In this document: piece by piece, positions 1 to 38,716 of the stretch
How the letters are laid out: the number at the start of each line of letters is the position of its first letter
How positions within the stretch are numbered: position 1 is the stretch's first letter
From: Deinococci bacterium
GTDB lineage: Bacteria > Deinococcota > Deinococci > Deinococcales > Trueperaceae
Assembly: GCA_030149325.1 (NCBI GenBank)
Contig: JASBRS010000062.1
Coordinates: 1 to 38,716, forward strand
Direction of reading: 5' to 3'
DNA: 38,716 bases
The notes under the pieces: model-generated
Told to the model about the DNA's origin: nothing
Databases searched by the model: none
What the model saw: the letters and a program-made list of their open reading frames with translations, nothing else
Program-made: the position numbers and the translations under genes

Positions 1-48
1 GCTCGCCACCAGGGCGAGCGCGGCCGCCAGCCGCCAGCGCCGAGGCAT
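1..48 (-). CDS. 5' end of an exported protein gene (partial)
   Basis: Sixteen codons are visible before the window edge. They begin at an ATG whose A is also the last base of the rsmE stop (TGATG), so the gene is translationally coupled to rsmE. The peptide starts MPRRWRLAAALALVAS: a positively charged n-region followed by an Ala/Leu hydrophobic core, which is the look of a Sec signal peptide or a membrane anchor. Nothing about function can be said from this fragment. It is the last visible member of the operon that starts at 3260. Confidence 0.6.
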   Translation of the reverse strand, partial: MPRRWRLAAALALVAS

Positions 49-755
49 CACAGGGCGTCCGGTACCAGCACCGCGGCCGCCAGCACGACCGGCGCGGTCT
101 CGGCGCGCAGGATGCGCGCCCCCAGACGGATCGGCCGCGCCCCCCGGGCGCGCAGGGCGGCGACCTCGTCGTCCGCCAGCCCCCCCTCGGGGCCGGTGAC
201 CAGCGTCAGCCGCTCGGGCGGGCCCCCGGTGAGCGCCACGCGCAGCGTGGACTCGGCGTCCGGACACGCCACCAGGGCGCGGCCGTCGAACGTCAGCTCG
301 CCCAGGGCGACGGGATCCACCACCTCGGGCACGAGGCTCCGGCGCGACTGCTTGGCGGCCTCCTCGGCCACCCGGCGCAGCCTCACCAACTTGGTCGGGG
401 CCAGCGACACGGCGTCCGCGCGCCGCGCCACGTACGGTCGGAAGCGGACGACGCCCAGCTCGGTCCCCTTGCGCACCACCTCGGCCAGCTTGTCCCCCTT
501 GAGCAGCGCCACCGCCAGGGTGAGCTCGATGGCGGCCTCGGCCGTTCCGCGGACGGGCGCGTCCAGCTCGATCTCCACGCCCTGCGGCCCGGCGGTCACC
601 ACCCGCCCGCTCGCCTCCAGCCCGCGGCCGTCGAAGGCCTCGATCGAGCTTCCCTTGCGGACCCGCAGGACGTCGCGAAGATGGTGCGCCTCCGCGCCGG
701 TCACCGTCGTGCGCCCCGCGGCGAGCTCGGGGAGCAGCACCCGGTGCGTCCTCAC
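48..755 (-). CDS. rsmE: 16S rRNA m3U1498 methyltransferase RsmE
   Basis: Predicted SPOUT-family enzyme that uses S-adenosylmethionine to methylate N3 of U1498 in 16S rRNA of the 30S subunit. The 235-residue length is typical. The N-terminal part reads THRVLLPE and AHHLRDVLRVRKG, the small RNA-binding PUA-like domain. The C-terminal part carries the trefoil-knot SAM motifs TGPEGGLADDE and LGARILRAETA, which are diagnostic for RsmE; the KGTELGV and AKQSRRS motifs lie between. The GTG start at 755 is chosen because it overlaps the prmA stop by 4 nt (GTGA) and begins the conserved domain. The frame stays open further upstream, but that part overlaps prmA and reads as low-complexity Arg/Gly/Pro. 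Pairing of prmA with rsmE is a common bacterial arrangement. Confidence 0.95.
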   Translation of the reverse strand: MRTHRVLLPELAAGRTTVTGAEAHHLRDVLRVRKGSSIEAFDGRGLEASGRVVTAGPQGVEIELDAPVRGTAEAAIELTLAVALLKGDKLAEVVRKGTELGVVRFRPYVARRADAVSLAPTKLVRLRRVAEEAAKQSRRSLVPEVVDPVALGELTFDGRALVACPDAESTLRVALTGGPPERLTLVTGPEGGLADDEVAALRARGARPIRLGARILRAETAPVVLAAAVLVPDAL

Positions 756-1537
756 CGCGGGACCTCCACCTCGACCAGCACCCACTCCCCTTCGTGCCGC
801 AGGCGGGGCACGGCGCCCGCCGGAAGCGCCCGCTCCACCAGGTGCGAGAGGCGCGCCAGCACCCCCGTCAGCAGCAGCCTCCCGCCGGGGACGACGCGCT
901 CCAGGTAGGCCGCCATCAGCGTCACGTGGACCTCGGCGTAGAGGTTCGCCACCACCACGTCGAAGGTGCGGGGCAAGGCGGGGTGGTCGAGGCTGCCCTC
1001 CAGGAAGCGGGCCCGCGAGCGGTTGAGCGCCGCGTTCGCGCGGGCGACCGGCACGGTGGCGGCATCGACGTCGACGCCCAGCGCCGAGGCGGCACCGAGG
1101 CGATCCGCTGCGATCGCCAGGATCCCCGAGCCCGCCCCGACGTCCAGCACGCTCCGCCCCACCAGGTCGAGGTCGGACAGCGCCGCCAGCGCCAGGCGGG
1201 TGGTCTCGTGGTGACCGGTCCCGAAGGCGGTCGCCGGATCGAGCCACACCACCTGCTCGCCGGCCTGCAGGGCCGGATGACGGTGCGTCGGCGCGATCAC
1301 CAGCGGCCCGACCCGCACTGCCTCGAGCCCCTCGCGGTAGGCGCGCACGTAGTCGACCTCGTCGACGCTCTCCCAGGCCCCCTCGAGGTCCAGCGGCAGC
1401 TCCTCCGGGAAGTACGCCAGCGTCTCGGGGCCCTGCTCCCCTGCGGTCTCCATCGCCCCGGTCGCCCCCAACGCGAACAGCCGCGCCAGGACCGGGCTCT
1501 CGTGGTCGAGCGCGCCCGGCATGCGGAAGGCCTTCAA
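752..1537 (-). CDS. prmA: Ribosomal protein L11 methyltransferase PrmA
   Basis: Class I SAM-dependent methyltransferase that trimethylates lysines and the N-terminus of ribosomal protein L11. The 261-residue length resembles the Thermus enzyme. An N-terminal substrate-recognition domain (about residues 1-60) and linker lead to DPATAFGTGHHETT (about 100-113), the PrmA signature. SAM motif I is VLDVGAGSGILAIAA (about 130-144), and VVANLYAEV is the motif IV region. The start is TTG at 1537: the upstream gene's stop is part of a GAGGGG ribosome-binding site 6 nt before this TTG, and the protein then begins MKAFRMPG. It lies 10 bp after the fusion gene and overlaps rsmE by 4 nt, so the genes form one operon. 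Confidence 0.95.
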   Translation of the reverse strand: MKAFRMPGALDHESPVLARLFALGATGAMETAGEQGPETLAYFPEELPLDLEGAWESVDEVDYVRAYREGLEAVRVGPLVIAPTHRHPALQAGEQVVWLDPATAFGTGHHETTRLALAALSDLDLVGRSVLDVGAGSGILAIAADRLGAASALGVDVDAATVPVARANAALNRSRARFLEGSLDHPALPRTFDVVVANLYAEVHVTLMAAYLERVVPGGRLLLTGVLARLSHLVERALPAGAVPRLRHEGEWVLVEVEVPR

Positions 1538-1547
1538 GCGCGACCCC

Positions 1548-3260
1548 TCACAGCGCCGCCTCCACTTCGCTCACGCGCGCGTCGCGGGTGACGATCTGGA
1601 ACCCGAGGCGCCCCCCCTCACGCAGGTAGAACTCGATGTCGGCCGTCCTCGTGGACGCACCCAGGCTGCGGCGGTCGTAGGCGCGCGCCGCCGTCATGAT
1701 CATCGTCTCGGCCAGGCAGGCGGGCACGTGGCCTTCGCCGAAACGGATGTCGATCTCCGAGCGCATGGCGCCGGGCGGCCGCACCACCCCGCCCGGCACG
1801 AGCTGCACCCCCGGCACCTCGCGGACGCTCTCGTGGACGTCGGCGGGACGGCCCAGGTCGAACACCCAGGCACCGGGGCGGATGTGTTCGGGGAACAGCA
1901 CCGGCCGCGGATCGGAGGTGGCGGTGAACACCAGATCGGCGCCGGCCACCGCCGCCAGATCGGTGGTCGCCAGGACCTCGGTGTCGGGGAACTTGCGGCG
2001 CAGCGTCTCCGCGCTCCGGCGGACGCGCTCGGCGTCGCGGCCCACCAGCACCACCTCGCCGACCTCGCCCGCGATCATCCGCGCCACCCCGAACGCCACC
2101 ACCCCGTTGGCGCCGACCACCGCCGCGGTCGACCGCGCCAGCGAACCGCCCTCGGCCTCGAAGCGCGCCAGCAACCCCGGCACCGCCGCACGGACGCTGG
2201 CCGCCGTGTAGGCCCCGCCGTTGGTCACGGCGATCTCCGGGACGGCGCGCTGCACCTCCGCCCCCTTGTCGCCCACCGTCGACCAGAAGGCCCCCAGGCC
2301 CACCGCCTCGGCGCCCAACTGATGCGCCAGGCGCGCGCCCTGGATGGCCATACGCAACGCCACCTCGGGGTGGCTGCCGAACTGGTCGGGGAGCAGCGGC
2401 CCCCCGATCAACAGCACCCGCAGCCTCCGCCCGTCGGGGAGCCGGATGCCCTCGATCACGCCCTGGCTCTGCGGTCGCATGCGCAGCAGCAGCCGCCGCA
2501 GCCAGGCCTCGGGCAGCAAGCCGCGCGCCGCCAGGTGACGCAGCCAGCGCTGGCTGGGGGGCTGCCACAGGTCGTCGATCGTCATGGGATGCAGCAGGAA
2601 GGCGCACAGCAGGGCGTCGGGCTCCAGCCCCCGCACCGCCGGCGGGTCGCCGAGCCTGGCCTCGGTGCCGTCGCGGACGCGCGCGATCGCCGCCTTCTGG
2701 CGCCACCCCGCGGCCGCGGCGAGCACCGCCACCGCCAGCGCCGTGAGCGTGGTGGTGGCGCCCGACACCCAGGCGATGGCCACGCCCCCGACCAGGGTCA
2801 CGAGGCCCGCCACCGTGGCCAGCGCCACGTAGCGCCGAGCCGCCAGCACCGCGGCGTAGGCCCACACGGGCGCGGCCAGCACCAGCCACGGCAGCGCACC
2901 GGCCGCCTGGAGCCCGGCGAGCAGCCCCACCAGCACGCCGTTGCCGCGGCCGCGCGGCGGGTGGCGCCGTCCCGGCAGCGGCAGCGGGTAGAGGTGGCCG
3001 AGCATCACGCCCAGCGCCCCCAGCACCGCCACGGGGGCCGCCGCCACCGCCAAGGCGCCCTTCAGCACGTCGAGCACGAAGGCGGCCAGGGCGACCGGCG
3101 CACCCACCAGGCGGTAGACGTTCTCCACCCCGATGAGGTGGGGATTGACCTCGGCCGGCTCCATCCCGGAGGCCCACCGCACCAGCCACGAGCCGAGCGG
3201 CAGGGAACCGATCAGCCAGGCCACGGCGAAGCCCAGGGTCGCGCTCGCGATCATCGTCAT
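1548..3260 (-). CDS. PlsY-like acyltransferase fused to acyl-ACP-reductase-like domain
   Basis: 570-residue two-domain protein. Residues about 1-185 are a multi-pass membrane domain resembling PlsY (acyl-phosphate:glycerol-3-phosphate acyltransferase): GSLPLG at 18-23, LDVLKG at 63-68 and GHLYP at 88-92 fit its motifs. The usual GSGNIGATN loop is replaced by NPHLIGVENV and the GGKG loop by RGRGNG, so acyltransferase activity is uncertain. Residues about 215-570 resemble cyanobacterial long-chain acyl-ACP reductase: HPMTIDDL near 224, a Rossmann GANGVVAFG at 383-391, and ACLAETM at 514-520, whose Cys515 aligns with the catalytic thioester cysteine of that family. A GFQIV segment near the end also fits. 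ATG 3260 is preferred because a TAGAAT box lies 8 nt upstream; ATG 3254, 9 nt after GGGAG, is the alternative. It is first in the operon with prmA and rsmE. The two-domain call is firm; the in vivo reaction is inferred. Confidence 0.75.
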   Translation of the reverse strand: MTMIASATLGFAVAWLIGSLPLGSWLVRWASGMEPAEVNPHLIGVENVYRLVGAPVALAAFVLDVLKGALAVAAAPVAVLGALGVMLGHLYPLPLPGRRHPPRGRGNGVLVGLLAGLQAAGALPWLVLAAPVWAYAAVLAARRYVALATVAGLVTLVGGVAIAWVSGATTTLTALAVAVLAAAAGWRQKAAIARVRDGTEARLGDPPAVRGLEPDALLCAFLLHPMTIDDLWQPPSQRWLRHLAARGLLPEAWLRRLLLRMRPQSQGVIEGIRLPDGRRLRVLLIGGPLLPDQFGSHPEVALRMAIQGARLAHQLGAEAVGLGAFWSTVGDKGAEVQRAVPEIAVTNGGAYTAASVRAAVPGLLARFEAEGGSLARSTAAVVGANGVVAFGVARMIAGEVGEVVLVGRDAERVRRSAETLRRKFPDTEVLATTDLAAVAGADLVFTATSDPRPVLFPEHIRPGAWVFDLGRPADVHESVREVPGVQLVPGGVVRPPGAMRSEIDIRFGEGHVPACLAETMIMTAARAYDRRSLGASTRTADIEFYLREGGRLGFQIVTRDARVSEVEAAL

Positions 3261-3268
3261 GCGCTCCC

Positions 3269-3274
3269 ATTCTA
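3269..3274 (-). promoter_or_regulatory. -10 box of the plsY-like fusion operon
   Basis: TAGAAT (5 of 6 matches to TATAAT) lies 8 nt before ATG 3260 on the minus strand, which puts the transcription start at or next to the start codon. No convincing -35 hexamer is seen. It sits in the 125-bp divergent region shared with dnaB. Confidence 0.5.
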
Positions 3275-3385
3275 GGCTGCCGTCGGTCGCCGCCGCCCCT
3301 GGCGATGCGACGCGGGCACCCCGCACGACGACGTGCGAGCCCCCTCGCCCGCTCCCGGCCCGCCGCGCGACCGGCGGAGGTTACG

Positions 3386-4726
3386 ATGTCGGACGTGGAG
3401 AGCCGCACCCCGCCCCACAACCTCGAGGCCGAACAGAGCGTCCTGGGCAGCATCCTACTGGACAACGAGACGTATGCCGCGCTCGAGGGGATGCTCGTCC
3501 CCGACCACTTCTACAAGGAGGGGCACCGGAAGATCTTCCGCGCCATCGAGCGGCTGTTCCGGCGCGGCGACCCCATGGACCTGGTGACGCTCACCGAGGA
3601 GCTGAGGCAGTCGGGCGAGCTCGAGAGCGTCGGCAGCGTGCCGTACCTCATCGGCCTCGCCGACGCCGTGCCTACGGCGGCGTACGCCGACAGCTACGCC
3701 CGCATCGTGCTCGAGAAGGCCACCCTGCGGGAGCTCATCGGCGCCAGCGGTCGCATCATGCAGCTCGCCTACGACCAGGCCGGGCCCCTCGACGAGGTGC
3801 TCGACCAGGCCGAGCAGCACATCTTCGACCTGGCGACGAAGAAGCGGCGCACCCACTTCGAGGGCATGACCAGCCTCGTCACCGAGACCTTCGCGCACAT
3901 CAACGAGCTGTTCGCCAATCCCGACCCGGTCTCCGGGCTGCGGACGGGGTTCCGCGAGCTCGACAGCATGACCGCGGGCTTGCAGCCGTCCAGCCTCAAC
4001 GTCCTGGCCGCTCGCCCCTCCATGGGCAAGACGGCGTTCGCGCTCACCATCGGCCTCAATGCCGCCCTGCGCGGCGACATCAGCGTGGGCATCTTCTCCC
4101 TGGAGATGTCGGCGGTGCAACTGGTGACGCGCATGCTCTGCTCGGAGGCGCGCGTCGACATGAGCCGCGTGCGCAACGGGCAGCTCTCGGATCGCGACTT
4201 CCAGCGCCTCGCCGACACCGCCGGCCGCATGTCGGAGGCCCGCATCTTCATCGACGACAACCCCGACCTGACGGTGATGGAGTTGCGCTCGCGGGCGCGC
4301 CGGCTGATGGCCGAGCACGACCTGGGGCTGCTCGTCGTCGACTACCTGCAGCTGATGTCGGCGGGCAGCCGGAGCACCAGCGAGAACCGCCAGCAGGAGA
4401 TCTCGGCCATCTCGCGCGGGCTCAAGGCGCTGGCGCGCGAACTCGACATCCCGGTGCTGGTGCTGTCGCAGCTCTCGCGCGCGGTCGAGGGCCGACCCAA
4501 CAAGCGGCCCATGCTCTCCGACCTGCGCGAGTCCGGGGCGATCGAACAGGACGCCGACCTGGTCATGTTCATCTACCGCGACGAGTACTACGACCCGCAG
4601 TCCGAGAAGCACGGCATCGCCGAGATCATCATCGGCAAGCAGCGCAACGGCCCCACCGGCACGCTCGAGCTGCAGTTCCACAACGCCCACGTGCGCTTCA
4701 ACGACCTCGCCCGTTCGACCCCCTGA
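3386..4726 (+). CDS. dnaB: Replicative DNA helicase DnaB
   Basis: Hexameric 5'-3' helicase that unwinds DNA at the replication fork and recruits primase. The 446-residue length is standard. The N-terminal DnaB domain (about 10-110) begins PPHNLEAEQSVLGSIL. The RecA-like ATPase domain (about 180-445) has Walker A ARPSMGKTA (209-217), Walker B LLVVDYLQL (315-323), SQLSR (361-365), the SDLRESGAIEQDAD block (378-391) and KQRNGPTG (418-425), which supplies the inter-subunit arginine finger. The ATG at 3386 is chosen because GGAGG ends 5 nt upstream; the frame is open for another 27 codons upstream, but that part is not DnaB-like. No intein is present. It is divergent from the plsY-like fusion gene and, unlike many genes here, has a clear Shine-Dalgarno sequence. 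Confidence 0.97.
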   Translation: MSDVESRTPPHNLEAEQSVLGSILLDNETYAALEGMLVPDHFYKEGHRKIFRAIERLFRRGDPMDLVTLTEELRQSGELESVGSVPYLIGLADAVPTAAYADSYARIVLEKATLRELIGASGRIMQLAYDQAGPLDEVLDQAEQHIFDLATKKRRTHFEGMTSLVTETFAHINELFANPDPVSGLRTGFRELDSMTAGLQPSSLNVLAARPSMGKTAFALTIGLNAALRGDISVGIFSLEMSAVQLVTRMLCSEARVDMSRVRNGQLSDRDFQRLADTAGRMSEARIFIDDNPDLTVMELRSRARRLMAEHDLGLLVVDYLQLMSAGSRSTSENRQQEISAISRGLKALARELDIPVLVLSQLSRAVEGRPNKRPMLSDLRESGAIEQDADLVMFIYRDEYYDPQSEKHGIAEIIIGKQRNGPTGTLELQFHNAHVRFNDLARSTP

Positions 4727-4812
4727 GCGCGTCGGGGCCGGCCTCCTGCAGGAGCATGAAGCTCCATGAAGGCGGCCGTGCCGGCGGTGAGCCTGGCCTC
4801 ATGGAGCGGGGG

Positions 4813-4818
4813 TACACT
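4813..4818 (+). promoter_or_regulatory. Leaderless-type -10 box of ftsH
   Basis: TACACT lies 5 nt before the ftsH ATG, leaving no room for a ribosome-binding site between a normal transcription start and the start codon. The 97-bp dnaB-ftsH gap also holds a CTCCTGCAGGAG palindrome (4743-4754), overlapping a GGAGC/GCTCC hairpin (4751-4765). That hairpin could be a weak dnaB terminator. Confidence 0.6.
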
Positions 4819-4823
4819 GAGGC

Positions 4824-6731
<1,908 letters not shown>

Positions 6732-6749
6732 ATCGCCGTCCTGGATGGG

Positions 6750-6780
6750 GCGAAAATCCCGACAAGCTCGCGAAAATTTC
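6750..6780 (+). promoter_or_regulatory. Paired direct repeats upstream of pilM (candidate operator)
   Basis: GCGAAAATCCC (6750-6760) and GCGAAAATTTC (6770-6780) share GCGAAAATYYC and start exactly 20 bp apart, about two helical turns. They form an A/T-rich patch in very G+C-rich DNA, centred roughly 50 bp upstream of the inferred pilM transcription start. Two sites on one face of the helix next to a promoter suggest a dimeric regulator. No protein can be assigned. Confidence 0.4.
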
Positions 6781-6805
6781 ACTCGGGGCCGTGAGGGCAC
6801 CGTGA

Positions 6806-6811
6806 TAGACT
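6806..6811 (+). promoter_or_regulatory. -10 box of the pilM operon
   Basis: TAGACT lies 27 nt before the pilM ATG, giving a short leader that carries a strong ribosome-binding site, GAGGAGGAG (6825-6833), 5 nt from the ATG. No good -35 match is seen, consistent with dependence on an activator at the repeats upstream. Confidence 0.4.
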
Positions 6812-6838
6812 CCGCTTGATTTACGAGGAGGAGACGCT

Positions 6839-8026
6839 ATGCCCTCAATGCGCGAGCGCCTGGCGCGCATGCTCAGCCCCAGGATCGAGGCGGTCGGCCT
6901 AGAGGTGGGCACCAGTGCGCTCAAGGTGGTGGAGTTGCGGCCAGGGAATCCGCCGAACCTGGTTGCGATGGGTGTCCGCCCCATGCCGCCTGGTCTCATC
7001 CAGGACGACCAGGTGGTCGACGCGCATGGGCTGGCCGAAGAGATCAAAGCCCTCTTGGACGAAGCGGGGATCCGCAAGCGCTTCACGGTGGCGGCCGTGA
7101 GCAACCGGCAAGCGATCACCCGAAACATCCACGTCCCCAAGATGACCATGCAGGAGCTCGACGAGGCGATCAAGTGGGAGGCGGAACGCTACATCCCCTT
7201 CCCGATCGACGAGGTCGTGCTCGACTACTACGTCCTCGACAATCCCGAGGACATCGAGGAGGGCGGCCAGCTCGAGGTGGTCATCGCGGCCGCGCGCCTC
7301 GATCAGGTGACGAACCAGGTGGAGTACCTCAAGCAGGCGGGGCTCGAGCCCCTGGTGCTCGACGTCAAGCCCTTCACCCTGCTGCGCTCGCTCAAGGGCT
7401 CGCTGCTCGGCGAGCACCTCACCAAGACCACGTTGTCCGGCACCACCTACACCGAGGCGAACGAGATCGGCGTGGTGCTCGAGATCGCGGCCTCCAACAC
7501 CACGATCACGCTGGTCCGCGGCGAGCGCGTGCTGATGAACCGCAACATCGGCGTCAGCGGCGACGACTTCACCGCCGCCATCCAGCGCTCCTTCGGCCTC
7601 GACTTCGACAGCGCCGAGGACGTCAAGCTGGACTACGGCACCGCCACCATCCCGACCGAGGACGAGGAGGAGCTGCTGAACTTCGACGCCAAGCGCGAGC
7701 AGTTCAGCCCCAGCCGCGTCTACGAGTCGCTCAGGCCGGTGCTTGTCGACCTCACCACCGAGATCCGGCGGAGCCTCGAGTTCTTCCGGGTCCAGACCGG
7801 AGACGCCACCATCAGCCGCATGGTGGTCACCGGGGGCGGCGCCAAGTTGCGCGGGCTCCCCGAGGCCATCGGCGATGCGCTGGGCTTCCGGGTGGAGCTC
7901 GGCGACCCCTGGCTCACCGTCCACTACGACGAGAACCGCTTCGACAGCCAGTTCCTGCAGAAGATGGGTCCCGAGTTCTCCGTTCCCCTGGGTCTGGCCT
8001 TGAGAGGGGTGGCGGGCGTTGATTAA
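6839..8026 (+). CDS. pilM: Type IV pilus assembly ATPase-like protein PilM
   Basis: Cytoplasmic actin-fold protein that binds the N-terminus of PilN and links the PilN/PilO membrane complex to the pilus motors. The 395-residue length is normal. Visible family features are VGLEVGTSALKVVEL (the phosphate-1-like loop, about residues 18-32), the IHVPKMTMQELDEAIKWEAE segment with YIPFPIDE next to it, the SRMVVTGGGAKLRGLPE nucleotide-binding segment (about 321-337), and a C-terminal LGLALRG. The ATG lies 5 nt after GAGGAGGAG. It overlaps pilN by 8 nt and leads the five-gene pil operon. In Thermus this operon is needed for piliation, twitching and DNA uptake. Confidence 0.95.
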   Translation: MPSMRERLARMLSPRIEAVGLEVGTSALKVVELRPGNPPNLVAMGVRPMPPGLIQDDQVVDAHGLAEEIKALLDEAGIRKRFTVAAVSNRQAITRNIHVPKMTMQELDEAIKWEAERYIPFPIDEVVLDYYVLDNPEDIEEGGQLEVVIAAARLDQVTNQVEYLKQAGLEPLVLDVKPFTLLRSLKGSLLGEHLTKTTLSGTTYTEANEIGVVLEIAASNTTITLVRGERVLMNRNIGVSGDDFTAAIQRSFGLDFDSAEDVKLDYGTATIPTEDEEELLNFDAKREQFSPSRVYESLRPVLVDLTTEIRRSLEFFRVQTGDATISRMVVTGGGAKLRGLPEAIGDALGFRVELGDPWLTVHYDENRFDSQFLQKMGPEFSVPLGLALRGVAGVD

Positions 8027-8630
8027 CGTCAACCTTCTTCCCAAGAACCTGCGGCGCGTACGCGAGCCCGGCTACTGGCGCCTGCTCGCCATCGTGTTCC
8101 CGCTGCTGGTGCTCGGCATCGCCTTCGTCTTCCAGATGTTCGCCTACCAGACCGAGCAGAACCTGCGTACCGAGAAGCAGGCCCGCAGCGACCAGCTGGC
8201 GCTCCTGCAGCCCTACCTGCGCGAGCAGCAGAGCCTGCTCCAGCGCCAGCGCGAGCTGAACCAGCTCATCTCCGTCGAGAAGGCCGTCCACCAGAACCGC
8301 ATCCTGTGGACGGGTGAGATCGCCGGCCTGCTGGAGACGCTGCCGCCGCGCGGTACCGGTGCGCAGCCCAACATCGACTTCAAGAGCCTCACCATGAGCG
8401 CCCTCAACCCGCCGCAGAGCAACCCCGACAAGTACGAGGGCAAGAGCGTGATCGCCGAGATGAACGTCAGCGGCGACGTCGCCGGACCCGACGTGCTGGC
8501 CCAGTTCATCCGCGCGCTCGAGAACTCCAAGAGCTATGGGGTCTCGTTCCACAACGCGGCGCGTCAGAACGAATCCGACCTCTACACCTACACCCTGACG
8601 GTAGGGGCCCTCGCCGGGAGCCAGCCATGA
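8019..8630 (+). CDS. pilN: Type IV pilus inner-membrane protein PilN
   Basis: Bitopic inner-membrane protein of the alignment subcomplex. Its cytoplasmic N-terminus carries the PilM-binding motif INVNLLPKNLR (residues 2-12), the hallmark of PilN. A single TM helix follows (about 22-46), then a periplasmic coiled coil (about 47-95) and a ferredoxin-like domain. The start is TTG, overlapping the pilM stop by 8 nt and preceded by a G-rich stretch (GGGGTGGCGGGCG); it is fixed by the INVNLLP motif that must follow immediately. The stop overlaps the pilO ATG (ATGA), so pilN and pilO are translationally coupled, as suits partners of a heterodimer. Confidence 0.93.
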   Translation: MINVNLLPKNLRRVREPGYWRLLAIVFPLLVLGIAFVFQMFAYQTEQNLRTEKQARSDQLALLQPYLREQQSLLQRQRELNQLISVEKAVHQNRILWTGEIAGLLETLPPRGTGAQPNIDFKSLTMSALNPPQSNPDKYEGKSVIAEMNVSGDVAGPDVLAQFIRALENSKSYGVSFHNAARQNESDLYTYTLTVGALAGSQP

Positions 8631-9223
8631 ACCTCGGCAACTTCAGCCTCCGCAACCTCCGTCAGCGCGACATCGCCATCCTGGCCATCGTCGTGACCAT
8701 CGCCCTGGGTCTGCTCTGGTACTTCTACATGTACCGCCCCACCCAGGACCGCATCTCGACGTTGCAGTCCGACATCGCGCAGCTCGAGACGCAGATCCAG
8801 CGCGGCGAGCAGGCCCGGCGCAACCTGCCGACCCTGCGAGCCGCCGTGGCCCAGCTCGAGGAGGACCGCCGCAACTTCCTGGCGCAGCTCCCCAAGGAGA
8901 GCGACATCTCCGGCCTGATCGACCAGCTTCGCGCATCGGCCAGTGACAGCCACGTGCTGGTCAACAGCTTCAGCCAGGGCGGCGGTCAGGACAAGGTGCA
9001 GGACGTGCGGCCGATCGGCTTCTCGGTAGCGACCACCGGCACCTTCGGTGAGACGATGGACTTCCTCGGCAAGCTCGAGGAGCTCCAGCGCTTCACCAAG
9101 ATCCACCAGGTCGGGCTCAACGTGAAGGGCAACGGCAGCGACAACCCCGACCTCAACGCCACCTTCAACTTCACGGTCTACGTCTACACGGGCAAGGATC
9201 CCGGAGGGGCGGCGGGACAGTGA
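8627..9223 (+). CDS. pilO: Type IV pilus inner-membrane protein PilO
   Basis: 198-residue partner of PilN. A short cytoplasmic N-terminus is followed by one TM helix (about 16-33), a periplasmic coiled coil rich in Gln/Glu/Leu (about 40-85), then a globular domain. FSVATTGTFGETMDFLGKLE (about 126-145) is typical of the PilO ferredoxin-like fold. The ATG overlaps the pilN stop by 4 nt and the TGA overlaps the next gene's GTG by 4 nt. It is known to form heterodimers with PilN that tie PilM to the PilP/PilW and PilQ layers. Confidence 0.93.
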   Translation: MNLGNFSLRNLRQRDIAILAIVVTIALGLLWYFYMYRPTQDRISTLQSDIAQLETQIQRGEQARRNLPTLRAAVAQLEEDRRNFLAQLPKESDISGLIDQLRASASDSHVLVNSFSQGGGQDKVQDVRPIGFSVATTGTFGETMDFLGKLEELQRFTKIHQVGLNVKGNGSDNPDLNATFNFTVYVYTGKDPGGAAGQ

Positions 9224-10368
9224 CGCTCTCGAGGACCGCACGCATCCTGATCGCCGTGTTGCTGCTGGCGGCAGCCGCGTTCTTCTGGGTGAACTTCTTC
9301 AGCCAGGAGCAGCCCTCCAGCGCGCCGACCACGGCCGCGGCCCCCGCCACGAGCCCCACGACGACGGCCACGGCGCCGTCGACGCCGAAGACCACGCCCT
9401 CGGGCACCGCTGCGAACGGCAGCACCTCGGCACCGGCGGCGGGGTCGACGACGACGGCCGCCCCGGCCTCCCCCAGCGGAGCGTCCGGCACCGTCGTGGC
9501 ACCCAGCCGACCGGCCGTCGCCACCCGCGACCTGCAGGTGGCCGAGCTGCCCTTCCTGGTGACCGAGCCGCCTGCCACGGGCAGCGCGGCCAGCAGCAGC
9601 GGCACGGCGGCCACCGGGTCGACGGCCGGGGGCGCGCAGCAGACGGCGTCCGCCCAGCGCATGACGGTCAACCCCTTCTCGCCGATCGTGGTGCAGGCGG
9701 CGGCCGCTCCGGCGCCGCAGCCGGCCTCGCAGCCCCCCGCCTCGCAACAGGTCACCACGGCCGCGGCCCCCGCCCAGGCGGCCCCGCCGAAGCTGGCCGA
9801 GGCCCCGGCGCCGCAGCCGGTGGCACCGCCGCCCCCGCAGGCGAGCGGGCTGCCGCGCGCGCTGCCGTCGGGCATGCTGCCGACGACGCCCGGCGTGCTG
9901 CAGTCGACGCGCGCTCAGGCGACCTCGGCGGCGCCGAAGGATCTCGGCTCGGTCGCCGCCGTACAGGTGCCCGAGAACGGGACCTCCTCGGCCGGCGGGC
10001 TGGCAGCCGTGTCGCAGTCGGGCACGCTCGCCGGCGGCCCCTCGGTCCCGAACGTGCTCGGCCCCGGTCAGGCGACGCAGGCGAGCTCCAATCCGAGCAA
10101 CCCCGGCAACGGCAACGCGCCACTCCAGGCGGGCAACGACTCGCTGAGCCGCTACCTGCGTGACAACAACGTCCGCTTCACCGGGACCGTCCTCGGGCCC
10201 GTCAGCGTGGGCGTGTTCCGCTCCGATCAGTACAAGACCCCCGTGGTGGTCCCGCTCGGACAGGATCTGCCCGACACCAAGATCACCCTGACCGACCTCC
10301 GTGGGCACGAAGCCGTGTTCACCTTGAACGACGCGACGCAGAGCCTCTCCTTGGATCTCAGGCGGTGA
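9220..10368 (+). CDS. PilW/PilP-like periplasmic linker of the pilus secretin
   Basis: 382-residue protein in the slot held by pilP in Proteobacteria and pilW in Thermus. It has an N-terminal TM anchor (about 8-27), a roughly 280-residue low-complexity region rich in Ala, Thr, Ser, Pro and Gln, and a small C-terminal domain (about 318-382). The latter has the look of a PilP/TonB-box-type beta domain: FTGTVLGPVSVGVFR, then PVVVPLGQDLPDTKI. The long disordered stretch could span a thick periplasm or peptidoglycan layer. The GTG start overlaps the pilO stop (GTGA), with GGAGGGGCGGCGGGACA upstream. The role is inferred from operon position, the anchor and the C-terminal domain. The name is left blank because PilW also denotes an unrelated minor pilin. 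Confidence 0.75.
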   Translation: MTLSRTARILIAVLLLAAAAFFWVNFFSQEQPSSAPTTAAAPATSPTTTATAPSTPKTTPSGTAANGSTSAPAAGSTTTAAPASPSGASGTVVAPSRPAVATRDLQVAELPFLVTEPPATGSAASSSGTAATGSTAGGAQQTASAQRMTVNPFSPIVVQAAAAPAPQPASQPPASQQVTTAAAPAQAAPPKLAEAPAPQPVAPPPPQASGLPRALPSGMLPTTPGVLQSTRAQATSAAPKDLGSVAAVQVPENGTSSAGGLAAVSQSGTLAGGPSVPNVLGPGQATQASSNPSNPGNGNAPLQAGNDSLSRYLRDNNVRFTGTVLGPVSVGVFRSDQYKTPVVVPLGQDLPDTKITLTDLRGHEAVFTLNDATQSLSLDLRR

Positions 10369-10370
10369 TC

Positions 10371-11861
10371 ATGAAACGTATCCTGGTCCTCCTCACGTTC
10401 CTCGCTCTGGCGGGCCTCGCCCTGGCTCAGACGCAGCCTGCGCCCCTGCCGAACGACCCCAAGTTCGATCAGCCGGTCGAGCTCACGACGGGGGTCAACG
10501 GTGAGTCGTTGCGGGCGATGGTCTCCGCCCTGGCCCAGTCGGTCGGCCTCACGGCCATCGTCAACGACGTGCCCGACAAGACCATCACCTACGACATCGG
10601 CTCGCCGAAGCCGTTCCGTCAGGTCTGGAACATCGTGTTGACGCTCAACGACCTCGACTACGCCCTGCTGCCCAACGACGTGGTGGTGGTCGGGCCGACC
10701 GCGGTCGTGGCCAAGGTGCAGCCGAAGCCGGCCGAGCCGGCGACGACGCAGGCCCAGACTCCCCCGCCGCCGGAGAGCGTGCAGCGCTTCTACAAGGTCA
10801 ACAGCGACCCCACGCAGGTCGTCGCGATCCTCCAGCGTGCCGTCCCCGGGCTGAACGTGCAGGCCCTGCCCGGCGTCAAGAGCATCGTGGTGGTCGCGCC
10901 GCAGACGACGCAGGACAAGGTGCAGTCGCTGCTGCAGCAGTTCGACACGGTGGCCCAGACCGAACCGCTCGAGCAGCGCACCTACCAGCTCTCCAACGCC
11001 AACGCCGAGGACCTCGCCAAGACGCTCCAGGACAGTGGCGTGGTGACGGCCGCGCCCACGAGCGCCAACGGCACGACGAGCTCCACCACCAGCACGCAGG
11101 ACTTCAAGGTGGTCGCCGACAAGCGCACCAACAGCCTCATCGTGACGGCCACGGCCCCGGTGCAGGCGCGCATCGCCGAGCTGATCCCCAAGCTCGACAT
11201 CCCGCAGAAGCAGGTCAACATCCAGGTACGTATCCAGGAGGTCACCAACTCGACCGCCTACGACCTGGGCCTCGACCTGACCAGCGCCAAGTTCGGCAAC
11301 CTGGCGGCTTCGATCCTCGACACCGGGCTGAAATTCGTGTTCGACATGAACACCGTCTCCCCCCTCAACATCAACGCGGTGCTCAATGCGCTGGAGAAGC
11401 AGGGGCTGTCGCGCACGGTGGATGACAGCAACATCACGGTGCTGGACAACGAGACGGGCACCATCCAGTCGGGCGGCACCATCTTCATCAGCATCCCCGG
11501 CGCCAACCAGAACATCGAGCGCACCATCCCCTACGGCGTCCAGGTCGACGTCACGCCGCGCATCGCCAACGACGGCCGGGTGACGCTGGTCATCAGCGCC
11601 AAGGTGGAGGACGTGCTGTCGACGACCAACGACCCGAGCTTCCTGAACCTCTCGACCCGCGCCGTGACCTCCACGGTCACGCTGGCCCCCGGTCAGACCG
11701 CCCTCCTCGGCGGGCTGCTCCAGAACAGCCTGACGGTCGACAAGAAGAAGCTCCCCATCATCGGCGCCATCCCGATCATCGGCGACCTGCTCGGCAGCAC
11801 CTCGAGCACGAACAAGAGCTCGGACTTGCTGCTGGTCGTCAACGCGCAGACCATCGAGTAG
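10371..11861 (+). CDS. pilQ: Type IV pilus secretin PilQ
   Basis: Outer-membrane secretin that forms the gated channel for pili and for incoming DNA. A signal peptide MKRILVLLTFLALAGLALAQ is followed by an STN/N0 domain (about 30-105), N1-type domains (RFYKVNSDPTQVVAILQ, about 140-200; RTYQLSNANAEDLAKTLQ, about 203-280), then the secretin barrel (about 330-490) with ERTIPYGVQVDVTPRI and the typical end LPIIGAIPIIGDLLGS. The 496-residue length is clearly shorter than Thermus PilQ (about 750 residues), so fewer periplasmic rings are expected. I prefer ATG 10371, 5 nt after GGCGG, which gives a clean signal peptide; GTG 10365, overlapping the upstream stop, is an alternative adding two residues. 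A strong terminator hairpin follows. Confidence 0.94.
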   Translation: MKRILVLLTFLALAGLALAQTQPAPLPNDPKFDQPVELTTGVNGESLRAMVSALAQSVGLTAIVNDVPDKTITYDIGSPKPFRQVWNIVLTLNDLDYALLPNDVVVVGPTAVVAKVQPKPAEPATTQAQTPPPPESVQRFYKVNSDPTQVVAILQRAVPGLNVQALPGVKSIVVVAPQTTQDKVQSLLQQFDTVAQTEPLEQRTYQLSNANAEDLAKTLQDSGVVTAAPTSANGTTSSTTSTQDFKVVADKRTNSLIVTATAPVQARIAELIPKLDIPQKQVNIQVRIQEVTNSTAYDLGLDLTSAKFGNLAASILDTGLKFVFDMNTVSPLNINAVLNALEKQGLSRTVDDSNITVLDNETGTIQSGGTIFISIPGANQNIERTIPYGVQVDVTPRIANDGRVTLVISAKVEDVLSTTNDPSFLNLSTRAVTSTVTLAPGQTALLGGLLQNSLTVDKKKLPIIGAIPIIGDLLGSTSSTNKSSDLLLVVNAQTIE

Positions 11862-11884
11862 CCGACTCCGCACCACCGAGATCC

Positions 11885-11924
11885 CGAAGGGCCCGCCCGG
11901 CGACGCTGCCGGGCGGGCCCTTCG
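11885..11924 (+). terminator. Hairpin terminator after pilQ
   Basis: A perfect 17-bp stem (11885-11901 with 11908-11924), CGAAGGGCCCGCCCGGC, and a 6-nt GACGCT loop lie 23 bp after the pilQ stop. There is no U-run beyond the two T of the stem, but the extreme stability and position between two transcription units support termination. Its symmetry means it could act in either direction. Confidence 0.75.
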
Positions 11925-11974
11925 CTGGCCTCCGGCCCGGCGCGAACGCCCTCCGGGACGGGGCGGAAGCGTGA

Positions 11975-11980
11975 TACATT
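11975..11980 (+). promoter_or_regulatory. Leaderless-type -10 box of the aro operon
   Basis: TACATT lies 6 nt before the aroC ATG and has no Shine-Dalgarno sequence after it. With normal spacing, transcription would begin at or within a base of the start codon. It sits just after the pilQ terminator, so the aro genes form their own unit. Confidence 0.6.
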
Positions 11981-11986
11981 ACCTGA

Positions 11987-13144
11987 ATGCTGAGGTACCT
12001 GTCCGCCGGCGAGTCGCACGGCCCGAACCTGAGCGTGATCCTCGAGGGCCTCCCCGCCGGGCTCGCCCTGCAGGCGGAGCGCGACATCGATCCCTGGCTG
12101 CGGCGCCGGCAGGGCGGCTACGGCCGCGGGCGCCGGCAGCTCATCGAGTCCGACCGCGCGGAGCTGCTCGGCGGCGTGCGCGCCGGCCGGACCACCGGCG
12201 CGCCGCTGGCGCTGCGCATCGAGAACCGCGACTGGCAGAACTGGCGCGAGGTCATGGACCCGGCGCCGGGCAACGAGCCGCGCAAGCGCGCGGTCACACA
12301 GCCGCGCCCCGGTCACGCCGACCTGGCCGGCGGCATCAAGTACGGTCACAAGGACCTGCGCGACGTTCTGGAGCGCGCCTCGGCCCGTGAGACGGCCAGC
12401 CGGGTGGCGGCCGGAGCGGTGGCGCTGCGGCTGTTGGAGGCGTTGGGCGTCCAGGGGGCCACGAGGGTGGTCAGCCTGGGCGGCATCGACTGCGACGGCG
12501 GCATGGACTGGGAGCGTCTCGAGGCGCTCGACGAGAGCCCGCTGCGCTGCTTCGATCGCGGTGCCGAGGACGCTGTCATCGACCGCATCGACCGCGCCAA
12601 GACCGAAGGCGACACCCTCGGCGGCGTGGTGGAGACGCGCTTCCGCAACCTCCCCATCGGCCTGGGGAGCCACGTCCAGTGGGACCGCAAGCTCGACGGG
12701 CGGCTGGCGCAGGCGGTCATGAGCATCCCGGCGATCAAGGGCGTCGAGATCGGCGACGGCTGGCGCGCCGCGTCGCTGCCGGGCAGTCAGGTCCACGACG
12801 CCATCTTCCTCCGCGATCCCGACGGCTACGTGCGTGACAGCAACCGCTCCGGCGGGCTCGAGGGCGGCATCACCACGGGCTCGGAGCTGGTGGTACGTGC
12901 CGCCATGAAGCCGATCGCGACGCTCATGCAGCCGCTTCCCACCGTCGACGTCGTGACCCACGAGGTGGCCGACGCCTCGCGCGAGCGCTCCGACCACACC
13001 GCGGTCCCGGCGGCCTCGATCGTGGTCCTCGCCATGGCCGCGTTGACGCTGGCGTCGGCCGTCCTGGAGAAGTTCGGCGGCGATACCGTCCGCGAGCTCA
13101 CCGAGCGCCTGGAGGCTCACCGACAGTACGTGGCGTCGTACTGA
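11987..13144 (+). CDS. aroC: Chorismate synthase AroC
   Basis: Converts 5-enolpyruvylshikimate-3-phosphate to chorismate with reduced FMN, the last step of the shikimate pathway. The 385-residue length is standard. Conserved blocks are the N-terminal RYLSAGESHG (3-12), the RPGHADLAGGIKYGHKDLRD segment (about 106-125), the ERASARETASRVAAGAV segment next to it, LPGSQVHDAIF (about 264-274) and NRSGGLEGGITTG (about 286-298), all at expected positions. It begins an operon with aroK (9-bp gap), aroB and aroQ. The ATG is set by the N-terminal signature and by the -10 box 6 nt upstream. Confidence 0.97.
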   Translation: MLRYLSAGESHGPNLSVILEGLPAGLALQAERDIDPWLRRRQGGYGRGRRQLIESDRAELLGGVRAGRTTGAPLALRIENRDWQNWREVMDPAPGNEPRKRAVTQPRPGHADLAGGIKYGHKDLRDVLERASARETASRVAAGAVALRLLEALGVQGATRVVSLGGIDCDGGMDWERLEALDESPLRCFDRGAEDAVIDRIDRAKTEGDTLGGVVETRFRNLPIGLGSHVQWDRKLDGRLAQAVMSIPAIKGVEIGDGWRAASLPGSQVHDAIFLRDPDGYVRDSNRSGGLEGGITTGSELVVRAAMKPIATLMQPLPTVDVVTHEVADASRERSDHTAVPAASIVVLAMAALTLASAVLEKFGGDTVRELTERLEAHRQYVASY

Positions 13145-13153
13145 GGCCGTGCC

Positions 13154-13714
13154 ATGGCCCGCCGCTACCATCCCCCCGAGCGACCGGTCACCTGGGTGGC
13201 CATGGCCGGGTTCATGGGCACCGGCAAGAGCCGCATCGGCTGGGAGCTGTCGAGGCGCCTCAGCCTCACCTTCATCGACATCGACCGCGTGATCGAACGC
13301 ATCAGCAACCTGCGGATCGCCGACATCTTCGAGCTCTACGGCGAGGAGGTCTTCCGCGAGTACGAGACCGAGGTGGTGCGCCGCTGCGTCCGCCTCGACG
13401 AGGTGGTGGTCTCGACCGGGGGCGGCACCGTCACGCGTGAGATCAACCGACAGTTGCTGCGGGAGCGCGGGCCGGTGGTGGTGCTGAGCGCCACGCCGGA
13501 GACCATCTTCCGGCGCACGCGCCGTCACCGCCGACCGTTGCTCGAGCTCGGCGACCCGGAGGAGCGCATCCGGCAGTTGATGGCGGCGCGTGAGGAGGCC
13601 TACCGCGCCGTCGCGAGCTTCACGGTGTCGACCGACGGACGGGACTCGGAGGACGTGGTCGACGACATCGTAGAGAGGTTGGAGACGTGGGCGAGCGAGC
13701 ACCCAGCCACCTGA
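13154..13714 (+). CDS. aroK: Shikimate kinase AroK
   Basis: Phosphorylates shikimate at O3 using ATP. 186 residues. The P-loop is [12 protein letters not shown] (about 18-29), the shikimate-binding Asp lies in FIDIDRVIE (about 40-48), and VSTGGGTV (about 91-98) is the Walker-B-like GGG motif. The lid region contains [10 protein letters not shown], with the expected arginines. An N-terminal extension of about 12 residues ([12 protein letters not shown]) precedes the first strand. The gene starts 9 bp after aroC and overlaps aroB by 28 nt. Confidence 0.95.
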
Positions 13715-14772
13715 TCCGCGTCGAGGTCCGTCCCCCCTACCCCGTCACGGTCGGGGAGGGCCTGCTGGCGCAGGTCGCGGCGACCGTCGAGGAGCAGCGC
13801 GTGGCCATCGTCAGCGACGCGGTCGTGGCCGGGCGCTACCTCGCCGACCTGGAGGCAACGCTGTCCGGTGCCGGCAAGGTGGTATCGGCCCACGTGGTTC
13901 CGGCGGGCGAGGCCAGCAAGTCCGCGCGCCACTGGCTCGAGCTCCAGCGCGCCTTCGCCAGGGGCGGGCTCGACCGCGCCTCGGCCGTGGTCGCGCTCGG
14001 AGGCGGGGTGGTGGGCGACCTCGCCGGCTTCGCCGCCGCGACCTACCTGCGCGGCGTCGCCTGGTATCAGCTCCCGACCTCCCTGCTGGCCATGGTCGAC
14101 GCCAGCGTGGGCGGCAAGACGGCTATCGACCTGCCCGAGGGCAAGAACCTGACGGGCGCCTTCTGGCAGCCGCGCGCCGTGATCGCCGACGTCGCCACCC
14201 TGGCGACGCTCCCGGAGACCGAGCTGCGGCAGGGTGCGGTCGAGCTGTTCAAGCACGGGCTCCTGGCCGACCGCTCGCTCCTCGACGATTTCGACGCGAC
14301 GTTCGGCAGCTCTCCTCGCTCACCGGGTGCGCTGGCCGACGCCATCGCCCGCTCCGTCGCCGTCAAGGCAGCGATCGTGGCCGCCGACGAACGCGAGGGC
14401 GGCGTGCGCGCGCACCTCAACCTCGGACACACCCTGGCCCACGCCCTGGAGGCCGTCAGCGGCCACCGCCTGACGCACGGCGACGCCGTGGCCTACGGCC
14501 TGCACTTCGCCGCCCTGCTCGGACGGCAGCGCGGCCACGAGGACGTGACCGGCGCCACCTCGCGGCTGCTGGCGTGGGTCCGTCCGGCCCCCCTGGGGGT
14601 CACCGAACTCGCCGCGCTCCTCCCCACCATGGCGCGCGACAAGAAGAACCTGCGCGGACGGCGACGCTTCGTGCTGCTGCGTGCCGTCGGCGAGCCCTGC
14701 ATCGTCGACGATGTCAGCGAGCCCGAGCTGGAGCGCGCCTGGGGGGCGCTGCTGGAGGAGGTAGGCGCATGA
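13687..14772 (+). CDS. aroB: 3-dehydroquinate synthase AroB
   Basis: NAD+- and metal-dependent cyclisation of DAHP to 3-dehydroquinate. 361 residues. The nucleotide-binding block is [21 protein letters not shown] cut here at [19 protein letters not shown] (about 101-119), followed by [20 protein letters not shown]. Metal ligands are the Glu in the [12 protein letters not shown] segment (about 179-190), the first His of HTLAHALE (about 249-256) and the His of LTHGDAV (about 262-268). The GTG start at 13687 lies inside the end of aroK with GAGAGG/GGAG just upstream. The stop overlaps the aroQ ATG by 4 nt. Confidence 0.95.
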
Positions 14773-15200
14773 TCCTGGTCCTGAACGGTCCCAACCTGAA
14801 CCTGCTGGGGAGGCGCGAGCCCGAGGTCTACGGCCGCGCGACCCTGGCCGACCTCGAACGGGCGTGCCACGACGCCGGTCGCGAGCTCGGCGTGGAGGTG
14901 GTGTGCCGCCAGAGCAACCACGAGGGGCAGCTCATCGACTGGCTCCACGGTGCCGCCGCCGAGGGCGCCACCGGGGTGGTGCTCAACCCGGGCGGCTACA
15001 CCCACACCTCGGTGGCGCTGCGCGACGCCATCGCCGGCATCGCCGTGCCGGTGATCGAGGTGCACCTGTCCAACGTGCACGCGCGCGAGCGCTTCCGGCA
15101 TCGCAGCCTGGTGGCCGGCGTGTGCCTGGGGAGCGTCCTGGGGCTCGGCGTCGACGGCTACCGGTTGGCCGTACGCCACCTGGCGACCGCCTCGGGCTAG
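14769..15200 (+). CDS. aroQ: Type II 3-dehydroquinate dehydratase AroQ
   Basis: Dehydrates 3-dehydroquinate to 3-dehydroshikimate in the shikimate pathway. 143 residues, the dodecamer-forming type II family. The N-terminal signature [18 protein letters not shown] (5-22) carries the catalytic lid arginine and tyrosine; [15 protein letters not shown] (about 74-88) and [17 protein letters not shown] (about 98-114) are the other active-site blocks. The ATG overlaps the aroB stop (ATGA), making this the end of the aroC-K-B-Q operon. The following 78-bp gap has an imperfect GGGGACGCC/GGCGTCGCCCC hairpin that may be a weak terminator. Confidence 0.96.
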
Positions 15201-15266
15201 GCGCCCCAGGGGACGCCCTCGGCGTCGCCCCCCCATGTGGTGGTACCGGCGCCCACCGCCTAGGTC

Positions 15267-15272
15267 TAGGCT
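15267..15272 (+). promoter_or_regulatory. Leaderless-type -10 box of the first minor-pilin operon
   Basis: TAGGCT lies 6 nt before the GTG start of the first pilin gene. The second minor-pilin operon has the near-identical TAGCCT 5 nt before its start (21602-21607), which suggests the two promoters share an origin or control. Confidence 0.5.
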
Positions 15273-15278
15273 GCGGAC

Positions 15279-15743
15279 GTGCGTGGACTCGCTGGCTTCA
15301 CCCTCATCGAGCTGTTGATCGTCCTGGCGATCACCGGCGTGCTGGTCGCCATCGCCGCCGTCTCGATCCACCCCGACCGGATGGCCGTCAACCAGGCCGC
15401 CACCGGACTGGTCAACTCGGTGGCGCAGGCGCGCTTCGAAGCCCTCAAGGAGAACACCAACGCCGGGATCCAGTTCTCCACCAGCGGCTCCGGCAGCTAC
15501 ACCATCTGCCTCGACCAGAACCTCGACGGAGCCTGCGATTCGGGCTCGAACATCGCCACCGTCACCTTCGGCACCCGCGAACACCCGAAGGTCGAGCTCA
15601 CCAACGCCACCTCGGCCACGGTGATGTTCGACCGGCGCGGCGTCGCGTTGTCGTCCGGGGCCGTCGTCACGCTCTCCAATCCCAGCGGCTCCTACACCCG
15701 CAACGTCGCGATCCTCGCGACCGGAAAGGCGGAGGTGCAATGA
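15279..15743 (+). CDS. GspH/FimT-type minor pilin (PilA1-like)
   Basis: 154-residue prepilin. The type III signal is MRGLAG, cleaved before FTLIELLIVLAI, with Glu at mature position 5 as needed for pilus assembly. One long N-terminal helix is followed by a GspH/FimT-type C-terminal domain containing the cysteine pair of the TICLDQNLDGACD segment. It starts at GTG without a ribosome-binding site but 6 nt after TAGGCT, so it is probably leaderless. It is the first of four pilin genes in the Thermus order pilA1-pilA2-pilA3-comZ. It would be a minor, fibre-initiating subunit rather than the major pilin, by family and context. Confidence 0.85.
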   Translation: MRGLAGFTLIELLIVLAITGVLVAIAAVSIHPDRMAVNQAATGLVNSVAQARFEALKENTNAGIQFSTSGSGSYTICLDQNLDGACDSGSNIATVTFGTREHPKVELTNATSATVMFDRRGVALSSGAVVTLSNPSGSYTRNVAILATGKAEVQ

Positions 15744-16366
15744 CAGGACGTCGGGCCCGGGAGGGTCTGTCCGTGATCGAGATGCTCATCGCCCTGGCGA
15801 TCATCGGCATCGCCTTCGGGGCCCTGGCCCTGGTGCAGGTGAGCAACCTGCGCGCGAGCTCGCGCTCGCGCCTGACGACCGACGTCAAGGCCGTCGCCAA
15901 CCAGGTTCTGGAGAAGCAGATGGGCCAGGTGCTGCGCGTCGACCAGGTCACCGCGCCGGGCAACAGCGACTGCGCCGTCGCCACCGCCGACGAGATCGAC
16001 ACCAGCGGCGGCACCACCACCTACAAGTGCTTCTGGTTCACCGACTACTACTGGCAGTGCCCCTCGCTCTCCGGCGGAGCCGGGTGGGCGAGCTACTACC
16101 AGGGCACCCGCACGGCGCTGCGCACGGTGACGTGCAGCCGGTCCTACACCTCCACCACCGCGAACGGCGACGTAGCGGTCACCGTCAACATCCAGGGCGG
16201 CAACGGGGTGCCCGGCGAGGGCCTGCTGAACGTGTCCGTCACGGCGAAGCACGCCCTCGGACCCAGCATCACGCTGGGCGACACCGTCACCTGCTACGAC
16301 GTCTACCCGTCGCCGGCCGTGAACACGCCGGCGCCCTGCCCGGAGCCTGGCCATGGCCGTCCCTGA
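15740..16366 (+). CDS. PilV/GspI-type minor pilin (PilA2-like)
   Basis: 208-residue prepilin with signal MTGRRAREG, cleaved before LSVIEMLIALAIIGIAFG, and Glu at mature position 5. The C-terminal domain is rich in Tyr, Trp, Thr and Ser and has several Cys (DCAVATA, YKCFWF, WQCPS, TVTCSR, TVTCYDV, APCPEP), which suggests disulfides. The ATG overlaps the upstream stop (ATGA) and follows GGAGG by 4 nt. Operon position matches pilA2 of Thermus; sequence outside the N-terminal helix is not conserved enough to assign a finer role. Confidence 0.8.
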   Translation: MTGRRAREGLSVIEMLIALAIIGIAFGALALVQVSNLRASSRSRLTTDVKAVANQVLEKQMGQVLRVDQVTAPGNSDCAVATADEIDTSGGTTTYKCFWFTDYYWQCPSLSGGAGWASYYQGTRTALRTVTCSRSYTSTTANGDVAVTVNIQGGNGVPGEGLLNVSVTAKHALGPSITLGDTVTCYDVYPSPAVNTPAPCPEPGHGRP

Positions 16367-17198
16367 CCCCCGCAGACACGCCCGAGTCCGTGCCCGCCGA
16401 CGCGGCGAGGCCGGCTTCTCGATCACCGAGGTGCTGATCGCCGCCGCCGTGCTGGTGGTCGTGTTGGGCATCGTGGCGATCTACTTCGGCCAGCAGGCGA
16501 CCCTCACCAAGCGCACGCAGGCCCGCAGCGACACCCAGGACCGAGCCCGCCTGGTGATGCAGCTCCTCACCCAGGACCTGTCGTTGACCGGCGGCAAGAC
16601 CTACATCCGCTCCGACGGCAGCATGGACCTGACGGCCAGCCTCGCGAAGTGCCCCGACTACACCGACCCTACCAGCGGCCACCTCATCTCCCCCTGCCTG
16701 CTCGTCGTCAACAACGGTGTCCAGGACAGCCTGTCGATGATGTACGTCAACAGCCTGCGGTCGACCACCGACGCCTGCCGCACGGTCGCCTACCGGTTCA
16801 ACGGCAACACCCTCGAGCGCTACGACGCCTCGTTCTCGTGCACCACCGGAACCAGCCTGGTCGACCCGAGCAGCACCAGCCTGACGTTCAATCCCGTCGC
16901 CGACGACATCCTCGCGGTCGACGTGGCCCTCACCTGTTCGAGCTCCACGGCGACCGGGACGACGCTGGCCCAGTACCCGGACGAGGCGTCGTGCCCCTAC
17001 GGCAGCGCCTATCCGCGCTCGGCCACCGTCACCGTCGTCGCCGAGTCGAAGATCCCCGTTCCCGGCACCGCCTCGCGTGTCATCGACACCTCCACCGACG
17101 GGATCACCGGGGAGACGGGCAAGGTCACCTGCCCCACCGATCGCTTCTGCTACGAGATCACGCAGCAGGTCCTGCTGCCCAACCTGAAGGAGGGTTAG
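16353..17198 (+). CDS. PilW/GspJ-type minor pilin (PilA3-like)
   Basis: 281-residue prepilin with a 21-residue charged leader, ending RRGEAG, cleaved before FSITEVLIAAAVLVVVLG; Glu is at mature position 5. The QDRARLVMQLLTQDLSLTGG segment is typical of PilW/GspJ proteins. The remaining domain is Thr/Ser/Asp-rich with cysteines near CPDYTD, SPCLLV, DACRTV, FSCTTG, LTCSSS, ASCPYG, VTCPTD and FCYEI, so disulfide stabilisation is likely. It overlaps the upstream gene by 14 nt and is followed 8 bp later by the large comZ-like gene. Confidence 0.8.
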   Translation: MAVPDPRRHARVRARRRGEAGFSITEVLIAAAVLVVVLGIVAIYFGQQATLTKRTQARSDTQDRARLVMQLLTQDLSLTGGKTYIRSDGSMDLTASLAKCPDYTDPTSGHLISPCLLVVNNGVQDSLSMMYVNSLRSTTDACRTVAYRFNGNTLERYDASFSCTTGTSLVDPSSTSLTFNPVADDILAVDVALTCSSSTATGTTLAQYPDEASCPYGSAYPRSATVTVVAESKIPVPGTASRVIDTSTDGITGETGKVTCPTDRFCYEITQQVLLPNLKEG

Positions 17199-17206
17199 GA
17201 GTCGCC

Positions 17207-18985
17207 ATGGCTCATCAGACCGGCAATCGCGGCGTCGCGCTCGTAACCGCGCTCGCCATCCTCGTGGTCGTGGCGCTCCTGGTGCTCGGGGTGTCGTTCA
17301 GCACCCGCATCGAGTTGTTCGTGACGCGCAACGACACCACCTCGACGCAGGCCAACTACGTCGCCCAGGCCGGGCTGCAGGCCTACAAGGTGCAGCTCTT
17401 CCAGTACTACCGTTGGCTGGAGAGCACCGGGGTCACGCAGGTGAACCCTGCGCGTACGGCCTGCTTCAACCGTCTCTCGTATGGGCTCGAGCTCGATCGC
17501 AACGTCTCCAACATCCAGAACGGCACCTTCCAGTACACCTGGAGCAGCTCCAACAGCATCGGACCGTTCACCGGAACCGTGCTCGACGCCTCCGGGACCT
17601 CCACGGTGGGGACCTACAGCGTCACCCTCTACCGCGACCCCAACAACAACAACCGCTACTCGATCACCTCCGTGGGCACCTCGAACGGGGCGAAGTCGAC
17701 GGCACGCGCGACGTTCACCATCCAGAACTCCGGGGTACTGGAGCAGGCGATCTTCGCCGGCACCGGCCAGGCCAACAAGTCCCTGAACGGCGGGGCCACC
17801 ATCCGCGGGGGGATCTACGTGGTCGGCGCGCCCAGCACCACGGCGATCGACGCCAACGGCAACTTCTCCCTCCTGAACAGCTACGACCTGGTGACCGACT
17901 ACGGGTCGGCCAACGGCACCCAGATCGCGCAGTACGTCACCTCCCAGAACCAGGTCGCGAACAACCTGTGCGCGACGCTCCGGGTCGAGCAGGGCAACAT
18001 CGCCCTCGGTGGCAGCACCGTGCTCGGTCAGCCCACCAACAAGCTGCTGGGCGTCTACGTCGGCAGCGGCACCGCCGACATCTCCTACCAGGGCAACTTC
18101 CTGAACACCTGCACCCAGACCAAGGGTGTCTGCACCGACGACCTGGGCAAGTTCAACCTCTCCAACCCGCCGACCTTCCCGACCTTCGACGGCCCTCCCA
18201 ACAGCCAGGAGTGCACCCAGTCCACGTGGCGAGCGTGCATCCATGCGGACGCCGTTAGCCACGGGTTCCAGGCCATCAACGGCGCGGTAACGACGCCACC
18301 CGGGGGCGCTCCGAACAACGGCGACTGGATCAACAACTGTGTAACCCCGATGGCGACGCGCGACCTGGTCCTCGGGGCGGGCACCTTCATCAACTGCACG
18401 TACAACTACAACGGCCGGACCTACGGCTTCAAGTTCGACGGCACCGTCACCCCGGCGCAGTTCGAGGTCTACGGTAGCGTCGACCTCTCCGGCTACAACG
18501 TCAGCATCGAGACCAGCACCGAGTACACGGCCGCCTCCTACGGCGGGACCAACGCCACCAACAACGCCTCCTTCGTGGTCGAGGATCCCTCGTGCGGCCA
18601 GGGGCCCGTGGCCTGCACCTACGGCAATGTCAACCTCGACGCCGATCTGGTGCCCAACGCCAGCGGCGGCAGCGCCGACCAGTTCCCCAACAACGTCCTC
18701 GGGATCATCGCCGAGCACGACATGTACCAGCGCGGCCAGTACGTGATGGCGCCCGTGTACGCCGGCAACACCTTCCGGATCATCAAGGACAACGTGCTGT
18801 TCGGCTCGGTCATCTCGAACATGTTCTGCACCACCAGCGCCGGCAGCAAGACCGATTGCACGGCGGGCCAGAAGTCCGAGGTCGTCTACATCAACACCGC
18901 CAACAACAAGCCGGCGCTACTCAAGCAGATCAGCCCCAAGGCCGGCATCCCCACCTTCGCCGTCGACAGCTACGAGCTGAAGTAG
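17207..18985 (+). CDS. Large PilX/ComZ-like tip pilin
   Basis: 592-residue prepilin-like protein. The N-terminus NRG precedes VALVTALAILVVVALLVLG, which has Thr instead of Glu at mature position 5, as in PilX/GspK proteins thought to sit at the fibre tip. A pilin core (about 30-170) is followed by a long Asn/Gly/Thr/Ser-rich region (about 180-560) with short beta-type repeats such as LNGGATIRGGIYVVG and FEVYGSVDLSGYNVSIET, suggesting a beta-solenoid. Size, order and features match ComZ of Thermus, a competence pilin with an inserted beta-solenoid proposed to bind DNA. The ATG is 5 nt after AGGAG (17197-17201), which overlaps the upstream stop. No pilA4-like major pilin follows. Family placement is fairly secure; DNA binding is inferred. 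Confidence 0.75.
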   Translation: MAHQTGNRGVALVTALAILVVVALLVLGVSFSTRIELFVTRNDTTSTQANYVAQAGLQAYKVQLFQYYRWLESTGVTQVNPARTACFNRLSYGLELDRNVSNIQNGTFQYTWSSSNSIGPFTGTVLDASGTSTVGTYSVTLYRDPNNNNRYSITSVGTSNGAKSTARATFTIQNSGVLEQAIFAGTGQANKSLNGGATIRGGIYVVGAPSTTAIDANGNFSLLNSYDLVTDYGSANGTQIAQYVTSQNQVANNLCATLRVEQGNIALGGSTVLGQPTNKLLGVYVGSGTADISYQGNFLNTCTQTKGVCTDDLGKFNLSNPPTFPTFDGPPNSQECTQSTWRACIHADAVSHGFQAINGAVTTPPGGAPNNGDWINNCVTPMATRDLVLGAGTFINCTYNYNGRTYGFKFDGTVTPAQFEVYGSVDLSGYNVSIETSTEYTAASYGGTNATNNASFVVEDPSCGQGPVACTYGNVNLDADLVPNASGGSADQFPNNVLGIIAEHDMYQRGQYVMAPVYAGNTFRIIKDNVLFGSVISNMFCTTSAGSKTDCTAGQKSEVVYINTANNKPALLKQISPKAGIPTFAVDSYELK

Positions 18986-19006
18986 GCGCCTCTCTCCTCC
19001 GGCGTC

Positions 19007-19032
19007 GCGGCGGGCCCTCCGGGGCCCGCCGC
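19007..19032 (+). terminator. Hairpin between convergent comZ-like gene and scpB
   Basis: An 11-bp perfect stem, GCGGCGGGCCC (19007-19017) with GGGCCCGCCGC (19022-19032), and a TCCG tetraloop lie 21 bp after the comZ-like stop and 37 bp beyond the scpB stop. It has no U-run. The position between convergent genes suggests use in both directions. Confidence 0.65.
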
Positions 19033-19069
19033 TCGTCGTGCTCGGGGCGGGGGTCGGGGGGCCGTCGCC

Positions 19070-19594
19070 TCAGCCGCGCAGGAACTCGGTGGGCTGGTCG
19101 TCGATGGCGGGCAGGTCGTCGAGCGAGCGCAGTCCGAACTCCAGCAGGAAGCGCTCGGTGGTGGCGTAGAGCAGCGGCTTCCCCACCACGTCCTTGCGCC
19201 CCACGACCTTGATCAGCTCGCGCTCCTGGAGCGTCTCCAACGTCGACGAGCACGACGCCCCGCGCGCGGCCTCGAGCTCACCCCGCGTGACGGGCTGATG
19301 GTAGGCCACCAGGGCCAGCGTCTCGAGCGCCGCGTTCGACAGGTTCGGGAGCGGCGCCGGCGACAGCATCCCGGCCAGGCTGGTGACGAGCGATGGGTCG
19401 ACGACCAGGCGGTAGCCGCCCGCGACCTCCTCGACCACCAGGCCCAGCTCGGCCTCCTGGAGGGCGGCGTCGAGCGACCGTACCTCGCGAGCGACGGCGT
19501 CGGCGCTCACGTCGAGCAGGCGCTCGAGCTCGCGACGGGCCACCGGCCGACCGGCGGCCAGCAGGGCGGCGCACAGGAGGGAGCGAGGACGCAC
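19070..19594 (-). CDS. scpB: Segregation and condensation protein ScpB
   Basis: 174-residue winged-helix kleisin-interacting subunit of the SMC-ScpA-ScpB condensin. Conserved features are LLCAALLAAGRPVARRELER at the N-terminus, LSNAALETLALVAYHQPVTR (about 93-112), which is the ScpB signature, and the VVGRKDVVGKPLLYATTERF block (about 133-152), followed by FGLRSLDDLP. The GTG start at 19594 is supported by GAGCAT 5 nt upstream and a perfect TTGACA 18 nt further up. scpA, usually adjacent, is not in the window. The gene lies 94 bp downstream of the second pilin operon, on the same strand, but has its own promoter. Confidence 0.93.
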   Translation of the reverse strand: MRPRSLLCAALLAAGRPVARRELERLLDVSADAVAREVRSLDAALQEAELGLVVEEVAGGYRLVVDPSLVTSLAGMLSPAPLPNLSNAALETLALVAYHQPVTRGELEAARGASCSSTLETLQERELIKVVGRKDVVGKPLLYATTERFLLEFGLRSLDDLPAIDDQPTEFLRG

Positions 19595-19599
19595 CCCGT

Positions 19600-19629
19600 A
19601 TGCTCGCAAGGCCGGCGCGGCGCTGTCAA
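19600..19629 (-). promoter_or_regulatory. scpB promoter (-35 and -10, leaderless-type)
   Basis: Perfect -35 TTGACA (19624-19629) and, 18 nt on, -10 GAGCAT (19600-19605) keep the key A2 and T6 bases and end 5 nt before the GTG start. This is the only promoter in the window with a consensus -35. Confidence 0.6.
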
Positions 19630-19688
19630 GCCACGGCCTGCCGCCCCCCACGACCGACCCGCGCTCCCCTACGCCGCGAGCCGTACCG

Positions 19689-20108
19689 TCACGGCCGCAC
19701 CAGCACCAGCGGGGTGCCGGCGGCGAGGCCCTCGGCCGCGAGCACCCGGACGACCTCGCTCCGGCCCACCGTGGCCCGCGCCGTGACCCACACGACGCCG
19801 TCGGCGTCGGCGACGACCTCGGCCTGCGCGTCGATGCCGGCGGCCGGCCAGGGCCCGAGCCGCGCCCCCGATCGCAGCGTCGAGGGGGACAGCAGCGGCA
19901 CGGCGGCGGCCGCCAGGGCGAGCGCGCCGTCGGCGCGTCCCTCCGCCACGGCCTGCTCCTGGGCGTGGCGCGCGACCAGGGTGTCGAGCGTGGTGGTGAA
20001 CGCCAGCGTGAGCGCGAGGAGGGCGAGCACCAGCACCACCACCAGGGTGAGGACCAAAGCGACCCCGCCTTCGCGCCCTCGAGGGAACGACGGCACACCG
20101 GTCCTCAT
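19689..20108 (-). CDS. PilX/GspK-like minor pilin of the second set
   Basis: 139-residue protein. A Gly-Gly (GREGG) precedes VALVLTLVVVLVLALLALTL, a prepilin-like hydrophobic helix that lacks Glu at mature position 5, as in the comZ-like protein at 17207-18985. The helix continues into TLDTLVARHAQEQAVAEG, then a small Ala/Val-rich C-terminal domain. It is far smaller than the comZ-like counterpart (139 against 592 residues) and has no beta-solenoid. The ATG overlaps the preceding gene by 4 nt (ATGA). Last gene of the second pilin operon; likely a tip or chaperone-type subunit. Confidence 0.65.
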   Translation of the reverse strand: MRTGVPSFPRGREGGVALVLTLVVVLVLALLALTLAFTTTLDTLVARHAQEQAVAEGRADGALALAAAAVPLLSPSTLRSGARLGPWPAAGIDAQAEVVADADGVVWVTARATVGRSEVVRVLAAEGLAAGTPLVLVRP

Positions 20109-20743
20109 GGCGGCGCCGCCACCTCGGCCTCCGGCCGCGCCGGCAAGGGAGCGACCAGCCGCCGTTGGCGGCCGGACGGTGTCGACAGCGTCACCAGCAG
20201 CAGCCACGGCTCGAAGCTCGACCTCGCCCGCAGCGCGGCGCGGTCATGAGCCCCGGTCGCATCCACCCAACCGTCGACGCGGAGACCGGCGATCCCCTCC
20301 ACCAGCGGCTGGCGCACACCCGCCGCCACGGCACGGTAGAGCTGCGGGAGCCCGCGGCCGTCCACCGCCACGTCGAAGCGAAGGTCCCGCACCACCGGCC
20401 CGGAGGCCAGCGTGTCGTCGACGTAGCGAACGCGCAGGGCGTCGGGGCCGTCGGCGCCTCCGGCGAGCGTCACCACCAGCGGAGCCCGTGTGGGATCCAG
20501 GGCTGGCGCTGCGCTGCCGGCCAGCGGCCGGTAGCCGCTCCGGCGCAGCTGGCCGGCCAGCAGGTCCCGCCCCAGGTCGAGCGCCGCCAGCTCGTCCGAG
20601 GCCGCCCCCGCCGAGTCCACCGCCCCGCGGCTGCCGGCCAGCACCACCGCCGCCGCCACCACGACCAGCGAGGCCAGGGCGCCGGCCAGCAGCACCTCCA
20701 GCAGGCTCAGCCCCGCGTGCCTGCGCGCTCGTGCAGCGTTCAC
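20105..20743 (-). CDS. PilW/GspJ-like minor pilin of the second set
   Basis: 212-residue prepilin. The leader ends RARRHAG, cleaved before LSLLEVLLAGALASLVVVAA, with Glu at mature position 5. It is followed by ELAALDLGRDLLAGQLRRSG, the PilW/GspJ-type helix end. The C-terminal domain is beta-rich by composition and, unlike PilW of the first set, has no cysteine. The GTG start overlaps the upstream stop (GTGA). Codon and base usage match the neighbours, so there is no sign of recent transfer. Confidence 0.75.
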   Translation of the reverse strand: MNAARARRHAGLSLLEVLLAGALASLVVVAAAVVLAGSRGAVDSAGAASDELAALDLGRDLLAGQLRRSGYRPLAGSAAPALDPTRAPLVVTLAGGADGPDALRVRYVDDTLASGPVVRDLRFDVAVDGRGLPQLYRAVAAGVRQPLVEGIAGLRVDGWVDATGAHDRAALRARSSFEPWLLLVTLSTPSGRQRRLVAPLPARPEAEVAAPP

Positions 20744-21105
20744 GGCCGCCCCCCGGCAGGCGCCCGCTCGAGCGGCCACCAGACGGCGCTGGCACCCTCG
20801 AGGACGCGTCCGTCGGGGGCCGTGATGGTCACCCGCACGGTCTCGAGGTCGCACGCCGCGCCGCAGCTGCGATCGACGCTGCAGCTCCAGCCGTCCGCGA
20901 TCGGGCGGCTGCCGCACGCCCCCAGCCGCACCGACCTCTGCAGGGCGAGCTCGTCGCGCAGCCAGTCGGCCGCCTCGCGGCCCAGCCCGGCCGTCCGCTC
21001 GGCGCGGGCGGCCCCCGCCGCCAGGCGCGCCAGCGCCAGCACGGCCAGTGCCAGCACCGCCGCAGCCACCAGCACCTCCACGAGCGTCAGCCCGCGCGCG
21101 CTCAC
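20740..21105 (-). CDS. PilV/GspI-like minor pilin of the second set
   Basis: 121-residue prepilin. VSARG precedes LTLVEVLVAAAVLALAVLAL, with Glu at mature position 5. A short C-terminal domain has cysteines at LGACGSRP, WSCSVD, RSCGAACD and ends near the VWWPLERAP segment, so it is a minimal PilV/GspI-type pilin. The GTG start overlaps the upstream stop by 4 nt, and the stop overlaps the next GTG by 4 nt, giving tight translational coupling through the whole operon. Confidence 0.75.
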   Translation of the reverse strand: MSARGLTLVEVLVAAAVLALAVLALARLAAGAARAERTAGLGREAADWLRDELALQRSVRLGACGSRPIADGWSCSVDRSCGAACDLETVRVTITAPDGRVLEGASAVWWPLERAPAGGRP

Positions 21106-21596
21106 GGGCGTGGCTCGATCCGTACCCGGCCGAGGCTCGAGACCACCACGCCGACGCGCGTCCGGGCGTCGGCGACGACCATCGTGCCGCTGATGACGCC
21201 ACCGCCGCTGCACGATCGTGCCCCTCCCGTCGGCAGCCAGGCGATGCCGGAGCGAAAGGGCGTCTCGACGCGCACCGGCCCGTAGCGCCGGAGGTCCAGG
21301 CCCGGGCCGGGGCGCCCGCCGCAGGCGGCCGCAGCCCCGGCGGTGGCCGCACGACGCGTGAGGAGCCCGCGGGAGCCGTCGGGCAGGACCGCCACGGCGC
21401 GGCCCGTCCACATCGCCTCCAACCGCGTGGTGAGCAGCAGGGCGCGAGCGGCGGAGGCGGCGCGGAGAGCCGCGGCGGGCCGGACCCACGCCGCCCCCAC
21501 CGTGGCGAGCACGCCGATCACGGCGACCGCCACCAGGACCTCGAGCAGCGTGAACCCCCAGGGGCGACCACGGACGGAGGGCGAGGAGCGCGCCAT
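21102..21596 (-). CDS. GspH/FimT-like minor pilin of the second set
   Basis: 164-residue prepilin. The leader MARSSPSVRGRPWG is cleaved before FTLLEVLVAVAVIGVLATVG, with Glu at mature position 5. A GspH-like domain follows (RALLLTTRLEAMWTGRAVAV, then beta-rich sequence). ATG 21596 is chosen because TAGCCT lies 5 nt upstream and it gives a normal leader length; the frame is open further upstream with non-pilin sequence. It is the first gene of the second four-pilin operon (FimT, PilV, PilW and PilX types), the same type order as the plus-strand set at 15279-18985. Confidence 0.78.
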   Translation of the reverse strand: MARSSPSVRGRPWGFTLLEVLVAVAVIGVLATVGAAWVRPAAALRAASAARALLLTTRLEAMWTGRAVAVLPDGSRGLLTRRAATAGAAAACGGRPGPGLDLRRYGPVRVETPFRSGIAWLPTGGARSCSGGGVISGTMVVADARTRVGVVVSSLGRVRIEPRP

Positions 21597-21601
21597 GGCC
21601 C

Positions 21602-21607
21602 AGGCTA
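21602..21607 (-). promoter_or_regulatory. Leaderless-type -10 box of the second minor-pilin operon
   Basis: TAGCCT lies 5 nt before ATG 21596 on the minus strand, with no ribosome-binding site between. It resembles TAGGCT at 15267-15272 ahead of the first pilin operon. It lies in the 76-bp gap after the response regulator gene. Confidence 0.5.
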
Positions 21608-21672
21608 GGGCCGGCGGACGTGGGCGGGTCCGGCCGGGTCGGTCGCCGACCGAGGGGCTCTCGGCTCGGGAC

Positions 21673-22266
21673 CTAGACCAGCCCGAGCTCGGTCGCCCGC
21701 CGCACCGCACTCACCCGGTCGCGCACGTCGAGCTTGCGGAACGCGCCCAGGAGATAGTCCTTGACGGTCTCGGGGCTCAGCCCCAGCTCCTTGGCGATGG
21801 CCTTGTTGGAGAGCCCCCGGGCCATCAGCCTCAGCACCTGCCCCTCCCGCGGCGTCAGCTCGGGCAGCTCGACCCTCGGCATCCAGTCGCGCTCGGACTG
21901 GGCCAGGATGGCGCGCAGCAGGCGCGCCAGCTCACGCGGCTCGGTCTCCTTGGAGAGGAAGGCCGTGGCGCCGGCGTCGCGGGCGGCCTGGACGATGGCG
22001 GGCTCCTCGAAGGTCGTCAACATCACGACGACCGGGACCTCCTCCTCCGCGGTCACCCGCCGGCAGGCCTCGATCCCGTCCATGTCGGGCATCTTGACGT
22101 CCATCAGCACCACGTCGACGTCTCCCTGAGCGCACCGCTCGGCCGCCTGACGCCCGCTCTCGGCCTCACCGACCACCTCGAAGCCCTCGGCCCCGAGCGC
22201 CAGCGACAACCCCATCCGGAACAGCGGGTGGTCGTCGGCGATCAGCACGCGCACGCTCTCCCCCAT
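21673..22266 (-). CDS. NarL/FixJ-family response regulator
   Basis: 197-residue DNA-binding response regulator. The receiver domain (about 5-120) has the acidic pair D11-D12, the phosphoacceptor D56 in LMDVKMPDMDG, T84/T85 and K106 in LSKE. A LuxR-type helix-turn-helix (about 134-192) contains LTPREGQVLRLMARGLSNKA, IAKELGLSPETVKDYL and FRKL. ATG 22266 shares one base with the kinase stop (TGATG) and lies 6 nt after GGAGG; GTG 22269 is possible. It is the third gene of lepA-kinase-regulator and precedes the second minor-pilin operon by 76 bp on the same strand. Target genes are unknown. Confidence 0.92.
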   Translation of the reverse strand: MGESVRVLIADDHPLFRMGLSLALGAEGFEVVGEAESGRQAAERCAQGDVDVVLMDVKMPDMDGIEACRRVTAEEEVPVVVMLTTFEEPAIVQAARDAGATAFLSKETEPRELARLLRAILAQSERDWMPRVELPELTPREGQVLRLMARGLSNKAIAKELGLSPETVKDYLLGAFRKLDVRDRVSAVRRATELGLV

Positions 22267-23308
22267 CACGCGCCTCCGCCCAGGTAGGCCAGGAGGACGG
22301 TGCCGCGCTCTCCGGTGCTCTCGGTGACCAGGCGCCCGCCGTGCGCCTCCAGCACCCGCCGCGCGATGAACAGCCCCAGCCCGCCGCTACCGGCGGTGTA
22401 CTGGCGCCCCGCGATCTCGACCGGCTGCCCGTTGAACGGCTGCGCCAGACGCTCCAGCGGTTCGGGGAGGCCCGGCCCGTCGTCGCGGATGCGCACCATG
22501 CCCGGGAACACCTCCACGTCGATGCGGCCGCGCGCGTAGCGCACGGCGTTGCTGAGGAGGTTGTAGAGCGCGCGCTCGAGCTCCTTGGGATCGACCTTGG
22601 CGCGCGCGGCCCCGGACACCGAGACTTCGACGCCGCGCTCCCGCGCCAGCGGCCGCAGCCGGTCGAGCACAGCCGCCACCAGCGAGCCCACCTCGACGTC
22701 CTCGCGCTTCAGCGGGACGCTCTCGAGCTCCAGGCGGTGGGCGTCGACCAGCTTCTGCACCAACGCGATCAGCGCCTGGTTCTCGGTGGACAGCCGGCTG
22801 ACCACGTCGATGCGCTGCTCGCGCGTGAGGTGCTCGTTGTCGCGGACCACCGCCAGCAGGTGGCTTGCGGCGACCAGCGGCGTCTTCAGGTCGTGCATCA
22901 GCGCCGCCATGAACGAGCTGCGCCGTTCCTGCTCCTGATGTACCTCCGCGAGCATCTCGTTGAAGGCGCGCTTCACCGCCAGCACCTCGCGCGGCTCGCG
23001 TCCGCTCACACTCAGGCGCGCACCGCGTGCCGCGCGCGGCAGCGCCTCGACGTCCTCCGCCACGCTCGACAGCGGCGCCAGCAGTTGGGCCGACAGGACG
23101 TACCCCACGAAGGCGGAGATCCCCACCACCGCCACCAGCCAGGCCGCGATGAAGACGCCCACCGTCGAGGTGAGCGTGCCCGTACGACTGTAGGCCGGGA
23201 CGAGGACGATCACCACCAGCACCAGGTTGGGCAGGCCCGACAGCACCGCGATCACCCAGGCGAGCTGGCTGCGCAGGCTCGGACCCCTGGAGCGGCGGCG
23301 TGCCGTGC

Positions 23309-23312
<4 letters not shown>
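22266..23312 (-). CDS. Sensor histidine kinase with short-loop membrane anchor
   Basis: 348 residues. Two TM helices (about 19-41 and 51-73) are separated by only about 9 residues, so there is no extracellular sensor domain. A HAMP-like linker (about 74-125) follows, then HisKA with phosphoacceptor H140 in [10 protein letters not shown], and a HATPase_c domain with N-box [10 protein letters not shown] (251-260), G1 DDGPGLP (277-283) and G2 [13 protein letters not shown] (308-320). The GTG start overlaps the lepA stop (GTGA), and GGAGGA, the last lepA codons, is too close to serve as a normal ribosome-binding site, so coupling to lepA translation is likely. The architecture suggests intramembrane or cytoplasmic sensing. 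The partner is the adjacent NarL-type regulator. Confidence 0.9.
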
Positions 23313-25096
<1,784 letters not shown>

Positions 25097-25102
25097 GCTG
25101 GC

Positions 25103-25108
25103 ATCATA
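25103..25108 (-). promoter_or_regulatory. Leaderless-type -10 box of the lepA operon
   Basis: TATGAT (5 of 6 to consensus) lies 6 nt before the lepA GTG on the minus strand, in the 56-bp gap after tilS-tadA. This spacing puts the transcription start at the first base of the start codon or next to it. Confidence 0.65.
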
Positions 25109-25152
25109 CCGGACCCCGTGCACCGGAAAAGCAGCGCCAGAGCGCGTCTCCG

Positions 25153-26814
25153 TCACTCCCGACGGGTCTCGAAGAAGCGCCGCAGCAGCTCGGCGCCCTC
25201 GCGCGCGAGCACCCCGCCGCGCACCTGCGGACGCCGCTTCCAGGGCCCCGCACGCAGGTCGACCACCCCGCCGAGCGCGCCCTCCCGCAGGTTGTCGGCC
25301 CCGAACACCACGCGCGCCACGCGCGTCTGCAGGACGGCTCCGAGACACATCGGGCAGGGCTCGAGGGTGACGTAGAGGGTGGCCCCCTCGAGGCGCCAGT
25401 CGCCCTCGGCGGCGGCCGCGGAACGCAGCGCCAGGAGCTCGGCGTGAGCGCTGGGATCACGGTCCGCCTCGGTGCGGTTGGCCCCCTCCCCGACGATGCG
25501 GCCGCCCAGGGTCACGACCGCCCCGACCGGCAGCTCGCCCGCCTCGCCGGCGGTCCGCGCCAGCGCCAGCGCCCGTCGCATCGCCGCCTCGTCGGCGTCG
25601 GCGTCGGCGTCGGCCTCGGCACGTCCGGGCTCCAGCACGCCCGGGGCGGCCGCCACCCCCTCGATCCACAGCACCTCGCTCCCGCTCGCCAGCAGGCGCA
25701 CCGCGTCGCGCTCCTCGCGCGGCACCTTGCGGTCGATCAGCACCTCCCCCACCCGCTTGCTGCCGCCGGGCAGGCGGATGCGGTCGCCGGGGCGGCGCCC
25801 CCGGAGCTCGAGGTCGACGTGGCGGTCCAGGACCTCCGGCGCCACGCCGTCGGGGAGGTCGGCCGCGGCACGGATCGGCACGGTCGCCGCGGGATGGGGA
25901 CGCTCGACGATCTCCACCCGGTCGTAGGCCACCCGCAGCACGCGGGCGTCGTCGAGGTCGACGCGCCACGGCGTGGGCTCCGCCAGGGCGCGGCGCGCCT
26001 CTTCGATGCGGCGGGCATCCACCCGCGCCCCGGCGCGCGCCAGCAGCCCGGCCAGCGCCGCCCGTTGCAGGCCCGCGGGTGCGAGCGCGAGAGCGGCGCG
26101 CCGGTACGGACCGTCGCCGAAACGGAGGCGGACGACGTCGTCGAGGGCGGCGCGGGCGTCACGTTGCAGCGCGCCGGTACGCGCCAGGCGCTCGGCTGCG
26201 CCGGGCGCGCGGCGCTCCAGCAGCGGCAGCACCTCGGCGCGCAGCCACGCGCGGGTACGGCTGGTGTCGCGGTTGCTGGCGTCGTCGCGCGCCTCGATCC
26301 CCTCCGCCTCGAGGCTGGCGCGCAGGTCGCGGCGCCGGACCTCGAGCAGGGGCCGAACCACCCGGCCGCGTCGGGCCGGCATGCCGACGGCGAAGGCGGT
26401 GCCGCGCAGGAGCTGCCCCAGCACCGTCTCCGCCTGGTCGTCGAGCGTGTGGGCGGTCACCACCACGTCGGCTCCGAGCTGGCGCGCCGCCTCGTGGAGG
26501 AAGGCGTAGCGCAGGCGGCGCGCCGCGTCCTCCAGGTTCCAACCGCGCTGACGCGCCACCGACGCCACGTCGGCGCCGCCGAGGCGCAGCGGTACGTCGA
26601 GCCGCTGGCACAGCGTGCGCACGTAGGCGGCGTCCGCCGGGGAGTCGTCGCGCAGGCCGTGGTCGTAGTGAGCGGCGACCACGTCGATGCCCTCCGCGAG
26701 CAGCAGGTGGAGGGCCGCCACGCTGTCGGGACCCCCCGACACGGCCACGAGCACCCTCCCCGCCTCCGGGGCGAGCGCGCGCAGCCGCTCGGCCATGCGA
26801 TGCTGGACCCTCAC
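25153..26814 (-). CDS. TilS-TadA fusion: tRNA-Ile lysidine synthase plus tRNA adenosine deaminase
   Basis: 553-residue bifunctional protein. The N-terminal TilS part (about 1-395) has the PP-loop SGGPDS (26-31), which binds ATP for attaching lysine to C34 of tRNA-Ile2, [11 protein letters not shown] (about 117-127), and the TilS C-terminal region near [18 protein letters not shown] run of Ala-Asp repeats (about 398-407) joins it to a complete TadA domain (about 408-553), with zinc/catalytic motif HAE (His457, Glu459) and PCPMC (Cys487, Cys490). TadA deaminates A34 to inosine in tRNA-Arg(ACG). Both enzymes act on wobble base 34. The GTG start at 26814 is chosen because CATAAT lies 7 nt upstream; ATG 26823 (inside that box) and ATG 26796 are alternatives. 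There is no stop or frameshift between the domains. Confidence 0.93.
25591..25620. repeat. Hexanucleotide tandem repeat coding the TilS-TadA linker
   Basis: Four perfect GTCGGC units and a fifth with one change (CTCGGC) encode the Ala-Asp linker between the TilS and TadA domains on the minus strand. The unit is a multiple of three, so copy-number change by slippage would lengthen or shorten the linker without breaking the frame. Confidence 0.85.
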
Positions 26815-26821
26815 GCCCCGC

Positions 26822-26827
26822 ATTATG
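26822..26827 (-). promoter_or_regulatory. Leaderless-type -10 box of tilS-tadA
   Basis: CATAAT (5 of 6 to consensus) lies 7 nt before GTG 26814. It is back to back with the deoB -10 box; the two are 34 bp apart inside a 58-bp divergent gap, so their -35 zones overlap. Confidence 0.55.
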
Positions 26828-26861
26828 CCCCGCCCCAGGCGGCCGCTCGCACCCCCGAACG

Positions 26862-26867
26862 TATACT
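26862..26867 (+). promoter_or_regulatory. Leaderless-type -10 box of deoB
   Basis: TATACT (5 of 6 to consensus) lies 5 nt before the deoB ATG. It is part of the compact divergent promoter pair with tilS-tadA. Confidence 0.65.
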
Positions 26868-26872
26868 GCGGC

Positions 26873-28030
<1,158 letters not shown>

Positions 28031-28041
28031 GCCCAACGACG

Positions 28042-28067
28042 ACGGCCGCCCCCTCGGGGGCGGCCGT
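28042..28067. terminator. Shared terminator between convergent deoB and rplQ
   Basis: ACGGCCGCCCC pairs with GGGGCGGCCGT (11 bp) around a CTCG tetraloop. It lies 11 bp after the deoB stop and 28 bp beyond the rplQ stop. The perfect palindrome would terminate both converging transcripts. There is no U-run on either side. Confidence 0.75.
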
Positions 28068-28095
28068 ACCACGTACTTCGGGTCGAGGCGTCCGC

Positions 28096-28452
28096 CTAGT
28101 CCTGCACCAGCTCGATGTAGGCTTCCTGGGCGTTGTCGCCGCGCCGGTTGAGCAGCTTGTAGATGCGGGTGTAACCGCCCGGGCGATCGGCGTAGCGGGG
28201 GGCGATCTCGTCCATGAGCTTGCGCTGGACCTGGCGATCGTGGATCTCCCGCGCGATCAGCCGCCGCGCGTGCAGGTCGCCGCCGCGGGCGGTGGTGATG
28301 AGCTTCTCCACGAACGGCTGCAGGCTCTTGGCCTTGGTGAGGGTGGTCTTGATGCGGCCGTGCCGGAGCAGGGCCGTCGCCTGGCTTCGGGCGAGGGCGC
28401 TGCGATGGCTGCTGGAGCGACCCAGCTTGTAACCGCGCTGCAGATGACGCAT
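28096..28452 (-). CDS. rplQ: 50S ribosomal protein L17
   Basis: 118 residues. It begins [20 protein letters not shown], the invariant L17 N-terminus, followed by NLxxx-type helix [20 protein letters not shown], and ends with [14 protein letters not shown]17 lies near the peptide exit tunnel. It is the last gene of the ribosomal operon, 3 bp after rpoA, and is followed by the shared terminator. Confidence 0.97.
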
Positions 28453-28455
28453 GGC

Positions 28456-29397
28456 TTACTCCTTCAGCTTCAGTCCGCGCGCCGCCAGGCGCTCCTTGAT
28501 CTCTTCGAGGGACTTCTCCCCCACGCCGCCGACCTTCTTCAGGTCGCGCTCGGACAGTGCCAGCAGGGCGTTGACGGAGTCGATGCCCTCCTCCTGCAGC
28601 GAGTGCAGGACACGGCTCGACAGCTCGAGGCTCTCGAGGCTCATGACCACCTGCTCGGGGGGCGCGGCGACCTCCTCCACCGGCTTGGTGGGGATGGTCA
28701 TGACCGGCACCTTCTCCTCGCTGCCCTCGGCGCTCTCGCCGCTGAACACGTTGAGCTGGTTGCGCAGGATGTCGACGGCGTGGTCGAGCGCGTCGCGCGG
28801 ATCGGCGCTGCCGTCGGTCCACACGCGGATCACGAGACGGTCGAGGTCGGTCTTCTGACCGACGCGGGTGTCCTCGACGCGGTACGCCACCCGCCGCACG
28901 GGCGTGAACACGGCGTCGACGGGGATCGAGTTGATGCGGTCCTTGGTGCCGTGGATCTCGGCGGGGACGTAGCCCACGCCACGCTCCACACGGACCTCCA
29001 TCACCAGCCGACCGCCCTTGGTCAGCGTGGCGATGTGCAGCTCGGGGTTCATCAGCTCCGCGTTGGCGGGTACGTCGAACTGCGCGGCCGTCACCTCGCC
29101 GGGCTTCTCCGCCCGCAGCGTCAGCGTCACGGGGTCCTCGTCGTGGAGCTTCACGACCAGCTCCTTGAGGTTGAGGATGATCTGCATGACATCCTCTTTG
29201 ACCCCATCGATGGTCGAGAACTCGTGCAGCACGTCCTCGATGTAGACGCTAGTGACCGCCGTGCCGGGGATCGACGACAGCAGGATCCGCCTCAGCGGGT
29301 TGCCCAGCGTGACGCCGTAGCCGCGCGGCAGGGGTTCGACCACGAATTCGCCGTATCGGTCGGTGGTCTTCGACTTGAACTCTGGGATGATCTGCAC
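28456..29397 (-). CDS. rpoA: RNA polymerase alpha subunit
   Basis: 313-residue subunit that dimerises to nucleate RNA polymerase assembly. The N-terminal domains (about 1-230) contain EPLPRGYGVTLGNPLRRILL and PGTAVTSV. After a Pro/Glu-rich linker (about 230-250), the C-terminal domain has LELSSRVLHSLQEEGI and VGEKSLEEIKERLAARG. In it the DNA-contacting Arg is kept, but the position equivalent to E. coli Asn268 is His, as in Thermus-type alpha, so UP-element recognition may differ. The GTG start follows GAGGAGAG. It lies between rpsD and rplQ, the standard alpha-operon order. Confidence 0.97.
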   Translation of the reverse strand: MQIIPEFKSKTTDRYGEFVVEPLPRGYGVTLGNPLRRILLSSIPGTAVTSVYIEDVLHEFSTIDGVKEDVMQIILNLKELVVKLHDEDPVTLTLRAEKPGEVTAAQFDVPANAELMNPELHIATLTKGGRLVMEVRVERGVGYVPAEIHGTKDRINSIPVDAVFTPVRRVAYRVEDTRVGQKTDLDRLVIRVWTDGSADPRDALDHAVDILRNQLNVFSGESAEGSEEKVPVMTIPTKPVEEVAAPPEQVVMSLESLELSSRVLHSLQEEGIDSVNALLALSERDLKKVGGVGEKSLEEIKERLAARGLKLKE

Positions 29398-29416
29398 CGT
29401 GCTCTCTCCTCAGGCC

Positions 29417-30034
29417 TCAGCGCGAGTAGTACTCGATGACCTGCAGCTCGTTGACCGGCACCGTCAGGTCCTCGCGGGCCGGACGGTGGAGGAAGCGGCC
29501 CTTGAGCGTCTCGCTGTCGAACTCGAGCCACGGGTTGAGCTTCCCACGCCGGCGCTCCTCGACGTTGGCGCGGATGTGCGCGTTCTTCTTGGCGTTCGGC
29601 GCCACCTCGATCTCGTCGCCGGGCGACAGCCGGTACGAGGGCACGTCGATGCGCTTGCCGTTGACGTGGATGTGGCCGTGGGCCACGAACTGGCGCGCCT
29701 GCCGCCGGGTGGCGGCGATGCCGAGGCGGTACACCACGTTGTCGAGCCGCGACTCGAGCAGTTGCAGGAACACCTCACCGGTGGCGCCGACCTTCTTCGA
29801 GGCCTCGGCGAACAGGTTGGCGAACTGCTTCTCGCTCATGTTGTAGTAGAAGCGCAGCTTCTGCTTCTCGCGGAGGCGCACGCCGTAGTCGCTGATCTTG
29901 CGGCGGCGACGCTGGCCGTGCTGGCCCGGAGGGTAGGGGTGCCGCTCCATGTAGCGCTGCACCTTGGGGGACTCCACCAGGTTGACCCCCTCGCGACGGC
30001 AGATCTTGACGATCGGTCCTCTGTAACGTCCCAT
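29417..30034 (-). CDS. rpsD: 30S ribosomal protein S4
   Basis: 205 residues. It binds 16S rRNA early in 30S assembly and in many bacteria represses the alpha operon. It begins [16 protein letters not shown] and has [10 protein letters not shown], the S4 RNA-binding fold at [20 protein letters not shown] and [16 protein letters not shown], and the end [12 protein letters not shown]. Only Cys12 remains of the four zinc-binding cysteines of Thermus S4, so this is a zinc-free form. It lies 26 bp after rpsK and 19 bp before rpoA. Confidence 0.97.
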
Positions 30035-30060
30035 GGTTCTCCTAGCTCTCGTCTACGCCG

Positions 30061-30453
30061 TCACTGGCGCTTCCGCTTGCGCGGGCGGCAGCCGTTGTGG
30101 GGGGACGGGGTGTCGTCGATGATGGTGCGGACGTTGACCCCGGTGGACTGGATGGAGCGGATCGCCTGCTCGCGGCCGGAGCCGGTGCCCCGGATGATGA
30201 TGTCGAGCTGCGACAGCCCCATGTTCTGGGCCTTGCGGGTGGCGTCCGCTGCGGCGAGTTGCGCCGCGTACGGCGTGCCCTTCTTCGAGCCCTTGTAGCC
30301 GATGGATCCCGACGACGACCACGTCACGGTGTTGCCGTCCATGTCGGTGATGGTGACGATGGTGTTGTTGTAGCTGGCGTGGATGAACGCCTTGCCCTCG
30401 CTGAGGCTGCGCTTGACGCGCTTCTTGGTCCTGGTCTTGGTCGCCTTGGCCAC
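30061..30453 (-). CDS. rpsK: 30S ribosomal protein S11
   Basis: 130 residues. Conserved segments are [57 protein letters not shown] in the form [15 protein letters not shown], and the end [13 protein letters not shown]. It forms part of the 30S platform next to the mRNA exit site. It lies 9 bp downstream of rpsM and precedes rpsD, as in other alpha operons. Confidence 0.97.
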
Positions 30454-30462
30454 GTCGATCCC

Positions 30463-30843
30463 TTACTTCCTCGGCGCCCGCTTCTTGCCGGCGACCGTGC
30501 GCCGCGGGCCCTTGCGGGTACGGGCGTTGGTCTTGGTGGACTGGCCCCGCACCGGTAGCCCGCGACGGTGCCGCAGGCCGCGGTAGCAGCCGATGTCCAT
30601 CAAGCGCTTGATGTTGAGCTGCACCTCGCGCCGGAGGTCGCCCTCGACCTTGTAGCCGCGGTCGACGGCCTCACGCAGACGGCCGACCTCGGCCTCGGTG
30701 AGGTCCTTGACGCGGGTATCGGGGTCGATCTCGACCTTCGCGAGGATCTCGCGCGAGCGCGTCGCGCCGATCCCGTAGATGTAGGGAAGCGCCGCTTCGA
30801 TGCGCTTCTCACGCGGCAAGTCGATGCCAGCGATACGAGCCAT
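30463..30843 (-). CDS. rpsM: 30S ribosomal protein S13
   Basis: 126 residues. It begins [20 protein letters not shown] and has [28 protein letters not shown], the [19 protein letters not shown] signature, and the basic tail [18 protein letters not shown]. It sits in the 30S head and contacts the 50S subunit and P-site tRNA. It lies 3 bp after the rpmJ stop. Confidence 0.97.
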
Positions 30844-30846
30844 GCC

Positions 30847-30963
30847 TCACCCCTGCCTTTGCTTGTGCTTCGGATTCGAAGAGCAGATGACGTAGACCTT
30901 GCCGTGCCGGCGGATCACCTTGCACTTGTCACACATGGGTTTCACGGACGCCCGGACTTTCAT
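30847..30963 (-). CDS. rpmJ: 50S ribosomal protein L36
   Basis: 38 residues, easily missed because of its size. It reads [20 protein letters not shown] and then [18 protein letters not shown]. The zinc ligands Cys11, Cys14, Cys27 and His33 are all present, so this is the zinc-binding (C+) form. It lies between infA (22 bp upstream) and rpsM (3 bp downstream), its usual place. Confidence 0.96.
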
Positions 30964-30985
30964 GGTCAACTCCTACCCGATTCTC

Positions 30986-31276
30986 CTACTTGCGGTAGAC
31001 GATGCGACCCTTCTCGGGGTCGTACGTGCTGATCTCCACGACGACACGGTCGCCGGGAAGGATGCGGATGTAGTGACGGCGCATCTTGCCCCCTACGTGG
31101 GCAAGGATCTCGGGGCCGGCATCGAGTTGGACGAGGAACGTCGTGTTCGGACGAGCCTCGAGCACCACCCCCTCGGTGCGGATGCTGTCCTGGGTCGTTT
31201 CCTCTTCCCGGGGCGCCCGCGGCTTGCCTCTGCCGCCACGCCGTCCTGGCCGACCTCCTGATCGCCTACGCGCCAT
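30986..31276 (-). CDS. infA: Translation initiation factor IF-1 with Arg/Gly-rich N-terminal extension
   Basis: IF-1 blocks the 30S A site during initiation. The OB-fold core is complete: [60 protein letters not shown]. It is preceded by about 25 extra residues that are Arg/Gly-rich ([20 protein letters not shown]) and then EEETTQD, giving 96 residues against about 72 in typical IF-1. No internal Met, Val or Leu exists in the extension, so the start cannot be moved inward. ATG 31276 follows AGGAGG by 5 nt and overlaps the map stop by 11 nt. Confidence 0.93.
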
Positions 31277-32039
31277 GCACACCTCCTCCGGTGCCTGTCT
31301 CTTGCGTCAACACGCGCGGGCCATCTTCGGTGATGGCCACGGTGTGTTCGAAATGTGCCGCCAGGCTCCCGTCTGCGGTGGAAGCCGTCCAGCCGTCGTT
31401 CGCGATGCTCACCGTGGTCCGCTTCTGCGAGACCATCGGCTCGATCGCGAGCACGAGGCCGGGACGGAGCACAGGGCCCGTGCCGGCACGTCCGTAGTTG
31501 GGTACCTCCGGGCCCTCGTGGAACTCACGGCCGATGCCGTGCCCCACGAACTCCCGGATCACCCAGAAGCCTTCGGACTCGACCACGCCCTGGATGGCCG
31601 CGGAAACGTCGCCGAGCCGATTGCCTGCCAACGCCGCCTCGATGCCGGCGGTCAACGACCGCTCGGTGGCCTCGAGGAGGCGCTGGGCCTCGACCGAGAT
31701 CGCGCCGACGGCGAACGTACGCGCCATGTCGGCGGCGTAACCCCGGTAGAAGGTCCCGATGTCGATCGACACGATGTCGCCCTCCGACAGACGCAGGTCA
31801 TCCGGGATGCCGTGGACGACCACTTCGTTGACGGAGGTGCACAGTGTCGCCGGGAAGCCGCGATAGCCCTTGAAAGCGGGCTTCCCACCACGCGAGAGGA
31901 TAGCATCTTCGGCGACGGCGTTCAACTCGAGCGTGCTCACGCCCGGCCTCACCGCCGCTGCCACGGCCTCGAGCGCCTCGCGGTTGATCACGGCGGCCTC
32001 CGCCATGATCTCGATCTCGCTGGGCCGCTTGAGGATCAC
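31266..32039 (-). CDS. map: Type I methionine aminopeptidase
   Basis: Removes N-terminal methionine from nascent proteins. 257 residues, the short form without an N-terminal zinc finger. Metal ligands are visible: [17 protein letters not shown] (two Asp, about 95-111), GHGIG (His), AIEPM (Glu) and FEHTVAI (Glu). [14 protein letters not shown] carries the active-site His. The GTG start overlaps the adk stop (GTGA). Its place between adk and infA is the common spc-operon arrangement. Confidence 0.96.
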
Positions 32040-32617
32040 GGCAGCACCTCGTCGATGCGTGCCGACACCTCGTCCACGGAGCCCATGCCGTCGATGCGGT
32101 GGAGCTTCCCCTGCTCGCCGTAGTAGTCGATCAAGGGCTGGGTCTGACGGCGGTAGACGTCCATGCGGTTGCGCACCACGTCCTCGCTGTCGTCGCTCCG
32201 GCCCTCCTCGGCGGCACGGCCGCTGAGGCGCCGAACCAGCTCGTCCTCCTCGACCTCCAGCGCCACCGCTGCCGTCAGGGCGACGCCCTGAGCGCGCAGC
32301 AGCTCGTCGAGGGCGGCCGCCTGACCGGGCGTCCGCGGGAAGCCGTCGAGCAGCACCCGCACCGGCTTCATGGCGGCGAGCTCGCTCTCCACCATGGCGA
32401 TGATCAGGTCGTCCGGTACCAGCTCGCCGGCCCGCATGATGCCCTCGGCCTTGCGACCGAGGTCGGTGCCCTTGGCCACGTGCGACCTGAGCATGTCGCC
32501 GGTGGACAGCTTGCGCAGGGCGCGCGTGCCGGCCAGTTTGGCCGCCTGCGTGCCCTTGCCGGCACCCGGTGGTCCCATCAGCAGCACCACCTCGGCCCCG
32601 GTGCGTTCGGAAGCCAC
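32036..32617 (-). CDS. adk: Adenylate kinase (short form)
   Basis: ATP + AMP = 2 ADP. 193 residues. The P-loop is MGPPGAGKGTQA (about 14-25), the AMP-binding segment is LSTGDMLRSHV, and the LLDGFPRTPGQA segment is also AMP-binding. The LID is the short type (RLSGRAAEEGRSDDSEDVV) without the zinc-binding insertion; Thermus Adk is also short. The GTG start directly follows the secY stop (TAGGTG), with GGAGG 9 nt upstream, inside secY. Confidence 0.96.
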   Translation of the reverse strand: MASERTGAEVVLLMGPPGAGKGTQAAKLAGTRALRKLSTGDMLRSHVAKGTDLGRKAEGIMRAGELVPDDLIIAMVESELAAMKPVRVLLDGFPRTPGQAAALDELLRAQGVALTAAVALEVEEDELVRRLSGRAAEEGRSDDSEDVVRNRMDVYRRQTQPLIDYYGEQGKLHRIDGMGSVDEVSARIDEVLP

Positions 32618-33937
32618 CTAGAAGCGCCTCCCGCGACCGCGGATGCGGCCCTTGCTGACGAAGCCCTCGTAGTGCCGCATCATCAGTTGCGACTCGAGCT
32701 GCCGCAGGGTGTCGAGCGCGACGCCGACCATGATCAGCAGGCCGGTGCCGGAGAACACGAACGAGAGCTGACCGGTGCCGGTCAGCCAGGCGAACACCTG
32801 GGGCAGGGCGTTGACCGCGCCCAGGAAGAGCGCGCCCCACAGGGTGATGCGGTTGGTGATGCGCGTCAGGTGGTCGGTGGTGGGCTGGCCCGGCCGGACG
32901 CCGGGCACGAAGCCACCGTACTCGCGCAGGTTGTCGCTGATGCGCCGCGGATCGAAGGTGATCTGCGTGTAGAAGTAGGTGAAGCCGATGATCAGCAGCG
33001 TGCTCACCGTCAATCCCTGCCAGTGCTGCGGGTTGAACCAGGAGCCGATGGCCTGAAGCCAGGCGATGTTGGGGAACGACCCGATGAGGGTCTGCGGCAG
33101 GATGAGGATCGCTACCGCGAAGATGATCGGGATCACGCCGGCGGCGTTGAGCCTGAGCGGGATGTAGGTGGTCTGGCCGCCCATCACCTTGCGGCCGACC
33201 ACCTTTCGTGCGTACTGCACTGGGATGCGCCGCTCCGCCTGCTGCACCAGCACCATGCCGGCGATCGCCACGATCAGCAGCGCCAGGTAGAAGATCAGAC
33301 CGAAGACGTTCGCCTGCCCCTTGCCGATGAGCGCGAACTCCTGCGCCAGGGCGTTCGGGAAGGCCGCCACGATGCCGGCGTAGATGATCAGCGAGATGCC
33401 GTTGCCGACGCCGTACTCGGTGATCTTCTCACCCAGCCACATCACCACCGAGATGCCCGCAACCTGGGTCACCAGCACCACGAACCAGAAGAACGGCCCG
33501 TTGGCCCAGCCGATGCGCAGCGCACCGCTGGGACCCAGCAGTGCGATCGCCAGGAACAGGGCCTGGACCGCACCCAGGGCGGTCGCGCCGTAGCGCGTGT
33601 ACTGGGTGATCTTGCGCCGGCCCTCCTCGCCCTCCTTGCTGAGCTTCTCGAGGGGCGGGTAGGTCGACTGCAGCAGCTGGATGATGATGCTCGCCGTGAT
33701 GTAGGGGATGACCCCCAGCGCGGCGATGGAGAACACGTGGAAGTTGCCGCCCGAGATGAAGTTGAGCAGACCGAAGATCGAGCCCTGCCCGAAGCCGCCC
33801 GCCTTCAGCCTTGCGATGTCGATGCCGGGCGTAGGGATGTACACCATGAGCCGGAACACGGTGAGCAGGCCCACCGTGACCAGCAGCTTGGCGCGCAGGT
33901 CCGCAATGACCAGGGCATTGCGAAAGGCTTGGAGCAT
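32618..33937 (-). CDS. secY: Preprotein translocase subunit SecY
   Basis: Central pore of the SecYEG translocon; 439 residues with ten predicted TM helices. It begins with the cytoplasmic helix QAFRNALVIADLRAKLLVTV and has FRLMVYIPTPGID (TM1/plug region), GVIPYITASIIIQLL, YGVGNGISLIIYAG and AAGVIPIIFA (with NAAG just before). It ends MMRHYEGFVSKGRIRGRGRR, the ribosome-binding tail. It starts 2 bp after rplO and runs directly into adk. Confidence 0.97.
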   Translation of the reverse strand: MLQAFRNALVIADLRAKLLVTVGLLTVFRLMVYIPTPGIDIARLKAGGFGQGSIFGLLNFISGGNFHVFSIAALGVIPYITASIIIQLLQSTYPPLEKLSKEGEEGRRKITQYTRYGATALGAVQALFLAIALLGPSGALRIGWANGPFFWFVVLVTQVAGISVVMWLGEKITEYGVGNGISLIIYAGIVAAFPNALAQEFALIGKGQANVFGLIFYLALLIVAIAGMVLVQQAERRIPVQYARKVVGRKVMGGQTTYIPLRLNAAGVIPIIFAVAILILPQTLIGSFPNIAWLQAIGSWFNPQHWQGLTVSTLLIIGFTYFYTQITFDPRRISDNLREYGGFVPGVRPGQPTTDHLTRITNRITLWGALFLGAVNALPQVFAWLTGTGQLSFVFSGTGLLIMVGVALDTLRQLESQLMMRHYEGFVSKGRIRGRGRRF

Positions 33938-33939
33938 GC

Positions 33940-34398
33940 CTAGCTCTCCTCGGCCGCGTCGTGCGCCGTGACGTCGCCACCGGCGGCCCGGACCGCCTCG
34001 GCCGCCGCACGCGACACCGCGTCGACCTCCACCGTCAGCTTCTTGACCTCGAGCTCACCGTCGCCGAGCAGCTTGATGGGCTTGTCGGCCTTGCGCACGA
34101 GCCCGCGCGCCGCGAGGCTGGCGCCGTCGACCCGGTCGCCCTCGGCGAAGCCGTTGAGGTCGGCGAGGTTGACGACCTGGTAGGGCTCGCGGTCGCGGTT
34201 GAAGCCGCGCTTGGGCAGGCGCATGATCAGGCGCGAACGACCGCCCTCCCAGCCGTGCCCGCCGCTGAAGCCGCTGCGGCTCTTCTGGCCCTTCTGGCCC
34301 CGGCCCGCGGTCTTGCCGCGACCGCTCCCGAGACCGCGTCCCACCCGGCGACGCGTCTTCTTGGAGCCGCGCGCGGGCTTGAGTTCGTTGAGCTTCAC
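33940..34398 (-). CDS. rplO: 50S ribosomal protein L15
   Basis: 152 residues. It begins [20 protein letters not shown], then RGLGSGRGKTAGRGQKGQKS and GFSGGHGWEGG, the Gly/Arg-rich signature. The globular C-terminal part (VNLADLNGFAEGDRVDGASL onward) follows. GTG 34398 overlaps the rpmD stop by 4 nt. Confidence 0.96.
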   Translation of the reverse strand: MKLNELKPARGSKKTRRRVGRGLGSGRGKTAGRGQKGQKSRSGFSGGHGWEGGRSRLIMRLPKRGFNRDREPYQVVNLADLNGFAEGDRVDGASLAARGLVRKADKPIKLLGDGELEVKKLTVEVDAVSRAAAEAVRAAGGDVTAHDAAEES

Positions 34399-34574
34399 TT
34401 CTGCTCCCGCCCTTCGATGTCGAGCAAGTAGGCGACCTTGTCGATCATGCCGCGAATGCTCGGGTTGTCGACGACCTCGCGGGTGTCCCCGGTCTTCCGG
34501 AGGCCGAGCGCCCGCACCGTGGCGCGCTGGTCCTTCGGCACGCCGATCAGGCTGCGTCTCAGCCGGAGCTTCAT
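34395..34574 (-). CDS. rpmD: 50S ribosomal protein L30
   Basis: 59 residues, easily missed because of its size. It begins [20 protein letters not shown], then [20 protein letters not shown] and [15 protein letters not shown]; the L30 signature (IGxPxxQRxTxxxLGLRK) is clear. The ATG overlaps the rpsE stop and its stop overlaps the rplO start, each by 4 nt. Confidence 0.96.
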
Positions 34575-35044
34575 TCCGCCGCCTCCCGCTCGCGCTTCGA
34601 TTCCTCGAAGGTCTTGAGCTGCTTGAGGCCTTCCATCACGGCGTACGCGACGTTGGTCTGGTTGCGCGAACCCAGCTCCTTGGTGAGCAGGTTGCGGTAG
34701 CCCGCCAGCTCGACGATGGCGCGCGGCACGCTGCCGGCGATGACGCCGGTGCCGGCGCCCGCCGGCTTGAGCATGACGCGGCTGGTGCCGTGCTGCCCCA
34801 GGACCTCGTGCGGGATGGTGCCGGGCTCCTCGATGGGCACGTCGACGACGTTGCGTCGTGCGACGTACTGCCCCTTCTGGACCGCCAGCGGCACTTCCTT
34901 GGCCTTGCCCAGGCCCACGCCGACGCGGCCCTGGCGATCGCCGACGACGACCATGGCGCCGAAACGGAAGCGTCGGCCGCCCTTGTAGGTCTTCGCCGTG
35001 CGACGGATGAAGATGACCTTGTCTTCGAAGTCGGTGTCTGCCAT
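34571..35044 (-). CDS. rpsE: 30S ribosomal protein S5
   Basis: 157 residues. Conserved blocks are [54 protein letters not shown] and [20 protein letters not shown]5 contributes to decoding accuracy and the mRNA entry helicase. It lies 43 bp after rplR; its stop overlaps rpmD. Confidence 0.97.
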
Positions 35045-35087
35045 CAGGACACGTGGCCTTTCCGTGGAGAGTGCTGGAGGCGAGGCA

Positions 35088-35435
35088 TCAGAACTCGAGC
35101 CCCCCCTCGCGCGCGCCTTCGGCCAGAGCCTTGACGCGTCCGTGGTACCTGTAGGGCCCGCGATCGAAGACGACCCGGCTGACGCCGGCCGCGACCGCGC
35201 GCTTCGCCAGCTCCTGGCCGACGGCCTTGGCCTGGTCGGTCTTGGAGCCCTTGGGAGCGAGCGATCGGCTGTTGGCCTCGGCCACCGTGACGCCGCTCCT
35301 GTCGTCGATCACCTGGGCGTAGATGTAGCGTGCGCTGCGGAACACCGAGAGCCGGAGCCGGCCGGTGTCCACCGGACGCCGGATGCTGCGGCGGGTCCGG
35401 AAGGCGCGACGCTGCGTGCGTGTCAGTCCGTTCAT
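35088..35435 (-). CDS. rplR: 50S ribosomal protein L18
   Basis: 115-residue 5S-rRNA-binding protein. It begins [20 protein letters not shown] and has [40 protein letters not shown] and the [20 protein letters not shown] ending. It lies 27 bp after rplF. Confidence 0.96.
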
Positions 35436-35462
35436 GATGCGCTACCTCGCTGGAGCCGCCGG

Positions 35463-36002
35463 CTAGCGGGCTGCCGCCTTGCCGGCCTTGAGCTTCACGT
35501 GTTCGCCCGCGTACCGCACACCCTTGCCGTGGTAGTGGTCGGGCGGACGGACGGCGCGGATGTTGGCGGCCACCTGGCCGACCAACTGCTTGTCGATCCC
35601 GCTCACCGAGATCTTGGTGGGCTCGGGCGCCTCGATGGTGATGCCCTGGGGCGGCGTGATGACCACCGGATGGGAGTACCCGACGGTCAGCTCCAGATCG
35701 CTGCCCTTCATCTGGCAGCGGAAGCCCACGCCCTGGATCTCGAGGCTCTTCTTGAAGCCCTCGCTGACGCCGGCCACCGCGTTGGCGATGAGGCTGCGCG
35801 CCAGCCCGTGCTGGGCTCGGTCGTTGCGATGGTCGCTGGGGCGCTCCAGGGTGACGACGCCGTCCTCCAGCTCGACGCGGATGCGCGGGCTGATGACGAC
35901 CTCGAGCTGGCCCTTGGGGCCCTTGACCTTGATCAGGCCCTCGGCCACCTGGAGCTCGACGCCCTTCGGGAGGGTGATGGGAGCTCGGCCTACGCGCGAC
36001 AT
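35463..36002 (-). CDS. rplF: 50S ribosomal protein L6
   Basis: 179 residues. It begins MSRVGRAPITLPKGVELQVA and has the KVKGPKGQLEVVISPRIRVE segment. The second-repeat domain has GVGFRCQMKGSDLELTVGYS and HPVVITPPQGITIEAP, and the C-terminal signature region is AANIRAVRPPDHYHGKGVRY. It lies 1 bp from the rpsH stop. Confidence 0.97.
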   Translation of the reverse strand: MSRVGRAPITLPKGVELQVAEGLIKVKGPKGQLEVVISPRIRVELEDGVVTLERPSDHRNDRAQHGLARSLIANAVAGVSEGFKKSLEIQGVGFRCQMKGSDLELTVGYSHPVVITPPQGITIEAPEPTKISVSGIDKQLVGQVAANIRAVRPPDHYHGKGVRYAGEHVKLKAGKAAAR

Positions 36003-36003
36003 C

Positions 36004-36399
36004 TCACCACACCTCGCAGACGATCTCGCCGCCCAGGTTCTTGCGACGGGCCTCGGCGTCGATCATCAGGCCCTGGGAGGTGGAGACCACGGCCAGGCCG
36101 AGGCCACCCCGCACCACCGGCACGTGCTTGGCCTTGGCGTAGGCGCGGCGACCCGGCGACGAAGCGCGGGTGATCTGGTGGATGACCGGCGCGCGCTTGG
36201 GGCCGTACTTCAGGCCGATGCGCAGCACCGGGTGGCCGTTCGCCTCGCCGTCCTCGACGGACTTGAGGTAGCCCTCGCGGACGAGGAGCTGGGCCAACGA
36301 CTTCTTGAACTTGCTCGCCGGCACGTCAACGCTGGCCATGTGGACGGCCTGGGCGTTGCGGATGCGGGTGAGCATGTCGGCAATGGGATCCGTTTGCAT
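36004..36399 (-). CDS. rpsH: 30S ribosomal protein S8
   Basis: 131 residues. It begins MQTDPIADMLTRIRNAQAVH; the C-terminal signature LAVVSTSQGLMIDAEARRKN then LGGEIVCEVW is complete. S8 binds helix 21 of 16S rRNA and in E. coli represses the spc operon. It follows an unusually long 90-bp gap after rpsN that contains a hairpin; GGAGG lies upstream of the ATG. Confidence 0.97.
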   Translation of the reverse strand: MQTDPIADMLTRIRNAQAVHMASVDVPASKFKKSLAQLLVREGYLKSVEDGEANGHPVLRIGLKYGPKRAPVIHQITRASSPGRRAYAKAKHVPVVRGGLGLAVVSTSQGLMIDAEARRKNLGGEIVCEVW

Positions 36400-36427
36400 C
36401 GTTGTTGGGTCCTCCGTGGAGCCGGTT

Positions 36428-36446
36428 TCAGCGCAAGCCGCGCTGA
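36428..36446 (-). promoter_or_regulatory. Hairpin in the rpsN-rpsH spacer
   Basis: On the minus strand TCAGCGC and GCGCTGA form a 7-bp stem with a 5-nt loop (GGCTT). It lies in a 90-bp spacer (36400-36489), the longest gap in the ribosomal operon, just upstream of the S8 coding region. It could be a binding site for an autoregulating ribosomal protein, an mRNA processing site, or chance. Confidence 0.35.
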
Positions 36447-36489
36447 CCTTCGCTCCTCAAGTAGTGCTTCTCGCTTGTCGCTCCGACGC

Positions 36490-36675
36490 TCACCAGCTGG
36501 CCTTGACGACGCCCGGCAGGTAGCCCTTGTGGGCCATCTCGCGGACGCAGATCCGGCACAGCCCGAAGTCACGCAGGTAGGCACGCGAACGGCCGCAGCG
36601 GCTGCAGCGGTTCACATGACGGCTGACGTACTTCGGATTGCGAGCGGACTTGGCGATCTGAGCCTTGGTTGCCAC
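36490..36675 (-). CDS. rpsN: 30S ribosomal protein S14, zinc-binding type Z
   Basis: 61 residues, the short zinc-binding form. It reads [20 protein letters not shown] and contains [20 protein letters not shown], with both CxxC pairs (two zinc ligands each), then [17 protein letters not shown]. It lies 9 bp after rplE. Confidence 0.97.
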
Positions 36676-36684
36676 GTGTCCTCC

Positions 36685-37233
36685 CTACTTCCTGAACGGC
36701 ATGCCGAGGGATTCGAGCAGGCTGCGGGCCTCCTCGTCCGTCGGGGCCGTGGTGACGATGGTGATATCCATGCCACGGGTGGCGTCGACCTGGTCGTAGC
36801 TGATCTCGGGGAACACCAGCTGCTCCTTCACGCCCAGGCTGTAGTTGCCGCGGCCGTCGAAGCTGTTGGCGCTGATCCCACGGAAGTCGCGCACGCGCGG
36901 CAGGGCCACGTTGATGAGCTTGTCGAGGAACGCCCACATGCGCACGCCGCGGAGCGTCACCTTGAGGCCCACCGACATGCCGGCGCGCACCTTGAAGTTC
37001 GACACCGACTTCTTGGCCTTGGTGATGACCGGCCGCTGGAGCGCGATCTGGCTGAGCTCCTTGGCCGCGCGCTCGAGCACCTTCGAGTCCTCGCGCGCCT
37101 CGCCCAGGCCCATGTTGATCACGATCTTCTCGACCCGCGGGATCGCCATGGGGTTGGCGTAGCCGTGGCGCTCGACGAGCTGCGGCTTGATGTCCTCGTA
37201 ACGCTGCTTGATGGGTAGATTCACGGTCTCCAT
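36685..37233 (-). CDS. rplE: 50S ribosomal protein L5
   Basis: 182-residue 5S-rRNA-binding protein of the central protuberance. Conserved segments are [60 protein letters not shown] and [23 protein letters not shown] 37233 gives [20 protein letters not shown]; the frame is open for another 21 codons upstream, overlapping rplX, with unrelated sequence. It starts 7 bp after the rplX stop. Confidence 0.96.
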
Positions 37234-37240
37234 GCTGTTC

Positions 37241-37570
37241 CTACTCGTCCAACCTGGCGCCGGACTTGCGCGCGACGCGGTACTTGTTCCCCGCATCGTC
37301 GACCTCGAAGCCCACGCGCGTCAGCTCGCCGGACTGCGGGTCGAGGAGCTGCACGTTGCTCAGGTGGATGGGCGCCTCCTGCTCGAGGAAGCCCCCGCGG
37401 GGGTTGTCCTGGGTGGGGCGCTGCGCCTTCTTGATGACGTTGACGTTCTTGACCAGGATGCGACTGGAGTCGCGGAACACGGTGAGCACCTCGCCCTCGG
37501 CGCCCTTGTGCTTGCCCGCGATGACGCGGACCTGGTCCCCCTTGCGGATGCGGATCTTCGGCCTGGACAT
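37241..37570 (-). CDS. rplX: 50S ribosomal protein L24
   Basis: 109 residues. The KOW motif is [20 protein letters not shown] (about 8-27), then [20 protein letters not shown] and the [19 protein letters not shown] end. L24 is an early 50S assembly initiator near the exit tunnel. It lies 1 bp after the rplN stop. Confidence 0.96.
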
Positions 37571-37571
37571 G

Positions 37572-37940
37572 CTAGAGCACCTCCGGCGCGAGCGACACGA
37601 TGCGCATGAAGCGCTTCTCGCGGAGCTCCCGCGCCACGGGCCCGAACACGCGCGTACCGCGCGGCTCGTTCTGGTTGTTGATGATCACGGCGGCGTTGCT
37701 GTCGAAGCGGATGGAGGAGCCGTCCTTGCGGTTGATCTCCTTCTTGGTCCGCACGATGACGGCCTTCACCACATCGCCCTTCTTGATCTGGGCGTGCGGG
37801 ATGGCGTCTTTGACCGCTGCCACGACCACGTCGCCGACGGAGCCGACGAACTGCTGACCCGTCCCCAGCACACGGATGCACTGGATGCGGCGGGCGCCGG
37901 AGTTATCGGCCACGTCGAGGAAGGTCTCCTGCTGGATCAT
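37572..37940 (-). CDS. rplN: 50S ribosomal protein L14
   Basis: 122 residues. It begins [20 protein letters not shown], then [20 protein letters not shown] and [20 protein letters not shown], and ends [10 protein letters not shown]. It contacts 16S rRNA across the subunit interface. It lies 18 bp after rpsQ. Confidence 0.97.
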
Positions 37941-37958
37941 GACGGAACGCTCCTGCCC

Positions 37959-38204
37959 CTAGCCGCGGGCCTTCTCGAGCAGGCGCGTCACCACGAAGCG
38001 CTTGCGTCGGCTGATCGGGCGGCTGGAGGTGATCTCCACCAGGTCGCCCACCTTGTACTCGTTCTGCTCGTCGTGCGCCAGGTAGCGCTTCGACAACGTG
38101 ACGACCTTGCCGTAGAGCGGGTGCTTGAGCCGCCGCTCCACGTTCACCGTCACCGTCTTGTCGGCGCTGTCGCTCACGACGCGTCCCTGCATGGCTCTCT
38201 TCAT
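37959..38204 (-). CDS. rpsQ: 30S ribosomal protein S17
   Basis: 81 residues. It begins [20 protein letters not shown], then [20 protein letters not shown] and the [20 protein letters not shown] block, ending [14 protein letters not shown]. The ATG overlaps the rpmC stop by 4 nt. Confidence 0.96.
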
Positions 38205-38401
38205 CGCGTCTTCTCCTCGGCCTTCTCGCCGGCAACGGTCATGAGTCGAGCGATCTCACGCTTCGCCGTGCGGATGCGCCTGGGGTTCGAGGCGTGGCCG
38301 ACGGCGGCCTGGATCCGCAGGTCGAGCAGCTCCTGACGGAGCTTGTCCACCTCGAGGTGGATCTCGTCCAGCGTCAGGTTGCGGATCTCATTGGGCTTCA
38401 T
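38201..38401 (-). CDS. rpmC: 50S ribosomal protein L29
   Basis: 66 residues. It begins [20 protein letters not shown] and has [40 protein letters not shown], the two-helix L29 pattern. It overlaps rplP by 14 nt and rpsQ by 4 nt. Confidence 0.96.
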
Positions 38402-38716
38402 CGTAGATCTCCCGTTGGACCATCTTGACCTTGATGGGGAGCTTGTGGCTGGCCAGGCGGAAGGCCTCCTTGGCCTGCTCCTCGGTGACGTTGGCGACCT
38501 CGAACAGCACCCGGCCCGGCTTGACCACCGAGACCCAGTACTCCACGGCGCCCTTGCCCTTCCCCATGCGGACTTCCTGGGGCTTCTTGGTGACGGGCTT
38601 GTCCGGGAAGATGCGGATGTAGATCTTGCCGCCGCGCTTGAAGTAGCGGCTCATGGTCACGCGGCACGCCTCGATCTGGTTCGACTTGATCCAGGCCGGC
38701 TCCATCGCCACCAGGG
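38388..38716 (-). CDS. rplP: 50S ribosomal protein L16 (5' end beyond window)
   Basis: The frame runs off the window end; the C-terminal 108 residues are visible. They include [60 protein letters not shown] and [20 protein letters not shown], all typical of L16, which organises the A-site region of the 50S subunit. The Met near 38711 is internal, not the start. The missing N-terminus should be preceded by rpsC. Confidence 0.95.

Follow-up and report, generated by a model that had tools for sequence, protein, structure and literature searches.

What does a protein do that joins a PlsY-like membrane domain, the fold of a lipid acyltransferase, to a reductase of the acyl-ACP type? The question is raised by a gene in the window, as we call the whole stretch of 38,716 nucleotides that was analysed. 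The gene and its two parts are placed as follows.

1548..3260, minus strand: PlsY-AAR fusion gene, 570 aa, stop included, with the start ATG at 3260 and one open frame
2646..3233, minus strand: PlsY-like membrane domain, residues ~10-205 (PF02660 3e-23; fold match to 5xj5)
1551..2618, minus strand: AAR/TamH/PigE-type acyl-thioester reductase domain, residues ~215-570 (PigE model 1e-22, TIGR04058 1.4e-7; fold match to 6jzu)

In Pfam, the PlsY family PF02660 matched residues 13-194 at 3e-23 (83.2 bits with a cut-off of 24.1) and the Rossmann model Shikimate_DH matched residues 372-487 at 5e-10. In NCBIfam, the PigE model NF053554 matched residues 288-536 at 1e-22 over its reductase part only, and its 80.3 bits missed the equivalog cut-off of 850 by far, as did the 31.2 bits (1.4e-7) of the long-chain acyl-ACP reductase model TIGR04058 with respect to 449.7. 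The PlsY equivalog TIGR00023 (1.8e-13) gave 50.7 bits with the whole protein and 54.7 bits with the N-terminal half, and its cut-off of 137.2 was missed as well. Since no NCBIfam model reached its equivalog cut-off, the assignments are made at the level of the family and not of the orthologue; on its TIGR04058 score the window protein is a relative of the cyanobacterial AAR, not an orthologue. PDB sequence matches of the fusion protein included PigE (4ppm), PlsY (5xj5) and AAR (6jzu/6jzq). An AlphaFold2 model was made of a relative, L035, and not of the window protein itself (16 aligned sequences; pLDDT 88, pTM 0.83). Foldseek matched its C-terminal part to AAR 6jzu with a TM of 0.76 by target over 357 columns and its N-terminal part to PlsY 5xj5 with a TM of 0.81 by target. 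The 570-aa reading frame is a true in-frame fusion of a PlsY fold with a full acyl-ACP-reductase-type domain, and because it occurs in more than 100 genomes of the phylum it is an effect neither of chance nor of assembly. The median identity of the other fusions to the window protein was 58% in the reductase half versus 41% in the PlsY half.

The catalytic elements of the reductase half were located by alignment with AAR.

1716..1718, minus strand: codon of Cys515 (ACLAETM), equivalent of the catalytic Cys294 of S. elongatus AAR
2088..2114, minus strand: dinucleotide loop GANGVVAFG, residues 383-391, equivalent of AAR 162-GATGDIG-168

Cys515 was identical in all 110 other fusions and was also present in the aligned standalone relatives. 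It aligned to Cys294 of AAR, the acyl-enzyme chemistry of which is known (PMC7089970). The GxxGxxG loop reads GANGVVA: Ala takes the place of the third Gly, as in every Deinococcota fusion that was checked. The standalone relatives and the one fusion found in an Armatimonadetes metagenome-assembled genome (MAG), L201, have Gly there. Arg189 and Arg193 of AAR were retained in the Deinococcota fusions checked, and Tyr247 and Arg314 were not retained in the fusions. Profile matches, fold and the invariant Cys place the C-terminal half in the AAR/TamH/PigE thioester-reductase superfamily, and by analogy with these enzymes the fusion very probably works as an acyl-thioester reductase.

For the other half, the structure-defined residues of aaPlsY (PMC5700162) were mapped onto the fusions (n = 108). 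The phosphate of glycerol-3-phosphate is clamped in aaPlsY by Ser35, Arg45, Lys104 and Asn180, and Thr41 and His177 are further residues of the site (PMC5700162). The corresponding elements of the window gene are these.

3117..3146, minus strand: PlsY motif 1 loop NPHLIGVENV, residues 39-48, replacing GSGNVGATNV (alignment)
3123..3125, minus strand: codon of Glu46, at aaPlsY Thr41 (contact to the acyl-phosphate carbonyl); Glu in 105/108 fusions
2994..2996, minus strand: codon of His89, at aaPlsY His92 (phosphate hole), retained; His in 108/108 fusions with a residue there
2943..2954, minus strand: RGRG, residues 103-106, at PlsY GGKG 102-105 (alignment)

Asp59, Lys62 and His92 of PlsY were retained in all 108 fusions, and the Gly102 position was Arg in all 108. 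The Lys104 position held Arg in 94 and Lys in 14 of them, the Ser35 position was mostly Pro, Ala or Val, and the His177 and Asn180 positions were variable. The window protein has Pro, Arg, Arg and Ala at the clamp positions Ser35, Arg45, Lys104 and Asn180, with Glu at Thr41 and Gln at His177, and it therefore does not carry the full clamp. With the glycerol-3-phosphate acyltransferase site altered in this way in Deinococcota, synthesis of LPA by the fusion is unlikely. The canonical PlsY of the same genome, L001, has Thr at the Thr41 position. The L201 fusion retains Ser35, Asn37, Arg45, His92, Lys104, Ser142, His177 and Asn180 and has Ser at Thr41; from this near-intact site we infer that the ancestral fusion had a more PlsY-like site, which was later changed in Deinococcota. 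The window's own genome encodes four PlsY-family proteins, L001-L004 (G000:C36, C96, C80 and C18), of which L001 is a standalone protein. The variant motif DGNPGATN was seen in L002, and other genomes with a second PlsY carry similar variants in that copy (L226-L232).

The preliminary description of this DNA had proposed an in-frame fusion of a PlsY-like with an acyl-ACP-reductase-like domain, and the single frame, the profiles of both halves and the spread of the gene bear this out; GANGVVAFG and the cysteine lie where it had put them. The profile searches of each half and the structure prediction that it had suggested, the latter carried out on L035, gave PlsY and AAR matches both ways. Its altered acceptor loop proved real and family-wide, in much of the family as S-A/V-Y/H-N-L-G-x-E-N, and NPHLIGVENV itself is only the window's version. 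The altered acceptor site, with Glu for Thr41 and an eroded clamp, is in keeping with its suggestion that acyl transfer may be lost or changed.

The fusion is a feature of the phylum. Protein searches gave a match in 110 of 111 Deinococcota genomes, and from our reading of the table 107 of them hold the fusion or fragments of it. The four genomes lacking it were G100 (96% complete, weak match only) and G073, G077 and G078 (67-77% complete). In a scan of named genomes, 69 fusion loci were found, belonging to Thermus, Meiothermus, Calidithermus, Trueperaceae, MAGs titled 'Deinococcales' or otherwise Deinococcota-like, and a single Armatimonadetes MAG, which was the only locus clearly outside Deinococcota by its title.

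L201:2950-4641, plus strand: PlsY-AAR fusion of the Armatimonadetes MAG, 43% identity, on a contig of 127 kb with genes reading as tig and clpP close by

The near-confinement of the fusion to Deinococcota, on which the preliminary description had asked for a survey, was thus observed with this one exception in Armatimonadota. In a quick tree of the reductase domain, which has long branches elsewhere, a branch with full support set the 18 fusions apart from the other sequences, and L201 diverged first among them. The fusion had no match in the plasmid collection. A search of the window's own whole genome with TIGR04058 gave no match at 1e-3; of the genomes used as controls, those of Deinobacterium chartae and Thermus composti were matched, and as Methanocaldococcus jannaschii was matched too, perhaps via glutamyl-tRNA reductase, that search says little on Deinococcaceae.

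The genes on either side of the fusion were read from their sequences.

752..1537, minus strand: PrmA-like methyltransferase, downstream at a distance of ~10 bases, same strand, with no sign of a lipid function
3305..4726, plus strand: DnaB-like gene, divergent upstream neighbour, with a likely start at about 3386

The PrmA-like downstream neighbour recurs in other Trueperaceae. Across Deinococcota the fusion had only housekeeping neighbours (PrmA-like, DnaB-like, ribosomal L20, IF3 and futalosine-hydrolase-like genes), so that within this phylum there is no operon clue to its function. Further along the window, at 6839-9223, open reading frames read as type IV pilus assembly-like genes (PilM/N/O), downstream of a DnaB-like and an FtsH-like gene.

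Clues came from other phyla, in which the reductase half occurred in three forms: as a standalone protein (~360 aa), joined to a class III aminotransferase (L078), or joined to a member of a conserved, uncharacterised family of ~300 aa, for which SLGSS is our own label. Joining of PlsY to the reductase was never seen in the sample outside Deinococcota, which comprised 279 genomes from a request for 400 relatives and was the single sample for the co-occurrence test. Loci of SLGSS include the following.

L127:2519-3418 = G000:C83:2525-3415, minus strand: SLGSS of the window's own genome
L125:7367-8266, plus strand: a further SLGSS gene

SLGSS was present in 106 of 111 Deinococcota genomes, the window's own included, and also in G390, the Armatimonadetes MAG with the L201 fusion. 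It had no match in Pfam or NCBIfam and none better than E 0.21 among PDB sequences. Its AlphaFold2 model, a confident one (pLDDT 93), gave partial fold matches only, Rossmann-like or periplasmic-binding-protein-like, with TM <=0.45. At L070 the genes for SLGSS, a class III aminotransferase, a START-like protein and the reductase are consecutive and overlap or nearly do so, and at L072 SLGSS adjoins the aminotransferase with the reductase gene close by. A tandem pair of SLGSS genes directly before a reductase gene was seen at L063:5257-7072 (plus strand).

Among the 279 genomes, 24 encoded the reductase, 23 SLGSS and 21 both (Fisher 2e-26, and 4e-19 with families counted once; genomes of one family are not fully independent samples). 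An aminotransferase orthologue scoring above 300 bits was found in 18 of the 21 genomes with reductase and SLGSS versus 0 of 28 without them (p 1e-10); the 300-bit line was chosen after the scores had been seen and lies in a gap between 339 and above and 290 and below, with three exceptions at 224-270. One of these three carries the aminotransferase-reductase fusion L078. The co-occurrence of the three genes is very strong; it demonstrates an association and not a function. Within the 21 genomes of other phyla that have this module, no PlsY with the change of Thr41 to Glu was found, and canonical PlsY was present in 19.

In Deinococcota the aminotransferase follows the families. The module-type class III orthologue, counted from the score table, was present in 59 of 64 genomes of f4 and f5, the two Thermus-side families (f5 being Thermaceae and f1 Trueperaceae), and in none of the 47 other Deinococcota. 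Its scores exceeded 540 bits in the f4/f5 carriers versus at most 292 bits in the other 47. In trees, the Thermaceae-side enzymes clustered with the module aminotransferases of other phyla. The window's own Trueperaceae genome has the fusion and SLGSS, and the class III aminotransferases found in it were all of other kinds than the module clade. A divergent class III aminotransferase of ~490 aa (L096:1288-2745, plus strand; L254, L255, L256) was seen in 31 of the Deinococcota genomes that do not belong to f4/f5 and in no genome of these two families, a distribution complementary to that of the Thermaceae type; it is absent from the window's own genome and its position in the tree was unstable.

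The lipids of these organisms offer a use for such genes. In Thermus and Meiothermus the main phospholipid is an N-glyceroyl-alkylamine phosphoglycolipid, which is related to a lipid of D. radiodurans (PMC3035268, PMC3398001), and a lipid of this type was inferred for Oceanithermus from chromatographic behaviour (PMC3111992). A further paper, citing Bale et al. 2025, reports N-glyceroyl alkylamines beyond Deinococcota and lists Moorella thermoacetica with them (PMC13274423). The account of Truepera lipids makes no comparison with alkylamine lipids (PMC3072082). No relevant paper came from literature searches that paired PlsY with acyl-ACP reductase, nor from those that combined alkylamine, fatty aldehyde and transaminase.

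We propose with moderate confidence that the fusion is a membrane-tethered acyl-thioester reductase and that the fatty aldehyde it makes most likely serves to build the alkylamine chain of the N-glyceroyl-alkylamine phosphoglycolipids. Acyl-ACP, or some other activated donor, would load a long acyl chain onto Cys515 of the cytosolic C-terminal domain, and the thioester would be reduced by NAD(P)H to the aldehyde, in the manner of cyanobacterial AAR, TamH and PigE. The long aldehyde would be released at the membrane surface, where the PlsY fold would position the reductase and probably guide the chain. In Thermus and its relatives the class III aminotransferase would then aminate the aldehyde to the long-chain amine of the phosphoglycolipid, and SLGSS may perform another step of the same pathway. 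The PlsY half is best explained as an anchor in the membrane or a guide for the chain, because standalone reductases manage without PlsY and because the acceptor site is altered.

Co-occurrence and lipid distribution make amination of the aldehyde reasonably probable for the phylum as a whole, and less so for the window's own organism. Thermus and Meiothermus, which have the lipid, and also Calidithermus carried the fusion in the named scan. Against this role, no Deinococcus title occurred among the 69 named loci, yet Deinococcus makes the lipid (PMC3398001, PMC3035268), the scanned collection being one that may not include Deinococcus; and the module-clade aminotransferase is missing from the 47 Deinococcota outside f4/f5, the window's own genome among them. 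The housekeeping neighbours and the poor conservation of the third loop Gly and of AAR Arg314 also count against the proposal. The alkylamine link made in the preliminary description is supported in part: outside Deinococcota the reductase goes with class III aminotransferases by co-occurrence, operon and fusion, which is independent support, and Thermaceae have the orthologue, but the reductase is not limited to Deinococcota with alkylamine lipids, even if such lipids are by now reported from elsewhere (PMC13274423). That the missing aminotransferase, in the window's genome and 46 others, marks a different fate, in which the aldehyde is reduced in Trueperaceae or generally to fatty alcohol or long-chain 1,2-diols, would accord with a Truepera compound consistent with an iso-C18 1,2-diol (PMC3072082) and with perhaps small amounts of long-chain diols in Meiothermus (PMC3035268). 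We consider this fate unlikely in view of the strong co-occurrence of reductase, aminotransferase and SLGSS in other phyla, the L070 operon and the L078 fusion; nor did any alcohol- or diol-forming enzyme turn up in linkage, in searches that were not aimed at such enzymes.

The remaining readings differ in what they ask of the PlsY half. If it bound acyl-phosphate made by PlsX and passed the acyl group to Cys515, the fusion would be an acyl-phosphate reductase, which would suit the constant Asp59, Lys62 and His92 and the largely retained site of L201, with its Ser at Thr41. The Glu that replaces the carbonyl-contacting Thr41 should repel an anionic ligand, though, and relatives of the reductase exist without any PlsY part; we regard such channelling as improbable, and we found no support for the earlier suggestion that the acyl group is passed on or kept by the PlsY part. 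A wider scheme, in which reductase, aminotransferase and SLGSS make up an unrecognised core alkylamine-lipid pathway across many phyla and, in addition, the Deinococcota PlsY fold with its Glu has been repurposed to act on the amine, for example by D-glyceroyl transfer from 1,3-bisphosphoglycerate or a similar acyl phosphate, seems very improbable as a whole. The PF02660 score above the gathering cut-off and the PlsY fold could also mean that the fusion is still mainly a glycerol-3-phosphate acyltransferase, with a regulatory or inactive remnant at its C-terminus. This is hardly credible, for the clamp has lost conservation (Ser35, Lys104, His177 and Asn180) while Cys515 is invariant, conservation is higher in the reductase half than in the PlsY half and a separate canonical PlsY is encoded in the same genome.

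For the favoured reading, aldehyde formation by a membrane-tethered reductase, the interest lies in the third chain of the major Thermus phosphoglycolipid: these lipids are chemical markers of the lineage, and according to a paper of 2022 the enzymes for that chain in T. thermophilus had yet to be identified (PMC9636437). With one particular reductase, one particular aminotransferase and a new conserved family as candidates, the matter can be addressed by experiment in Thermus thermophilus.

Among known systems, PtTamH, the transaminase-thioester reductase of tambjamine synthesis in Pseudoalteromonas tunicata, shares with the fusion the AAR-type domain and the catalytic Cys, and it has a Rossmann loop, of which the Deinococcota fusions checked have a version with Ala for the third Gly. 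TamH combines this domain with a class III aminotransferase and converts C12-ACP to the C12 amine in vitro (PMC9594044), and the same kind of domain accompanies class III aminotransferases in the other phyla. Unlike the fusion, which has a PlsY membrane partner and is found phylum-wide, PtTamH is soluble, joined to its aminotransferase and encoded in a secondary-metabolite cluster. PigE, the reductase-aminotransferase of prodigiosin synthesis (4ppm), which is reported to reduce a thioester (PMC8341465), is the best curated-family and PDB match of the C-terminal half, but it has another domain partner, occurs in a different range of organisms and is expected to act on chains of a different length. 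Cyanobacterial AAR (6jzu) resembles the fusion in the fold of the whole domain, the equivalent of Cys294, Arg189 and Arg193; it has no PlsY domain, differs in the third loop Gly, Tyr247 and Arg314, and partners an aldehyde deformylating oxygenase to form alkanes. PlsY itself (PF02660; 5xj5) shares its fold, Asp59, Lys62 and His92 with the N-terminal half, whereas the fusion has Glu for Thr41, no Ser35, Arg for Gly102, mostly Arg for Lys104, variable residues at His177 and Asn180, and a reductase joined to it: a lipid acyltransferase fold that appears to have been put to another use.
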